A stretch of DNA of 64,000 nucleotides from Motilibacter deserti (GTDB lineage: Bacteria; Actinomycetota; Actinomycetes; Motilibacterales; Motilibacteraceae), in the NCBI RefSeq assembly GCF_011250635.1, contig NZ_JAANNP010000002.1, forward strand, positions 256,478 to 320,477, given 5' to 3'. The notes beneath the pieces were generated by a model that saw only the letters and a list, made by a program, of their open reading frames with translations, searched no databases and was not told the DNA's origin. Positions 1 through 64,000 of the stretch are shown in pieces. The position numbers and the translations under genes were made by a program. Each line of letters opens with the position of its first letter. Position 1 is the first letter of the stretch.

Positions 1-1
1 G

Positions 2-1378
2 GACCACGGCCCCGCCTGGCTGCGGGTGCCCGACGACGTCAACGCGCTCGTGCCGGTCCTCTGGTCCGAGCACGTGGCGCGCGCCGAGGACGGGGCGCTG
101 CGCGTGGCCGGCCTCGACGTCCGCGAGCTGGCGCAGGAGTTCGGGACGCCGGCCTACATCCTGGACGAAGCAGATTTCAGGAACCGGGCGCGTGCCTTCC
201 GTGAAGCGTTCGCGCCGGCGACGGTCTACTACGCGGCCAAGGCGTTCTTCTCCGTCGCCGTCGCCCGCTGGGTGCTCGAGGAGGGGCTCAGCGTCGACGT
301 GAGCACCGGCGGCGAGCTCGCCGTGGCCCTCGCGGCCGGGGTGCCCGGCGAGCGGCTCGTCTTCCACGGCAACAACCGCTCGGCGGCGGAGCTGGGCCGG
401 GCGATGGACGCCAACGTCGCGCGCATCGTCGTGGACTCCTACGACGAGATCGAGCGCGTGGCGCGGGTCGCGGCCGAGCGCGGCATCCGGCAACGCGTGA
501 TCGTGCGGGTCACCGTCGGGGTCGAGGCGCACACCCACGAGTTCATCGCGACCGCGCACGAGGACCAGAAGTTCGGGCTCTCGCTCGCCGGCGGTGCGGC
601 CGACGAGGCCGTACGCCGCATCCTCGCGGCGCCCTCGCTCGAGCTCGTCGGCCTGCACAGCCACATCGGCTCGCAGATCTTCGACACGGCCGGCTTCGAG
701 ATCGCCACGCGCCGGCTGCTCGGCATGCTCCACCGGCTGCGCGGCGAGCACGGCATCGAGCTGCCCGAGGTGGACCTCGGCGGCGGCTTCGGCATCGCCT
801 ACACCACCCAGGACGACCCGCAGCCGCCCAGGGTGCTCGCCGAGAGCATGCGCGCCATCGTCGAGCGTGAGTGCGCCGCGCTGGGCATGGACGTCCCGCA
901 CGTGTCGATCGAGCCGGGCCGCGCCATCGCGGGGCCGACGACGTTCACCCTCTACGAGGTCGGCACGGTCAAGGACGTCGCGCTCGACGGCGGCCGCCGC
1001 CGCACCTACGTCGCCGTCGACGGCGGCATGAGCGACAACATCCGCACCGCGCTCTACGACGCGAGCTACTCCGCGACGCTGGCGTCGCGCCGCTCGGACG
1101 CCGGGCCGGTGCTCTCGCGGGTGGTCGGCAAGCACTGCGAGAGCGGCGACGTCGTGGTCAAGGACGAGTTCCTGCCCGCCGACGTGGCGCCGGGCGACCT
1201 CGTCGCCGTGCCCGGCACGGGCGCCTACTGCCGGTCGATGGCCAGCAACTACAACCACGTCCCCCGGCCGCCGGTCGTGGCCGTGCGTGACGGGGCGGCC
1301 CGGGTGCTGCTCCGGCGCGAGACCGAGCAGGACCTGCTGCGCCTCGACACCGGGCTCGACGTGGAAGAGGGGGCCTGA
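2..1378 (+). CDS. lysA: Diaminopimelate decarboxylase, 5' partial
   Basis: Decarboxylates meso-diaminopimelate to L-lysine, the last step of lysine synthesis; a cytosolic PLP enzyme. The reading frame is open to the left edge (it enters at base 2). A GTG at 26 is available, but family members usually have N-terminal residues before this point, so the true start probably lies outside the window. Counting from the GTG at 26, the PLP-binding lysine is near residue 72 in YYAAKAF. HSHIGSQIFD, the EPGRAIAGP phosphate-binding segment and CESGDVV, whose Cys acts across the dimer, follow in the usual order. The stop at 1376 is one base before the hom start, so the two genes are co-transcribed. Confidence 0.95.
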   Translation, partial: DHGPAWLRVPDDVNALVPVLWSEHVARAEDGALRVAGLDVRELAQEFGTPAYILDEADFRNRARAFREAFAPATVYYAAKAFFSVAVARWVLEEGLSVDVSTGGELAVALAAGVPGERLVFHGNNRSAAELGRAMDANVARIVVDSYDEIERVARVAAERGIRQRVIVRVTVGVEAHTHEFIATAHEDQKFGLSLAGGAADEAVRRILAAPSLELVGLHSHIGSQIFDTAGFEIATRRLLGMLHRLRGEHGIELPEVDLGGGFGIAYTTQDDPQPPRVLAESMRAIVERECAALGMDVPHVSIEPGRAIAGPTTFTLYEVGTVKDVALDGGRRRTYVAVDGGMSDNIRTALYDASYSATLASRRSDAGPVLSRVVGKHCESGDVVVKDEFLPADVAPGDLVAVPGTGAYCRSMASNYNHVPRPPVVAVRDGAARVLLRRETEQDLLRLDTGLDVEEGA

Positions 1379-1379
1379 G

Positions 1380-2663
1380 GTGGACAAGCCGCTGCGCGTG
1401 GCGCTGCTGGGCTGCGGGGTCGTCGGCAGCGAGGTCGCGCGACTGATCGTCGAGAACGGCGACGACCTGGCCGCCCGCGTCGGGCGGCCGCTCGAGCTCG
1501 CCGGCATCGCCGTGCGCCGCAAGCGCGAGCGTCCCGGCCTGCCCGTCGACCCCGACCTCTTCACCACCGATGCCACCGGCCTCGTCAGCCGGGACGACAT
1601 CGACCTCGTCGTCGAGGTCATCGGCGGCATCGAGCCCGCGCGGTCGCTCATCCTCGCGGCGATGAAGAACGGCGCGTCGGTCGTCAGCGCCAACAAGGCA
1701 CTGCTCGCCGAGGACGGCGCGACGCTCTTCGCGGCCGCTCAGGAGCACGGCGTGGACCTCTACTACGAGGCCGCCGTGGCCGGTGCCATCCCGATCCTGC
1801 GCCCGCTGCGCGAGTCTCTCGTCGGCGATCAGGTGCAGCGTGTTTTGGGAATCGTGAATGGCACGACGAACTTCATCCTTTCGAGCATGGACGAGACCGG
1901 CGCCGGCTTCGCGGAGGCGCTGGACGAGGCAACGGCGCTCGGCTATGCGGAGGCCGACCCGACCGCCGACGTCGAGGGCTTCGACGCCGCCGCGAAGGCC
2001 GCGATCCTCGCCTCGCTCGCCTTCCACACCCGCGTCCCGCTGGGGGCCGTGCACCGCGAGGGCATCACGGAGGTCACCGCCGCGGACGTCGCGAGCGCCA
2101 AGGCGATGGGGCACGTGGTCAAGCTGCTCGCGATCGCCGAGCTCGTCGACGGCGCCGTGGCCGTCCGCGTCCACCCCGCCATGATCCCGCGCGAGCACCC
2201 GCTCGCCAGCGTGCGCGACGCGTTCAACGCCGTCTTCGTCCAGTCCGCCGCCGCCGGCCAGCTGATGTTCTACGGCCGCGGTGCCGGAGGCGCGCCCACC
2301 GCGAGCGCGGTGCTCGGCGACCTCGTGGCGGTCGCCCGCCACCGCACCGGGGGCGGGCTCGGGCCGGGGGAGTCCTCGTACGCCGACCTGCCCGTGCGCC
2401 CGATGGGCGACACGCTCACGCGCTACCACGTCAGCCTCGACGTCGACGACCGCCCCGGCGTCCTCGCCGCGGTCGCCACGGCATTCGCCCGGCACGGCGT
2501 GTCGATCCAGACGGTGCGCCAGGAGGGCCACGCGGACGACGCGGTGCTCGTCCTCGTGACGCACACGGCACGCGATGCCGACCTCGCCGCCACGGTCGAG
2601 GAGCTGCGCGCGCTCGAGATCGTGCGCGACGTCAGCAGCGTGATGCGCGTCGAGGGCGTCTGA
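1380..2663 (+). CDS. hom: Homoserine dehydrogenase
   Basis: Reduces aspartate semialdehyde to homoserine with NAD(P)H at the branch to threonine and methionine. 427 aa. It opens with a Rossmann motif, VALLGCGVVGSEVA (residues 7-20), followed by the catalytic domain with YYEAAVAGAIPI and GIVNGTTNFIL. A C-terminal ACT domain starts near residue 347 (RYHVSLDVDDRPGVLAAVA), which in this family allows threonine feedback. The GTG at 1380 gives the standard N-terminus and lies one base after the lysA stop; a longer open frame from 1287 runs inside lysA and was rejected. Confidence 0.96.
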   Translation: MDKPLRVALLGCGVVGSEVARLIVENGDDLAARVGRPLELAGIAVRRKRERPGLPVDPDLFTTDATGLVSRDDIDLVVEVIGGIEPARSLILAAMKNGASVVSANKALLAEDGATLFAAAQEHGVDLYYEAAVAGAIPILRPLRESLVGDQVQRVLGIVNGTTNFILSSMDETGAGFAEALDEATALGYAEADPTADVEGFDAAAKAAILASLAFHTRVPLGAVHREGITEVTAADVASAKAMGHVVKLLAIAELVDGAVAVRVHPAMIPREHPLASVRDAFNAVFVQSAAAGQLMFYGRGAGGAPTASAVLGDLVAVARHRTGGGLGPGESSYADLPVRPMGDTLTRYHVSLDVDDRPGVLAAVATAFARHGVSIQTVRQEGHADDAVLVLVTHTARDADLAATVEELRALEIVRDVSSVMRVEGV

Positions 2664-2777
2664 GGTCCACGCTCCGGAAACGTCGTCTCACATCGTGAGC
2701 GGCGACGCCGAAAACAGCGGGCCAGCCCGCAAAATTCGCCTACGCTGTACCCGCATCCCACGCACCTGGAGGCCCGC

Positions 2778-3848
2778 GTGAGCCCGCGCACCGCCCCGTG
2801 GCGGGGTGTCGTGGAGGAGTTCCGCGACCGCCTGCCCGTCACCGCCGACACCCCGGTCGTCACCCTCCTCGAGGGCAACACCCCGCTCGTGCCCGCCGGT
2901 GAGCTGTCCGCCCGCACAGGCTGCGACGTCTATCTCAAGGTCGAGGGCGCCAACCCGACCGGCTCGTTCAAGGACCGCGGCATGACCGTGGCCATGAGCG
3001 TCGCTATCGGTGAGGGGGCCAAGGCGGTCATCTGCGCCTCGACGGGCAACACCAGCGCCTCGGCCGCGGCGTACGCGGCCCGGGCCGGCGTGCGCAGCGC
3101 GGTCCTCGTGCCGCAGGGCAAGATCGCCACCGGCAAGCTGGCGCAGGCCGTGATCCACGGCGCGACGATCCTGCAGGTCACCGACGGCGGGTTCGACGAG
3201 TGCCTCGTCCTCGCCCGCGAGCTGTCCGAGCGCTTCCCGGTGGCCCTGGTGAACTCGGTCAACCCGGTCCGCCTGCAGGGGCAGAAGACCGCCGCGTTCG
3301 AGGTGGTCGCCGCCCTCGGCGACGCGCCCGACGTGCACTGCCTGCCCGTGGGCAACGCCGGCAACGTGTCGGCCTACTGGATCGGCTACACCGAGGACCA
3401 CGCCGCGGGCAACGCCACCCGGCGGCCGCGCATGTGGGGCTTCCAGGCGGCGGGCGCCGCTCCGCTCGTCTCGGGCCAGCCGGTGCCCAACCCCGAGACC
3501 ATCGCGACGGCCATCCGCATCGGCAACCCGGCCTCGTGGGCGCTCGCGGTCGCCGCGCGCGACGAGTCCGACGGCGTCGTGGAGGCGGTGACCGACCAGC
3601 AGATCCTCGCCGCACAGCGGCTGCTCGCCGACCGCGAGGGCGTCTTCGTCGAGCCGGCGTCGGCGGCGGGCGTCGCCGGGCTGCTCGCGCGGACGGAGCG
3701 CGGCGAGGTCGACCCCGGCCAGCGCATCGTCTGCACGGTCACCGGCCACGGCCTCAAGGACCCGCAGTGGGCCATGCCCGAGGGCGTGCAGCCGGTCGCG
3801 GTCCCCGTCGACGCCGGCGCCGCCGCTGCCGCGCTCGGGCTCGCCTGA
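2778..3848 (+). CDS. thrC: Threonine synthase
   Basis: Converts O-phosphohomoserine to threonine using PLP. 356 aa, normal for the short actinobacterial type. The PLP lysine is K65 in [11 protein letters not shown], and the phosphate loop [14 protein letters not shown] follows. GTG start with GGAGG five bases upstream (2768-2772). It is 114 bases from hom, a gap that may hold a promoter; TACGCT at 2741-2746 is a weak -10 candidate with no clear -35. thrB follows six bases after the stop. Confidence 0.96.
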
Positions 3849-3854
3849 CCGGCG

Positions 3855-4826
3855 GTGGCAGGCTCCCCCGCCGATGGCGGCGGCCTCGGCCCGGTCGACG
3901 TCGATGCCCCTGACCTGGGGGGCGCGGCACTCGTGGACGGCCCCGTGCGGCTGCAAGTGCCCGCGACGAGCGCCAACCTCGGCGCCGGGTTCGACGCGTT
4001 CGGCCTCGCCGTCGGCCTGTTCGACGACCTCACGTTCCAGGCGGCGCAGTCCGGCGTCCAGGTCGAGGTCGAGGGGGAGGGCGTGGACGACGTCCCCCGG
4101 GACGAGCGACACCTCGTGGTGCGCGCCATGGCCGCGGCGTTCGACGCGATGGGCGTGCGCATGCCCGGCGTCGCGCTGGCCTGCCACAACCGGATCCCGC
4201 ACGGCCGCGGGCTGGGCTCGTCGTCCGCCGCGATCGTCGCCGGAGTGCTCGGCGCGCGTGCGCTGGTCACGGACGGGGAGCGGCGGCTGGACGACGCCGC
4301 GGCGCTCGACGTCGCCGCCCGCCTCGAGGGCCACCCCGACAACGTGGCGCCCTGCCTGCTGGGCGGCTTCACGATCGCGTGGCAGGAGGACGCCGGGGCG
4401 CGCGCCGTACGCCTCGAGCCGGCCGCCGGCCTCGCCGCCGTGGCCTACGTCCCCGCCGAGCCGGTCGCGACCGAGCACGCCCGCCGGCTGCTCCCGGCGA
4501 CGGTCCCGCACGCCGACGCGGCGCGCAACGCCGGCCGCGCCGCGCTCCTGGTCCACGCGCTGACCGCCGACCCCTCGCTGCTGCTTCCGGCGACGGAGGA
4601 CCGGCTGCACCAGGGCTACCGCGAGCCGGCCATGCCGCGCAGCGCGGCCCTCGTGGCCCGGCTGCGGGCGGACGGCGTGCCGGCCGTTATCTCGGGTGCC
4701 GGCCCGACGGTGCTGGCACTTGTCCCGGCCGCTGACGCCGAGGCGCTCGCTGCGGCGGGGGAGCCGGGCTTCCGCGCCCTGCCGCTGACGATAGAGCGCG
4801 CCGGCGTCCGGCGCCCCGCCGGCTGA
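3855..4826 (+). CDS. thrB: Homoserine kinase
   Basis: Phosphorylates homoserine for ThrC; GHMP kinase family. The ATP-binding GHMP motif PHGRGLGSSSAAIVAG is near residue 114, preceded by the substrate-side VPATSANLGAGFDAFGLA. 323 aa from the GTG at 3855. This start has no clear ribosome site and adds about 27 residues not typical of the family. A GTG near 3933 just before GPVRLQVPATSANLG, behind a run of Gs, is a good alternative and would give the usual length. Confidence 0.93.
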   Translation: MAGSPADGGGLGPVDVDAPDLGGAALVDGPVRLQVPATSANLGAGFDAFGLAVGLFDDLTFQAAQSGVQVEVEGEGVDDVPRDERHLVVRAMAAAFDAMGVRMPGVALACHNRIPHGRGLGSSSAAIVAGVLGARALVTDGERRLDDAAALDVAARLEGHPDNVAPCLLGGFTIAWQEDAGARAVRLEPAAGLAAVAYVPAEPVATEHARRLLPATVPHADAARNAGRAALLVHALTADPSLLLPATEDRLHQGYREPAMPRSAALVARLRADGVPAVISGAGPTVLALVPAADAEALAAAGEPGFRALPLTIERAGVRRPAG

Positions 4827-5309
4827 CGCAGGACGACCGCTCGCCACCCCGTCAGCTCGTGGGCCGACGGATGACGCGCGTCGTCCCCGTCGACGTGCCG
4901 CTCCCGCACCACGCTCGGCTCGGGGGCTGGGCGTCAGCCCGCCGCGCCAGGTATCCTCGTGTCGGGCAGATCGCGCGGCACTTCCGCGTTATAGTCGTTG
5001 TGCGCCGACCGACCTTCGGGCTTCCGGTGCGTTCGACCGTCTCGACGGCTCCCGCTGCGATGTGGCGCTCGCGACACATCGACCCCCAAGCGTGCTGCAT
5101 GCCCGTGCCGCCCCCGGGCTGCTGGTCGCTTCTCGGTACGCGGGAGGCGCGAGCCCTTCGACCCGTCGCCGAGGCGACGGTTCACCCCCCATTCAGCCCG
5201 CCGATCCCGGCGGGAACACCCCGGTAGCCCCGGGGTCGCTGACCGGGACCCTCCCCGACAGGGGCAGGGACGCATCTCCCGGCCGAGCTCGTCAAGGGAA
5301 GGACCCTTC
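4827..5309 (+). promoter_or_regulatory. rho upstream region and long leader
   Basis: No protein gene is supported in these 483 bases. TATAGT at 4990-4995 is the best -10 and would give a leader of about 300 nt; its -35 is weak. A second -10-like TATCCT is at 4952-4957. The leader has several GC hairpins, including CCGTCGCC/GGCGACGG near 5163-5181 and CCGCCG/CGGCGG near 5199-5215. The rho ribosome site AGGGAAGGA is at 5295-5303. Autoregulated leaders are known for rho in other bacteria; a similar role here is inferred. Confidence 0.45.
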
Positions 5310-7646
5310 GTGAGCGACACCATCGACCTCCTCACCGCGCCCGATGGCGGGCGTGCCGAGGAGCCGCGCGGAGCACAGGCCCCGGCCGACTCCGCGCCAG
5401 CATCCGGTGCCGACGCAGACGTACCCGCGCAGTCCCCCTCGCGCGGCCGCCGCCGTGCTCCCGGCCTGGCCGGCATGGTGCTCCCCGAGCTCCAGTCGCT
5501 CGCGGCCGAGCTGGGCATCGGCGGGACCGCCCGGATGCGCAAGCCCGCGCTGATCGAGGCGATCCAGGCCCGCCAGGCGGGCGGCACGAACGGCGCCGCC
5601 GCGGCCGACGCCGCGCCGTCCAACGGCGCCGCTGCCGCGCAGGCCCCCGCCGCCGATGCGCCGGCCGCCACCCGCCCGGCCCGGACCCGGCGTACGCGTG
5701 CCGAGCGCCCGACCGAGCAGCCCGCGCTCGACCTGCAGAACGGTGCCGCCGCAACTGCTCCGGCCGAGGCCACGGAGCTCGCGCGTACGGCTGCCCCGTC
5801 GACCGAGGAGCGCCCGACCGAGGAGCGCCCGACCGAGGAGCGCCCGGCCGAGACCGCGCGCGCTGCGACGCCGGAGCCTTCCACGCCCGACACCGAGAGC
5901 GCGCCCGAGCGCGAGCCGCGGGGTGACCGGCGCGACCGTCAGGAGCGCGGGGACCGCCAGGACCGTGGCGAGCGCGGGGACCGCCAGGAGCGCGGCGACC
6001 GGCAGGACCGCGGCGAGCGCGGAGACCGTCAGGAGCGCGGGGACCGTCAGGACCGTGGGGACCGGCAGGACCGTGGGGACCGGCAGGACCGCGGCGAGCG
6101 CGGAGACCGTCAGGAGCGCGGGGACCGCCAGGAGCGCGGCGACCGCGGCGAGCGCGGCGAGCGGCAGGACCGCGGCGAGCGCGGCGACCGCCAGGACCGT
6201 GGCGAGCGGCAGGAGCGCGGCGACCGCCAGGACCGTGGCGAGCGGCAGGACCGTGGCGAGCGGCAGGACCGCGGCGAGCGGCAGGACCGCGGCGAGCGCG
6301 CCGACCGCCAGGAGCGCGGTGACCGTGGCGACCGCAACGACCGTGGCGACCGCAACGACCGTGGCCCGGCGACCGAGGACGACGACGACCTCGACGGCGG
6401 GCGTGGCCGGCGTCGGCGCGGCCGCTACCGCGACCGCGCCGGGCGCCGACGCGGCCGTGACGGTCAGCTGCTCGACGCGCCGGGCGAGCCGGAGGTCGGC
6501 GACGACGACGTCCTGGTGCCCGTCGCCGGTGTCGTCGACATCCTCGACAACTACGCCTTCCTGCGCACCAGCGGATACCTCCCCGGGCCGAACGACGTCT
6601 ACGTCTCGCTCGCCCAGGTGCGGCGGCACGGCCTGCGCAAGGGCGACGCCGTCACCGGCGCGGTCCGCCAGCAGCGCGACGGCGAAGCGCGCCGGGAGAA
6701 GTTCAACGCCCTGGTCCGGGTCGACTCCGTCAACGGCGGGGACCCGGAGAAGGCGCGTGCGCGCGTCGAGTTCAACAAGCTGACGCCGCTCTACCCGCAG
6801 GAGCGGCTGCGGCTGGAGACCGACCCGAGCGTCTTCACCACGCGGATCATCGATCTCGTGGCCCCCATCGGGAAGGGCCAGCGCGGGCTCATCGTGTCCC
6901 CGCCGAAGGCCGGCAAGACGATGGTCCTGCAGGCGATCGCCAACGCCATCGCGGTGAACAACCCCGAGGTCCACCTCATGGTCGTGCTCGTCGACGAGCG
7001 CCCCGAAGAGGTCACCGACATGCAGCGCTCGGTCAAGGGCGAGGTCATCGCCTCGACCTTCGACCGCCCGGCCGACGACCACACCACGGTCGCCGAGCTC
7101 GCGATCGAGCGGGCCAAGCGCCTGGTGGAGATGGGCCACGACGTCGTCGTGCTGCTCGACTCGATCACCCGCCTCGGACGTGCCTACAACCTCGCCGCTC
7201 CGGCGAGCGGGCGCATCCTCTCCGGCGGTGTCGACTCGGCGGCGCTCTACCCGCCGAAGCGCTTCTTCGGTGCTGCCCGCAACATCGAGAACGGCGGCTC
7301 GCTGACCATTCTCGCGACAGCGCTCGTGGAGACCGGGTCCCGCATGGACGAGGTCATCTTCGAGGAGTTCAAGGGCACCGGGAACATGGAGCTCAAGCTC
7401 GACCGCAAGCTCGCGGACAAGCGGCTCTTCCCGGCCGTCGACGTGGACGCCTCCGGCACCCGCCGTGAGGAGATCCTCATGGACCGCTCCGAGCTGCAGA
7501 TCGTCTGGAAGCTGCGCCGGGTGCTGTCGGCGCTCGAGCAGCAGCAGGCGCTCGAGCTCGTCATCGGCAAGCTGCGCGAGACCAAGAGCAACGCCGAGTT
7601 CCTGCTGCAGATCCAGAAGACCACGCCGGGCGCCGACCACGACTGA
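5310..7646 (+). CDS. rho: Transcription termination factor Rho
   Basis: Hexameric RNA-dependent ATPase that ends transcription. 778 aa, far longer than the roughly 420 aa of E. coli Rho because of an inserted Arg/Asp/Glu/Gln-rich segment, a known trait of actinobacterial Rho. Order: Rho_N helix domain (about 52-91), Ala/Pro-rich linker, repetitive DRQERG-type region (about 206-352), [18 protein letters not shown] basic patch, cold-shock-like RNA-binding domain (about 404-465), then the ATPase with Walker [12 protein letters not shown] (about 531) and Walker [17 protein letters not shown]. The GTG at 5310 has AGGGAAGGA six bases upstream; the longer frame from 4998 is spurious. A strong terminator follows. 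Confidence 0.97.
5925..6366 (+). repeat. In-frame degenerate repeats coding the Rho basic/acidic domain
   Basis: About 440 bases of short in-frame repeats such as GACCGCCAGGAGCGCGGC and variants, coding permutations of DRQ, ERG, DRG and GDR. Unit length varies by multiples of three, so the frame is kept. The opposite strand gives meaningless Arg/Ser- or Val/Leu-rich frames. Such tracts tend to change in length between strains. Confidence 0.9.
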
Positions 7647-7674
7647 CGCGCGCGGCCGCGAGGCCGGATCCGGG

Positions 7675-7709
7675 ACGGCCGGGCACCCCCTCACGGGGTG
7701 CCCGGCCGT
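7675..7709 (+). terminator. Rho-independent terminator after rho
   Basis: Perfect 15-bp stem (ACGGCCGGGCACCCC, 7675-7689, pairing with 7695-7709) with a 5-base loop and a short T-containing tail. It lies 29 bases past the rho stop and separates rho from the next unit. Confidence 0.85.
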
Positions 7710-7861
7710 TCTGCGTCCCGCCACCACGTACCCCGAGGCCCTCTCGCGGTCCGGAGGTCACCTCCGCGGTGCCAGGCCGCCGCGAAGGTGACCGCCACGC
7801 CGCCGAGGTCGTTGGCGCTCGCGCCCGGGCCGATGCCTCGGGGAGGTGCGCTCGGCGGCAA

Positions 7862-7877
7862 AAAGTGATATCACTTT
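7862..7877. promoter_or_regulatory. 16-bp perfect palindrome, probable operator
   Basis: AAAGTGATATCACTTT, a perfect AT-rich inverted repeat in GC-rich surroundings, 36 bases before the SPFH gene. TATCGC follows at 7880-7885 and could be a -10, so the palindrome would sit in the promoter. The second gene of the unit codes a ribbon-helix-helix protein, a class that often binds such palindromes and represses its own operon. That pairing is inferred. Confidence 0.7.
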
Positions 7878-7913
7878 GCTATCGCACATCACCGCACACC
7901 GAGGGGGTAGCCG

Positions 7914-8900
7914 ATGACCGCCACCACTCCCGCACCGGCCGGCCAGGGCAGCGTCCCGCCGGTCGACGCGCCGCCGCAGGACCGTCCGGTCGGCCACGCC
8001 GGCACCCGGGTCGAGATCGACGAGCACACCGCCTGGCAGGCGAACGGGCTCTGGGCCGTGCTCGGCGTGCTGGCCCTGGTAGCGCTGGCCGCGTGGCAGG
8101 TCGTGCGGGTCGTCGGCTTCGAGGAGCAGACGCCGGCGAACGTCGTCCCCGCCGCCGTGATCGCGGGGGTGTGCGTGCTGCTGGTGCTCGTCGTCCTCGG
8201 CTCGCTGACCGTCGTCGCCCCCGGGCGCACCAACGTCGTTCAGTTCTTCGGCCGCTACGTCGGCACCGCGCGCCGCACCGGCCTGGTCTGGCTCCCTCCG
8301 CTCACCAGCCGGCGGGGCATGAGCGTCCGGGTGCGCAACTTCGAGACCAGCCACCTCAAGGTCAACGACGCCGACGGCAACCCGGTCGACATCGCGGCGA
8401 TCGTCGTGTGGCAGGTCGCGGACACCGCGAAGGCGACGTTCGCGGTCGAGGACTACACGGCGTTCGTGGAGATCCAGGCCGAGGCGGCGCTGCGTCACGT
8501 GGCGACCACGCACCCGTACGACAGCGGCGACCCTGGCGCGACGTCGCTGCGCGGGTCGACCGACGAGGTGGCCGGCGAGCTCGCCGTCGAGGTGGCCGAG
8601 CGGGTCGCGGTCGCCGGCGTCGAGATCGTCGAGGTGCGCATCAGCCATCTCGCGTACGCCCAGGAGGTCGCGCAGGCCATGCTGCAGCGCCAGCAGGCCG
8701 GGGCCATCGTGGCGGCCCGCGAGCGGATCGTCGACGGTGCGGTCGGAATGGTCCGGATGGCGCTGGACAAGCTCGCGGACGAGGCGATCGTCGAGCTCGA
8801 CGACGAGCGCAAGGCGGCGATGGTGTCGAACCTGCTCGTCGTCCTCTGCGGCGACAGCCGGGCGACCCCCGTGGTGAACACGGGCACGCTCTACTCCTGA
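7914..8900 (+). CDS. SPFH/band-7 domain membrane protein
   Basis: 328 aa. Two hydrophobic segments at about 44-64 and 76-100 are followed by a stomatin/prohibitin-type SPFH domain (from about residue 100: TVVAPGRTNVVQFFGRYVGT, then NFETSHLKVNDADGNPVDI and VVWQVADTAKATFAVEDY). The C-terminal part has the usual helical stretch with AMLQRQQAGAIVAARERIVD. Family members form large membrane-bound oligomers and microdomains; no client can be read from this sequence. ATG with GAGGGGG six bases upstream. It is followed after one base by the ribbon-helix-helix gene, so the two are one operon behind the 7862 palindrome. Confidence 0.88.
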   Translation: MTATTPAPAGQGSVPPVDAPPQDRPVGHAGTRVEIDEHTAWQANGLWAVLGVLALVALAAWQVVRVVGFEEQTPANVVPAAVIAGVCVLLVLVVLGSLTVVAPGRTNVVQFFGRYVGTARRTGLVWLPPLTSRRGMSVRVRNFETSHLKVNDADGNPVDIAAIVVWQVADTAKATFAVEDYTAFVEIQAEAALRHVATTHPYDSGDPGATSLRGSTDEVAGELAVEVAERVAVAGVEIVEVRISHLAYAQEVAQAMLQRQQAGAIVAARERIVDGAVGMVRMALDKLADEAIVELDDERKAAMVSNLLVVLCGDSRATPVVNTGTLYS

Positions 8901-8901
8901 C

Positions 8902-9177
8902 GTGTCCGGCGACCAGAGCGCGGACGAGCAGGGCGCGCCGCCCCCGCAGCGGGGCAAGGGGCGCCACAGCGTGCTCCTGCGGCTCGACCCCGGCGTTCAC
9001 GAGGCGCTGGTGCGCTGGGCCGGGGACGAGTTGCGCAGCGTCAACGCGCAGATCGAGCTGCTGCTGCGGCGCGCCCTCGCCGAGGCGGGGCGGCTGCCGG
9101 GGGACGTACGCCCGGTACCGCGCCGCGGGCGGCCGCGGCGTACCGAGGACGACGGCCGGCCCGACCAGCGGGGCTGA
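8902..9177 (+). CDS. Small ribbon-helix-helix (Arc-type) DNA-binding protein
   Basis: 91 aa. Residues about 20-62 fit the Arc/MetJ ribbon-helix-helix fold: a short strand RHSVLLRLDPGVHEALV, then helices WAGDELRSVNAQIELLLRRAL. The flanks are Pro/Arg-rich and probably disordered. It starts with GTG one base after the SPFH stop with no ribosome site of its own, which points to translational coupling. Likely role: repressor of the SPFH operon through the palindrome at 7862-7877. Such proteins are often labelled as antitoxins, but no toxin gene is adjacent. Confidence 0.75.
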   Translation: MSGDQSADEQGAPPPQRGKGRHSVLLRLDPGVHEALVRWAGDELRSVNAQIELLLRRALAEAGRLPGDVRPVPRRGRPRRTEDDGRPDQRG

Positions 9178-9322
9178 CCGGCGGGAATCGCAGCCCGGGG
9201 CCCCGCGTTGATGCGTCTGGCACACTGTGCCTGACGGTTCCGGTCCACGGCGAGGCGGCGCGACGAGAGCGCCGGGCACACCAGCCGACCCGGCGACCCC
9301 CAGACCCGAGAGGCGGTTCGGC

Positions 9323-9556
9323 ATGAAGCCCGAGATCCACCCGCAGTACAACGTCACGACCGTGACCTGCACCTGCGGCAACACGTTCCAGACGCGCAGC
9401 ACGGCGGCGAACGGCGTCATCAACGCCGACACGTGCTCGGCCTGCCACCCGTTCTACACCGGCAAGCAGCGCATCCTCGACACCGGCGGCCGCGTGGCCC
9501 GCTTCGAGCAGCGCTTCGGCAAGAGCGGCAAGGGCGCGCAGGCTCCCACCAAGTAG
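9323..9556 (+). CDS. rpmE: 50S ribosomal protein L31, zinc-binding form
   Basis: 77 aa component of the large ribosomal subunit. Four zinc-ligand cysteines are present (C16, C18, C38, C41 in CTC and CSAC), so this is the zinc-replete paralogue; a zinc-free copy may exist elsewhere. The ATG at 9323 gives the standard [10 protein letters not shown] start with GAGAGG nine bases upstream; the longer frame from 9227 adds unrelated residues. A terminator follows nine bases after the stop. Confidence 0.97.
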
Positions 9557-9564
9557 CGACTCCA

Positions 9565-9606
9565 CGGCGCCGGTCCGGCGGGCAGCAGCCCGTCCGGCCG
9601 GCGCCG
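9565..9606 (+). terminator. Terminator after rpmE
   Basis: Long GC-rich stem: CGGCGCCGG (9565-9573) pairs with CCGGCGCCG (9598-9606), continuing through CCGG and GGGC/GCCC with small bulges around an AGCA loop. TTCG follows. It lies just past the rpmE stop and before prfA. Confidence 0.7.
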
Positions 9607-9670
9607 TTCGCATGTCCGGGCGAGTGCCACGCTGGCCCGGGACGTCAGCACCCCCGAGGAGGAGCCTCCC

Positions 9671-10755
<1,085 letters not shown>

Positions 10756-10759
<4 letters not shown>

Positions 10760-11637
10760 CCGCGTCCGGCAACCCCGCGCAGGAGCTGCTCCGCGTCGGC
10801 GCCCAGCGGCTCGCCGACGCGGGCGTCGCCTCCGCTCGCCACGACGCCGAGGCGCTGCTCGCGCACGCCAGCGGGCTCAGCCGCACGCAGCTGCTCACGC
10901 TGGGAGCCGGCGACGAGGTTCCGGGGGCGGCGGCGTACTCCGCACTCGTGGAGGAGCGGGCCGCGCGCGTCCCGCTGCAGCACCTGACCGGGCGGGCGTG
11001 GTTCCGCCACCTCGAGCTCTCGGTGGGGCCGGGGGTCTTCGTGCCACGGCCGGAGACCGAGATCGTGGCGGGGGAGGCGGTCGACGAGGCGCTCCGGCTG
11101 CTCGCAGCCGGCCGTGCGCCGACCGTCGTGGACCTGGGGACCGGGTCCGGCGCGATCGCAGCCTCCGTGGCCACCGAGGCCCGCGGCGCGCGCGTGCTGG
11201 CCGTCGAGAAGGACGTCGACGCGCACGCCTGGGCGGCCCGCAACCTCGAGGGCACGGGGGTGGAGCTGCGCCTCGGCGACCTGGGCGACGCCTTCGACGA
11301 CCTCGACGGGCAGGTGGACGTCGTGGTCAGCAACCCGCCCTACATCCCGCCGGACGCGGTGCCGGTGGACCCCGAGGTCCGCGACCACGACCCCGAGCTC
11401 GCGCTCTACGGAGGCGGGGAGGACGGGCTCGACGCGCTGCGCGCCGTGGAGCGTACGGCCCGCCGGCTGCTGCGCCCCGGCGGCCTCCTCGTGATCGAGC
11501 ACGCGGACAGCCAGGGGGAGTCGGCGCCCGCCGCGCTGCTGGCTACGGCAGCATGGCGCGACGTGACCGACCTGCCAGACCTCGCGCACCGACCCCGCTA
11601 CGTTCGAGCCCGTCGCGTCGAGGGGAGCCGGCGGTGA
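10756..11637 (+). CDS. prmC: Release factor glutamine methyltransferase
   Basis: Methylates the GGQ glutamine of release factors with S-adenosylmethionine. 293 aa. SAM-binding [14 protein letters not shown] and the catalytic NPPY at residues 193-196 (VVSNPPYIP). GTG start shares four bases (GTGA) with the prfA stop, and the stop in turn overlaps the tsaC start, so prfA-prmC-tsaC are one unit. Confidence 0.95.
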
Positions 11638-12281
11638 GCCGTCGCTTCCACACCGACGACGTCTTCATGCGCAAGCGCGGGCTGGACGCCGCAGCGGCGG
11701 CCGCCAAGCGCGGCGACCTCGTGGTGCTCCCGACCGACACCGTCTACGGCGTCGGCTGCGACGCCTTCTCCCTCGACGGGGTGGCCCGGCTGCGGGAGGC
11801 CAAGGGGCGCGGGCGGGACATGCCCCTGCCGGTCCTCGTCTCCGGCCCCAAGGCGCTCGACGGGCTTGCCTACGGCCTGCGCCCGGTCGCGCGCGACCTG
11901 GTGTCCGCGTTCTGGCCCGGGCCGCTGACGCTGCTGTGCACGGCCCAGCCGTCGCTGCAGTGGGACCTCGGCGAGGCGAACGGCACCGTCCAGGTCCGGA
12001 TGCCGCTGCACCCCGTCGCCATCGAGCTGCTCACCGTCGTGGGGCCGATGGCCGTCACGGCGGCCAACCGGGCCGGCTTCCCGGCGCCGCGTACCGCCGA
12101 GGAGGCGCGCGAGCAGCTCGGCGAGTCCGTCGCGGTGATCCTCGACGCCGGGGCCAGCGAGCAGGCGGTCCCGTCGACCATCGTCGACGTCACCGGCGTC
12201 GTGCCGCGCGTGCTCCGCGAGGGGGCGCTGTCGATGGAGCTGCTGCAGGAGGTCGTGCCCCACATCGGCACGGCGGTGTGA
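11634..12281 (+). CDS. tsaC: L-threonylcarbamoyladenylate synthase (Sua5/TsaC), syntenic copy
   Basis: Makes threonylcarbamoyl-AMP from Thr, bicarbonate and ATP for tRNA t6A. 215 aa, YrdC fold: [17 protein letters not shown] near residue 29, AKGRGRDMP with K57 and R59, then [20 protein letters not shown]. It sits after prmC as in mycobacteria and streptomycetes, so this is the ancestral copy. Odd point: the KRSxN motif normally has Ser in (S/T)SAN, but here it reads TAAN (Ala143, Asn145). The second copy at 13586 has an intact TSAN. Start GTG overlaps the prmC stop. Confidence 0.9.
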
Positions 12282-12323
12282 GCCTTCGGGCGCAGGCTCC
12301 GGGGCGGCCCGCAGCCCCGGCGA

Positions 12324-12329
12324 TAGACT
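12324..12329 (+). promoter_or_regulatory. Candidate -10 for the tsaE-tsaD operon
   Basis: TAGACT, a typical actinobacterial -10, in the 100-base gap between tsaC and tsaE, 52 bases before the tsaE start. No good -35 is visible, which is common in this phylum. It suggests that the cassette has its own transcription start. Confidence 0.4.
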
Positions 12330-12381
12330 TTGTGCCGCCCCGGCGGCGGGCAAACGACGGAAGACGGCTTCAGGAGCTGGG

Positions 12382-12876
12382 GTGCACGAGCTGACGTACG
12401 CGGTGGCGGGCCGCGCGGGCACCACCGAGCTCGCGGCCCGCCTCGCCCCGGAGCTGCGCGCAGGTGACGTCCTGCTGCTGCGCGGCACCCTGGGCTCGGG
12501 CAAGACGGCCTTCGTGCAGGACCTGTCGGCGGCCCTCGGCTACGAAGGCCCGGTCACGAGCCCGACCTTCACCCTCGCCAACTTCTACGAGTGCCCCGGC
12601 CTCACGGTGCTGCACGTCGACGCCTACCGGCTCGACAGCGTCGCGGAGTTCCGCGACCTGGGGCTCGTGGACTACGCCGAGCGCAGCGTCACGGTCGTCG
12701 AATGGGGCGACCTGGTGGCCGAGGACTACCCGGGCCACCTGCTCGTCGAGGTGGCGCTCGTGCCCGACTCGGAGGAGGCCCGCGTGTTCACGCTCTCCGG
12801 GGGCTCGCCCCGCTGGGCCGCCCTGCTGGACGGCCTCGCGGCGCTGCCGGGCAGCGAGCTGCGGGTGACCGGATGA
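12382..12876 (+). CDS. tsaE: tRNA threonylcarbamoyladenosine ATPase TsaE
   Basis: P-loop ATPase needed for turnover of the TsaB-TsaD complex. 164 aa. Walker A GTLGSGKT at residues 35-42, then SPTFTLANFY and VLHVDAYRLDS with the expected Asp. GTG start with AGGAG five bases upstream. Its stop overlaps the tsaB start (ATGA). First gene of a tsaE-tsaB-tsaC2-tsaD cassette placed between tsaC and glyA; in many actinobacteria these genes (with rimI) lie elsewhere, near alr and groES. Confidence 0.93.
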   Translation: MHELTYAVAGRAGTTELAARLAPELRAGDVLLLRGTLGSGKTAFVQDLSAALGYEGPVTSPTFTLANFYECPGLTVLHVDAYRLDSVAEFRDLGLVDYAERSVTVVEWGDLVAEDYPGHLLVEVALVPDSEEARVFTLSGGSPRWAALLDGLAALPGSELRVTG

Positions 12877-13559
12877 GCGCGTCGACGTCCGCGAGCCCGA
12901 GCGCGGCCTCGCTCGCCGTCGAGACCTCGCGCTCGACCTACTCGGTCACGCTGACCCGCGGCGGCGAGCGCTCGAGCGACCGGACGAGCCGCTTCGACGC
13001 GGACTTCGACGGCATCGCGGGACTGGTCCGCCGGGTCCTCGCGGCCGCCGACTGCCCGGTCTCCGACGTCGAGGCGATCGCCGTCAACAGCGGCCCGGGC
13101 AACCTCACCTCGGTACGCGCGGGGCTGTCCTACGTCAACGGGCTGTCCTTCGCGACCGGGGCCCCGGTGCACTACGCCTCGACGCTCGAGGTGCTGGCCT
13201 TCCTCGCCGAGGGCGAGGCGGCCGGCCGTCCCGTGCTCGTCGCCCACCCGGCCCGCGGCGCGCAGAGCTCGATCAGCTACCTCGGCCTCTTCGGAGCGCA
13301 GGGCGCGCCCTCGTTCTGGTTCGGGCCGGTGGAGGAGGCCGCCGAGCGCCTCGCCGGCCTCCCCGAGGTCGTGGTCGCGGGCGCCAACCGGCGCTACGCC
13401 CTCGGCGGGCTGGCCGGCCTCGCGCTGCACGACTCCGGCGTCGACGCGGCGTCGTCCGACGGCCTGGCTGCGATGCTCGACGCGGGACGGCTGCAGCTCG
13501 CGACGGCACCGGTCGCGCCGGTCACCGAGGAGTCCGCGCTCTTCGCCCAGCCCGCCTGA
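12873..13559 (+). CDS. tsaB: TsaB-like subunit of the t6A complex, divergent
   Basis: 228 aa, ASKHA-fold partner of TsaD. Keeps the N-terminal LAVETSRSTYSVTL and a glycine loop, NSGPGNLTSVRAGLSYVNGL, where most TsaB proteins read GPGSFTGLR. The C-terminal half (HPARGAQSSISYLGL and after) has few features I recognise. TsaB is a catalytically silent scaffold, so loop drift is tolerable, but this one is unusual for the phylum. Position between tsaE and tsaC2/tsaD supports the call. Overlaps tsaE by four bases; next gene is 26 bases on. Confidence 0.78.
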   Translation: MSASTSASPSAASLAVETSRSTYSVTLTRGGERSSDRTSRFDADFDGIAGLVRRVLAAADCPVSDVEAIAVNSGPGNLTSVRAGLSYVNGLSFATGAPVHYASTLEVLAFLAEGEAAGRPVLVAHPARGAQSSISYLGLFGAQGAPSFWFGPVEEAAERLAGLPEVVVAGANRRYALGGLAGLALHDSGVDAASSDGLAAMLDAGRLQLATAPVAPVTEESALFAQPA

Positions 13560-13585
13560 CCTGCCCCGCCACGGGAGGAGCCCAC

Positions 13586-14203
13586 ATGGCGACCGTCATC
13601 ACCCAGGACCGCATGGGCGAGGCGGCCGACGTCGTCCTCGGCGGCGGCGTCGCGCTCGTTCCGACCGACACGGTCTACGGCCTCGCGGTGTCGCCGCTGG
13701 CCCCCGAGGCGGTCGACCGCGTCTTCGCGATGAAGGGGCGCCCGGGGTCGAAGAACCTGCCCGTCATGGTCGGAGACGTCGGCGCGGTCCCGGCGCTCGG
13801 TGTGGACGTCAACGACGCGGCGCAGCGGCTGCTGTCCTCCGAGCTCGTCCCCGGCCCGCTGACGATCGCGTTCGGGTTCGGCCCCGGCGACGAGCGCCCC
13901 GAGTGGCTCGCCGGGCGGGTCGAGGTCGCCGTGCGGATCCCGGCGCACGACCTGCTGCGCGGGCTGCTGCGCCGGACCGGGCCCCTGCTGGTCACCAGCG
14001 CGAACCGCAGCGGCGAGCCGACGGCGGAGAACCTCGAGGCGATCCTGGCCTCGCTGCTCGAGCCGCCGGACCTCGTCCTCGACGGCGGCCAGCTCTCCTC
14101 GACGCCGTCCACGTTGATAAATTGCCGGCCCGTCCCGCCCGTCGTCGAGCGCGTCGGCGCCGCTGCGCCGGAGACGGTGGAAAGGATCCTCCATGGCGCG
14201 TGA
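13586..14203 (+). CDS. tsaC: Second L-threonylcarbamoyladenylate synthase (TsaC/YrdC family)
   Basis: 205 aa. GVALVPTDTVYGLAVSP at residues 21-37, K50 and R52 in AMKGRPGSKNLPV, and an intact S138-A-N140 in LLVTSANRSG, so the whole KRSxN set is present. Only modestly similar to the tsaC product at 11634, so it is not a recent tandem copy. It holds the operon slot that rimI often fills. ATG with GGGAGGAG six bases upstream; overlaps tsaD by 11 bases. Near 14114-14122 the codons TTG-ATA-AAT are very rare in this genome. Confidence 0.88.
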   Translation: MATVITQDRMGEAADVVLGGGVALVPTDTVYGLAVSPLAPEAVDRVFAMKGRPGSKNLPVMVGDVGAVPALGVDVNDAAQRLLSSELVPGPLTIAFGFGPGDERPEWLAGRVEVAVRIPAHDLLRGLLRRTGPLLVTSANRSGEPTAENLEAILASLLEPPDLVLDGGQLSSTPSTLINCRPVPPVVERVGAAAPETVERILHGA

Positions 14204-15188
14204 GCTGATTCTCGGCATCGAGTCCTCCTGCGACGACACGGCTGCCGCCGTTGTCGCCGAGGACGGCACGGTGCTCTCGTCGGTCATCGTCTCGCAGGCG
14301 GAGATCCACAACCGCTACGGCGGCGTGTTCCCCGAGCTGGCCAGCCGGGCCCACATCGACAAGGTCATCCCCGCCATCCGGATGGCGATCGAGGACGCCG
14401 GCATCCGCCCCGCCGACCTACACTCGATCGGCGTCACGCGCGGGCCGGGGCTCATCGGCTCGCTGATGGTGGGCGTCGACACCGCGCGCGGGCTCGCCGA
14501 CGGCTGGGGCCTGCAGGTGCGCGGGGTCAACCACTTGCGCGGCCACCTGCGCAGCGCGGACCTCAACGAGCGCCGGGTGGCCTACCCCGCGATGATCCTG
14601 CTCGTGTCCGGCGGCCACACCTTCCTGGCCCGGATGGAGTCCCCCGAGCGCATCGAGCAGATCGGCTCGACCCGTGACGACTCCGTGGGCGAGGCCTACG
14701 ACAAGGTCGCGCGCATGCTCGGCCTCGGCTACCCCGGCGGCCCCGTCATCGACCGGCTCGCCAAGACCGGGACCCCGCGCTACCCGCTCCCGCGCCCGAT
14801 GCTCACGCAGGGCTTCGACTTCTCCTTCTCCGGGCTCAAGACGGCCGTCCGCCGGCTGCTCGAGGCCGAGCCCGACGCGAAGCCCGAGGACGTCGCTGCC
14901 TCCTTCGTCGAGGCCTGCATGGACGTGCTGCTGGCGAAGGCCGGGTCCGCGCTCCGGGCGTACCCGTCGGAGTCGCTCGTCGTCGTCGGCGGCGTCTCCG
15001 CGAGCCCGCAGCTGCGCGAGCGGGCCGAGCAGCTGTGCGCGGGGCTGGGCGTGCGCCTCAGCCTGCCTCCGCTCAAGTGGTCGACCGACAACGCGGCGAT
15101 GATCGCGCTCGCGTCGTGGGACTACGTCCACGCAGGGGCCGATGTCGACCTCGCCCCGGTCTCGACCCTGAGCATCGAGCGGTTCTGA
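14193..15188 (+). CDS. tsaD: tRNA N6-adenosine threonylcarbamoyltransferase TsaD
   Basis: Transfers the threonylcarbamoyl group to A37 of ANN-decoding tRNAs. 331 aa. Metal ligands H114 and H118 in VNHLRGHL and the late Asp in STDNAAM are present, as are ILGIESSCDDTA, LVSGGHT, VGEAYDKVARMLGL and SFSGLKTAV, so it should be active. The stretch around NHLRGHLRSADLNERR is unlike the usual actinobacterial NHLAAHV type. ATG with AAGGAT seven bases upstream; overlaps the upstream gene by 11 bases. Last gene of the cassette. Confidence 0.93.
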   Translation: MARELILGIESSCDDTAAAVVAEDGTVLSSVIVSQAEIHNRYGGVFPELASRAHIDKVIPAIRMAIEDAGIRPADLHSIGVTRGPGLIGSLMVGVDTARGLADGWGLQVRGVNHLRGHLRSADLNERRVAYPAMILLVSGGHTFLARMESPERIEQIGSTRDDSVGEAYDKVARMLGLGYPGGPVIDRLAKTGTPRYPLPRPMLTQGFDFSFSGLKTAVRRLLEAEPDAKPEDVAASFVEACMDVLLAKAGSALRAYPSESLVVVGGVSASPQLRERAEQLCAGLGVRLSLPPLKWSTDNAAMIALASWDYVHAGADVDLAPVSTLSIERF

Positions 15189-15305
15189 CCGATCCGCCGG
15201 GATCGGCGCTGGGTCGGCGCGCGGAAGGGCCTTCGGCGGGTTCGGCGGCCACGGTGCGCGCCGCTAGGGTTGGCATCGCTGTTCGGGGCCGTACGAGGAG
15301 GACAC

Positions 15306-16601
15306 ATGACCGACGCGACCGCGACTCCCGAGGACTCCGGGACCCCGTTCTACGGGCCGGACTTCGGGTCGCTGCAGCAGACCGACCCCGACATCGCGCA
15401 GGTGCTCGTCGACGAGCTCGACCGCCTGCGCGGCGGCCTGCAGCTCATCGCCAGCGAGAACTTCACCTCGCCCGCGGTGCTCGCGGCGCTCGGCTCGACG
15501 CTGTCGAACAAGTACGCCGAGGGCTACCCGGGCAAGCGCTACTACGGCGGCTGCGAGGTCGTCGACCGGGCCGAGGAGATCGGCATCGCGCGCGCCAAGG
15601 AGCTGTTCGGCGCCGAGCACGCGAACCTCCAGCCCCACTCCGGCGCGCAGGCGAACTTCGCGGTCTACGCCGCGTTGCTGAAGCCGGGCGACAAGGTGCT
15701 CGCGATGTCGCTCCCGCACGGCGGCCACCTCACCCACGGGTCGAAGGTCAACTTCTCCGGCAAGTGGTTCGAGCCCGTGCCCTACACCGTCCGCAAGGAC
15801 ACCGAGCTCATCGACTACGACGAGGTCCGCGACCTCGCCCGTGAGCACCGCCCGCAGATGATCATCGCCGGCGCCACGGCGTACCCCCGGTTGATCGACT
15901 TCGCGAAGTTCCGCGAGATCGCCGACGAGGTCGGCGCCTGGCTGGTCGTCGACGCGGCGCACTTCATCGGCCTCGTCGCCGGCGGCGCGATCCCGTCGCC
16001 GGTGCCCTACGCCGACGTCGTCAGCTTCACGACGCACAAGGTCCTGCGCGGCCCACGCGGCGGCATGATCGTGTGCAAGCAGGAGCTCGCCCAGCGCATC
16101 GACAAGGCGGTGTTCCCCTTCGCCCAGGGCGGCCCGCTGATGCACGCGGTCGCGGCCAAGGCGGTCGCGCTCAAGGAGGCCGCGTCCCCGGCCTACCAGC
16201 AGTACTCCCGCCAGGTCATCGCCAACTCCCAGGCGCTGGCCGAGGCGCTGTCGGCCGAGGGCATGCGCCCGACCTCCGGCGGCACCGACAACCACCTCGC
16301 CCTGCTCGACCTCGCCGCGACCGGCGTGACCGGCGCCGAGGCGGAGGCACGCTGCGACGCCGCGGGCATCTCGCTCAACAAGAACGCGATCCCGTACGAC
16401 CCGCGCCCGCCGATGGTCGCGTCCGGCATCCGCGTCGGCACCGCGGCGGTGACGACGCAGGGGCTCACCGAGCCCGACATGAAGGAGGTCGCCTCGCTCA
16501 TCGCCCGCGCGGTGCGCGACGCCGACGGGTCGGCCAGCGCGGAGATCCGCGCCGGTGTGCGGGCGCTCGTCGAGAAGCACCCGGCCTACCCGCACGCGTA
16601 G
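15306..16601 (+). CDS. glyA: Serine hydroxymethyltransferase
   Basis: Interconverts serine and glycine, charging tetrahydrofolate with a one-carbon unit; PLP enzyme. 431 aa. The PLP lysine is K245 in [17 protein letters not shown]-containing [13 protein letters not shown] and [15 protein letters not shown] are the usual N-terminal signatures. ATG at 15306 with GAGGAGG four bases upstream; a frame opening at 15270 has no such site. A TAGGGT -10 candidate is at 15265-15270 in the 117-base gap after tsaD. Confidence 0.97.
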
Positions 16602-16628
16602 GCGCGGCGCGGCGGCAGCCCGCTCGCG

Positions 16629-17735
16629 GTGCGCGCCTATCTGCTGACGGTCCTGGTCGCGGCCGCCGTCACCTACCTGCTCGTCCCGCCGGTCCGCCGG
16701 CTGGCCGTGTGGGGCCGGGTGATGACGCCGGTCCGCGACCGGGACGTCCACGCGACGCCGATCCCGCGCATGGGCGGGGCGGCGATGCTCGCCGGGTTCG
16801 CGGCGGCGCTGCTCGTCGCGCAGCGCCTGCCGCTGACCGGCGAGGTCTTCACGAGCTCGAGCGACCCGCAGGCGCTGCTCAGCGCCGCGGCGCTGATCTG
16901 CCTGCTGGGCGCGGTGGACGACCGGTGGAGCCTGGACCCGCTGACCAAGCTCGCGGGCCAGTGCCTCGCGGCCGGCGTCATGGTGCTGCAGGGCGTGGAG
17001 CTGGAGTGGCTGCCGCTGCCGACCGGCACGACCTACGTCCTGCGCCCGGACGAGGCGGCGATCTACACCGTGCTCGTCGTGCTCGTCATGGTGAACGCGG
17101 TCAACTTCGTGGACGGCCTGGACGGGCTCGCGGCGGGCATCGTGCTCATCGCGGCGGGGGCGTTCTTCGTCTTCTCCTACCTGCTCTGGGTGGAGGAGGG
17201 GGTCCAGCGGGCGGGCACGTCCACGCTGACGACCGCGGCGCTGGTCGGGATCTGCGCAGGCTTCCTGCCGCACAACTTCCATCCCGCCCGGGTGTTCATG
17301 GGCGACACCGGGTCGATGCTGCTCGGGCTGCTCCTGGCGGCCTCCGTCGTCAGCCTGACCGGGCAGGTCGAGCCCGGAGTGGTGAGCGCGAGCCGCCTCG
17401 GGCCAGCCGTGCTGCCGCTCGTGCTGCCCGTCGTGGTGATCCTCGTCCCGCTGCTCGACCTCTCCCTCGCGGTCGTGCGCCGCACCCGGGCCGGTCGCAA
17501 CCCCTGGGCCCCGGACAAGCAGCACCTGCACCACCGGCTGCTCGAGATCGGCCACTCGCACCGGCGCGCGGTCACGATCATGTACGCCTGGTCGGCCCTG
17601 GTCGCGTTCGGCGTGGTGGTGCTCAGCCTGGTCGGCGGCCCGTGGCCCAAGGTCTCGGTCGGGGTCGTGCTCGCCCTCGCGCTGGCGGCGACGCTCGGGC
17701 TGGACCGCCGGCGGTGGGTGCGCCGCGGCGGGTGA
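16629..17735 (+). CDS. wecA: Undecaprenyl-phosphate N-acetylhexosamine-1-phosphate transferase (WecA/TagO type)
   Basis: MraY-family integral membrane enzyme that moves a sugar-1-phosphate from a UDP-sugar to undecaprenyl phosphate, starting cell-wall linker or polysaccharide chains. 368 aa, about 11 membrane segments. [14 protein letters not shown] carries the Asp pair, [13 protein letters not shown] the DGLDGL signature, and [17 protein letters not shown] the conserved cytosolic loop. GTG start 27 bases after glyA with no strong ribosome site. Its place just before the atp operon is conserved in actinobacteria (rfe of mycobacteria). Confidence 0.92.
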
Positions 17736-17936
17736 GCCTGCGCACAACAGGCGACGGCACGCCCGTTTCGCCCTGCTCCGGCGTCGGCCCCGCCGCAAAG
17801 ACCTGTTAACGTTCCGGCATCCCCGCGCGGCCCGGACACGGGCCGCGCGTACCTGTACGTCGGCGCAGGAAGCTCCCGCAGCGATCTCGCCGCAGCTGGA
17901 CCGAAGACGCCCTACCAACGACGCAGGACGGCCTCC
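17736..17936 (+). promoter_or_regulatory. Promoter/leader region of the ATP synthase operon
   Basis: 201 bases without a gene. Contains GTTAACGTTC at 17805-17814, AT-rich for this genome and shared exactly with the region before the glycosyltransferase at 54886. An 11-bp stem (17824-17834 with 17839-17849, loop GACA) follows. It lacks a T run, so it may be a leader hairpin rather than a terminator for wecA. Confidence 0.45.
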
Positions 17937-18368
17937 ATGCAGACGCACGACGCGGAGCAGTTCCGCGGCGCGGCCCTGCCTGCGGCCGTGGTCACCGCTG
18001 CGGCGGTCCTGATCGCCGGCCTCGCCGCCGGGGGCCAGGGGGCGGCGAGCGCGCTCGCCGCCGGCGCCGTCGTCACGGCCTTCTTCGGGGTCGGGCACCT
18101 GGTCTCCAGCCGGGTGGCCGACGTCGCGCCGACCGCCGTGATGGCGGTCGCGCTCGCGACGTACGCGGTCAAGGTCCTCGTCCTCGGTGTGCTGCTCGTC
18201 CTCGTGGGCGGCAGCTCGGCGGTGGACGGCACGGCGTTCGGGGTGACGGTGTTCGCGGTCACGACGACGTGGCTGGCGGCGCGGGTCCGGGTCTTCGCCC
18301 GGCTCCGGCTGTTCTACGTCGACCCGGTCCCGTCGGTTCCCGCCGCTCGGGTGTCGGGACCGTCGTGA
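17937..18368 (+). CDS. atpI: AtpI-like ATP synthase accessory membrane protein
   Basis: 143 aa with four predicted membrane helices (about 13-31, 39-56, 63-87, 95-115) and a basic tail RVRVFARLRLFYVDP. Matches by size, topology and position the poorly conserved small protein coded before atpB in actinobacteria, thought to help assemble the c-ring. No catalytic residues. ATG start; the ribosome site is weak (CAGGAC). Confidence 0.7.
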   Translation: MQTHDAEQFRGAALPAAVVTAAAVLIAGLAAGGQGAASALAAGAVVTAFFGVGHLVSSRVADVAPTAVMAVALATYAVKVLVLGVLLVLVGGSSAVDGTAFGVTVFAVTTTWLAARVRVFARLRLFYVDPVPSVPAARVSGPS

Positions 18369-18392
18369 CCTGCTGCTATCGTGCGCCCCGCC

Positions 18393-18605
18393 ATGGCAGA
18401 GGAACCTCCGCGGGCGCGGGCCGACGACGGCTGGGGTGTGCTGTCGACGCTGCTCACCGGGGTCTTCATGTGGGGCGGGCTCGGCTGGCTGGCCGACTGG
18501 CTGCTCGGGACGACGGTCTTCCTGCCGGTGGGCCTCGTCGGCGGAGCCGGGCTGGCGATCTTCACGATCTACGCCCGCTACAGCCGGCCGCCCGGACCGC
18601 CGTGA
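18393..18605 (+). CDS. AtpZ/AtpI-like small membrane protein
   Basis: 70 aa from the ATG. WGVLSTLLTGVFMWGGLGWLAD and FLPVGLVGGAGLAIFTIYA form a two-helix hairpin typical of the AtpZ/AtpI family, which accompanies F-type ATPase operons and is linked to magnesium handling or c-ring assembly. An upstream in-frame GTG at 18381 would add MRPA. TATCGT at 18377-18382 could be a -10 about ten bases before the ATG. No ribosome site is visible for either start. Confidence 0.7.
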   Translation: MAEEPPRARADDGWGVLSTLLTGVFMWGGLGWLADWLLGTTVFLPVGLVGGAGLAIFTIYARYSRPPGPP

Positions 18606-18660
18606 GCCCCTTCCCGTTCTTCCCACCGTTCGCAGCACTCGGAACTCGAAAGGACCGCCG

Positions 18661-19753
<1,093 letters not shown>

Positions 19754-19788
19754 CCGACGCCCCCACCTAGCCGGACTCCGGGAGACAC

Positions 19789-20397
19789 ATGATGCTGGCG
19801 ACCACGCTGCTCGCCGCTGCCGAAGAGGGCGGCGAGGACGGCGGCTTCTGGGCGGACGCCTACCCGATCATCCCGCACCCCGCGGAGCTGATCGTCGGCC
19901 TCCTCGCGTTCGCGGTCCTCTACTGGGTCGTGGCGAAGAAGGTCGTGCCCGCGTTCGAGAAGCTCTACCAGGAGCGCTCGGAGGCGATCGAAGGCGGGAT
20001 CGCCCGGGCCGAGCAGGCCCAGGCCGAGGCCCAGCAGGCGCGCGAGCAGTACAGCTCGCAGCTGGCCGAGGCGCGCGGCGAGGCCGCTCGGATCCGGGCC
20101 GAGGCCCAGTCCGAGCGCAAGGCCATCGTCGAGGCGGCGCGCACGGAGGCCGCTGAGGCCGCCGCGCGCGAGACCGAGCGTGGCCGTGCGCAGCTGGCGG
20201 CCGAGGTGACCCAGGCGCGCAGCGAGCTGTCGCGCCAGGTGGGCGAGCTGGCCGTCGAGCTGGCGAGCCGGATCGTGGGGGAGAGCCTCGCCGGCTCCGA
20301 CGCCACGACCCGCACGGTCGACCGTTTCCTCGCCGACCTGGAGGAGCGGGCGCCTTCGGGCAGCGCTGGCGGGGCGACCTCGCTCGGGAAGGCCTGA
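19789..20397 (+). CDS. atpF: F0F1 ATP synthase subunit b
   Basis: 202 aa peripheral stalk. One membrane helix near residues 34-52 (AELIVGLLAFAVLYWVVAKK), then a long Ala/Glu/Arg/Gln coiled coil and a helical end that contacts delta. ATG at 19789 with GGGAG upstream; a second ATG follows at once at 19792. Stop is one base before the atpH start. Confidence 0.94.
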   Translation: MMLATTLLAAAEEGGEDGGFWADAYPIIPHPAELIVGLLAFAVLYWVVAKKVVPAFEKLYQERSEAIEGGIARAEQAQAEAQQAREQYSSQLAEARGEAARIRAEAQSERKAIVEAARTEAAEAAARETERGRAQLAAEVTQARSELSRQVGELAVELASRIVGESLAGSDATTRTVDRFLADLEERAPSGSAGGATSLGKA

Positions 20398-20398
20398 C

Positions 20399-21208
20399 GT
20401 GCTGAGCACCAGCAGGGCGGCCCTGGACGAGCTGCGCGAGCAGCTGCGCGGGCGGCTCGAGGGCGAGAGCCGCGCGACAGTCGCGAGCGAGCTGCTCGCG
20501 GTCGCCGCGCTGCTCGGCCGCGAGAGCGCGCTGCGGGCGACCTTGTCGGACCCGTCCGCGGCCGCCGACGCGAAGGCCGGGCTGGTCGACACCTTGCTGG
20601 GTGGCCGGCTCAGCCCCGTCGCACTGGACACGACCCGTGCCGCGGTCCGCGCGCGCTGGTCGCGCGCGGCCGACCTCCCCGACGCCGTCGAGGCGCTCGG
20701 GGCCGAGGCCGCCTTCGCCGAGGCCGAGGCGACCGGCGCCCTGGACCGGGTGGAGGAGGAGCTGTTCCGCTTCTCCCGCACCGTCGTCGGTGAGGCGCAG
20801 CTGCGTCGTGCGCTCAGCGGGGGCACCCTCCCCGTCGAGGGGCGTGTGGCCCTGCTGCGCGACCTGCTCGGGCAGCGCGCCTCGCCGGTGACCGCCCAGC
20901 TGCTCGAGCACGTCGTAGGCTCGTTGCGGGGACGTCGCCTCGAGGAGGCGCTCGACACGCTCGTCGAGCTCGCCGCGGAGCGACGCTCCGAGGTCGTGGC
21001 CGAGGTGACGGTCGCCGCTCCGCTGTCCGCGGAGCAGGAGACGCGCCTGGGCACCGTCCTCAGCCGGATCTACGGGCGCGCCGTGCGCCTGCAGGTCGAG
21101 GTGGACCCGTCCGTCCTGGGCGGGGTGGTCGTGCGCGTGGGTGACGAGGTCGTCGACGGCAGCGTCCTGCACCGCCTGGACCAGGCGCGCCGGGCGTTCA
21201 GCAAGTAG
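20399..21208 (+). CDS. atpH: F0F1 ATP synthase subunit delta
   Basis: 269 aa, the long actinobacterial delta, joining the peripheral stalk to F1. The C-terminal OSCP domain has [19 protein letters not shown] and the conserved [20 protein letters not shown]. The extra N-terminal length relative to E. coli is normal for this phylum, though in mycobacteria it is instead fused to b. GTG start one base after atpF. Confidence 0.92.
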
Positions 21209-21303
21209 CCCGGCGAGCACCGAGCGGGGGCTCCCGCTCGACCGACGTAGTAGTACCGAAGAAGCCGACCCCTTTCGCATCGAAGAAAACGGGAGCAACA
21301 CCG

Positions 21304-23001
21304 ATGACGGAGCTGACGATCCGGCCGGAGGAGATCCGGGACGCGATCGAGCGCACCCTTTCGGCGTACGCGCCGGAGACGACGCGCGAGGAGGTCGGCA
21401 CGGTCATCGAGGCCGGCGACGGCATCGCGCGCGTCGAGGGGCTGCCCTCGGTCATGGCGAACGAGCTGCTGCAGTTCGAGGACGGGACCCTCGGCCTCGC
21501 CCTCAACCTCGACGAGCGCGAGATCGGCGTCGTCGTCCTCGGCGAGTTCGCAGGCATCGAGGCCGGCCAGCCGGTCAAGCGGACCGGGGAGATCCTCTCC
21601 GTGCCCGTCGGCGACGGCTTCCTCGGCCGCGTCGTGGACCCGCTCGGCAACCCGATCGACGGCCTCGGCCCGATCCAGGCCGAGGGCCGCCGCGCGCTCG
21701 AGCTCCAGGCGCCCACCGTGGTGCAGCGCAAGGAGGTCAAGGAGCCGCTGCAGACCGGCATCAAGGCCATCGACGCGATGACCGCGATCGGCCGCGGCCA
21801 GCGCCAGCTCATCATCGGCGACCGCCAGACCGGCAAGACCGCCGTTGCGATCGACGCGATCATCAACCAGGGCGAGGCCTGGCGCGCGGGCGACCAGAAG
21901 GCCCGCGTCAAGTGCATCTACGTCGCGATCGGCCAGAAGGGCTCGACGATCTCGCAGGTGCGCGGCGCCCTCGAGGCCGCCGGCGCGCTGGAGTACACGA
22001 CCATCGTCGCCGCCCCGGCCTCCGACCCGGCGGGCTTCAAGTACCTCGCCCCCTACACCGGCTCGGCCATCGGCCAGCACTGGATGTACGCCGGCGACGC
22101 CTCGCTGATCGTCTTCGACGACCTGTCCAAGCAGGCCGACGCCTACCGCGCCGTCTCGCTGCTGCTGCGCCGCCCGCCGGGCCGCGAGGCCTACCCGGGT
22201 GACGTCTTCTACCTGCACTCGCGGCTGCTCGAGCGCTGCGCCAAGCTCTCCGACGAGCTCGGCGGCGGCTCGCTGACCGGTCTGCCGATCATCGAGACCA
22301 AGGGCAACGACGTCTCGGCGTTCATCCCGACCAACGTCATCTCGATCACCGACGGCCAGTGCTTCCTCGAGACCGACCTGTTCAACCAGGGCGTGCGCCC
22401 GGCGATCAACGTCGGCATCTCGGTCTCGCGCGTCGGTGGCTCGGCCCAGACCAAGGCGATGAAGAAGATCGCCGGCCGTCTGCGCGTCGACCTCGCGCAG
22501 TACCGCGAGCTCGAGGCCTTCGCCGCCTTCGGCTCCGACCTCGACGCCGCCTCCAAGGCCCAGCTGGCCCGCGGGTCGCGCATGGTCGAGCTGCTCAAGC
22601 AGCCGCAGTACTCCCCGTTCTCCATGGAGCAGCAGGTCGTCTCGATCTGGGCCGGCACCCAGGGCAAGCTCGACGACGTCCCGGTCGAGGACATCCGCCG
22701 TTTCGAGAGCGAGCTGCTCGACTTCGTCGGCCGTGAGCGCCGCGAGATCTTCGACTCCCTGACGCAGACCCGCGAGCTCTCCGACGACACGGTGCGCCTG
22801 CTCGAGCAGGCGGTGAACGACTTCAAGAAGCAGTTCACCACCTCCTCCGGCGAGCAGCTGGTCAAGGACGAGCCGGTGACCCCGCTGGGCGCCGGCGACG
22901 TCTCCCGCGAGGGCGTCAAGCGCCACGTCCGCACGGAGGAGCAGGTCCGCCAGGCGTCCGGGCCGGTCGGCCGCGGCGGCTCCGAGATCACGCCGGGCTG
23001 A
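21304..23001 (+). CDS. atpA: F0F1 ATP synthase subunit alpha
   Basis: Non-catalytic nucleotide-binding subunit of F1. 565 aa with P-loop GDRQTGKT at residues 172-179 and the Arg-finger region [21 protein letters not shown]-terminal extension of about 30 residues (from about 535, [20 protein letters not shown]) is typical of actinobacteria, where it damps ATP hydrolysis in mycobacteria. ATG with GGGAG upstream, 95 bases after atpH. Confidence 0.97.
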
Positions 23002-23004
23002 CGG

Positions 23005-25388
<2,384 letters not shown>

Positions 25389-25416
25389 CCCGCATCTGGC
25401 CTTGCCGGCGTGGGGC

Positions 25417-25506
25417 GCCGGGCGCGATCGCGCCCGGCCTCCGCACCGGCCCGACGCGCCGGCTCCCGGCTCGCCCCGTTAGGGGCGGCCGAGGGAGCCG
25501 GCGCGT
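25417..25506 (+). terminator. Two strong hairpins between atpD and atpC
   Basis: First, a 22-bp perfect palindrome at 25417-25438 (GCCGGGCGCGA and its complement). Second, a 14-bp stem from 25454-25467 with 25493-25506, closing an inner CGCCCC/GGGGCG hairpin. Neither has a long T run. Together they would stop or strongly reduce read-through into atpC. Confidence 0.6.
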
Positions 25507-25569
25507 TCACGTAGTTGCCAGTACCAGCGAATGGCGCCTACTCCCCGGCGAGCCGTCCGGGATCACAGG

Positions 25570-25575
25570 TAGGCT
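25570..25575 (+). promoter_or_regulatory. Candidate -10 for atpC
   Basis: TAGGCT, 33 bases before the atpC start and downstream of the hairpins. It fits the -10 seen before other genes here. A second candidate is TTGCCA (25515-25520) with TACTCC (25539-25544). Confidence 0.4.
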
Positions 25576-25608
25576 GCCCCCCACTCCGACACCGCTGAAG
25601 GAGCTGTC

Positions 25609-25977
25609 GTGGCCCTGTACGTCGAGCTCGTCTCGCCCGAACGATCGGTCTGGTCCGGCGAGGCGTCCCGCGTCATCACCCGCACGATCGAGGGTGACAT
25701 CGGGATCCTGCCCGGCCACACGCCTCTGCTCGCGGTCCTCGCCAACGGCCTCGTCCGCATCGTGGCCGAGGGCGGCCCGGAGGTGCGGGCCGTCGTCCTC
25801 GGCGGCTTCCTCAGCGTCGCCGACGACCGGGTCTCGATCCTGGCGGAGTGGTCGCAGCCGGCCGACGAGGTCGACGTGGCCTCTGCCGAGGCGGAGCTGC
25901 GCCAGGCCGAGCAGGCCGGCGACGCCGATGCCGCGAGCCGCGCTCGCGCCCTGCTCGCCGCCGCGTCCGGCGCCTGA
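25609..25977 (+). CDS. atpC: F0F1 ATP synthase subunit epsilon
   Basis: 122 aa, N-terminal beta sandwich (VELVSPERSVWSGEASRVIT, EGDIGILPGHTPLLAVLANG) and a short helical end. Couples rotor to ring and can inhibit hydrolysis. GTG with GAAGGAG five bases upstream. It lies 220 bases from atpD, while the other atp genes are close together, so its expression may be partly separate. Confidence 0.95.
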   Translation: MALYVELVSPERSVWSGEASRVITRTIEGDIGILPGHTPLLAVLANGLVRIVAEGGPEVRAVVLGGFLSVADDRVSILAEWSQPADEVDVASAEAELRQAEQAGDADAASRARALLAAASGA

Positions 25978-26024
25978 GGCGCGCACCGTAGGCGCGGCGG
26001 GACAGGGCTGAAAGGGCGCGGGCC

Positions 26025-26465
26025 GTGGACTTCCTCCTCGTTCTCGACGTCCTGGGCGCGATCCTGCTGCTGGCCGTCCTCGGCCTCGCCGCGCTGGCCA
26101 TCCGCCGGCGCATGATCCAGCGTCGCGGCGGCACGTTCGACTGCTCCATGCGCAAGCGCTCCCGGCCGGCGCCCAAGGGCTGGATGCTCGGGGTCGGCCG
26201 CTACGCGACCGACACGGTGGAGTGGTACCGCGTCTTCAGCTACTCCCCGCGGCCCCGTCAGGTGATCGAGCGTCGCGACATCGTGGTGCTCTCGCGGCGG
26301 GCACCCGACGCCGCCGAGGCGCTGGCGCTGTTGCCCGGCGCCGTCATCGTCGAGTGCACCTCGGGCGGGCAGACCCTGGAGCTGGGGATGAGCGCGGACG
26401 CCCTCACCGGCTTCCTCGCCTGGCTCGAGGCGGCCCCGCCCGGCCAGCATCCCGTCGTCGCCTGA
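26025..26465 (+). CDS. DUF2550 family membrane-anchored protein
   Basis: 146 aa. One N-terminal hydrophobic helix (about 4-24, [21 protein letters not shown]) and a cytosolic or outer domain with [30 protein letters not shown] and [19 protein letters not shown]. Matches the DUF2550 protein that follows atpC in mycobacteria. Function unknown; the conserved link with atpC and murA suggests an envelope or energy role. GTG start 48 bases after atpC. Confidence 0.85.
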
Positions 26466-26574
26466 GGCGGTCGCGGGCCCGGCGGCTCCGTGCGAGCGTG
26501 GCGCCGCAGTGCGCGGTGCTCGGTGGCCGGTGCCCGGGAGGGTGACGTCTCTCCGGCTGGGCCGCCCGCCGATG

Positions 26575-27165
26575 TCAGCCGCCGGGCTTCCAGAGCACGT
26601 CCCCGTGCTCGAGGTTCGCGTGCCGGCACAGGATGAACAGCAGGTCGGAGAGCCGGTTGAGGTACTGCACGACAGCGGGGGAGACGCCGCCGTCGCCGGT
26701 TCCGAGCGCCTCCACCGCGGCCCAGGTCGAGCGCTCGGCCCGACGCGTGACGGTCCGGGCGACGTGCAGCAGCGCGGCCCCCGGAGTGCCTCCGGGCAGC
26801 ACGAACGAGCGCAGCGGCGGCAGCGGCTCGTTGTAGCGGTCGCAGGCCTCCTCCAGCGCGGCCACGTACGCCGGGCGCACGCGGAGCGGTGCCTGCGGGT
26901 CGCCGTCCGGCGGTTCGTCCGCGGCCAGCGGGCGGCAGAGGTCTGCGCCCACGTCGAAGAGGTCGTTCTGGACGGCCGTGAGCAGCTCCACGACGTCCGG
27001 CGCGAGCCCGCCGAGGGCGAGGGCGACGCCGATCGCGCTGTTGGCCTCGTCGACGTCGGCGAACGCGGCCAGGCGCAGGTCCGTCTTGGGCACGCGCGTG
27101 CCGTCGCCGAGCGCCGTCGTGCCCGCGTCGCCGGTGCGGGTGTAGATCCGTGTCAGGTGCACCAC
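26575..27165 (-). CDS. pduO: Cob(I)alamin adenosyltransferase, PduO type
   Basis: Adenosylates cob(I)alamin with ATP to make coenzyme B12. 196 aa. The family signature [18 protein letters not shown] lies at the N-terminus, then [14 protein letters not shown], and the helical RRAERSTW...[17 protein letters not shown] that holds the corrin side. GTG start at 27165 (a second GTG follows); there is no ribosome site, but a TAGGCT -10 ends seven bases upstream, so the mRNA is probably leaderless. Convergent with the DUF2550 gene and divergent from murA, as in mycobacteria. Confidence 0.93.
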
Positions 27166-27172
27166 GAGCGGG

Positions 27173-27178
27173 AGCCTA
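27173..27178 (-). promoter_or_regulatory. Leaderless promoter -10 of pduO
   Basis: TAGGCT on the minus strand, ending seven bases before the GTG. The whole gap between the two divergent start codons is only 15 bases, so this -10 overlaps the murA ribosome site GCGGGAG (27168-27174) on the other strand. Confidence 0.5.
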
Positions 27179-27180
27179 CG

Positions 27181-28512
27181 ATGCCGGGCGTGGAACGCTT
27201 CCGGGTAGAAGGCGGCGGCCGGCTGCAGGGCGAGGTCCGCGTGACCGGGGCGAAGAACAGCGTCCTCAAGCTCATGGCGGCCGCACTGCTGGCCGAGGGG
27301 GAGTCGACGATCGTCGACGTCCCCGCCATCCTCGACACCGAGATCATGGCCGAGCTGCTGCGTCGGCTCGGCTGCGGCGTGGAGCTCGACCAGGCGACGG
27401 ACGGGGGGCCCGGGGCCGGCGGGTCCGTTCGCATCGACGTGCCGGCGGTGCCGGGGCACGAGGCCGACTACGACCTCGTGCGCCGCATGCGCGCGTCGAT
27501 CTGCGTGCTCGGCCCGCTGCTGGCCCGCTGCGGGCAGGTCAGCGTCGCCCGGCCGGGCGGTGACAACATCGGCTCACGCCCGCTGGACATGCACATCTCC
27601 GGCCTCGAGCGGCTCGGCGCCACGATCGAGACCGAGCACGGCTTCATCGTGGCCAAGGCCCCGCGGGGGCTGACCGGTGCGCAGGTCTGGCTGGACTTCC
27701 CGAGCGTGGGCGCGACCGAGAACATCCTCATGGCCGCCGTGCTGGCCAAGGGCACGACGGTGATCGACAACGCGGCCCGCGAGCCGGAGATCGTGGACCT
27801 CTGCTTCATGCTCGAGCAGATGGGCGCCAAGATCGGCGGTGCCGGCACCTCGACCCTGGAGATCCAGGGCACGGACCGGCTGACGCCGACCCGCCACGTG
27901 TCGGTCCCCGACCGGATCGTGGCCGGCACCTGGGCGTACGCGGCGACGATGACCCGCGGGGACGTCTTCGTGCGCAACGGGCGGGCCGAGCACCTGGAGA
28001 TCGCGCTCGACAAGCTCGTGCGCTCCGGAGCGACGGTCGAGCGGGTCGCCCCGGGCGAGGGCGACGAGGGCGGCTTCCGGGTGCGCATGGACGAGCGGCC
28101 CAAGGCCGTCGACGTCGTGACGCTGCCGTTCCCCGGCTTCGCGACCGACCTGCTGCCGATGGTGCTCGCGCTCAACAGCGTGGCCGATGGCGCTGCGATG
28201 GTCACGGAGAACGTCTTCGAGGCGCGCTTCATGTTCGTCGACGAGCTGGCCCGGCTGGGCGCCGACGTCCGCACCGACGGCCACCACTGCGTCGTACGAG
28301 GCAAGGAGCGGCTCTCGGGGGCCCCCGTGCGCGCGCACGACATCCGCGCCGGCGCGGGGCTGATCATGGCCGGGCTCGTCTCCGACGGCGTCACGACGGT
28401 GAGCGACGCCTACCACGTCGACCGCGGCTACCCCGGCTTCGCCGAGCAGTTGCGATCCCTCGGCGTGGACGTCACGCGCGAGACCGACCCGGACGCCCTG
28501 CTCGAGGGCTGA
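27181..28512 (+). CDS. murA: UDP-N-acetylglucosamine 1-carboxyvinyltransferase, Asp-type
   Basis: First committed step of peptidoglycan synthesis: transfers enolpyruvate from PEP to UDP-GlcNAc. 443 aa. N-terminal [15 protein letters not shown] with the essential Lys. In the loop that carries the catalytic Cys of E. coli (Cys115, PGGCTIG), this protein has Asp128 ([14 protein letters not shown]). The same swap makes mycobacterial MurA insensitive to fosfomycin, so intrinsic resistance is expected. ATG at 27181 with GGGAG six bases upstream; a GTG nine bases later is possible. TAGATC at 27143-27148 is a possible -10 inside pduO. Confidence 0.95.
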
Positions 28513-28576
28513 GGGCGACGGGCGCGGGTGGCGGGCCCGTCCGCCCGCGAGCCTCGGCCAGGCGGTGCCCGACCGG

Positions 28577-28906
28577 TCAGCCGGACAGCCCGGCCAGGAC
28601 CCGACGGGCCTGGCGCTCGTCGCTCGCGAAGACCATGAGGCGCGGCCCGTCGGTCGTCGTCGCCAGCGTGGCGCGCAGCCCGGCGTCGTCGAGGGTGCGC
28701 CGGAGCAGCTCTCCCTGGACGTAGGTCTGGGGGGCAGCGACCGCGACGAGCAGGCCGTAGTCGCCGGCGCCCCCGGGCCGCGCGGGCCGGGCGACGACGG
28801 ACTTGCCCCGGCTGAACGCCCAGCGCAGCAGCAGCGCCAGCACCCCGACGACGAGGAAGGACATGACGGGGCCGAAGAGGTAGGAGTAGCTCTGCCAGGC
28901 CGGCAC
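28577..28906 (-). CDS. Small membrane protein with DUF2007-like domain
   Basis: 109 aa. One N-terminal membrane helix (SYLFGPVMSFLVVGVLALLL), a basic linker, then DYGLLVAVAAPQTYVQGELLRRTLDDAGLRATL and a final VFASDERQARRVLAGL. This pattern fits the small ferredoxin-like DUF2007 proteins; the assignment is tentative and no ligand is known. GTG start chosen because GACAAT (28918-28913) ends six bases upstream, a leaderless layout; a longer frame from 28972 has no support. Convergent with murA. Confidence 0.55.
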   Translation of the reverse strand: MPAWQSYSYLFGPVMSFLVVGVLALLLRWAFSRGKSVVARPARPGGAGDYGLLVAVAAPQTYVQGELLRRTLDDAGLRATLATTTDGPRLMVFASDERQARRVLAGLSG

Positions 28907-28912
28907 GCCCCC

Positions 28913-28918
28913 ATTGTC
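28913..28918 (-). promoter_or_regulatory. Leaderless promoter -10
   Basis: GACAAT on the minus strand, six bases before the GTG of the DUF2007-like gene. Transcription would start at or within one base of the start codon. Confidence 0.4.
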
Positions 28919-29082
28919 CTCCCTGCGGCCGGTGATCGCCGGGCGAGGACGCTTCAGCCGGTGCCGCGACACGCCGAAGGTGTGCGTTGGGACAGACGCA
29001 CGGAACCCCCGCGTACCGTCGAATGCAACCCATCGCGCCTCCGGCGCGTCTACAAGGTGTGGGAGAGCGGCGAGGAGCGATC

Positions 29083-29391
29083 ATGCAGATCCGGGTCTGC
29101 ACCGGCAGCGAGGTCGTGCTGGCCGGCCGTCTCGACGCCTCGACCGTCGGTGACGTGCGCACCGCGCTGCACCGTGCGCTCGACGCCGGGTCCGGGCAGC
29201 TGCTCGTCGACGTGTCCGAGGTGGAGGTCGCCGACGCGACCGGCCTCGGCGTGCTCGTAGGTGCCCACCGCAAGGCCGAGCGGCTCGAGCGCTCGCTCGT
29301 CCTGCGCGGCGTGCCTCCCCGCCTCCAGCGCCTGCTCCGCGCGACCCGTCTCCACCGCATCCTGCGCGTCGCGGACTACGCGCTGACCTGA
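29083..29391 (+). CDS. STAS-domain anti-anti-sigma factor
   Basis: 102 aa, a single STAS domain like SpoIIAA/RsbV. LLVDVSEVEVADATGLGVLV holds the phosphorylation loop: D51-A52-T53, with Thr where most family members have Ser, so control by a kinase remains possible. Such proteins free a sigma factor by binding its anti-sigma factor when unphosphorylated. No kinase or sigma gene is adjacent. ATG with GAGGAG five bases upstream; the frame from 28987 was rejected. Confidence 0.82.
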   Translation: MQIRVCTGSEVVLAGRLDASTVGDVRTALHRALDAGSGQLLVDVSEVEVADATGLGVLVGAHRKAERLERSLVLRGVPPRLQRLLRATRLHRILRVADYALT

Positions 29392-29515
29392 CACGCCTGC
29401 CTCGCCCGGTGCTCCTGCATGGCGCGCCGGGGGCGGGAAGCTGCCGACGTAACCTCCCTCGGGCAGGATGCCCCGACGTGACGGCCGGTCGCGGCCGGTT
29501 CCCGGGGAGGTCGGA

Positions 29516-31402
29516 GTGGAGTCGCACAGCGACGTTCTGTTGCTGGTCGTGGGCGTCGCCGCCGCGTACGGCCTGGCTCGGCGGGTCGGGGTGCTGCCGC
29601 CGCTGCTGCTCACGGTGGTCGGCGTCGTCGTGTCGTACGTGCCGGGCGTCCCCGACTACCACCTCGAGCCCGAGGTCGTCCTCGCGCTCTTCCTGCCGCC
29701 GCTGCTCTACTCCGCGGCGATCTCGACCTCGTTGCCGAGCTTCAAGCGCAACCTGCGCCCGATCGCGCTGCTCGCGGTGGGCCTGGTCGTGTTCACCACG
29801 CTGTCGGTCGGGTTCGTCCTGCACTGGGTGCTGCCGGAGATCCCGCTGGCGGCGGCCCTCGCCCTCGGCGCCGTGGTCGCCCCGCCGGACGCGGTGGCCG
29901 CCACCGCCGTCGCCCGTCAGACCGGGCTGCCGCGCCGGCTCGTGAGCCTGCTGGAGGGCGAGAGCCTGGTCAACGACGCGACTGCGCTGACGATCCTCAG
30001 CGTGGCGTCGGCGGCGATCGTCGACCCCGGGACGCCGGGGCCGGTGGACGTGGCGTGGGAGTTCCTCGTCGCGAGCGTGGGCGGGGTCGTCGTCGGGGTC
30101 GCGGTGGCGTACGCCATCGCCCTCGTCCGTCGGCACGTCGACGAGCCGCTGATGAGCTCGACGCTGTCGCTGGTGACGCCCTTCGCCGCGTGGGCGCTGG
30201 CCGAGGAGATCCACTCCTCGGGCGTGCTCGCGGTCGTGGTGGCCGGGCTGATCCTCGGGCACAAGTCGCCGCAGCTGCTGTCGGCGGAGGCACGGCTGCA
30301 GCAGCGGGCGATCTGGGAGACCGTCGAGTTCCTGCTCCAGGGCGTGCTGTTCGCGCTCGTCGGGCTGCAGCTGCCGTTCCTGGTCGAGCAGCTCGACGAG
30401 GACCTCTCCACGGTGGTGACGGCCACGCTCGTCGTCGTCGGGGTGGTCCTGCTCGCCCGGCCGGTCTGGGTCTTCCCCGCGACCTACCTCACCCGGCTCG
30501 TCCCGCGCGTACGCCACAACGACCCGCCGCCGACGCCTAAGGTCCCGGCGGTGATCTCCTGGGCCGGCATGCGCGGGGCGGTGTCGCTGGCCGCCGCGCT
30601 CTCGCTGGAGGAGGAGACCCCGCACCGCGAGCTGCTGGTCTTCGTCACGTTCGTGGTCATCGCGGTGACCCTCGTCGGGCAGGGCGCGACGCTGCCGATG
30701 CTGATCCGCAGGCTGCGCATCGAGGGCCCGGACCCGGTCCAGGACGCGCTGCAGGAGGCATCGGTGAAGCAGGACGCGGTCCGGGCTGCGGAGGAGGCGC
30801 TGGACCGGCTCGTGGCCGAGCACCCGCTCCCGCACGGGGTCGAGGAGCGGCTGCGCCAGGGCGCCGACCACCGGGCGATGGCGGCGTGGGAGCGGCTCGG
30901 CGCGGGCGGCGGTGCCCACGCACCGGGGGAGGAGGCAGTGGAGACGCCGTCGGAGGCGTACCGCCGCGTGCGGCACGCCATGCTCGTCGCGGAGCGGGAC
31001 GTCCTGGTGAAGGCGCGCGACGAGGGCCGGATCGACGACGAGGTGATGCAGGCCGTGCTGCGCGACCTCGACCTCGAGGAGACCCTGCTCAGCGGGGTCG
31101 ACGAGCGCCGGGGCGGCCGCCGGCAGGAGTCCACGGTCCTCATGGACGCGTGCGAGCACCTGGCCACCGCACCGGCGGACGCGGTGCCGTCGACGACCCA
31201 GGGCTGCGAGGACTGCCTGCGCGAGGGGACCGCCTGGGTCCACCTGCGCCTCTGCCTCGGCTGCGGCCACGTCGGCTGCTGCGACTCCTCGCCGCGGCGC
31301 CACGCGACCAAGCACTGGCAGACCGACGCCCACCCGGTCATCCGGTCGTTCGAGCCCGGGGAGGACTGGCGCTGGTGCTACGCCGACGAGGTGGTCAGCT
31401 AG
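29516..31402 (+). CDS. CPA1 Na+/H+ antiporter with C-terminal UBP-type zinc finger
   Basis: 628 aa. About 12 membrane helices in residues 1-410 with the ion-site segments VVAPPDAVAATAVARQ and GESLVNDATALTIL, typical of NhaP/NHE exchangers. Then a helical cytosolic tail, and a zinc finger (about 545-620) with CEHL, GCEDCLREG, LRLCLGCGHVGCCDSSPRRH, HPVI and a closing DWRWCY. This matches the ubiquitin-protease ZnF-UBP fold, known on some actinobacterial antiporters. Its ligand here is unknown. GTG at 29516 has GGGGAGG five bases upstream. TAACCT at 29450-29455 is a -10 candidate. Confidence 0.88.
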   Translation: MESHSDVLLLVVGVAAAYGLARRVGVLPPLLLTVVGVVVSYVPGVPDYHLEPEVVLALFLPPLLYSAAISTSLPSFKRNLRPIALLAVGLVVFTTLSVGFVLHWVLPEIPLAAALALGAVVAPPDAVAATAVARQTGLPRRLVSLLEGESLVNDATALTILSVASAAIVDPGTPGPVDVAWEFLVASVGGVVVGVAVAYAIALVRRHVDEPLMSSTLSLVTPFAAWALAEEIHSSGVLAVVVAGLILGHKSPQLLSAEARLQQRAIWETVEFLLQGVLFALVGLQLPFLVEQLDEDLSTVVTATLVVVGVVLLARPVWVFPATYLTRLVPRVRHNDPPPTPKVPAVISWAGMRGAVSLAAALSLEEETPHRELLVFVTFVVIAVTLVGQGATLPMLIRRLRIEGPDPVQDALQEASVKQDAVRAAEEALDRLVAEHPLPHGVEERLRQGADHRAMAAWERLGAGGGAHAPGEEAVETPSEAYRRVRHAMLVAERDVLVKARDEGRIDDEVMQAVLRDLDLEETLLSGVDERRGGRRQESTVLMDACEHLATAPADAVPSTTQGCEDCLREGTAWVHLRLCLGCGHVGCCDSSPRRHATKHWQTDAHPVIRSFEPGEDWRWCYADEVVS

Positions 31403-31469
31403 CGCCTCCGCCCGACTGGGCGTGGGCGGCGCCGCGCCGTGGCCCAAGCCGGGCTGGGAGGATCACGAC

Positions 31470-32114
31470 GTGGACAACACCGGCCTCGTCGTCGACCGCA
31501 GCCCGCTTCCCCCCGAGATCGACGGGCGGGTCGCCGCCCAGCTGACCTTCGTCGCCGAGGCGGACCGGCTGAAGACCGTGCTGCGGGCCTCCCCGCTCGC
31601 GGCGGCCGACCGCCGCGAGAACGACGCCGAGCACTCGTGGCACCTGGCCCTGATGGTGCTGCTGCTGGCCGAGCACTCCGACGAGCCGATCGACGTGGGA
31701 CACGCGCTGAAGCTCGTGCTCGTGCACGACCTGGTGGAGGTCTACGCGGGAGACAGCCCCGTCTTCGACGCAGCGTCCGTCGTTGACCAGCACGAGCGCG
31801 AGGCCGCGGCCGCGGACCGGCTCTTCCCGCTGCTGCCCGCGGACCAGGCACGCACGGTCCGCGAGCTCTGGGAGGAGTTCGAGGCCGGGGTGACGCCCGA
31901 GGCCCGGTTCTGCAAAGCGATGGACCGGCTCGAGCCCATGCTGCTCAACTGGCTGAACCGGGGCGGCACGTGGCAGATGCCGGGCGCCACCGAGGCGACG
32001 GTGCGCGCCCGCGAGGCAGGGGTCGTCGCGGCGTCATCATCGCTCGGTGCGGCCGCGGACCTGCTGGTGGAGCACGGCCTGCGCAACGGGTGGATCCGCC
32101 GCTCGCCCTCCTGA
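31470..32114 (+). CDS. HD-domain phosphohydrolase (YfbR-like)
   Basis: 214 aa. H55 in ENDAEHSWHLAL, H86-D87 in LVLVHDLVEVYAGD and a later Asp (AMDRLEPM) form the H...HD...D metal site of HD hydrolases. Residue pattern and length match the 5'-deoxynucleotidase/YfbR group, which removes phosphate from dNMPs; substrate not proven. GTG with GGGAGG seven bases upstream. Convergent with nucS. Confidence 0.83.
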   Translation: MDNTGLVVDRSPLPPEIDGRVAAQLTFVAEADRLKTVLRASPLAAADRRENDAEHSWHLALMVLLLAEHSDEPIDVGHALKLVLVHDLVEVYAGDSPVFDAASVVDQHEREAAAADRLFPLLPADQARTVRELWEEFEAGVTPEARFCKAMDRLEPMLLNWLNRGGTWQMPGATEATVRAREAGVVAASSSLGAAADLLVEHGLRNGWIRRSPS

Positions 32115-32262
32115 CGCGGGCCGACGGCCGGCGTACCCCCGGGTGGGAACGCGCCCGGCCCCGGCAGGGCCCACCGCCGCACTCCGAGCGCCAGCCCGCC
32201 GAGCGGGAGACCCTGCGCGCCAGAGGTCGACGGTCCCCGGCGACGGCCCCGCGATGGCCCGT

Positions 32263-32937
32263 TCAGAAGAGCCGCGAGCTCGGGTCGTCCATGCCGCGCA
32301 GCAGGTCGTAGTCGAGCACGACGCAGGAGATGCCGCGATCGGTCGCGAGCACCCGCGCCTGCGGCTTGATCTCCTGCGCGGCGAACACGCCGCGCACGGG
32401 CGCGAGCAGCGGGTCGCGGTTGAGCAGCTCGAGGTAGCGGGTCAGCTGCTCGACGCCGTCGATCTCGCCCCGGCGCTTGATCTCGACGGCCACGGTGGCG
32501 CCGTCACTGTCGCGGCAGAGCAGGTCCACCGGGCCGATCGCAGTGGGGTACTCGCGGCGTACGAGCCGCCAGCCCTCGCCGAGCATCTCGGGGGAGTCGG
32601 CGAGCAGCTCCTGCAGGTGCGCCTCGACGCCGTCCTTGGTCAGGCCGGGGTCGACGCCCAGCTCGTGCGAGCTGTCGTGCAGCACCTCCTCGACGGTGAT
32701 GACGAGCCGCTCGCCGGCCTTGTTCTCCACCGTCCAGGTGCCGCTGCCGTCCTCGGCGACGTCCTGGCGCAGCGTGCACGGCGGGCTCATCCAGTTGAGC
32801 GGCTTGTAGGCCCGGTCGTCGGCGTGCACGGACACCGAGCCGTCGGACTTGAGCAGCAGCAGCCGCGGCGCGCTGGGCAGGTGGGCGGTGAGGCGGCCGA
32901 CGTAGTCGACGCTGCAGCGGGCGATGACGAGACGCAC
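32263..32937 (-). CDS. nucS: Mismatch-specific endonuclease NucS/EndoMS
   Basis: Cuts both strands at mismatches and serves as the mismatch-repair nuclease of actinobacteria that lack MutS/MutL. 224 aa. N-terminal DNA-binding barrel ([32 protein letters not shown]) and RecB-like nuclease core with D138, E152 and K154 in [10 protein letters not shown]...AVEIKRR, then [12 protein letters not shown]. The C-terminus ends in DDPSSRLF; in this family the tail binds the sliding clamp. GTG start; TACCGT (32951-32946) lies eight bases upstream with no ribosome site, so probably leaderless. Confidence 0.95.
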
Positions 32938-32945
32938 GGGGCGCC

Positions 32946-32951
32946 ACGGTA
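32946..32951 (-). promoter_or_regulatory. Leaderless promoter -10 of nucS
   Basis: TACCGT on the minus strand, eight bases before the nucS GTG. It lies in the 110-base gap between the STAS gene and nucS. Confidence 0.4.
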
Positions 32952-33047
32952 GCCGCCCACCGGCGCTTCACCCGGGAACGGCAGGGGCGTGCCCGGGAAC
33001 GACGTGGCCACACCGCGGGAGACGCGGCGCCGGCTCGCACGCCCCGG

Positions 33048-33479
33048 TCAGGCCGGGCTCGGCTCCAGCAGCTCGGCGAGCCCGAGCAGGGTCAGCAGCC
33101 GGGCGACCGCGGAACTGGCCGACGGCAGCACGAAGGCTCCGCCGCGGCGGGCGAGCACGGCGCGGGCGTGCAGCAACGGGGACACCCCGGCCGCATCGAT
33201 GAAGGACACCTGCGCGGTGTCGACCACCAGGCGGTCGACCCGAGGCGTCCGCCGCTGTCGCAGCAGCCGCTCCAGGACGCCCTGCAGCAGGCCGCTCGTG
33301 GCCAGGTCCAGCTCCCCGCGCAGCCGGACGGTGACCGTGCTGCCCGCGTCGTCGACGTCGAGGCCCAGGGTGGCGGACCCCTCGTCGGGGGAGCCCGGTG
33401 CGCTGGCCCCGTCCTGCGCCGCGCCCTCCCCGACCAGGTCGGGAGGGAGCACCGTCAGGGGCTCGAAGAGGCTTCCCAT
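33048..33479 (-). CDS. STAS-domain protein lacking the phospho-acceptor
   Basis: 143 aa. A disordered acidic N-terminus of about 40 residues, then a STAS domain: VTVRLRGELDLATSGLL, LVVDTAQVSFIDAAGVSPLL. The loop reads D95-A96-A97-G98, with alanine where a phosphorylatable Ser or Thr is expected, so it may act as a permanently active antagonist or have a new role. ATG at 33479. Upstream of nucS on the same strand, with a 110-base gap. Confidence 0.78.
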   Translation of the reverse strand: MGSLFEPLTVLPPDLVGEGAAQDGASAPGSPDEGSATLGLDVDDAGSTVTVRLRGELDLATSGLLQGVLERLLRQRRTPRVDRLVVDTAQVSFIDAAGVSPLLHARAVLARRGGAFVLPSASSAVARLLTLLGLAELLEPSPA

Positions 33480-33567
33480 GCCAGGAGCGACGAGCCGCGA
33501 CGATCAACGGTTCCCGGTCGTGGCGGTCGTCACCCCGTCCCGGCGCCCGGCGTCCGTCCCGCGCCCG

Positions 33568-33573
33568 GACAAT
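33568..33573 (+). promoter_or_regulatory. Leaderless promoter -10
   Basis: GACAAT, seven bases before the ATG at 33581. Confidence 0.4.
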
Positions 33574-33580
33574 GGCAGGC

Positions 33581-33868
33581 ATGGGCCGCCGCTTCACCCG
33601 CCGCGAGCCGGCGCCCCGCCCCCTCGGCCCGGGCCCCGGCGCGGACCGCGTGGAGGAGCTCGACGGCGAGGAGTGGTACGTCCGCAGCGTCACCGGCGCG
33701 GCCGCGACGAAGACCTACCGCTGCCCAGGCTGCGACCACGAGATCCTCCCGGCCACCCCGCACCAGGTCGCCTGGCCGGTGCACGGCGGGCTGACCGAGC
33801 GGCGCCACTGGCACTCGGCCTGCTGGCGGGCGCGCGGCCGGCGGCGCCCCTCGGGCCGCCGTCACTAG
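33581..33868 (+). CDS. Small zinc-ribbon-like protein
   Basis: 95 aa. Basic N-terminus, then WYVRSVTGAAATKTYRCPGC, a conserved HQVAWPVHGG and RRHWHSACWRARGRRRP. CPGC plus HxxC and HWH residues look like a zinc site. Close relatives exist in streptomycetes, where they are often called ATP/GTP-binding protein without good reason. ATG at 33581 chosen because GACAAT lies seven bases before it; an ATG at 33572 overlaps that -10. Function unknown; the basic tail suggests nucleic-acid binding. Confidence 0.72.
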   Translation: MGRRFTRREPAPRPLGPGPGADRVEELDGEEWYVRSVTGAAATKTYRCPGCDHEILPATPHQVAWPVHGGLTERRHWHSACWRARGRRRPSGRRH

Positions 33869-33871
33869 GCT
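33866..33871 (+). promoter_or_regulatory. Leaderless promoter -10 of the hydrolase gene
   Basis: TAGGCT, six bases before the GTG at 33878. It includes the stop codon of the preceding gene (TAG at 33866-33868). Confidence 0.45.
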
Positions 33872-33877
33872 GCGACC

Positions 33878-34660
33878 GTGAGCGCGCACGAGCCTCCTCC
33901 CGCCCTCGTGCTGCTGCACGCCTTCCCGCTGTCCCCGCGGATGTTCGACCAGGCCCGGCTGCTGCTCGAGCCCGACGTACGCGTGCTCGTGCCCGGCCTC
34001 GCCGGGTTCGGGGGCACCCCCGTCCCGGCCGCCGGCCCTTCGCTCGACGTGCTCGCCGACGAGGTCGCGGCCCTGCTCGACGAGGCCGGGCTCGCGTCGG
34101 CCGTGGTCTGCGGGGTCTCCATGGGCGCCTACGTCGCCCTCGCCCTCGCCCGCCGCCACCCGGCGCGGCTGCGCGGCCTGGTGCTCGCGTCCAGCCGCGC
34201 GGGCGCCGACGCGCCGGAGGCCCGCGAGCGGCGCGAGCGCATCGCCCGGGCCGTGCTGGCCGAGCGCGACGTACGCGTCCTGCACGAGGAGGTCGCGCCC
34301 GGCCTGCTCGGGGCCACGACGCATGAGGTCCGCCCCGACGTGGTCGAGGACGTGCGCCGGCTGGTGGGCGAGGCGCCGGTCGAGGCCGTGGCCTGGGCGC
34401 AGCGCGCGATGGCGGCCCGCCCCGACTCCACCGACGTGCTCGCGGACGTCAGGGTGCCGGCCCTCGTGCTGGTCGGCGAGGAGGACGCCATCGTGCCGGT
34501 CGACGAGGCGCGGGCGATCGCCGCGGCGCTGCCCGTCGGCCGGCTGATGGCCGTTCCCGGCGCCGGCCACCTGGTCCCGCTCGAGCGGCCGGCGGAGTTC
34601 GCGGCCGCTGTCACGCAGTTGGTCCAGCAGGTCGTCGCGCAGCGCGGTGGTCCCGCGTAG
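33878..34660 (+). CDS. Alpha/beta hydrolase
   Basis: 260 aa. Oxyanion segment LVLLHAFPLSPRMFD, nucleophile elbow GVSMG with S81, acid near LVGEEDAIVP and histidine in GAGHLVPLERP, so the triad is complete. Cytosolic, no signal peptide. Substrate cannot be read; relatives include esterases and enol-lactonases. The last six codons and stop (RGGPA*) are the first unit of an 18-base tandem repeat that continues past the gene. Confidence 0.85.
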   Translation: MSAHEPPPALVLLHAFPLSPRMFDQARLLLEPDVRVLVPGLAGFGGTPVPAAGPSLDVLADEVAALLDEAGLASAVVCGVSMGAYVALALARRHPARLRGLVLASSRAGADAPEARERRERIARAVLAERDVRVLHEEVAPGLLGATTHEVRPDVVEDVRRLVGEAPVEAVAWAQRAMAARPDSTDVLADVRVPALVLVGEEDAIVPVDEARAIAAALPVGRLMAVPGAGHLVPLERPAEFAAAVTQLVQQVVAQRGGPA

Positions 34661-34695
34661 CGCGGTGGTCCCGCGTAGCGGCGTGGTCCCGCGTA
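34642..34695 (+). repeat. Three tandem 18-base repeats across a stop codon
   Basis: Units at 34642-34659, 34660-34677 and 34678-34695, consensus GCGCGGTGGTCCCGCGTA, the third with one or two changes. Being 18 bases they keep frame, so each unit re-codes RGGPA and a stop. The first unit forms the C-terminus of the hydrolase. Confidence 0.85.
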
Positions 34696-34777
34696 GCGGG
34701 CCGCCAAGGGGGTGCGGCGAATGACGGCTAGAGCCAGAATGACTGGTGGAAAGCCCAACTGCCCTGGAGAGTGATCC

Positions 34778-34918
34778 GTGCTCGGACTACTCGCGGCGCT
34801 GCGACGTCGGCGCGGGCGTCCCTGCAGGGCTTGTGGCAAGCCGCTCGAGACCGGGAGATTCTGCGACATCATCTGCCGCGGGGACTGGGAGAATCGCCTC
34901 TCAGCTGGCGACGGATAG
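34778..34918 (+). CDS. 46-residue zinc-ribbon miniprotein
   Basis: Short frame starting GTG with GGAGAG seven bases upstream (34765-34770). The product reads VLGLLAALRRRRGRPC, then RACGKPLETGRFCDIICR and a DWENR tail. CxxCGKPL followed by FCDxxCxxxW is the usual four-cysteine treble-clef/zinc-ribbon layout (C16, C19, C29, C33). It fills the gap before ybbN and is too short for routine gene callers. Two overlapping frames in the same place have no such pattern. Function unknown. Confidence 0.55.
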   Translation: MLGLLAALRRRRGRPCRACGKPLETGRFCDIICRGDWENRLSAGDG

Positions 34919-34984
34919 AGCACCAGGCGCGAGGACCTGACCCCGACGTCGATCTCTGACGCTGCAGGGAGGGAGGATGGCCTC

Positions 34985-35938
34985 ATGACGCAGCCGACCT
35001 TCAACGCGTACGGCGCGGTCGACCTCGGCAAGCTGGCGGCCCGCTCGGCCGCGCCCGCCGCAGGCGCCGCGCGCGCGGGCAGCCCCGACGGCGCGCCGGC
35101 GGTGGCCGCCGGCTCCTACGTCGTCGACGTCACCGAGGCCGACTTCCAGGCCGTGGTCCTCGAGCAGTCCATGACCGTCCCGGTGGTCATCGACTTCTGG
35201 GCCGACTGGTGCGGCCCGTGCAAGCAGCTGAGCCCGGTCCTCGAGCGGCTGGCGGCCGCCGGCGAGGGGCGCTGGCTGCTGGCCAAGATCGACGCGGACG
35301 CCGAGCAGGGGCTGGCGGCGGCGTTCCGGGTGCAGAGCATCCCGTCCGTCTTCGCGGTCGTCCGCGGGCAGCCGGTGCCGCTGTTCCAGGGCGCGCTGCC
35401 CGAAGCGCAGGTGAAGCAGTTCCTCGACGAGGTGCTGCGGGTGGCGGCGACCGCGGGGGTCACGGGCCGTCTCGCGTCGGCGGCCGGCGCGGGCGACGGG
35501 GACGCCGGCCACATCGAGCCCGAGGGCGACCCGCGGCTGGACGACGCCTACGACGCGGTCGAGCGGGGCGACCTGGACGCGGCTGTGGCGGCGTACTCCG
35601 CCGTGCTGGCCGACACCCCGGACGACGTCGAGGCGAGGACCGGGCTGGCCCAGGTCGAGCTGCTGCGTCGGGTGCAGGACAGCGACCCTGCCGCGGTGCT
35701 CGCGCGCGCCGCACAAGCGCCGCAGGACGTGTCGGCCCAGTGCGCCGCCGCCGACGTCGAGCTGGCCTCGGGCCGGGTGGAGGAGGCGTTGCGCCGCCTC
35801 GTCGACACCGTCCGGATGACCAGCGGGGCCGAACGGGACACCGCGCGGGCCCACCTGCTCGGCTTCTTCGAGCTGCTCGGCCCCGAGGACCCGCGGGTCC
35901 CGGCGGCCCGGCGCGCGCTCGCGTCCGCGCTGTACTGA
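34985..35938 (+). CDS. ybbN: Thioredoxin-domain co-chaperone (YbbN/CnoX-like)
   Basis: 317 aa. Thioredoxin fold with an intact redox motif W75-C76-G-P-C79 in VVIDFWADWCGPCKQLSP, then IPSVFAVVRG. The second half (about 180-317) is made of TPR-like helices. In E. coli the homologue guards clients for the GroEL and DnaK systems and lacks one cysteine; here both are present, so disulfide activity is likely. ATG with GGGAGG nine bases upstream. Present near nucS in mycobacteria too. Confidence 0.88.
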   Translation: MTQPTFNAYGAVDLGKLAARSAAPAAGAARAGSPDGAPAVAAGSYVVDVTEADFQAVVLEQSMTVPVVIDFWADWCGPCKQLSPVLERLAAAGEGRWLLAKIDADAEQGLAAAFRVQSIPSVFAVVRGQPVPLFQGALPEAQVKQFLDEVLRVAATAGVTGRLASAAGAGDGDAGHIEPEGDPRLDDAYDAVERGDLDAAVAAYSAVLADTPDDVEARTGLAQVELLRRVQDSDPAAVLARAAQAPQDVSAQCAAADVELASGRVEEALRRLVDTVRMTSGAERDTARAHLLGFFELLGPEDPRVPAARRALASALY

Positions 35939-36037
35939 GCTTGTCCTCACGGGGTGTCCTTCGCCGGTTCGGCCGTCTCAGGCGCGCGAGCCGCTTACCC
36001 TTCTTAGGTACCAGCGGGGAACGCGAGGAGGACAGAC

Positions 36038-36406
36038 GTGACGGAGCAGGTGGCCGAGCGCCCCGAGGCTCTGGTGGATGAGCGGCCATGGGGACGTTTC
36101 GAGCGGCTCGCTCTGAACGAGACCGTGACCGTCAAGGTGATCACGGTGGAGCCGGGCCACCGGCTGTCGCTGCAGCGCCACACCACCCGTGACGAGTCCT
36201 GGCAGATCCTGGACGCCGGCCTCTACGTCGAGATCGACGGCAAGCGCTGGTCGCCGGTCGTGGGGGAGCAGGTCTGGATCCCGCGCGGCGTGACCCACCG
36301 GGTCGGCAACGACGGCACGGCGTCGGCGCGGTTTCTCGAGGTGGCCTACGGCTGGTTCGACGAGGACGACATCGAGCGCATCGAGGACGACTACTCGCGG
36401 GCCTGA
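36038..36406 (+). CDS. Cupin protein, mannose-6-phosphate isomerase type II-like
   Basis: 122 aa, equal to the stand-alone C-terminal cupin of ManC-type enzymes. RPWGRFERLAL near the N-terminus, PGHRLSLQRHTTRDESWQIL with the metal histidines and glutamate, and GEQVWIPRGVTHRVGN as the second cupin motif. It may isomerise mannose-6-phosphate for GDP-mannose, which would suit the polysaccharide genes to the right; this is inferred. GTG with GAGGAGG six bases upstream; TAGGTA at 36005-36010 is a -10 candidate. Its 3' end overlaps the convergent gene by 16 bases. Confidence 0.8.
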   Translation: MTEQVAERPEALVDERPWGRFERLALNETVTVKVITVEPGHRLSLQRHTTRDESWQILDAGLYVEIDGKRWSPVVGEQVWIPRGVTHRVGNDGTASARFLEVAYGWFDEDDIERIEDDYSRA

Positions 36407-36996
36407 GCCCGCAGCACCCGCCCCGGCCGCGCCACCACGAGCGCGGCCGCGGCGGTGAGCGCGCAGCCATAGGCGACGTACGGGATCGTGACGTGGCGCG
36501 GCGTCAGCGGCCACCAGAGCGCCACCGGCGCCGTGGCCAGGTCGCGCAGCAGATGCAGAGCCACCCCCGTCGCGATCCCGGCAGCGACGACGCGCAGCCG
36601 GCCGCGTGCCGCGAGCGCGACGAGCGCCGCCAGCGCCAAGGTCGTCATCGAGTGCGGGTAGGGCCGGGGCGTACCCGACGTCAGCACCTGGGAGTCGAAG
36701 ACCGCGTCGGGGACGTGGTCGGCATCGATGAGCACGGACGCGGCGAGCGCCACGAGCACGTAGGCCCGGGGGAGCGGTCGCGGCCAGAGGGCCGCCAGCG
36801 CCGCGAGGCAGAGCGCCGCCGTCGTGAAGTGAGCGGGCTCGTCGACGAGGCCGAGCACGACGTACGACGGGGACTCGGCCTCGACGAAGCGGTCGATCAG
36901 CAGCACCAGGGCCAGCCCGAGCGCGGCCGCGAGTACGACCGCTCTGGGCCGCAGCCGCGGTGGAGGGGCCACCCTTCCCGGCTGCGCTGCCGTCAC
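36391..36996 (-). CDS. Membrane-bound metal-dependent hydrolase (YdjM/DUF457-like)
   Basis: 201 aa, about five membrane helices. Conserved polar residues sit at helix ends: DEPAHFTTAAL, LIDADHVPD, RPYPHSMTTL and GVALHLLRDL, the H/D pattern of the YdjM family of putative hydrolases. Start GTG overlaps the beta-helix gene stop by four bases (GTGA), so it is the last gene of the synthase operon. Its substrate is unknown; a role in lipid or polymer turnover during export is possible. Confidence 0.6.
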   Translation of the reverse strand: MTAAQPGRVAPPPRLRPRAVVLAAALGLALVLLIDRFVEAESPSYVVLGLVDEPAHFTTAALCLAALAALWPRPLPRAYVLVALAASVLIDADHVPDAVFDSQVLTSGTPRPYPHSMTTLALAALVALAARGRLRVVAAGIATGVALHLLRDLATAPVALWWPLTPRHVTIPYVAYGCALTAAAALVVARPGRVLRAQARE

Positions 36997-38216
36997 CGGC
37001 AGGCGACGTTCGCCAGGCCCTGCTTCGCCCCGGAGGCCTTGTTGTCGCACGAGACCCGGTTGTCGTTGACCGGCGTCAGCGAGAACCCGTGGCCCGGGCC
37101 GTTGACTCGCGCGACGTTGTCCCGGAAGACGTTGCCCTGGCCCCAGCCACCGAGGATCTCGTGGGTCTGGAAGCCGTCCTCGGGGCTGTTCACCCCGGTG
37201 TTGCCCTGCACGACCCAGTCGTTGCCCTTGACGTCCACCCACGAGTCCGCGCCGGCCTCGTCGATGGCGGACCCGTCGAAGGTGTTGTCCACGAGCTTGC
37301 CGCCGGTCGTGCCCTCCTTGATGTCCACCGCCTCGGCGGTCGTCTCGGAGATGGTGTTGCCGCGCACGACGTTGCGGTCGGAACGGTCCGGCTCGCAATC
37401 GGTGATGTCGCACCAGTTGCTCTTGGCCGTGCCGATGTAGATGCCCTCGCCGTACTTCGGCTTGCGCAGCCCGGTCCGGCGGACCGTGTTGCCCTCGACG
37501 AGGTTGTCGGTCGAGAACCCGCGCAGGTGGATGGCCTCGTCGCCGATGTCCTCCACCGTCAGCCCGGAGATCACGGTCGAGACGGCGCCGTCGGCCATGA
37601 CGCCCTTCTGCCCGTCCCGCACGGTGAACCCGGCGACCCGCCAGTGCGAGACGCCGTCGAGGTGCAGGACGTAGTCGTCGTCCGGCCCGTTGCCCTCGAG
37701 CACGGCGTCGGCCGGGCCGCAGAGCGCGATCGGCGCGTCCTGCGTCCCCGCACCGGTCGCGACGAAGGCGCCGTTGTAGGTGCCGGGAGCCAGCGCGATG
37801 CTGTCACCGGCCTGCGCCGTCGCCAGCGCGTCGGTCAGCTCGTCCGCGGTCGCGACGGTGACCGTCGGGTCCGGGCACGAGGGGTCGCCGGCGCCCGCGA
37901 CCTGGTCGCCGGGCGAGGGGTCGCTGTCGCCGGAGGGGTACGGCTCCGGGGTCGACGGCGGCTCGTACGCCCCCGTCTCCTCGGGCGCGGGGACGGCGTT
38001 GTCGTACGCCGTCGCAGAGGGGGTCGGGGACGGCGACGGCGAGGCGGCCGGCTGCGGCCCGACCGCGCGCAGGTCGGCGCCGACGTCGTCGGCCGCGTCG
38101 TCCGCGAGCGCGCTGGCCCCGAGCAGGAGGACGGCCGTGGTGCCGGCCCCGGCGAGGAAGGGCAGCACGGACTGGCGTGACGGCCGCTTGAGCTGCCGCC
38201 CGAAGAGCAACGTCAC
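36993..38216 (-). CDS. Secreted right-handed parallel beta-helix protein
   Basis: 407 aa. N-terminal signal-like segment (SVLPFLAGAGTTAVLLLGASALA), a Ser/Pro/Thr-rich spacer to about residue 100, then a lead-in CPDPTVTVATADELTDAL and a beta-helix from about 120 with repeated rungs such as VVRGNTISETTAEAVDIKEG and WVVQGNTGVNSPEDGFQTH. The fold is that of polysaccharide lyases and epimerases. No catalytic motif I can name with confidence. GTG shares four bases with the stop of the upstream gene. Confidence 0.82.
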   Translation of the reverse strand: MTLLFGRQLKRPSRQSVLPFLAGAGTTAVLLLGASALADDAADDVGADLRAVGPQPAASPSPSPTPSATAYDNAVPAPEETGAYEPPSTPEPYPSGDSDPSPGDQVAGAGDPSCPDPTVTVATADELTDALATAQAGDSIALAPGTYNGAFVATGAGTQDAPIALCGPADAVLEGNGPDDDYVLHLDGVSHWRVAGFTVRDGQKGVMADGAVSTVISGLTVEDIGDEAIHLRGFSTDNLVEGNTVRRTGLRKPKYGEGIYIGTAKSNWCDITDCEPDRSDRNVVRGNTISETTAEAVDIKEGTTGGKLVDNTFDGSAIDEAGADSWVDVKGNDWVVQGNTGVNSPEDGFQTHEILGGWGQGNVFRDNVARVNGPGHGFSLTPVNDNRVSCDNKASGAKQGLANVACR

Positions 38217-40189
38217 ACGATCGCCATGTCGTCGTCGTGCGTGCTCCCACCGGTCCGCTTGGTCCCGTTGGCCTTGCGGATGTCGATGGTGCGGGCCGCC
38301 GGGCGGGAGACGACCTCCTCGCCGTACGCGGTGGCGGCGGTGACCTGGTGCGGCAGCTGCGCGGAGTACGGCGCCCCCATCACGCCGCGGGCGCGGCGGC
38401 CGCGGGCGGCGGTGAAGAGGATGAGGAAGGCGATGAAGAGCCAGATCAGCGTCATCGGGTGGATCCAGCTCTTGAGCTTGACCCAGATGCTGCTCGTGTC
38501 GACCCAGCTCGAGGTTACGTTGTCGCTGACCTCGACCTTGCCGGACGAGCGGTGGTCGTCCAGCGCGCTGGACCCCTCGCCGGCGAGGAAGTTGTTGGTG
38601 ATCGAGGAGCCCGCGACGGCGCCGACGAAGGACACGCCGTGGCCGTCGGCGTCCTTGACCGTGTTGCCGAGCACCTCCGCGACCGACCCGCGGACGTAGA
38701 TGCCGGTGGTGCCCCCGCTGATCGCGTTGCCGCTCACGGTCGCATCGGTGACCCCGTCGCGGACCGAGACGGCGTGCCGCGCGTTGTCGACCAGCCGGTT
38801 GGCGGTGACGCTGACCTTGCTCGCGGCGGACCGGACGACGATGCCCATGTCGTTGCCGGTGATCTCGTTGTTGTTGACGTCGAGGTTGACGCCGCCGACC
38901 ACTTCGATGCCGTTGTGCGCGTTGTTGCGGGAGTAGCTGTTGGCGACCGTGTTGGAGCCCCACGGCTTGGTCTGCGCACCGGTCACGGACGGGCCGTCGG
39001 CGAGCGCTTCGCCCGACAGGTAGAACCCGTCGCCGCGGTTGGCCTCCGCGATCGAGTCCTGGATGTTGATGTGCTGGGCGGCGCGCGCCAGCGTGAACCC
39101 GGTGCCGCCGTTCAGCTTGGACGTCATGCGCTCGATCGAGCCGCTGGAGACGTAGCGGTGCAGGACCAGCCCGTCGACGAGGCTGCGCTGGATCACCGTG
39201 TCGGTGATGTTGAGCGACTTGGCGCCAGAGACGAAGAGGCCGAACGCGTTGCCGGTGAAGGTGCTGTCGGAGACCTCGCCGGAGACGAAGGTGTCCTCGT
39301 CGGTGGCGAACTCGGGGTCGTCGAGCACGTTGAGGTCGGTGATCCCGTTCTTGGCCAGCACGTCGTTCTGCGCCTGCTCCTGGCGGCGGGCGTCTCGTGC
39401 GGCGTTGCGCTCGGTCTTGCCCGAAGGCTTCGCGGGCTCGCCGGAAGCGATGCGGGTCGGGTCGATGGAGTTCGAGCGGTCGGTGCCGGTCAGGGCGACG
39501 CCGGCGGTGGAACCGCTCCAGAAGCCGAGGTCGGAGAAGTCGGCGTGCCGGACCATGACCTCGCCGCCGATGGCCCTGATGTAGGCGCGGCCGTCGTTGG
39601 TGAGGGTGTCGGGCTCGTTGGCCTGCGGGTCCCAGCTCTGGACGACGAGCGGCTTCTGCTCCGTGCCCGACAGGTCGAGCGCGCCGCCGATCGAGACGAT
39701 GCTGACGAAGGTGCCGTCGGCACCGCTGCGCATGCGGATGGGGCCGCTGGCACCACCCAGCGAGAGCGTGGACTTCGGCGGCAGGAAGAGGTTGTTCTCG
39801 AGCAGGAGGCCGCCGTCCGCCTGCTTGGTGAGGATGCCGACGGCGAGCAGGTCGTTCACCGTGTACGCGGCGCGGTTGGTCTTCGGGATGAGGATGACCG
39901 TGTTGTCGTTCGGCTCGTCGAGCTTGGGCTTGCCCGCCCGGTAGGTGTCCTGGTCCTGCCAGCGGATCAGCGAGACCTTCTTCCGGACCGCGAGGATCCG
40001 CTCCTCCTCGGCCTCGACCAGCGCGGCCTCATGGTCCGCGTCGCCCTGGTACGTCGCCGGCGGAGCGGCGTCCCACGGCTTGGCGTCGGCCGCCGAGGCC
40101 GTGCCGGCGGCGGCGCCCCCCAGCGCCACCGAGCCGAGCAGGGTCAGGGGGAGCAGCGCGCAACCGCGGCGCAGAAGGGACACGAGCAT
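38213..40189 (-). CDS. Membrane-anchored parallel beta-helix protein (NosD/AlgG-like fold)
   Basis: 658 aa. Signal peptide MLVSLLRRGCALLPLTLLGS ending near TASAADA, a 250-residue beta domain, then beta-helix rungs (about 310-570: NAFGLFVSGAKSLNITDTVI, GIEVVGGVNLDVNNNEIT, ISGGTTGIYVRGSVAEVLGN). A C-terminal membrane helix WIHPMTLIWLFIAFLILFTA precedes a short basic cytosolic tail. It would thus stand outside the membrane next to the synthase encoded just upstream. The DPH signature of alginate epimerases was not seen. ATG at 40189 gives a clean signal peptide; a frame from 40243 is longer without one. Confidence 0.85.
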   Translation of the reverse strand: MLVSLLRRGCALLPLTLLGSVALGGAAAGTASAADAKPWDAAPPATYQGDADHEAALVEAEEERILAVRKKVSLIRWQDQDTYRAGKPKLDEPNDNTVILIPKTNRAAYTVNDLLAVGILTKQADGGLLLENNLFLPPKSTLSLGGASGPIRMRSGADGTFVSIVSIGGALDLSGTEQKPLVVQSWDPQANEPDTLTNDGRAYIRAIGGEVMVRHADFSDLGFWSGSTAGVALTGTDRSNSIDPTRIASGEPAKPSGKTERNAARDARRQEQAQNDVLAKNGITDLNVLDDPEFATDEDTFVSGEVSDSTFTGNAFGLFVSGAKSLNITDTVIQRSLVDGLVLHRYVSSGSIERMTSKLNGGTGFTLARAAQHINIQDSIAEANRGDGFYLSGEALADGPSVTGAQTKPWGSNTVANSYSRNNAHNGIEVVGGVNLDVNNNEITGNDMGIVVRSAASKVSVTANRLVDNARHAVSVRDGVTDATVSGNAISGGTTGIYVRGSVAEVLGNTVKDADGHGVSFVGAVAGSSITNNFLAGEGSSALDDHRSSGKVEVSDNVTSSWVDTSSIWVKLKSWIHPMTLIWLFIAFLILFTAARGRRARGVMGAPYSAQLPHQVTAATAYGEEVVSRPAARTIDIRKANGTKRTGGSTHDDDMAIV

Positions 40190-40258
40190 CGTCCTACCTG
40201 TTGATGTTGGCGCGTGCAGGGGGTTCGCCGGGAAGTACGCCATGTGGGCGCGCGAGGT

Positions 40259-41524
40259 TCAGGCCGGCTCGGGGGCGAGGGTCGACGAGCCCTGGGCCTC
40301 GGCGCCCACGGAGTCGGCCGACCGGGTCAGCCAGCCCTGCTTGTTCATGGTCACGAACGCGTAGAGCTTGATCGGCAGGGCGATGAGCACGACGACCACC
40401 GCGACGACCGGGAGCAGGAGGAGCTCCTGCGGGTGGCGGCGCAGGTGCGCGGCGCCCCGGATGCCGCGGCCGACGAGCAGCCAGGCGGCGGCCAGCAGGA
40501 TGCCCATGCCGACGCCCGAGCTGAAGTCCAGACGGGAGAAGAGCAGGTAGGTGATCGTCAGGCCCATGGTCAGCGGCGTGAGCAGGATCTGCAGGACGGT
40601 GACCTTCGTGATGAAGGGGACTCGCCAGAGCCAGCCCTTCCACAGCGCGGTGAGGTAGGTGCGGTAGGAGTTGCGGCTCCACCGGATGCGCTGCTTGGCG
40701 AAGGCGCGGAACGTGTCGGGGAACATCGACAGGGCCTTGGCGCTGCTCTGGTGGACGGTCTTGAACCCGGACGCGAGGACCAGCCAGGTGAGCCGGCCGT
40801 CGTCACCGGACACGCACCGCTTGCCGAGGAAGAACTCGTGCTCGAGGTGCTGCAGGACCGGCAGGACGGCCGCGCGCCGGTAGACCGCGGTGCGCCCCGA
40901 CACGCAGGCCACCGCTCCCGCCCGGCCCATGGCCGGGACGTAGTCCAGGTAGCGCAGGTTGACCAGCCAGTCGGCGACCCGCCGCCAGATGCTGGTCGTG
41001 CGCTGGTAGACGTTCTGCTGCGTGCTGACCGCGCCGACCTTCGGGTCGACGAACGGCATCTGCACGGCCTCGAGCAGGCCCGGGCGCCACGAGGTGTCCG
41101 AGTCGCAGAGGATGAGCAGCTCGCCCTTGGCGGCGCGGATGCCGACGCCGAGCGCCGAGCGCTTGCCGTGGTGGGCGAAGCGGATGACGCGCAGCCGGGG
41201 GTCCTCGACGGTGGCCAGCGCCTCCATGCAGGCGGCGTCGGCGACGTCCACGACGACCAGGACCTCGGTGGGGTCCTGGGCGAGCCAGGAGCGCAGGCAG
41301 CGCAGCAGCGTCTCGGGGTCCTCGCGGTAGGACGGGACGACCACGGAGGTGGTGGTGCGGTAGTCGTTCACCACGGGGTGCGCTCGCCGCGACAGCACGA
41401 AGCGGTAGATCCAGAGCGACCAGACCACGAGGCCGGCGACCCCGACGGGCAGGACCTCTTTCCAGGAGCCCTGCCCGAGGTCGTGGAGGACCTCCGCGAG
41501 CGTCGTCTGGACAGCGTCCAGCAA
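40259..41524 (-). CDS. Processive family-2 glycosyltransferase (hyaluronan/cellulose synthase type)
   Basis: 421 aa from the TTG at 41524. One membrane helix near 25-44, then a GT-A domain with VVVPSYREDP, D141-S-D143 in LILCDSDTSWRPG, SGRTAVYRR, CVSGDDGRLT and the QRIRW-type product motif (AKQRIRWSRNSY), followed by about four helices. This set marks polymerising synthases that also move the chain across the membrane. The TTG has AGGGGG nine bases upstream. No ATG or GTG in a sensible place exists; the frame back to 41884 runs through non-coding sequence. TAGGGT (41579-41574, minus) is a -10 candidate. First gene of the operon with two beta-helix proteins. Confidence 0.85.
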   Translation of the reverse strand: MLDAVQTTLAEVLHDLGQGSWKEVLPVGVAGLVVWSLWIYRFVLSRRAHPVVNDYRTTTSVVVPSYREDPETLLRCLRSWLAQDPTEVLVVVDVADAACMEALATVEDPRLRVIRFAHHGKRSALGVGIRAAKGELLILCDSDTSWRPGLLEAVQMPFVDPKVGAVSTQQNVYQRTTSIWRRVADWLVNLRYLDYVPAMGRAGAVACVSGRTAVYRRAAVLPVLQHLEHEFFLGKRCVSGDDGRLTWLVLASGFKTVHQSSAKALSMFPDTFRAFAKQRIRWSRNSYRTYLTALWKGWLWRVPFITKVTVLQILLTPLTMGLTITYLLFSRLDFSSGVGMGILLAAAWLLVGRGIRGAAHLRRHPQELLLLPVVAVVVVLIALPIKLYAFVTMNKQGWLTRSADSVGAEAQGSSTLAPEPA

Positions 41525-41641
41525 TGGAACGCACCCCCTGGGGTCGGCGTCGTGTTCGTCGGAGTCGAGGAAGACCCTACGGTCCCCTCCGGCAACCGAG
41601 AACGATGTTACGGACTGTTCATGCGCTTGCCAGGTGCCTTC

Positions 41642-41654
41642 GGGTGAGTCACCC
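41642..41654. promoter_or_regulatory. Inverted repeat GGGTGA-G-TCACCC
   Basis: Perfect 6-bp arms about one base, 63 bases upstream of the candidate -10 of the synthase operon. It has the look of an operator for a dimeric regulator; no cognate regulator is coded in the window. Confidence 0.4.
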
Positions 41655-42186
41655 AAAGTGACCACGGGCGGGGTCCAACACGGTCCCGAGTGTGTGTAAC
41701 GGACGTGTTTCGGGTGTCTGCTGACGCTCAGGCAACTCTCAGTAAGCGGTCGGAGGGGTGCGCCTGCGGTCGTCCCCGACCAGGGGGCCGATGTCGCCCT
41801 GCCAACCGTGTGAGCGTGCCCGCGAGTGACTCTCCGCGGCGCCCGACGGGTGGGGCGGCCCGGTGCCGGAGTGGCGTCCGTCACGCTCCGGCCGTGTCCG
41901 TCGACCCCTCCGGATTAAGTCTGCGTGAACCCTCGGCGCTGCGGCCTGTCCCGGGATGGCCATGTGCGCGAGGACCGGGCAAGGTGCCGTCCCGGAGTGC
42001 ACAACCAAGGCCGTGCAGCTTCGGTGACCATGTCGCGACGGAGAGTGATATACGGAGGTCGACGGTGCCAGCCTGGATGCCCGCCGTGCCGTCGTCGCGC
42101 AGGGGCAGGGCGAACGCACGCGAAACCCACTCCTCGAGTGGTGGAAAGAGGTCACTCGGTGTCGCTGGGTCCTGACGCACTGTCTA

Positions 42187-42424
42187 TTCCGCATGGTGTG
42201 GCAAGGCACGTAGATTGGCCGCGGTCGGACAAGCTGGGGTGTGCGCCAAAGCGAGAGGGATTTCCCGCCGGTGGGGAATTGGCGGCTTCGACCGCACTCG
42301 TGCCGCTACGGCAGGCAGTGCGCCGACGGTGACGGCACCGCCGCTGAACCGGGGTGACGAGGGGGCGTCAACGCGCTCCGACGGTCGCGCGCGAACCGTC
42401 GGAGCCACGGAAGGGGCAGGCGCA
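42187..42424 (+). promoter_or_regulatory. Promoter and structured leader of the exopolysaccharide operon
   Basis: TTCCGC (42187-42192) and TAGATT (42211-42216) form an 18-base-spaced promoter candidate. The roughly 200-base leader then holds TTCCC/GGGAA near 42262-42278, a GCACT..TGCCG/CGGCA..AGTGC hairpin (42294-42321), and an 11-bp perfect stem (42375-42385 with 42395-42405) that ends just before the ribosome site AAGGGG at 42411. The last stem could block or expose that site. Confidence 0.45.
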
Positions 42425-43642
42425 ATGAGGGTTCTGCACGTCAGTCAGCCCGTCGCGGAGGGCGGTGTCGCCCGGTGGGTGAGCCTGCTCGCCCGCGATC
42501 AGACGGCCAGGGGCTGGGACGTCCACGTCGCCTCTCCGGTCGTCGGGTCCTTCCGGCAGGACGTGCACCGGCTGGGATGCACGCACCACGACTGGCGCGC
42601 GTCGCGCTCGCCGGGCCCGGCGTCCGTCGTGGAGGTTCGCCGGCTGGCCCGGGTCATCGAGCGGGTTCGCCCGGACGTGCTCCACCTGCACAGCAGCAAG
42701 GCCGGGCTGGCCGGTCGGCTCGCGGTGCGGGGGAGGACGGCCACGATCTTCCAGCCGCACGCCTGGTCCTTCCAGGCCATCACCGGGCCGATGGCGTCGG
42801 CCGCCGCCGGCTGGGAGCGCGTGGCCGCTCGCTGGGCGCACCGTGTGGTCTGCGTCAGTGAGCACGAACGCCAGGTTGGGCTTGCGAGCGGCATCAGCAG
42901 CGACCGGCTCGAGGTCATCGCCAACGGCGTCGACTCCGAGGAGTGGCCGTACGCCGACGGGGCCGCGCGGGCGGGCGCCCGCGCCGCGCTCGAGGTCCCG
43001 GCCACCGCGCCCATCGCGGTGTGCGTGGCCCGGCTGGTGCGGCAGAAGGGCCAGGACCAGCTGATCTCGGCCTGGGCCGCGGTCCGTGCCCGGGTACCCG
43101 ACGCCCTGCTCTACGTGGTCGGCGACGGGCAGGAGCGTGAGCGCTTCGCCGAGCTGACGAGCAGCGTGCCCGGGGCGACCCTGGTCGCCGAACGGCAGGA
43201 CGCTGCGGGCGTACGCGCCTGGATGACCGCCGCGGACGTCGTCGTCTTCCCGTCCCGGTGGGAGGGGATGGCCCTCGCCACGCTGGAGGCCGCGGCCACC
43301 GGCCGGAGCGTCGTCGCGACGGACACCGGCGGCATGGCCGAGATCCTCGGCACGGGCGCCGCCGCGGGCGGAGCCGTCGTGCCACTGGACGACGAGGCCG
43401 CGGTGGTCGCCCGGCTGGCCGAGGCCGTGGCCGACCGGCTGGGGGCGCGCGTGATGGCCGACGCGGAGGGCCGGCGCGGGCGTCGGCGGGTGCAGGAGCA
43501 CTTCTCGCTGGAGAGGGCGCTGGCGCGCACCGCCCAGGTGGCGGACGAGGCGTACCTGCGGGCCAACGGCCGTGCCGTCGCTCCTGCCGTCATCGACCTG
43601 CGCGAGCGGGATAGGTCCGCGAGTGTGCGGGGGCAGCGATAG
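42425..43642 (+). CDS. Family-4 glycosyltransferase
   Basis: 405 aa GT-B enzyme. N-terminal acceptor half RVLHVSQPVAEGGVARWVSL and VLHLHSSKAGLAGRLA, a linker ANGVDSEEWPY, and donor half with VARLVRQKGQDQLISAW and FPSRWEGMALATLEAAATGR, where the E...E pair holds the nucleotide sugar. Retaining cytosolic transferase for an unknown sugar. ATG with AAGGGG eight bases upstream, behind the structured leader. First gene of the exopolysaccharide block. Confidence 0.88.
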   Translation: MRVLHVSQPVAEGGVARWVSLLARDQTARGWDVHVASPVVGSFRQDVHRLGCTHHDWRASRSPGPASVVEVRRLARVIERVRPDVLHLHSSKAGLAGRLAVRGRTATIFQPHAWSFQAITGPMASAAAGWERVAARWAHRVVCVSEHERQVGLASGISSDRLEVIANGVDSEEWPYADGAARAGARAALEVPATAPIAVCVARLVRQKGQDQLISAWAAVRARVPDALLYVVGDGQERERFAELTSSVPGATLVAERQDAAGVRAWMTAADVVVFPSRWEGMALATLEAAATGRSVVATDTGGMAEILGTGAAAGGAVVPLDDEAAVVARLAEAVADRLGARVMADAEGRRGRRRVQEHFSLERALARTAQVADEAYLRANGRAVAPAVIDLRERDRSASVRGQR

Positions 43643-43805
43643 CGGCCGCGGGCCGCTCGACGTCCCGGCGACCGACGGAGGGGACGGTCGGCGCGACGCG
43701 GGGAGTGGCGGCTTCTGCACCTGTCGGGCGACCGCGCTGGACAGAATGCTCGCGCGGTAGGCGCCGGCTGGCCGGCCCGCAGGAGAACATCGGGAAAGGC
43801 ACGAG

Positions 43806-45296
43806 ATGACGACGACCACGGCAGGCGCGGCCCCGCCCTCCCGGCCCTTGCTCGACCGGAGGGCCCTGCGCCAATGGCCGGTCGTCCTCGGCGCCGCCGT
43901 GCTCGGCGCCGTCGCAGGCGTCCTGCTGCAGCTCGCCCAGGCCGACACGTGGACGGCCTCGACGCGCATCGACATGGCACCCGCCCAGAGCCTGTCGTCC
44001 CCGGACCAGACCGACCGGCTGATCCAGGCCGAGCTGCTCTACCTGACCGGCCCGGCGGGCGCCCAGGCGCTCGCGGCCGCGGTGCCGGACGCAGCCGACG
44101 TCGCGCTCAGCGCGCGCCAGGTCGGGCTGACCGACCTGCTCGAGGTGCAGGCGACGGCGCCGTCGCGGGACGCGGCGGAGGGGGCGGCCACGGCCGGCGC
44201 ACGGGCGGTGGAGGAGCACGTCCGCCAGGGAGTCCAGGAGCGGCTGACCTCCCTGCAGCAGGAGTTCTCCGACGTGTCCGGGCGGCTGGCCGCCCTGCCG
44301 GCGTCCGGCGGGAGCGACGACGTCCGGCTCGAGCGGGCAAGCCTGCAGGCGCAGTACGACGCCCTGCTCGCCAGCCTGGCGCAGGCCCGGGTGGCGGCCA
44401 GCAGCCCGCAGACCCAGCTGGTGGACGGCGCTGCGGCGCTGGTGGCGCAGGACAGCGCGTCGCCTGCCCGCGGGGCGGCGCTCGGCGGCCTCCTGGGGGC
44501 CGTCGTGGGGCTCGCACTGGTGCTCGTCCGCCGCCGCGTCTGGCGGGTGGACGACGCGGAGGACCTCGAGGCGCTGAACGTCCGGGCGCTCGGCGCCCTG
44601 CCCACGTCCGGAAGCGAGGCCGTCGACCTGGCCGCGCTCCGCGACCGGCCCGCGGGCGACCCGGTGGAGTCCGCTGCCCGGCAGGTGGCCGGCCGACTGC
44701 TTCCCGTACGCGGGCGCGTGGCCCCGGTCGCCGTGGTCCAGGCGCTCGAGGCCGGCGCTTCGGCGGCCGCGTCCTCGGCCGCCCTGGACATCGCGGTCGC
44801 GCTCGCGCGGCAGGGCCCGACGGTGCTGGTGTGCGCCGCGGACGTCTACGAGCGGCGCATCGGGCGCTGGTTCAACCTCACCGACGACGCCTACGGCCTG
44901 GCCGATCTCAAGTTGGGCCAGGGGGCGCTGCCTCCCGCGGCGGAGATCCTGCAGCCGACGGGCGTGTCGGGCCTGTTCCTCCTGCCGGCGGGCAAGCCGG
45001 GCCCACGGGCGGTCGACCTGGCCGAGGACAACGTCGCCGGGCCGCTGCTGCAGACGCTGCGGGACGCGGACCTGTCCGTGGTCGTCGACGCGCCGTCCGC
45101 GGACCGCTCCGTGCTCGTCCACCGGCTCGCCGCGCTGGCCCCGGCCGTCGCGCTCGTGGCCCTCGCGGGCCGGACGCGCGTCGACGTCCTGGAGCGAGGC
45201 ATCGAGGACCTCACGGCGTCCGGCGTCGACCCCGCCGGGGTCGTCGTGGTCGGCTCGGCCGGTGCGCGTCGCATCGCGCTGGGCAAGCACCGGTGA
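43806..45296 (+). CDS. Chain-length/co-polymerase protein with degenerate tyrosine-kinase domain
   Basis: 496 aa. Membrane helix near 26-46, a periplasmic Wzz-like region with coiled coil (about 50-215), second helix near 222-242, then a cytosolic domain in the place of a bacterial tyrosine kinase. Its P-loop is lost: where GEGKST is expected the sequence is EAGASAAASSAALDIAVALA, and the Walker A' Asp line reads VLVCAADVYERR. It probably sets polymer length without kinase activity. ATG with GAAAGG upstream; 163 bases after the GT4 gene, with a GCGGCC/GGCCGC hairpin at 43641-43657. Confidence 0.8.
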   Translation: MTTTTAGAAPPSRPLLDRRALRQWPVVLGAAVLGAVAGVLLQLAQADTWTASTRIDMAPAQSLSSPDQTDRLIQAELLYLTGPAGAQALAAAVPDAADVALSARQVGLTDLLEVQATAPSRDAAEGAATAGARAVEEHVRQGVQERLTSLQQEFSDVSGRLAALPASGGSDDVRLERASLQAQYDALLASLAQARVAASSPQTQLVDGAAALVAQDSASPARGAALGGLLGAVVGLALVLVRRRVWRVDDAEDLEALNVRALGALPTSGSEAVDLAALRDRPAGDPVESAARQVAGRLLPVRGRVAPVAVVQALEAGASAAASSAALDIAVALARQGPTVLVCAADVYERRIGRWFNLTDDAYGLADLKLGQGALPPAAEILQPTGVSGLFLLPAGKPGPRAVDLAEDNVAGPLLQTLRDADLSVVVDAPSADRSVLVHRLAALAPAVALVALAGRTRVDVLERGIEDLTASGVDPAGVVVVGSAGARRIALGKHR

Positions 45297-46156
45297 GCGA
45301 CCTCGCCCTCTCCCTCGTCGTCAGCACTGTGGGGCGTCCGGCGGAGCTGGCCCGCCTGGTCCGCAGCGTCGAGGTCTCGACAGCGGCGTCCGAGGTCGAG
45401 CTCGTCGTCGTCGACCAGAGCGATGACCGTTCCTGCCTGCGCATGCTCGAGGCCGCCCCGCCTCGCGTCGCGTGGACCGGCACCACGTCCGGCAGGGGCC
45501 TGTCGGTCGGGCGCAACGTGGGGCTCGCACGAGCCACAGGCCAGGTGGTCGCCTTCCCTGATGACGACTGCTGGTATCCCGCTACGGTCCTAGCCTCGGC
45601 CCTGCAGCGCCTTCGGGCGGAGCCGGGCCTGGCCGGGCTGTCCGCGCGGCAGGCGACCGAGGACGGTCGGGACTCGATGCTGCGCTGGCACCGGGAGCCG
45701 GGCGCGGTGACCGGGCGCAACTTCTTCCACACGATGATCTCGAGCACCCTCTTCCTGCGCCGTTCCGCGGTCGACCGCGCGGGCGGGTTCGACGAGACCC
45801 TGGGGGCCGGCTCGGCTGGGCCCTGGCGCTCGGGCGAGGAGACCGACCTGGTGCTGCGGATCCTCGCGCTGGGGCTGGAGGTCGCGTACGACCCCCGGCT
45901 CACGGTGCTGCAGGACGAGCCGCGTGACGAGCCCGACCCCCTGTTCGCCGAGAAGATGGCGGGGTACGGCGCCGGGCTGGGCCGGCTGTGGCGGCTGCAC
46001 AGGCTCTCCCCGCCGGTCTTCGGCTACCTCGCCGCCCGGAAGCTCGCCGGTGGGGCGGTGCGTACCCTGCGCGGCCGCCCGGACCTCGGGCGCTCCGATC
46101 TGGCCTACGTCCGCGGGATGCTCGCCGGCGTCCGGTCGCCTGCTCCGCGGCGGTGA
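45293..46156 (+). CDS. Family-2 glycosyltransferase
   Basis: 287 aa GT-A enzyme. LSLVVSTVGRPAELARLVRS, VVVDQSDD, GLSVGRNVGLARATGQVVAF and the metal-binding PDDDCWYP in the DxD position, then FDETLGAGSAGPWRSGEETD. Inverting transferase, sugar unknown. GTG start overlaps the stop of the chain-length gene by four bases and the stop overlaps the next gene, so four genes (43806-48581) are translationally coupled. Confidence 0.87.
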   Translation: MSDLALSLVVSTVGRPAELARLVRSVEVSTAASEVELVVVDQSDDRSCLRMLEAAPPRVAWTGTTSGRGLSVGRNVGLARATGQVVAFPDDDCWYPATVLASALQRLRAEPGLAGLSARQATEDGRDSMLRWHREPGAVTGRNFFHTMISSTLFLRRSAVDRAGGFDETLGAGSAGPWRSGEETDLVLRILALGLEVAYDPRLTVLQDEPRDEPDPLFAEKMAGYGAGLGRLWRLHRLSPPVFGYLAARKLAGGAVRTLRGRPDLGRSDLAYVRGMLAGVRSPAPRR

Positions 46157-47499
46157 GCGTGGCGTCCTCCCCGAGCACGCGCCGCGGGCTCGTCTGGTGG
46201 CTCGCGCCCACCGGCGCGGCCCTGCTCGTGCTGCCCGGCTCGCTGTACCTCGCCTGGGCCGCCGACGACACCCGCTACCGTCTGGCCTGGCGGGTCCCGA
46301 AGCTGCTGACCGACTCCACCGTCCTGCTGCTGCTCGTGGCGATCCTGCTGCTGGTGGCCGGCAGCCTCTGGCCGCTGGCGATGGCCCGCCGGCAGGTGCT
46401 GCCCGGGCCGTGGCCGGCGCTGCAGCCGGGGGCTCGCCGCCTGCTGGTCCGCGCGGAGCGGGTGCTCTTCGCCGGCACGATGCTCGGCTACGCGGGCCTG
46501 CTGCTGGCCGGTGTCTCCCGGGGGGTGACCCCTGCCTTCGCGATCCAGAGCCTGTTCGGCTCGGGCTCGTCCGACGACCTCAAACGCGCCTTCAGCCCGA
46601 TCGCCGGGGTCACGACCTTCACCCAGCTCGGGATCCTGCAGGTGGTCGTCGCCTGCCTGCTGCTGGCCGCCGGTGGTGCACGCGGTGTCCGCCCCCGACT
46701 CGCCGTCGTCATCGCGCTGGCGACACTGCGGGCCTTCGCCCTCAGCGAGCGGCTCGCGCTCCTCGAGCTCGCCCTTCCCGCGGGCGCCGTCGCGGCGACG
46801 GCGCTCTACACCCGCGGCTCGCGCCTCACCCGCGGCCTGGTGCTGACTGCGCCACTGGTCTTCGCGCCGGCGGTCGTCGGCCTGTTCGCGGCGTCCGAGC
46901 GGCTACGCAGCTGGCGGTTCTACTCGACGCACGGCTACTCGTCGTTCTCGACGTTCATCACCGACCGGTTCAGCGGCTACTACGCCACGTCCTACAACAA
47001 CGGGCAGCTCTCGCTGGACGCGGCGCCCTTCCCCGGCCGCCTCCCGTACGACAACCTGATCGCCCTCTGGTCGGCACCCGGGGTCGAGCAGGCCCACGCC
47101 TACACCCGGCTGTCCGGGCAGGACGCCTCAGCGGTGTTCCAGACCGCGCTGGCGCAGCAGGCCAACCCGGAGTTCAACAACCCCGGTGGGCTCGCGGCAG
47201 CGTTCGTCGACTTCGGGCACACCGGCGGGCTGGTCTACTTCCTGCTCGTGGGAAGCCTGCTCGGCCTCGCCTATGTCGCCTTCCTGGCCGGGCGGCTCAG
47301 CGGCCTGCTCGTCTACCCCGTGCTCCTGACCGGGCTGCTCGACCTGCCGCGCTACGTCTACTGGACGCAGGGCCGCGTGCTCCCGGCGTTCCTCGCCGCG
47401 GCCGTCGTCCTCGTGCTCAGCAGGTCGAGAGGCCGAAGGCAGCGCGAACGGCGCGCGTCCGCAGCGCTCCACGGGGCACCGAGAGAGGCACTGGCGTGA
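46153..47499 (+). CDS. O-antigen/exopolysaccharide polymerase-like membrane protein (Wzy)
   Basis: 448 aa with 10 or more membrane helices and one large outer loop (about 258-345, FYSTHGYSSFSTFITDRFSG and onward), the topology of Wzy polymerases, which join lipid-linked repeat units outside the membrane. Sequence identity in this class is always low, so the call rests on topology, the loop and the neighbours. GTG overlaps the upstream stop by four bases. Confidence 0.72.
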   Translation: MSVASSPSTRRGLVWWLAPTGAALLVLPGSLYLAWAADDTRYRLAWRVPKLLTDSTVLLLLVAILLLVAGSLWPLAMARRQVLPGPWPALQPGARRLLVRAERVLFAGTMLGYAGLLLAGVSRGVTPAFAIQSLFGSGSSDDLKRAFSPIAGVTTFTQLGILQVVVACLLLAAGGARGVRPRLAVVIALATLRAFALSERLALLELALPAGAVAATALYTRGSRLTRGLVLTAPLVFAPAVVGLFAASERLRSWRFYSTHGYSSFSTFITDRFSGYYATSYNNGQLSLDAAPFPGRLPYDNLIALWSAPGVEQAHAYTRLSGQDASAVFQTALAQQANPEFNNPGGLAAAFVDFGHTGGLVYFLLVGSLLGLAYVAFLAGRLSGLLVYPVLLTGLLDLPRYVYWTQGRVLPAFLAAAVVLVLSRSRGRRQRERRASAALHGAPREALA

Positions 47500-48581
47500 G
47501 ACCGCTCCGTTGGCTGATGTTGGCTTCGCACATCCCACCCTCCGGGGCGGGCGGCGGGATGTTCCGCTACGTGGTCGAGCTCGCCCGGGCGCTCGCCGAG
47601 CGCGACGACGTCGAGCTGCACGTCGTCTGCGCCAAGCCGTCCACGGGGTTTTTCGAGTCCTTCCTGGGCGCGGGGCGTGCCCACGCGCTCCCGGCGCTGC
47701 CCACGGTGGCGATGTCCGTGGTCGAGCGCGAGCTGCTCGACCGGCTCGTGCTGCAGGCGGGGTTCGACGTGGTGCACGGGACCAAGCACCTGCTGCCCCG
47801 GCGCTCGGCCGGCGCGCGGCGGCTGTTGACGGTCCACGACATGATGCCGATGGACCGGCCCGCCGACTTCCGGCGGGCGAAGCGCACGCTGATCCGCGGC
47901 CCGTACTTCGCTTCGATCCGCAGCTCCGACGTCCTCGTGTCGGTCTCGGCCGCCACCCGCGACCGGCTCTGCGCCTACCTGCCCGAGGTCGCAGACCGCG
48001 TCCGGGTCGTGCCGCTCGCGCCGTCGCAGGCCATGCTCCGGGCGGCGCCGACGCCGGTAGAGGGCCTGGTGCCCGGGCGGTTCGTCCTCGTCGTCGGCGA
48101 CCCGTCGCCACGCAAGAACCTCGCGCTGCTGACCCAGGCCTGGGCCGGCGTCCGCCGCCGCCACCCCGACGCCGTGCTGGCGATCCTCGGCCCGTCCGGC
48201 TGGGGCACCTCCGGCTACGGCTCGCAGATGGCCGCGCTGCAGGAGGCCGGGGCCGTACGCCTGCTGGGGCACGTGGATGACGGTGCGCTGCGCTGGGCCT
48301 ACGAGCACGCGGCCGTCGTCGCGCTGCCGAGCCTGCTCGAGGGGTTCGGGCTGCCTGCCACCGAGGCGGTCGCGTTGGGCACTCCGCTGCTCACGTCGGA
48401 GGACCCCGCGCTGTGCGAGGTGAGCGGTGCCGGGGGCACGCACCTCAGCAGCCTGGACGTCGAGGGATGGGAGCGCGCCCTGAACGACCACCTCACCGGA
48501 GGCGCCGCGCGACCCGCCCTGCCGCCGGCGCGGACGTGGGCCGAGGTGGCGGCCGAGACCGTGGCGGCGGTGCGCGCATGA
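47496..48581 (+). CDS. Family-4 glycosyltransferase
   Basis: 361 aa GT-B enzyme. SHIPPSGAGGGMFRYVVELA, a TVHDMMPMDRPADF loop, then RFVLVVGDPSPRKNLALLTQ and LPSLLEGFGLPATEAVALG with the donor-site glutamates, near to mannosyl- and rhamnosyltransferases by general pattern. GTG overlaps the wzy stop. Confidence 0.88.
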   Translation: MRPLRWLMLASHIPPSGAGGGMFRYVVELARALAERDDVELHVVCAKPSTGFFESFLGAGRAHALPALPTVAMSVVERELLDRLVLQAGFDVVHGTKHLLPRRSAGARRLLTVHDMMPMDRPADFRRAKRTLIRGPYFASIRSSDVLVSVSAATRDRLCAYLPEVADRVRVVPLAPSQAMLRAAPTPVEGLVPGRFVLVVGDPSPRKNLALLTQAWAGVRRRHPDAVLAILGPSGWGTSGYGSQMAALQEAGAVRLLGHVDDGALRWAYEHAAVVALPSLLEGFGLPATEAVALGTPLLTSEDPALCEVSGAGGTHLSSLDVEGWERALNDHLTGGAARPALPPARTWAEVAAETVAAVRA

Positions 48582-49249
48582 GCCCCCACACGAGCCCCGG
48601 CACGAGCAACGGCATCGTCGGGGTGACCGGTTGCCCGCCGTACTCTGCCCGGCTGCGGGTGCTTCACGTGGTGGGCACGGCCGACCCCCAGCTGCGGGAG
48701 TTCGTCGACGCCGTCGCACGGCACCAGCAGGCGGGCGGCTGGGACGTCTCCGTCGCCTCGCCCACGCCCGCCGGGCCGGCGGACGGCTGGCACGAGTGGC
48801 CCGTCCTCGACACGCCGCGCGCGGTGCCCGCGGCTGTTGCGTCGCTGCGCCCGCTGCTGTCGGGCGTCGACCCCGAGGTCCTCGTCCTGCACGGCGCGGG
48901 GGCGGGGACCGCGGGAAGGCTGGCCGCCCGCGGTGACCGGCCCACGGTCTATGTGCCGCACCGGACCGGGTTCTTCGCCGGCGGCCGGCGGCTGCGGCCG
49001 GTCGACCGGCTGTGGGAGCGCAGGGCCTGCGGCTGGACGAGCGCGCTCGTCCTGCTGGACGCCGCACAGGCCATGGCCGCCACGGCAGCCGGGATGACAG
49101 CACCACAGTTCGTGCTTTCCGCTTCTGCCGAGACTGTCGACGGCAGCTACGCGGCGCTGGCGGCGATCGTCGCCCGCGCCCACGTCTTCGGCACGCCGGC
49201 GGTGACCTGGTCCCCGGAGGCGCGCGGCGGCACCGCGCCGCGCCCCTGA
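48578..49249 (+). CDS. Half-size GT4-like protein lacking the donor domain
   Basis: 223 aa. LRVLHVVGTADPQLREFVDA, GGWDVSVASPTPAG, LVLHGAGAGTAGRLAARGDR and VYVPHRTGFFAGG match the acceptor half of the GT4 protein coded at 42425 (compare RVLHVSQPV, GWDVHVASPV, LHLHSSKAGLAGRLA). The C-terminal Rossmann half with the nucleotide-sugar site is absent; the gene ends in a short Ala/Thr-rich tail. Likely inactive alone; it could assist another transferase or be a relic. ATG overlaps the upstream stop (ATGA). Confidence 0.65.
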   Translation: MSPHTSPGTSNGIVGVTGCPPYSARLRVLHVVGTADPQLREFVDAVARHQQAGGWDVSVASPTPAGPADGWHEWPVLDTPRAVPAAVASLRPLLSGVDPEVLVLHGAGAGTAGRLAARGDRPTVYVPHRTGFFAGGRRLRPVDRLWERRACGWTSALVLLDAAQAMAATAAGMTAPQFVLSASAETVDGSYAALAAIVARAHVFGTPAVTWSPEARGGTAPRP

Positions 49250-49254
49250 GGCCC

Positions 49255-50487
49255 TCAGCTGACCGAACGGGACTTCAGGTCTCGACGGACGCGGAAGGCG
49301 CGCCGGACCCACATCCGGGCGTACGACGCGTCCGTGTCGGAGGTCGCGGCGAGGAAGGGCCGGGACGGGACCGCCGCGCCGGCGAGGCACAGCGCCGCGG
49401 CCGGCAACGGCAGCCGCAGCACCTGGTACGCGCGGGCGCCCAGGCGCGACGGCACCGGCGAGAGCAGCGTCGCGAGCCGCGCCGCGTGCGGGATCTCCTG
49501 GGGCCGCGCGGACGACGACAGCGCGTCCAGCAGCGGGTGTGGCCGCACGGGCTCCGGCAGGGCGAGCAGGACGTTGCGCAGCCACCCGTCCAGCCGGGCC
49601 TCGCGAGCCCGGTCGACGACGGTCGCAGGGTCGGCGGCGCGGGCCAGCTGGGCGATGTCCCGCCAGATGAGCAGGTTCGCACCGGCGAGGTTGCGGTCAC
49701 TGACGAGGTGCAGTGCCGCGACGAGCAGGTTGTCCTCGGCGCCGAGGGCCGGGAGCACCTCCCCGTGGGACTCCACGGACCGGCTGCGCGCCATCAGCTT
49801 GTCCGGGGCCAGCCCGTCGGACCAGATCCACGGCGGCACCCGGTGGTGCAGGTCGACGTGCGTCCCGCCTTGCTTGTGCAGGTTGACGCCTTCGCGGCAC
49901 CTGCGGTCGAAGAAGGACCACGGCTGCTCGCTGTTGGCGGTGGGGACGAAGCCGGCGGCGTGCAGGTGCGTCAGCGCTCGCGTGTAGGCGTCCGCGGGTA
50001 GCAGCAGGTCGAGGTCGCTGTAGGGGCGCAGCTGCGGTGCCGGGTAGTGCGCGGCGATGCTCGGGCCCTTGGAGACGACGCAGTCGATGCCCACGCGCTG
50101 CAGCTCGCGGACGACGTGCGCCCCGTTGCGGCTCGCGAGGGTCGAGAAGGTCGACCACCCGAAGGCGCTCATCTCCAGCGCCTGGCGTACCTCAGGGGCG
50201 GTCGGGACACCGTGGGCGTCGAGGTAGCGCAGGAGCAGCGGGGACAGGCGTTGGGCGCCCAGCAACTCCGAGCGCGAGATCGGTGCAGCCGGCGGCGCGA
50301 GCTCGTGCAGCCCGTGCCAGAGCGCGGCTTCGGCCCAAGGGTCCATGGCAGGGAGCAACCCCCGGAGCCGTCGTCCGGCAGGGCCCTGCCACAGCCGGTT
50401 GAGCACAGCGAACTCCTCCCATCTGCCGGCCTCGCATCGCGGCCGCCAGACGGTCTTCACGATCGGTCTGGTGAGATCGGTCGGCAT
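49255..50487 (-). CDS. Nucleotidyltransferase-fold protein (NTP_transf_5 type)
   Basis: 410 aa. VSKGPSIAAHYPAPQLRPYSDLDLLLPAD shows the G...DxD pattern of the Pol-beta-like nucleotidyltransferase fold, then HVDLHHRVPP and a long helical part. Related proteins are common in capsule and lasso-peptide clusters but have no proven reaction. ATG at 50487 chosen because TAGGCT (50506-50501, minus) leaves only a short leader; the upstream ATG at 50544 lies before that -10. Tail-to-tail with the half GT gene. Confidence 0.7.
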   Translation of the reverse strand: MPTDLTRPIVKTVWRPRCEAGRWEEFAVLNRLWQGPAGRRLRGLLPAMDPWAEAALWHGLHELAPPAAPISRSELLGAQRLSPLLLRYLDAHGVPTAPEVRQALEMSAFGWSTFSTLASRNGAHVVRELQRVGIDCVVSKGPSIAAHYPAPQLRPYSDLDLLLPADAYTRALTHLHAAGFVPTANSEQPWSFFDRRCREGVNLHKQGGTHVDLHHRVPPWIWSDGLAPDKLMARSRSVESHGEVLPALGAEDNLLVAALHLVSDRNLAGANLLIWRDIAQLARAADPATVVDRAREARLDGWLRNVLLALPEPVRPHPLLDALSSSARPQEIPHAARLATLLSPVPSRLGARAYQVLRLPLPAAALCLAGAAVPSRPFLAATSDTDASYARMWVRRAFRVRRDLKSRSVS

Positions 50488-50560
50488 GACCGGCTGGCTC
50501 AGCCTAGGCCGAAGGGCACCCTTTCGCTCCCGAACGCCCCGCATGATCGTCCCACGACGC

Positions 50561-50605
50561 CGGACGGCCCGGCGGCCCGCGATGCGCGAGCCGCCGGGCC
50601 GTCCG
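50561..50605 (-). terminator. Terminator after the pectate-lyase-like gene
   Basis: Perfect 16-bp stem (CGGACGGCCCGGCGGC at 50561-50576 with 50590-50605) and a 13-base loop, 18 bases past the 3' end of the minus-strand gene. Confidence 0.75.
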
Positions 50606-50623
50606 CTTGTGCCGTGGTGTGCG

Positions 50624-52117
50624 TCACCAGGCCTGTCGGTGAGCGGCGAGGGAGGAGCCGTTCCACACGATGCCGTCCAGCGCGTAGTTGGCGCTCGGCA
50701 GGTTGACCCACACGGGCAGCCCGCCGCCGGTGATGGAGATGTTGCTGAAGCGCACCCGCCGCGGGGCGGGGTCGTAGTCCGAGTACGCGCCCACCTGGCG
50801 CGACGCGTCGGCGCGGGTGTCCTTGATCGCGATGTCGGAGATGGTGACGTCCTCGATCTGGTCCGGCTGGCCGGAGTGCACGAGGACCGCGCCCTGGTCG
50901 ACCACGGGGTTGACGTTGGACTTGACGAGCGTGCCGCCGGTGAACGTCACGCGCTTCGGGGCGAAGGTGTTCCAGGAGGAGACGCCCTCGGCCGCCACAT
51001 AGATCGCCGCCGCGTTGGAGCGCTCGGCGTAGACGTCGGTGTAGGTGATGTCCTCGCCGCCGACGACCGCGAACGCGCGGCCCCACGTGTTGCCGTAGAA
51101 GCGCGGGGAGACGACGGAGATGTTGCGGCAGGGCGCGCCGTCGTTGCGGTAGCTCACGACGGCCACACCGTCGTCGCCGGTGTTGCGCACGGTCGGCCGC
51201 ACGACGGTGCCGTCACTGCTGGCCCCGGTCACGTGGATGCCGTCGGACAGCGTGTTCTGCACGACCGCGTCCTCGATGCGGAACTTCCGCGAGCCGACGA
51301 CGTAGATGCCGGCGGACGCGGACCCGTTCACGGTCACCTTGCGCAGGACCGTGCCGGTGTTGCTCCAGACGGTGAGGCCCATCTGGTCGATCTCGGCCTT
51401 GCGCTCGCGGGCGTTCTTCGTGACGAAGCTCAGGCCTTCGACCGTGACGTTGTCCGCCTCGATCACGACGTCGGACTTCATCGGGTCGGGGGCGAGCAGC
51501 GTCGCCGAGCCGGACAGCGTCACGCCCGGCTTCAGGATCTTGATGATGTCGCGGTGGACGAACGTGCGCCCGGCCGGGAAGCGCAGGACGTCGCCGGGGG
51601 AGAGCGCGTCGAGCGCGCGCCGGATGGCGGAGGTGTCGTCCGTCACGCCGTCGCCCTTGGCGCCGTACGCCGTGACGTCCTTGACGTTGGTGGCGATGGC
51701 GGGGGCTGCTTCCGGCGCAATGGTCCCGGGGGTCACGGTGATGCCGAGCCGGTACGTGGCCGAGCAGCCGTCGCCGGTCACCTGCACCGGGAACGGGCTG
51801 GTCGCGGCGGCCCCCGAGATCTGGGCGCCATTGCCGCCGGTGACGGCGGCACCGGTGCCGATCTTCACCTTGACGGTGGGGCAGTTGCCACTGAGGAAGA
51901 GGCTGACGGCCACCTTGCCGGCCGGCAGGGCGACGCTGGAGGTGACGCTGGGGCTCGACGGCGACACTGCGCCGAAGGCCATGGTGCTCACGGACACCGC
52001 TGCCGTCCGGACTGACTTCTGCAGGGTGGCGGACGCGCGACGGTCGGCGGCGTCGGCGGGGGCGGCTGTCAGCACGAGGGCAGCCGCCGTCAGGGGGAGG
52101 ACGGTACGGATGGACAT
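50624..52117 (-). CDS. Secreted pectate-lyase-3-like beta-helix protein
   Basis: 497 aa. Signal peptide SIRTVLPLTAAALVLTAAPA, a beta-sandwich-like segment (about 30-145), then VTAYGAKGDGVTDDTSAIRR, the entry signature of the Pectate_lyase_3 and GH28-type right-handed helix, and many rungs (GIYVVGSRKFRIEDAVVQNT, RNTGDDGVAVVSYRND). Would act on a polysaccharide outside the cell, perhaps trimming or releasing the cluster's own polymer. ATG at 52117 gives the clean signal peptide. Confidence 0.82.
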   Translation of the reverse strand: MSIRTVLPLTAAALVLTAAPADAADRRASATLQKSVRTAAVSVSTMAFGAVSPSSPSVTSSVALPAGKVAVSLFLSGNCPTVKVKIGTGAAVTGGNGAQISGAAATSPFPVQVTGDGCSATYRLGITVTPGTIAPEAAPAIATNVKDVTAYGAKGDGVTDDTSAIRRALDALSPGDVLRFPAGRTFVHRDIIKILKPGVTLSGSATLLAPDPMKSDVVIEADNVTVEGLSFVTKNARERKAEIDQMGLTVWSNTGTVLRKVTVNGSASAGIYVVGSRKFRIEDAVVQNTLSDGIHVTGASSDGTVVRPTVRNTGDDGVAVVSYRNDGAPCRNISVVSPRFYGNTWGRAFAVVGGEDITYTDVYAERSNAAAIYVAAEGVSSWNTFAPKRVTFTGGTLVKSNVNPVVDQGAVLVHSGQPDQIEDVTISDIAIKDTRADASRQVGAYSDYDPAPRRVRFSNISITGGGLPVWVNLPSANYALDGIVWNGSSLAAHRQAW

Positions 52118-52454
52118 GGCAATGTGTTCGTCTCGGCAGAATGCCAACTTTAGGGTTGGCGGCGGACATGGCAGGGCGCCGTCACTGCACTTCCCGCTGA
52201 ATAGGCCAGAAGGGTGAACAGGCTTGCCCGAGCCTCCCCCGAGGCAACGCACGGCAGCATCGATGACGCGCCAGCCGGAACCGGGTCTGGTGCGCCCGAT
52301 CGGGCGCGCAGGCAGTCTGCCACAGTGGTGATCGCGTTTCGGTGGTCTTCGGAAGATTCGCGTGGCCTATCGCGGCGGCGCGCGGACTGTTAACGCGAGA
52401 TGACGTCCCGGCGGTGGCGTGACCGCGTCGGCCGGCATGGGCGAGGATGGCCGC
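52118..52454. promoter_or_regulatory. Divergent promoter region
   Basis: 337 bases between the pectate-lyase-like gene (minus) and the transferase at 52455 (plus). TAAAGT (52152-52147, minus) is a -10 candidate for the left gene. GTTAACG at 52389-52395 stands before the right gene. Nothing else is recognised. Confidence 0.4.
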
Positions 52455-53498
52455 GTGCGGATGCCGTCTCGTGGGGAGCCACTCGAAGGAAGCGTCGTCA
52501 GCCGGGTCTCCGGCGCGGTGGAGCACCGGGTGCTCCGGGCGCTGCCGCACGGCAGATCGGCTGCAGGGACGGGGCTTCCGTCGTCGCTCGGGGTGGTGCT
52601 CGTCGGGTGGGACGAGGAACGCACCGCGCGCTGCGTACGCATCCTGGACCGCTGGCTGGGCACCGCAGCCCGCGGCAGGCCGGTGGCGGCGGTGCTCGTG
52701 GACAACAGCGGTGCACTGTCGGAGCGGACGCGCGTCGCGTTCCCCGGGCCGTCGCTTCGGGGCAGCAACGACAACGGCGAGTTCTCCGGGTTCGACGAGG
52801 GAATTGCCTTTTTGCGGCAGTGCGGCAATGTCGCGGACGCGTGGCTGCTGCTCAATGACAGATTTGCCAGCTACGACGATTCCTACTTCCAACGTTTCGC
52901 CGCCGGGGCGGTCGACCTCGCCGTCCGGCATTCGTTGGCGGTCGGTCGGCTGGAGCCCTTCCCGCGCCCGGTGCGGCTCGCGGGCCAGCTGCGCGACTGG
53001 TACATCCGGACCACATTCGTGCTCCTTCCCGACGTCCTGCTGCAGGCCGTGGGCGGAAGCGTCAGCCTCGTCTCGGCCACCGAATGGGAAGGCATGGTCG
53101 GCTCGGCGCTGCCCGGCCCCGGGCAGCGCCCGCACATCACCGGCGTCGACCCCGAGTGGACCGCGCAGGTGTTCGACTACCTGACCGACCTCAGCACCGA
53201 CCCGGCCCACCGCTGGTACCGCGCGGCTGCGCCGACCGCGGCCAACTGGCCGGAGCTGCGGGCCAAGATGCGCAGCATCTACCTCGAGCACCTGCTGTCC
53301 GCGCGGCTGTCCGCGGCCGGGGCGGACCTGACCGAGCTCCTGCTCGCCTCGTTCGCCGCGTCGGCCGGGCCGGGCCGGGTGCAGGACGAGATACTGGCGA
53401 TGCGCTCGTCGGCGCCGTCGGCTGCCGCCGTTCGCCGGAGCGGGAGCGTCAGGTTGCGTACGCTCGCCCGAGTGCTCGGGGCCGGGCTGCGCCGCTGA
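52455..53498 (+). CDS. Glycosyltransferase-like protein of the polysaccharide cluster
   Basis: 347 aa from the GTG at 52455, which has GAGGAT seven bases upstream; GTG 52419 and ATG 52437 are in-frame alternatives. LGVVLVGWDEERTARCVRIL, VLVDNSGALS and LRGSNDNGEFSGFDEG followed by WLLLNDRFAS resemble the nucleotide-binding core of GT-A (family-2-like) transferases, with NDR at the place of the metal motif. The C-terminal half is helical. No family could be named with certainty. Confidence 0.55.
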   Translation: MRMPSRGEPLEGSVVSRVSGAVEHRVLRALPHGRSAAGTGLPSSLGVVLVGWDEERTARCVRILDRWLGTAARGRPVAAVLVDNSGALSERTRVAFPGPSLRGSNDNGEFSGFDEGIAFLRQCGNVADAWLLLNDRFASYDDSYFQRFAAGAVDLAVRHSLAVGRLEPFPRPVRLAGQLRDWYIRTTFVLLPDVLLQAVGGSVSLVSATEWEGMVGSALPGPGQRPHITGVDPEWTAQVFDYLTDLSTDPAHRWYRAAAPTAANWPELRAKMRSIYLEHLLSARLSAAGADLTELLLASFAASAGPGRVQDEILAMRSSAPSAAAVRRSGSVRLRTLARVLGAGLRR

Positions 53499-53556
53499 GC
53501 CCGACGGCGCGCAACGACTGTCGGCGTCGGGATCCGGATGCGAGGAAAGAGGCTCA

Positions 53557-54765
53557 GTGCTGACAGGCAAGCCTGCGAGTGAGCGGCCGCTCCGCATCCT
53601 GGTGACGCTTCCCGACGTCGCCTGGCCGCTGGACGGCGGCAAGCGGCTGCGGTGCGCCGGCGTCCTGCGCGCCCTCTCGCGTCTAGGGGAGGTGGACGTC
53701 GCCCTGCTGTTCTCCAGCTCGTCGGCGCAGGCCCCGCCGGTCCCGCCCGACGTCGTCGTCCGCCGCTGGCTGCGGGCGAGCCCGCCCACGCTGCCGCGGC
53801 CGCGCGCGGTGCTGGCGTCCGTCTCCCGGCGGGTGCCGGTGCACGTGGGCGCACAGCGCTGGGACGTGGTCGGGCAGCAGCTCTCGCCGTGGCTGACCGA
53901 GGAGTACGACCTCGCGTGGTACGGCGGGCTCGACCACGCGTGGGCGCTCAAGGGGCACGTCCGCGCCCGTCGCCACGTCGTCGACTGCGACGACGTCGAG
54001 ACCGAGAAGTGGAAGGCCTACCTCGCCGCCCGCGGCGGCAGCGGGTCGTCGATCGAGCGGTTGCAGCGGCGCATCGAGCTGCCGTGGTGGCAGCGGATCC
54101 AGGACGACGTGCTGCGGTGGTCGGACGCGGTCATCGTGTGCAGCTCGCTGGACCGGGCCCGGCTCGGGAACGACCGCAAGGTCCACGTCGTCCCCAACAC
54201 CTACCCGCGGCCCACGGCCGTCCGCAGGGCGCCGTCCGGGCCGCCGCGAATGACGATGATCGCGAACTACCAGACCGACCAGAACGTCGACGCCGCCGAG
54301 TACGCCGTGCGTGAGGTGCTGCCGGAGCTGCGCCGGCGGATGCCGGACGCGCGGCTGCGGCTTGTCGGGCGGGACGCGCAGACCATCGAGCACCTGCGCG
54401 GTGCGCCGGGGCTCGACCTCGTCGGACCGGTCGACGACGTCGCCACCGAGCTCGCGCGGGCGACGGTGGCCGTGGTGCCGATGCGCTTCGGGGGAGGCAC
54501 CCGGCTGAAGATCCTCGAGGCCTTCGCCCACCGCGTCCCCGTGGTGTCCACCAGCCTGGGCTGCGAGGGGCTCGGCGCGCGTGACGGTGAGCATCTGCTC
54601 ATCCGCGACGACGCCGCCACGTTCGCAGTCGCCTGCCACGACCTCTGCACGGATGAGCAGCGGGCGGCCGGGCTGGTGGCCCGGGGCGAGCAGTTGTACG
54701 AAGCCGGCTTCACCCCCGACGCAGCCGTCGCGGCGGTGCGCGAAGCCGTGGCCCCGCTGCTGTGA
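53557..54765 (+). CDS. Family-4 glycosyltransferase
   Basis: 402 aa GT-B enzyme. ILVTLPDVAWPLDGGKRLRC is the sugar-transferase entry loop, VVDCDDVETEKWKAYLA follows, and the donor half has MIANYQTDQNVDAAEYAV and VPMRFGGGTRLKILEAFAHR. The GGGTRLKILEA form is typical of GT4 enzymes from exopolysaccharide clusters. GTG with AGGAAAGAGG about five bases upstream, 58 bases after the preceding gene. Confidence 0.88.
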   Translation: MLTGKPASERPLRILVTLPDVAWPLDGGKRLRCAGVLRALSRLGEVDVALLFSSSSAQAPPVPPDVVVRRWLRASPPTLPRPRAVLASVSRRVPVHVGAQRWDVVGQQLSPWLTEEYDLAWYGGLDHAWALKGHVRARRHVVDCDDVETEKWKAYLAARGGSGSSIERLQRRIELPWWQRIQDDVLRWSDAVIVCSSLDRARLGNDRKVHVVPNTYPRPTAVRRAPSGPPRMTMIANYQTDQNVDAAEYAVREVLPELRRRMPDARLRLVGRDAQTIEHLRGAPGLDLVGPVDDVATELARATVAVVPMRFGGGTRLKILEAFAHRVPVVSTSLGCEGLGARDGEHLLIRDDAATFAVACHDLCTDEQRAAGLVARGEQLYEAGFTPDAAVAAVREAVAPLL

Positions 54766-54885
54766 GCGGGCGGAGCGGCTGCGGGCCCACCGGCGGGACC
54801 TGTGCCGTTAACGTTCGCTACATCCGGCGTCGGTAGCGTCCGCCCGGATGTGCCGCCCGACGCCGGCCGGATCAGGAGGAGATCG

Positions 54886-55611
54886 ATGACGTTCGTCTAC
54901 GGCGTCTGCGCCGGACCGAGCGACAAGTTGGAGCGGCTGGCCCTGCCGGGCATCCGGCGGGCCGCCCCCGACGGCGCCGTCCTCGTCCGTCGGGGACAGC
55001 GCTCGATCCACGTCGCCTACAACTCGATCCTGGACGAGGCCGCCCGCGTGCCCGGCCTGGAGGGGCTCGTCCTCCTGCACGACGACACGGTCATCGAGGA
55101 CGAGGAGCTCGAGCGCAAGCTGCGCGCCGCCCTGTCCGTCCCCGGCGTGGCGGTGGTCGGGGTCATCGGCGGCCGGAACCACCCGGAGATGAACTGGTGG
55201 GAGGGGGAGCGGTTCGGCTACGTCCGTGACAACCAGCACGGCGTGCTCGACCACGGGCGCGGCCTGCACGACGTCGACACCGTTGACGGCCTGCTGCTCG
55301 TGCTGTCTGCCGAGGCGGTGCACTCGCTCCGGTTCGACGAGCAGCGCTACCTCGGCTTCCACGGCTACGACGCAGACATCTGCGCGCAGGCGCGCGCACG
55401 CGGCTGGCGGGTCGTCGTCACGGACCTCGACGTCTTCCACAGCAACAACGTCGCCTCGCCGTTCGGGGACGGGCTGAACCTGGAGATCAGCTCGATCACC
55501 TACCGGCTGAAGTGGCGCCGGCCGGGCGTGCTCCAGCAGCTACGCGCGCGGGCGTGGCGGCGGATGCTGCGCGCCCAGCGGTGGCGACGCGCCCGGGCCG
55601 CCTCGGTCTAG
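54886..55611 (+). CDS. Family-2-like glycosyltransferase (Glyco_tranf_2_5 type)
   Basis: 241 aa. VYGVCAGPSDKLERLALPGI, HVAYNSILDEAARVPGLEGL and LVLLHDDTVIEDEELERKL with the HDD metal motif, then VDTVDGLLLVLSAEAVHSL and FHGYDADICAQARARGW. This fits a small GT-A transferase group common in capsule clusters. ATG with AGGAGGA five bases upstream. GTTAACGTTC occurs at 54807-54816 in the gap before it. Confidence 0.82.
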   Translation: MTFVYGVCAGPSDKLERLALPGIRRAAPDGAVLVRRGQRSIHVAYNSILDEAARVPGLEGLVLLHDDTVIEDEELERKLRAALSVPGVAVVGVIGGRNHPEMNWWEGERFGYVRDNQHGVLDHGRGLHDVDTVDGLLLVLSAEAVHSLRFDEQRYLGFHGYDADICAQARARGWRVVVTDLDVFHSNNVASPFGDGLNLEISSITYRLKWRRPGVLQQLRARAWRRMLRAQRWRRARAASV

Positions 55612-55627
55612 CGCCGCGGCTACGCGG

Positions 55628-57241
55628 CTACGCGGCCGCGCGCCCCCGGCTGCGCACCATCGCGAGCGCGGTCCGCGGGCCCACGGCGAGCAGGGCGTAC
55701 ACGACGAACGCCGGGGCGGCAGCGACCCCGCAGACGACCAGCCCGAGCGGCCCTGTCGGCGTCACCGGGCGGACTGCAAGCTCCAGGGCGAGGCCGGTGA
55801 GCGCGGCGGCGAGCGCGGGCAGGACCGGGATGTCGCGCAGGAAGCTGCGCACGGGGTGGTCGAGATTGCGGCGGACGATGCGCAACAGGTAGAGGCTGCT
55901 GAGGGCCTGTCCGACCGCGGTCGCCGTGACGACGCCGACGACACCGGCCGGCACGACCAGCGCGAGCGTCAGCAGGACGTTCAGCGTGACGGAGATGACC
56001 GCATAGCGCACCTCCAGCTCCGGCCGGCCGATGATGCCGAGCCACAGCGTGGTGACGCCGGTCCAGAGGTTCACCCCGTGCCCGGCGACGACGATCGTCG
56101 CGACGACGGCGGAGGTCTGGTAGCCCTCGCCGAGCCAGGCGCTGACGCCGAAGTAGACCGCGACCAGGGCGACGACGCTCCAGCCCGTGGAGCCGATGAC
56201 CCACAGCCGCTGCAGCCGCCGGAAGTCCTCGTGCGACTCGACCTCGCCCTTCTCCCCGTACGCCTGGCCGAGCAGCGTCGCGATGGGCACCAGCGCGTTG
56301 ACGGGCACGTAGCGCAGCTGGTTGCCGAAGTTCGCGCCGGCGCTGAGCAGGCCTACGTGCCGCACCGAGAGGAAGGCCGCGGTGATGAGCGCGTCGGCCT
56401 GGGTGTTGATGATGCCGATCAGGCCGACGACCTGGACACGTGAGGCGTACTTCAGGTAGTCCCAGAGCTCGGACCGGGGGAGCAGGGCGACGCCGCTGCG
56501 GCTGAGGCTGCGCATCGCGCCCGGGACGAGCAGCAGGGTGCTGAGCGCGTTCTGGGCGACCAGCCCGCAGACCAGGCCGCGCAGCCCGAAGCCGGCGGTG
56601 ATGGTGACGACGGCTCCGCAGGCGTACGCGACGTACCCCGCGACGTTGGCGAGGCTCGGCGTCGCGAACCGGCCGTGGGAGGTGAGGACCGCCGAGAACA
56701 GCTGGCGCAGGAGGCCGAACACCACGACGAGCGACATCATCCGCGCGACGAACGCGCCCTCGTCGTGCAGCTCGGCGGGCACGTCGAGCAGCTCCAGGAG
56801 CTGCGGCCCGAGGAGCAGCAGCGCGAGGAAGAGGACGCTGCCGACGGACACGAGCAGCACGAACAGGCTCGTGAACAGCCGCGTCGTGGCGTCGCTGTCG
56901 TCACGGCCGGCGTAGATGGAGAAGTAGCGCTGCGCAGACGGCGCGATGCCGCCGTCGAAGGACGCGAGCAGCATCGTGACCGACAGCAGGAGCGCCCACA
57001 GCCCGAAGCGCTCGACGCCGAGGTCGTGGATGACGTACGGCGTGAGCACGATGTTGACCACGACGGGCAGCAGCTGCCCGAGCGCGTTCCACGACCCGCC
57101 TCGCGCGACGATGCCCAGCAGTGGTCGCCGCGGCGGCGCCAGCGCCGGCTCCACCGTCTCGGCGGCCGCGGTGTCCTCCGCTGTCGCCGTGCCGTCCCGC
57201 GTGGCCGGGTCGTCGGGGAGCGCGTTCCGGGAGGCCGACAC
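55628..57241 (-). CDS. Polysaccharide flippase (Wzx/MATE-like)
   Basis: 537 aa, 12-14 membrane helices with N-terminal GSWNALGQLLPVVVNIVLTP and YGEKGEVESHEDFRRLQRLW in a central loop, the pattern of oligosaccharide flippases that turn lipid-linked units to the outer face. A 45-residue acidic, probably disordered head precedes the first helix. GTG with AGGAG five bases upstream; a hairpin sits in its short leader. It is opposite in strand to the transferases, so it has its own promoter. Confidence 0.88.
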   Translation of the reverse strand: MSASRNALPDDPATRDGTATAEDTAAAETVEPALAPPRRPLLGIVARGGSWNALGQLLPVVVNIVLTPYVIHDLGVERFGLWALLLSVTMLLASFDGGIAPSAQRYFSIYAGRDDSDATTRLFTSLFVLLVSVGSVLFLALLLLGPQLLELLDVPAELHDEGAFVARMMSLVVVFGLLRQLFSAVLTSHGRFATPSLANVAGYVAYACGAVVTITAGFGLRGLVCGLVAQNALSTLLLVPGAMRSLSRSGVALLPRSELWDYLKYASRVQVVGLIGIINTQADALITAAFLSVRHVGLLSAGANFGNQLRYVPVNALVPIATLLGQAYGEKGEVESHEDFRRLQRLWVIGSTGWSVVALVAVYFGVSAWLGEGYQTSAVVATIVVAGHGVNLWTGVTTLWLGIIGRPELEVRYAVISVTLNVLLTLALVVPAGVVGVVTATAVGQALSSLYLLRIVRRNLDHPVRSFLRDIPVLPALAAALTGLALELAVRPVTPTGPLGLVVCGVAAAPAFVVYALLAVGPRTALAMVRSRGRAAA

Positions 57242-57263
57242 GTTGCTCCTGATCTCGGATGGC

Positions 57264-57286
57264 GCTGGGCTGACGAGCCCAGCTTA
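57264..57286 (-). promoter_or_regulatory. Flippase promoter with palindrome at the start site
   Basis: TAAGCT (57286-57281, minus) is a -10 candidate. GCTGGGCT and AGCCCAGC (57264-57271, 57276-57283) form an 8-bp inverted repeat around GACG, overlapping the -10 and expected start point. It could be an operator or a leader hairpin. Confidence 0.4.
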
Positions 57287-57395
57287 GGTACGCCGCACAC
57301 CGGCGGAGAACCGATCGTGATCTGCGTCATTGCCACCGGCGGCGAAGCGGTGGAAGATGCACCCGCCTCGACGGACGTCGGCAAGGAGGATCAGG

Positions 57396-58448
57396 GTGCG
57401 GCGGCTGTCGGTCCTCGAGCGCAACAACTGGGAGGAATGGCGCTCCAGGCACGCCACGGGCGACACGAACAGCTCGCTGCCCTACGGCATCGACGCGCTG
57501 TCCCACCAGGGCTGGGAGCTCCAGCATTCTCCGTGGAGCCACGGCCTGGTGGCGCGCGGACTACGGAAGGCCACTTCGTTGGCCGGTTCCCGCTCCAGCG
57601 TGCAGCTGCTGCACCCCGTGTCGACGGCGCTCGCCTACCGTGACGCGGACGCCGCGCTGGCGATCTTCGAGGACATGGCTTGGCCGTGGGCCTCTCCACT
57701 GGGCAGGCGGCTGCCGCCGCTGGTCGTCATGACGTGCTGGCTGGGCCAGCGCCTGCTGCTCGACGACCGGTCGGCGACGGAGCGCTGGCGGAGGCTGGCG
57801 GGCAACGCAGCCGGCCTCACGGTGTTCTCGGAGAACCAGGTGCCGTTGATCCGGCAGCGGCTCGGCCTGTCGACGTCGCGCATCGCCGTCCTGCGCTACG
57901 GCATCGACACGGACTTCTTCGTGCCGGCGAGCGCGCCCCGTCAGGACTACGTGGCCGCCGTCGGGGGCGACGTCGGCCGCGACTGGGAGACGTTCCTCAC
58001 CGCGGCCGCGGACACACCGGAAGTGCGCTACCTGTTGCTCACCTGGCCCGACCGGCTCGGCAGCCTTCCGGTCCCGCCGAACGTCGAGGTCCGCACCGCG
58101 GTCGGCGCGGACTATCGGCGGGTCCTGCGCGAGGCCGCGCTGGTGGTGGTCCCGACGTACCCGTTGGCCTATCCCACCGGCCAGAGCGTGCTGCTCGAGG
58201 CGATGTCGTCGGGAGCCGCGGTCGTCGCGACGGACACGCCTGCGCTGCGCGGCTATCTCGACCCGGCGGCGGCCCTGCCGGTGCCGCCCGTCGACGCGGC
58301 TGAGCTGGCGGCGGCCGTGCGCGAGCTGCTGCACGACCCCGCCCGGCGGGAGGAGATGGGCGCGGCGGGCCGACGGCTGGCCGTCGAGCGCTACGGCACG
58401 GAGCAGATGTGGGCCGACGTGGCGGCCCATCTGCGCGCAGTGCTGTAG
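57396..58448 (+). CDS. Family-4-like glycosyltransferase
   Basis: 350 aa. The N-terminal half (LSVLERNNWEEWRSRHATGD...) is unlike the other GT4 proteins here, but the donor half has VLRYGIDTDFFVPASAPRQD, VGGDVGRDWETFL and YPTGQSVLLEAMSSGAAVVA with the conserved glutamate, and a usual helical end. GTG at 57396 with AAGGAGG six bases upstream; a frame from 57330 lacks a ribosome site. Confidence 0.82.
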   Translation: MRRLSVLERNNWEEWRSRHATGDTNSSLPYGIDALSHQGWELQHSPWSHGLVARGLRKATSLAGSRSSVQLLHPVSTALAYRDADAALAIFEDMAWPWASPLGRRLPPLVVMTCWLGQRLLLDDRSATERWRRLAGNAAGLTVFSENQVPLIRQRLGLSTSRIAVLRYGIDTDFFVPASAPRQDYVAAVGGDVGRDWETFLTAAADTPEVRYLLLTWPDRLGSLPVPPNVEVRTAVGADYRRVLREAALVVVPTYPLAYPTGQSVLLEAMSSGAAVVATDTPALRGYLDPAAALPVPPVDAAELAAAVRELLHDPARREEMGAAGRRLAVERYGTEQMWADVAAHLRAVL

Positions 58449-58671
58449 GCGTTGTCCGGCCACCGTTGTGACTAACCGTGCCCGGCCGGCTGCGTAAAGC
58501 AATTTCGAGACCGCGTTATTGTCGCTCCTGACGAGGATCGTGGTCCGTCGCCAGGTGTTCACCTTCGCGCCGTCTCAATTAACACGACTGGGCCCGAATC
58601 GACACACTCGGCTGCCTAGTGTTCGTGACGCTCCTCGCAAGACGCCAGTACGCCGGTCAGACAGGGGTTGC
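58449..58671 (+). promoter_or_regulatory. Promoter region of the initiating transferase
   Basis: 223 bases, less GC-rich than the genes. TATTGT at 58517-58522 and TAGTGT at 58617-58622 are -10 candidates; no convincing -35. Frames from 58519 that join the next gene carry no known domain. Confidence 0.35.
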
Positions 58672-60198
58672 ATGTCCATCAGCGAGGCACGGGAGAGCGC
58701 GTCGATCCCCAGGGCTCGGACGTTGCCACCGGCCCTGGGCGAGGCGCCGGACCAGCCGCCGAGCCTGTCCGGGGTCACGAGCCCGGGGGCGTGGCTCGGC
58801 CGCTACGGCCGCCGCCTGGTGCTCACGGACCTGGCCGTGGTCGTCCTGGCCGTGGCGTCCGCCCACGCCTACCGCTTCGGCCTCGACGACGGGCCGGTGA
58901 CGGGCGGTTCCGCACTTGGCTATGTGGAGCTGTCGGTCCTGATCGGCGTCGCCTGGCTCGGGTCGCTGACCCTGCACGACACCCGCGACCTCAAGGTGGT
59001 CGGCACCGGGGCGGACGAGTACAAGCGCGTCCTCAACGCCTCCTGGCGGCTGTTCGGCCTCGTCGCGATCGGCGCGTTCCTCTTCCGGCTCGACATCGCG
59101 CGCACGTACGTCGCGGTGGCCTTCCCGATCGGGACGCTGCTGCTCCTGCTCTCCCGCTACGGCTGGCGGCACTGGCTCTACGCCCGCCGCCGCGCGGGTG
59201 GCTACACCTCGCGGGTGCTCGTGGTGGGCGGTGCTGGCACCTCCGCCGACCTCACCAGCGCGCTGGCCCGCCACCCGCTCGCCGGCTACCGCGTCGTCGG
59301 CGCCTGCGTGCCCGGGCTGGCGGCGGGGGAGCAGCTGCCCGGCACGGACGTGCCCGTCGTGGGGCCCCCGGAGCGGGCCGCTGCGCTCGCCGCGGCCGTA
59401 CGCGCCGACGCCGTCGCGGTGACCACGTCGGAGGCCTTCGGTACGCAGGAGCTGCGCCGCTTGGCCTGGGCCCTGGAGGGGTCGGGCATCTCGCTCGCGG
59501 TCGCGCCAGGTCTGACGGACGTCGCCGGCCCTCGGGTGCACACCCGGCCGGTCGCCGGGCTGCCGCTGCTGCACGTGGAGGAGCCGCAGTACGAAGGCGC
59601 CGCGCGCGTCGGCAAGCGGGTGTTCGACATGGTCGTGGCGGCGGCGGCCCTGATCGTCCTCTCCCCGGTCATCGCGGTCATCGCCGTGCTCGTGCGCCTC
59701 ACCTCGCCCGGCCCGGTGCTCTTCCGCCAGGAGCGGGTGGGCGTGCGCGGCGAGCCCTTCGTGATGCTGAAGTTCCGCTCCATGCACGTCGACGCGGAGC
59801 AGCGGCTGGACGCGCTGCTCGCCAAGAGCGACAGCAACAACGTGCTCTTCAAGCTCAAGAACGACCCGCGCGTCACCTCGGTCGGCAAGCACCTGCGCCG
59901 CTACTCCCTCGACGAGCTGCCGCAGCTGGTCAACGTGCTGTGCGGCGACATGAGCCTCGTCGGCCCTCGGCCGCCGATCCAGCGCGAGGTGGACCTCTAC
60001 CACGACCACGTGCATCGCCGGCTGCTCGTCAAGCCCGGCATCACGGGACTGTGGCAGGTCAGCGGGCGCTCGGACCTGTCGTGGGAGGACGCGGTCCGGC
60101 TCGACCTCTACTACGTCGAGAACTGGTCGATGACGGCCGACCTGCAGATCCTGTGGCGCACGGTGCGGACCGTCCTCGGCGCCAAGGGCGCCTACTGA
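58672..60198 (+). CDS. Exopolysaccharide-initiating sugar-phosphate transferase (polyprenyl glycosylphosphotransferase)
   Basis: Moves a sugar-1-phosphate from a nucleotide sugar to undecaprenyl phosphate, starting each repeat unit. 508 aa. Four to five N-terminal helices, a nucleotide-binding-like middle domain (VLVVGGAGTSADLTSALARH), then the catalytic bacterial sugar-transferase domain from about 318: KRVFDMVVAAAALIVLSP, RQERVGVRGEPFVMLKFRSM, DELPQLVNVLCGDMSLVGPR and KPGITGLWQVSGR. ATG with AGGGG about six bases upstream; the longer frame from 58519 was rejected. WbaP/CpsE-type, so the likely first sugar is a hexose. Confidence 0.92.
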   Translation: MSISEARESASIPRARTLPPALGEAPDQPPSLSGVTSPGAWLGRYGRRLVLTDLAVVVLAVASAHAYRFGLDDGPVTGGSALGYVELSVLIGVAWLGSLTLHDTRDLKVVGTGADEYKRVLNASWRLFGLVAIGAFLFRLDIARTYVAVAFPIGTLLLLLSRYGWRHWLYARRRAGGYTSRVLVVGGAGTSADLTSALARHPLAGYRVVGACVPGLAAGEQLPGTDVPVVGPPERAAALAAAVRADAVAVTTSEAFGTQELRRLAWALEGSGISLAVAPGLTDVAGPRVHTRPVAGLPLLHVEEPQYEGAARVGKRVFDMVVAAAALIVLSPVIAVIAVLVRLTSPGPVLFRQERVGVRGEPFVMLKFRSMHVDAEQRLDALLAKSDSNNVLFKLKNDPRVTSVGKHLRRYSLDELPQLVNVLCGDMSLVGPRPPIQREVDLYHDHVHRRLLVKPGITGLWQVSGRSDLSWEDAVRLDLYYVENWSMTADLQILWRTVRTVLGAKGAY

Positions 60199-60541
60199 CG
60201 CTGGCCGTCGGCCCACTGACTCCGTTGTGCTCCTTGGGGTGTACGTCGGTCTTCACCAGCAATGTCGGCCTCGGCCCGCACGTGGATGACCAGCGGGTCC
60301 CATGTTGGTCACGCAGCGTAGGTGGTCGGTGCGCTCGTTGGTACGTCTGCGTTACGTAATCGTTGATCCGCTAGTGGCTGCGGCCGCGATTGATTACGTT
60401 GGGCACACGCCCGCCGATGCGGAGCGTCTCGCCAGCAGCGTCGCAGGGGCGAGCAGCTGAGGCCGTTCCGGCCCGGCTCGACCCGAGATCCGACGTGGGC
60501 GGAGCGTGCCACGGCACGCCCGCCCGAGCAGGGGGTAGCAC
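60199..60541 (+). promoter_or_regulatory. Intergenic region before the DPM1/GtrA gene
   Basis: 343 bases, no gene seen. Contains AT-rich patches TTACGTAAT (60352-60360) and GATTGATTACG (60388-60398), with TTGATC at 60363-60368. These may form a promoter, but spacing is not standard. A GTGCC/GGCAC hairpin lies near 60508-60519, just before the ribosome site AGGGGG. Confidence 0.35.
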
Positions 60542-62518
60542 GTGACCGGCGCCGCGCTCGAGGGCTGCACCTGCGGCCGGGAGGCCGCCGAGCCCGGTGT
60601 GTCGCCGGCGGGGGACGGTGGCCGGGTCCTCGACCTGGCCGGCCTCGAGCGCTTGCGCGACTGCGGCCGTCACGACGGCGTGGCCTCGCTGGCCCCGGTG
60701 CCGCAGGTCTCCGTCGTGGTCCCGACGCGCAACGAGGGCGCCAACGTGGTGCCGCTGCTGGACCGACTGTCCGCGGTGCTGGCCGGGCTTGGCGTCGAGG
60801 TCGTCTTCGTCGACGACAGCGACGACGAGACGCCCGCTCGCATCCTGGAGCAGGGCCGACGGGACGACCTGGACGTGCGCCTGGTGCACCGTCCGGAGGG
60901 GGAGCGGCGCGGTGGGCTGAGCGGCGCCGTCGTCGCCGGCCTGCGTACGGCCCGGGCCGAGTGGGCGGTCGTGATGGACGGCGACCTGCAGCACCCGCCG
61001 GAGGTGCTTCCGCTGCTGCTGCAGGCGGCTGACGGCACCGACGTGGTCGTGGCGAGCCGCTACTCCGGCGACGGCAGCGCCGACGGGCTGGCGGGAGCGG
61101 GCCGCGCGCTGGTCTCGGGCATGTCGACGCGCGTCGCGTCGGGGATGTTCCCGCGACGCCTGCAGCCGGTGAGCGACCCGATGAGCGGCTTCTTCGCCGT
61201 CCGCCGCGCCGCCGTGGACCTGGACCGGTTGCGCCCGCGCGGCTACAAGATCCTGCTGGAGCTGGTACTCCGCACTCCTGGGCTGCGCATCAGCGAAGTC
61301 CCCTTCACCTTCGAGGCGCGGCAGGCGGGCGAGAGCAAGGCCTCGGTCCGCGAGGGGCTGCGCTTCCTGTGGCAGCTCGTGCTCCTGCGCCTCGCCGCCG
61401 TCACGGTGCTCGCGGGCGGCCTCAAGCAGGTGGGCGGCTTCCTGGCCGTCGGGCTCAGCGGGATCGTGGTCAACACGCTCGCGCTGACCGCGCTCACGGT
61501 GGCCGTGCCCGACCTGCGCTACCAGGTGGCGAGCGCGATCGCGACGCAGGTGGCGATCGTGTGGAACTTCGTGCTCGTCGACCGGTTCGTGTTCACCGGG
61601 TCCGAGCGCCGCTCCGCGCAGCGGTTCGGCCGCTTCTGGGCGCTCAACACCGTCCTGATCCCGCTCCAGGTGCTCGTCCTCACGCTGCTCGTCGACGGCG
61701 CGGGCCTGCACTACGGCCCGGCGAACGTGCTGATGCTCGGCATCGTCTTCGTGCTCCGCTACGTCGTGAGCGCGCGCTGGGTCTTCCCCGCCGCGACCGC
61801 CGCTCCGGGCCGCGCCCCGGCCCCCGCGCACCTGGCGCCGTCGCGGGCCGGGCAGCTCTGGGCGCGTCCGCTCGTCCGCGCGATGGTGCTCGTCGCCGCG
61901 ACGGTGGGCGCCTTCGCCCAGGCCGCGCTGGCCCTGCCGTCGGGGTCGCTCGGCTGGGTCGTCGCGGCCGCTTGGGTGCCCCTCGCGGCGGTCCTCGTGT
62001 GCCACGGCGTGCGGCGGGCGGCGGAGATCGAGGACCTGCAGCTCGACCTCATCGTCACGGCCGTGTTCCTCGGGTCGGCGGTGCTCATGGGGTGGCACTG
62101 GGGGGCTGCGACCGCAGGCGCCGGCGCGCTCTGCGCGCTCCCGGTCTTCAGCGCGGGGATGGTCACGCTGCTCTTCGGCGTTCGGGCGCTGTGGCGCGCG
62201 TGGCTCCCGCTGCTCGTCGGTGGGCTCGTCGCCTCACCCCTCGGGCAGGCGGTCTGGGAGGCGGCCGGCCCGCGGCACACCCCGGCAGAGGTCGCGGTTG
62301 CCGCCCTGCTGGCCGGCGGGCTGTCGGCGCTGCCACTGCTCTCGGCGGCGGCCCGGTCGCATCGCGGCGGGCACCCGCTGACGGCTCTCGGCAAGGGCCG
62401 GCTCTGGCCTACGGTCGCGACGGCCGCTGCGTTCGGCATCGCCACTGCGACCGTCATCGCGGTCGCCCCGGACCAGCCCGCGGCGCCGGCCGCTGCGACG
62501 GTGGAGGTGCCCCGGTGA
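60542..62518 (+). CDS. DPM1-like glycosyltransferase fused to GtrA and an extra membrane domain
   Basis: 658 aa. Residues about 55-245 are a polyprenyl-phosphate sugar synthase-type GT2 (SVVVPTRNEGANVVPLLDRL, VVFVDDSDDETP, WAVVMDGDLQHPPEVLPLLL, DPMSGFFAVRR, GYKILLELV). Residues about 290-420 are a four-helix GtrA-like flippase (FLAVGLSGIVVNTLALTALT). A further five or so helices (about 440-640) match nothing I recognise. Likely makes and flips a lipid-linked monosaccharide used to decorate a polymer. GTG with AGGGGG upstream; stop overlaps the next start. Confidence 0.85.
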   Translation: MTGAALEGCTCGREAAEPGVSPAGDGGRVLDLAGLERLRDCGRHDGVASLAPVPQVSVVVPTRNEGANVVPLLDRLSAVLAGLGVEVVFVDDSDDETPARILEQGRRDDLDVRLVHRPEGERRGGLSGAVVAGLRTARAEWAVVMDGDLQHPPEVLPLLLQAADGTDVVVASRYSGDGSADGLAGAGRALVSGMSTRVASGMFPRRLQPVSDPMSGFFAVRRAAVDLDRLRPRGYKILLELVLRTPGLRISEVPFTFEARQAGESKASVREGLRFLWQLVLLRLAAVTVLAGGLKQVGGFLAVGLSGIVVNTLALTALTVAVPDLRYQVASAIATQVAIVWNFVLVDRFVFTGSERRSAQRFGRFWALNTVLIPLQVLVLTLLVDGAGLHYGPANVLMLGIVFVLRYVVSARWVFPAATAAPGRAPAPAHLAPSRAGQLWARPLVRAMVLVAATVGAFAQAALALPSGSLGWVVAAAWVPLAAVLVCHGVRRAAEIEDLQLDLIVTAVFLGSAVLMGWHWGAATAGAGALCALPVFSAGMVTLLFGVRALWRAWLPLLVGGLVASPLGQAVWEAAGPRHTPAEVAVAALLAGGLSALPLLSAAARSHRGGHPLTALGKGRLWPTVATAAAFGIATATVIAVAPDQPAAPAAATVEVPR

Positions 62519-64000
62519 GCATGCTCCCGCCGTCCCGGCCTCCCGCCTCGTCGAAGGAGCCTGCGCTGAGCGTCTCGATCCCAGGCCAGCGCCGGGCCGG
62601 GCTGCCGTCCCCGGGCATCACCGCGTTCGGCCTCACGGAGGACGAGTCAGCGGTGCGGACGCTGTCGCGCGGCCAGCGGTGGGCGCTGGTCGGCCTCACG
62701 GTCGTTCTCGTCACCGCGCTCGCCCTGCGTCCGATGGGTGCAGCGCGCACGTTGGTCGCCGTTGCGACGCTGGCTTATCTTGCGGCCGTGGCCTACCGCC
62801 TGCTGTGCGTACGCCACGGGACGTCCTCCGCCGGTGCCGTCCAGGTCTCGGACGCGGAGGCGCTCGCCCTCGCCGACGACGAGCTCCCGGCCTACACGGT
62901 CCTGGTGCCGGCCTACCGCGAGCCGGAGGTCATCGGCCAGCTGGTGGGCAACCTCGGCCGCATCGACTACCCCGAGCACAAGCTCGAGGTCCTGCTCCTG
63001 CTCGAGGAGGACGACGACGTCACGCGCGCCGCAGTCGCCGAGGTCGCGCTTCCCGCGCAGGTACGCGTCCTCCTCGTGCCCGACGGCGGCGTACGCACGA
63101 AGCCGAATGCGTGCAACTGGGGTCTGCTGCAGGCCGGCGGCGAGCTGGTGACGATCTATGACGCCGAGGACCAGCCCGACCCGCTCCAGCTGCGGCGCGC
63201 GGCGGTCGCCTTCAGGCGGCTGCCGGCCGACGTGGTCTGCGTGCAGGCCCGGCTGAGCTACTTCAACAGCGGGCAGAACCTCATCACCCGCTGGTTCGCG
63301 CTCGAGTACGTCACGTGGTTCGAGCACCTGCTGCCCGGGCTCGTCGCGCTGAAGGCGCCGATCCCGCTGGGCGGCACCTCCAACCACCTGCGGGCCGCGG
63401 CGCTCAAGGGGCTCGGCGGGTGGGACCCGTACAACGTCACCGAGGATGCCGACCTCGGGCTCCGCATCGCGCGGGCCGGGCTGAAGACAGAGGTCCTGGC
63501 GTCGGTGACGCTGGAGGAGGCCAACTCCGACTTCGTCAACTGGGTCAAGCAGCGCAGCCGTTGGTACAAGGGCTATCTGCAGACCTGGATCGTGCACAAC
63601 CGGCACCCGCTGCGGTTGATCCGCACGGTCGGCCTGAAGGGCTACCTCGGGTTCACCCTTTTCGTTGCCGGAACTCCTCTTCTGGCGGCGCTCAACCCGG
63701 TGTTCTGGTACCTCGCGATCGTCTGGTTCGTCGCGGAGCCGGCCGCGGTGGGCGCGCTCTTCCCGGGCTTCGTCTACTACCCGGCGATGGTGTGCTTCGT
63801 CGCAGGCAACTTCGCGATGATCTACGCCGGGCTCGTGTCCGCCCGGGCGGCCAAGCGGCACGACCTGCTGCTCGCCGCGCTGACCTTCCCGGCGTACTGG
63901 GTGATGATGTCGCTCGCCGCGGTCAAGGCCGTGGTCCAGCTGGTGCTGCAGCCGTCCTACTGGGAGAAGACCACGCACGGGCTCAGCGGCGTGGAGGCCG
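62515..64000 (+). CDS. Cellulose-synthase-like membrane glycosyltransferase, 3' partial
   Basis: Runs off the right edge (495 codons visible). Two helices near 50-90, then a family-2 domain with VLVPAYREPEVIGQLVGNLG, LLLLEEDDD, the DxD-type YDAEDQPDP, GGTSNHLR, VTEDADLGLRI and the QRSRWYKG processive motif, then further helices. Such enzymes polymerise and export beta-linked glycans, or act in cluster-specific roles. GTG overlaps the upstream stop and has GGAGGT about six bases before it; an ATG two codons later is possible. Coupled to the DPM1/GtrA gene. Confidence 0.87.
   Translation, partial: MSMLPPSRPPASSKEPALSVSIPGQRRAGLPSPGITAFGLTEDESAVRTLSRGQRWALVGLTVVLVTALALRPMGAARTLVAVATLAYLAAVAYRLLCVRHGTSSAGAVQVSDAEALALADDELPAYTVLVPAYREPEVIGQLVGNLGRIDYPEHKLEVLLLLEEDDDVTRAAVAEVALPAQVRVLLVPDGGVRTKPNACNWGLLQAGGELVTIYDAEDQPDPLQLRRAAVAFRRLPADVVCVQARLSYFNSGQNLITRWFALEYVTWFEHLLPGLVALKAPIPLGGTSNHLRAAALKGLGGWDPYNVTEDADLGLRIARAGLKTEVLASVTLEEANSDFVNWVKQRSRWYKGYLQTWIVHNRHPLRLIRTVGLKGYLGFTLFVAGTPLLAALNPVFWYLAIVWFVAEPAAVGALFPGFVYYPAMVCFVAGNFAMIYAGLVSARAAKRHDLLLAALTFPAYWVMMSLAAVKAVVQLVLQPSYWEKTTHGLSGVEA

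Follow-up and report, generated by a model that had tools for sequence, protein, structure and literature searches.

We observed four genes on the minus strand of the window, the 64,000-nucleotide stretch of Motilibacter deserti DNA analysed here, and all four genes of the initial annotation proved to be real (Table 1). The GT2 synthase gene starts with TTG at 41524, preceded by a G-rich stretch resembling a ribosome-binding site. GTGA overlaps join BH1 to BH2 (38213-38216) and BH2 to the YdjM-like gene (36993-36996; translationally coupled to BH2 in the window), which bears out the reported linkage of three genes. GT2 stands apart by a gap of 69 nt, or 15 nt if BH1 begins at its alternative start (ATG 40243). 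A mannose-6-phosphate-isomerase-type cupin gene adjoins the operon. At the operon in the window, no match to a known RNA element exceeded its gathering score. A c-di-GMP-II-GAG riboswitch was observed upstream of the Catenuloplanes operon (n = 1); with strict filters, the 14 loci scanned contained no further riboswitch, and 47 genomes gave no other hit at the operon.

Table 1. Genes of the operon region, with positions in the window
Gene	Position	Strand	Length	Status
GT2 synthase	40259..41524	(-)	421 aa	ORF confirmed
BH1, AlgG-like beta-helix	38213..40189	(-)	658 aa	ORF confirmed
BH2, PL31-type lyase-like	36993..38216	(-)	407 aa	ORF confirmed
YdjM-like	36391..36996	(-)	201 aa	ORF confirmed

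A neighbourhood search across actinobacteria had been set as a test beforehand, and we observed that the core genes do co-occur. BH1 adjoined GT2 in every GT2-seeded locus (79/79, ~30 actinobacterial genera), and BH2 was present in all of those that are complete (72/72). A UDP-glucose-6-dehydrogenase-type (UGD-type) gene was the fourth member in 63 of the 79. The order GT2-BH1-BH2(-UGD) was seen again, independently, in BH1-seeded genomes. The dehydrogenase gene was missing from some operons, and one genome of the same family (L025) has no BH2 next to the operon. Across 41 loci there was no other conserved neighbour; no Alg44, AlgK, AlgX or AlgE partner was conserved nearby, in agreement with the earlier failure to see Alg44, AlgK or AlgX. 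No plasmid-borne copies of the operon were found. A PL14-family lyase gene lies beside the operon in 12 genomes. Because GT2, BH1 and BH2 are conserved together in tens of species, chance is excluded, and the three genes form a conserved operon across actinobacteria. No description of this operon turned up in an open-access literature library.

The YdjM-like protein scored 36.5 bits against PF04307 (Pfam cut-off 29), which upholds its description as a YdjM-like membrane protein at the level of family membership only. Apart from the window, only one genome, of the same genus, had the gene next to the operon. This distribution rules out YdjM as a core component, and the protein lies outside the conserved module. 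The four-gene operon first proposed thus holds for GT2, BH1 and BH2 but not for YdjM.

GT2 matched Pfam PF13641 (E = 8e-30) and carries the motifs DSD (141-143), GDD (240-242) and QRIRW (278-282). The key residues of DSD, GDD and QxxRW were invariant in 17 orthologues, confirming the processive GT2 signature noted initially. Predicted membrane segments flank the catalytic domain on both sides. Hyaluronan synthases were the best PDB matches in a profile search. The best named model was NodC, at 154.7 bits, which does not reach the NCBIfam equivalog cut-off of 550. By its family motifs, GT2 is a predicted processive polysaccharide synthase of the HAS/NodC-like type. It has the processive signature and the type of membrane topology in common with hyaluronan synthase and NodC, but its clade is only remotely similar to them and the donor is not readable from sequence.

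BH1 matched the mannuronan C5-epimerase AlgG in a profile search (E = 8.5e-15), and a PDB fold search with its AF2 model returned AlgG first (E = 5.7e-11), with ~13% identity to AlgG (4NK6) in the fold alignment. The two have in common the beta-helix fold and the positions of the catalytic His and the charge-shielding Arg: His344/Arg369 of BH1 occupy the positions of AlgG His319/Arg345, and this pair was kept in 133/136 proteins. In place of DPHD, BH1 has the reduced form xLHR (VLHR in the window), with loss of "DP", which only a few relatives keep (DPH is intact there), and AlgG Asp317 and Tyr314 are not conserved. Window BH1 scored 10.1 bits against NCBIfam AlgG, which does not reach the cut-off of 700. 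The initial annotation had seen no DPH epimerase motif; the full motif is indeed absent from window BH1, but homology to AlgG is nevertheless detectable, which supports the Alg8/AlgG analogy drawn at the time. We also observed the leader and anchor described earlier: a hydrophobic leader lies at the N-terminus, and the C-terminal helix (578-600) leads into a basic tail; AlgG differs from BH1 in having neither the extra N-terminal region nor the C-terminal transmembrane anchor. BH1 is a distant AlgG homologue, exported and with a predicted C-terminal membrane anchor. Because the Asp of DPHD and the Tyr of the AlgG site are missing, BH1 may lack activity or have a structural role. One actinobacterium from a different class (L138) encodes a synthase fused to an AlgG domain that has DPH. 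The gene for this fusion is coupled to an NDP-sugar dehydrogenase gene, and the protein scored 88 bits against NCBIfam AlgG (cut-off 700). No more AlgG-GT2 fusions were found in 27 genomes of that class.

BH2 matched the crystallised alginate lyase PsAly (6KFN) in a sequence search (E = 1.4e-43) and in fold (TM 0.87, rmsd 2.0). BH2 Tyr260 and Lys300 correspond to the catalytic Tyr184/Lys221 of PsAly, and Glu257, Glu295 and Asp298 to its cation ligands Glu181/Glu216/Asp219; these five were kept in 104-105 of 105 orthologues, and active-site residues overall in 102-105. PsAly Asp188 and Lys191 are replaced in BH2 by Ala and Asn. PsAly, from Paenibacillus sp. FPU-7, is filed as PL31 (PMC8618178). 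The enzyme prefers polymannuronate, not glucuronan. BH2 was earlier described as a second exported beta-helix protein with a Ser/Pro spacer, and we indeed observed a hydrophobic segment at the N-terminus; the Ser/Pro spacer is disordered and reaches ~residue 111. This membrane/export segment, the spacer and the place in a synthase operon set BH2 apart from PsAly, whereas the fold, the catalytic Tyr/Lys and the cation ligands are common to PsAly and the BH2 catalytic domain. BH2 is a PL31-type (PsAly-like) polyuronate lyase homologue with an intact active site.

The operonic dehydrogenase was clearly nearer to UDP-glucose than to GDP-mannose dehydrogenases (318 vs 166 bits), and we assign it, at family level, to the UDP-glucose-6-dehydrogenase type. 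On this family-level evidence a GDP-mannose dehydrogenase (AlgD) partner was the weaker candidate and was rejected. No GDP-mannose pathway gene was conserved in the operon in 41 loci. The window genome carries an orthologue of the operonic dehydrogenase (62-69% identical) on another contig; only one further member of the family was detected there, and it was nearer to UDP-N-acetylmannosamine dehydrogenase. Dehydrogenases beside divergent operons were about equally near the UDP-glucose and GDP-mannose types.

Our preferred reading, to which we give a probability of roughly two in three, is a Gram-positive-type synthase-dependent polyuronate system, the polymer itself being hypothetical. It is probably fed by UDP-glucuronate, which the UGD-type enzyme would supply, judging from its nearest characterised relatives. 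GT2 would polymerise this precursor and, like hyaluronan synthase, pass the chain through a channel that it forms in the membrane itself. At the outer face BH1, anchored there by its C-terminal helix, would work on the chain as it emerges; its homology and its His/Arg pair suggest an AlgG-like active site and, most likely, C5-epimerase activity. BH2, on its flexible N-terminal tether, would cleave uronate linkages by beta-elimination; in this way it would shorten chains, set them free or remove them, the part that AlgL plays in alginate producers. The product would most likely be a beta-linked homopolymer rich in glucuronate, akin to glucuronan, in which some L-iduronate may occur. More tentatively, the operon may specify a widespread actinobacterial homopolyuronate made from UDP-glucuronate and C5-epimerised after polymerisation (glucuronan/iduronan, an analogue of alginate reached by the UDP route) by an epimerase family that departs from DPHD. 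Against the polyuronate reading stand the preference of PsAly for polymannuronate, the Asp and Tyr missing from BH1, the locus lacking BH2 (L025) and the operons lacking the dehydrogenase; the GT2 sequence does not tell which donor is used, and the dehydrogenase is placed at family level. The initial outline, a simple Gram-positive-type polymer made by a synthase and modified at the membrane surface, was right in that a GT2 and two uronate-enzyme-like beta-helices are conserved. We know of no alginate-like pathway of this kind in actinobacteria.

True alginate would be polymannuronate made from GDP-mannuronate and partly epimerised to guluronate, with the operonic dehydrogenase acting as a GDP-mannose dehydrogenase. 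AlgG and PL31 relatives act on mannuronan, the substrate class that PsAly prefers, and both the cupin gene beside the window operon and the divergent-operon dehydrogenases would fit. We consider it unlikely, however, given the bit scores of the operonic dehydrogenase, the lack of a conserved GDP-mannose pathway gene and the closeness of the only other such dehydrogenase detected in the window genome to UDP-N-acetylmannosamine dehydrogenase. Quite unlikely, too, is an alternating glucuronate heteropolymer (hyaluronan/heparosan-like, or cellobiuronate-like as in the pneumococcal type 3 capsule) modified and cleaved by BH1 and BH2. HAS and Cps3S, in which one GT2 can draw on two donors, are precedents for such a product; hyaluronan synthases are the nearest solved relatives of GT2, and the operon contains no precursor gene other than the UGD-type one. 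The similarity to HAS is remote, however, and both beta-helix proteins are nearest to homopolyuronate enzymes.

A GlcNAc polymer of the chitin or PNAG type, for which the beta-helix proteins would act as chaperones or binders without catalytic function, is very unlikely: NodC is the best named GT2 model, but far under its cut-off, the neighbourhood shows no further conserved gene, a deacetylase for instance, and neither the lyase active site kept in 105 proteins nor the UGD-type neighbour would be explained. Least probable is that the beta-helix proteins are adhesins of the cell surface, or NosD-like, and have no connection with the synthase. Pfam does label them Beta_helix/NosD, but co-conservation already contradicts this reading, as do the operon order, fixed in all loci, the AlgG-GT2 fusion and the intact lyase active site. 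Matches to an adhesin family had been named as grounds for refuting the initial annotation; the matches found were polyuronate-modifying enzymes. In the fold lists the pneumococcal adhesin PfbA came a long way after epimerases and lyases, and a copper-related NosD identity was rejected since the nearest solved relatives are uronate enzymes.

The proposed polyuronate system has the same division of labour as the alginate operon of Pseudomonas and Azotobacter (Alg8/AlgG/AlgL/AlgD): a GT2, an AlgG-family beta-helix protein, a uronate lyase and a sugar-nucleotide dehydrogenase. The actinobacterial operon, in contrast, occurs in Gram-positive-type organisms and has no conserved Alg44, AlgK, AlgX or outer-membrane partner nearby. 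Its dehydrogenase is of the UDP-glucose type, its lyase of the PL31 beta-helix type, and its epimerase homologue is membrane-anchored and has lost the "DP" of DPHD. To our knowledge, the Gram-positive Pel cluster contains no AlgG-like or PL31-type protein. That cluster is also a synthase-dependent exopolysaccharide operon in Gram-positives, with a different gene set (PMC7112168). An actinobacterial origin has been proposed for part of the brown algal alginate genes (ManC5-E, PL41, GMD; PMC8307928, PMC11468063). Compared by description, the algal set likewise has a GT2, an AlgG-type epimerase, a dehydrogenase and a beta-helix lyase related to SjAly, which is 24% identical to PsAly (PMC6796002). 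The algal epimerases keep DPHD (PMC11468063), unlike window BH1. On the more tentative glucuronan/iduronan reading, relatives of this pathway could be present-day relations of the actinobacterial genes from which the brown algal alginate enzymes have been proposed to derive.

Compared with the earlier outline, the key enzymes can now be named (an AlgG homologue, a PL31-type lyase and a UGD-type partner) and YdjM is dropped. Because synthase, epimerase homologue, lyase and dehydrogenase stand side by side in dozens of actinobacteria, the synthase candidate and the chemistry of its polymer are directly testable in a cultivable Streptomyces, for instance S. hyaluromycini, which carries the operon. 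The operon may be a source of new uronate-modifying enzymes and may point to an extracellular matrix component that has gone unrecognised in common soil bacteria. Overall, many soil actinobacteria appear to carry a compact gene set for an alginate-like acidic surface polysaccharide.

We observed that the genes for a processive polysaccharide synthase (GT2), an AlgG-like exported beta-helix protein (BH1) and a PL31-type exported beta-helix protein (BH2) lie together in a conserved order. A BH1-seeded search of 395 genomes of the class gave matches in 30, among them the window genome. From the other genomes 29 loci were fetched, and GT2 adjoined BH1 in 28; the 29th (L052) gave no more than a very weak BH1 match, and the module is absent from it. 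BH2 was present in 26 of these 28, one of the two exceptions being a truncated contig. Independent seeding, with a GT2 alignment against named genomes, confirmed 254 relatives, of which 79 loci were kept; the two sets overlap partly, with some contigs common to both. BH1 lay directly downstream of GT2 in every locus (79/79), BH2 was found wherever the locus was not cut off (72/72), and a nucleotide-sugar dehydrogenase gene (UGD) was also present in 63 of the 79. The gene order was GT2-BH1 (1-2 copies)-BH2 (1-2 copies)-UGD, across about 30 genera including Streptomyces, Actinoplanes, Kribbella, Microbispora, Actinomadura, Nonomuraea, Catellatospora, Kineococcus, Nakamurella, Cellulomonas, Arthrobacter and Cryobacterium. 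Clustering of all surrounding ORFs in 41 loci gave no further widely conserved neighbour. One Herbiconiux sp. locus (L080) carries two tandem operon copies, separated by two dehydrogenase genes, in about 13 kb.

In the window, which lies on a 733 kb contig of a 5.0 Mb genome (98.7% complete), the ORF check found all four minus-strand genes described by the initial annotation, and its GTGA overlaps at BH1/BH2 and BH2/YdjM, joining three genes. The order of this organism is represented by five genomes only in the collection searched. As a conserved unit, the proposed four-gene system held for GT2, BH1 and BH2 (together in all 72 GT2-seeded loci that are not cut off) but not for the YdjM-like gene, which, among the loci examined, stood beside the operon only in the window and one same-genus genome. 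Tail to tail with it (16-nt overlap) is a small cupin gene, resembling the C-terminal domain of mannose-1-phosphate guanylyltransferase/mannose-6-phosphate isomerase; such a cupin was found again near the operon within the same family. A cluster that starts divergently from the operon and encodes both a GT4 glycosyltransferase and a protein of the polysaccharide tyrosine-autokinase type is probably a separate polysaccharide locus.

Coordinates of the operon genes and of other features described in the text
Feature	Sequence	Coordinates	Start	Strand	Basis
GT2	window	40259-41524	TTG 41524 (best)	minus	ORF analysis
BH1	window	38213-40189	ATG 40189	minus	ORF analysis
BH2	window	36993-38216	GTG 38216	minus	ORF analysis
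YdjM-like gene	window	36391-36996	GTG 36996	minus	ORF analysis
Small cupin gene	window	36038-36406		plus	
GT4/autokinase-type cluster	window	42215-45296		plus	
BH2 homologue	L011, window genome	about 7864-9183			
BH2 homologue	L012, window genome	about 8076-9602			
BH2 homologue	L013, window genome	about 8666-10216			
BH2 homologue	L014, window genome	about 3487-5463			
Riboswitch match	L053, Catenuloplanes japonicus	8598-8682		plus	
AlgG-GT2 fusion	L138	8320-10764		minus	

BH2 matched PsAly, the alginate lyase of Paenibacillus sp. FPU-7 (6KFN; E 1.4e-43, phmmer). Its AF2 model (pLDDT mostly above 90 across residues 112-407) superposed on 6KFN with a TM-score of 0.87 (rmsd 2.0 Å), the next match being far behind. 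PsAly, placed in PL31 by a review (PMC8618178), is an endolytic lyase preferring polymannuronate, with catalytic Tyr184 and Lys221 and a cation held by Glu181, Glu216 and Asp219 (PMC6796002). The BH2 counterparts (numbering offset 34, verified for each residue against the phmmer alignment) are Tyr260, Lys300, Glu257, Glu295 and Asp298; Lys204, His230, Arg232, Asp324, Asp328, Lys330, Gln350 and His352 also match. Each of these 13 residues is kept in 102-105 of 105 family members from the loci. Sequence and model thus identify BH2 as a lyase of PsAly type, with predicted activity. At the positions of PsAly Asp188 and Lys191 BH2 has Ala and Asn, so its substrate preference may be different. Beta-D-ManA and beta-D-GlcA differ solely at C2, and therefore one syn-elimination geometry could serve both. 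Outside the operon, the window genome encodes four more BH2 homologues; the lyase active site is complete in three and not in the fourth.

BH1 matched AlgG, a mannuronan C5-epimerase (4NK6), at only E 1.7 in a single-sequence search. A 22-sequence profile reached AlgG at E 8.5e-15 and AlgE6, AlgE4 and other mannuronan epimerases at 1e-8 to 4e-8, with NosD next at 7e-4. In a PDB fold search with the AF2 model, AlgG came first (E 5.7e-11) and places one to nine were all mannuronan epimerases, at moderate TM-scores (0.6 by target length) and 13% identity. The profile alignment pairs BH1 His344 and Arg369 with AlgG His319 and Arg345 (68 added to chain numbers 251 and 277, consistent with Asp317 in the 4NK8 title and Tyr314 in PMC4444821). 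In AlgG the DPHD histidine is the probable proton-abstracting residue, an arginine a charge shield, and Tyr314 holds the donor water (PMC4444821). His344, Arg345 and Arg369 are each conserved in 133 of 136 BH1 sequences, one of which has no sequence there; AlgG Asp317 and Tyr314 are not kept. The DPH motif is absent, as reported, from the window's BH1; among relatives a series runs from DPHD (L050) and DPHT (L138) to DAH (L137) and DLH (L136), the others having mostly xLHR. These comparisons make BH1 an AlgG relative and a candidate epimerase. By analogy, a structural role is possible, since polymer formation in Pseudomonas fluorescens needs the AlgG protein, not its epimerase activity, according to the title of a reference cited in PMC4432689.

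A fusion in another class of the phylum supports joint action of the synthase and the epimerase homologue on a single chain. Here, in L138, an AlgG-like domain (NCBIfam AlgG E 4.4e-25; 4NK6 E 2.2e-17; YGIDPH motif) and a GT2 share one 814-aa ORF. An NDP-sugar dehydrogenase gene lies just ahead, its stop overlapping the start of this ORF. The fusion occurred once among the 27 searched genomes of that class. The adjoining dehydrogenase seems to lack its C-terminal domain.

The key residues of the DSD, GDD and QxxRW motifs that had been read in GT2 were invariant among orthologues. NodC and hyaluronan synthases were the nearest models and structures, none close, and GT2 was the sole gene of its kind found in the window genome (next matches weak). 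The operonic dehydrogenase was nearest UDP-glucose dehydrogenases (4A7P, 318 bits vs 166 bits for GDP-mannose dehydrogenase), and all 64 dehydrogenases compared had the segment GGGCLPKD as well as a UGD-like motif. On contig C250 the window genome carries a single orthologue, which shares 62-69% identity with the operonic dehydrogenases; the only other family member found there is nearer UDP-N-acetylmannosamine dehydrogenase. By eye, the C250 gene (L009/L140) adjoins a LytR-CpsA-Psr-like gene. Because the operonic enzyme and its C250 orthologue are of UDP-glucose dehydrogenase type, family-level evidence makes UDP-GlcA the likeliest donor. Beyond the homologies, gene order and conservation, which are demonstrated, we strongly infer that the polymer is a polyuronate, and it is likely glucuronate-based. 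In one lineage (f18), 12 or so genomes have a PL14-family lyase gene near the operon (PF21294 E 8.3e-25). EC 4.2.2.14 is glucuronan lyase. The PL14 member vAL-1 is listed under EC 4.2.2.14 (PMC8618178).

No known RNA element scored above gathering near the window operon. In C. japonicus, a c-di-GMP-II-GAG riboswitch match, the sole one found in that genome, lies upstream of GT2; the 285 nt between its end and GT2 contain no called gene. Other exopolysaccharide synthases are under c-di-GMP control, with which this one case agrees.

Full-text searches of an open-access library gave no published account of this operon. Brown algal alginate genes were earlier proposed to have been acquired from an ancestral actinobacterium (reported in PMC8307928), an origin not strongly supported for the dehydrogenase (PMC11468063). 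The operon may bear on this proposed actinobacterial origin of brown algal alginate genes.
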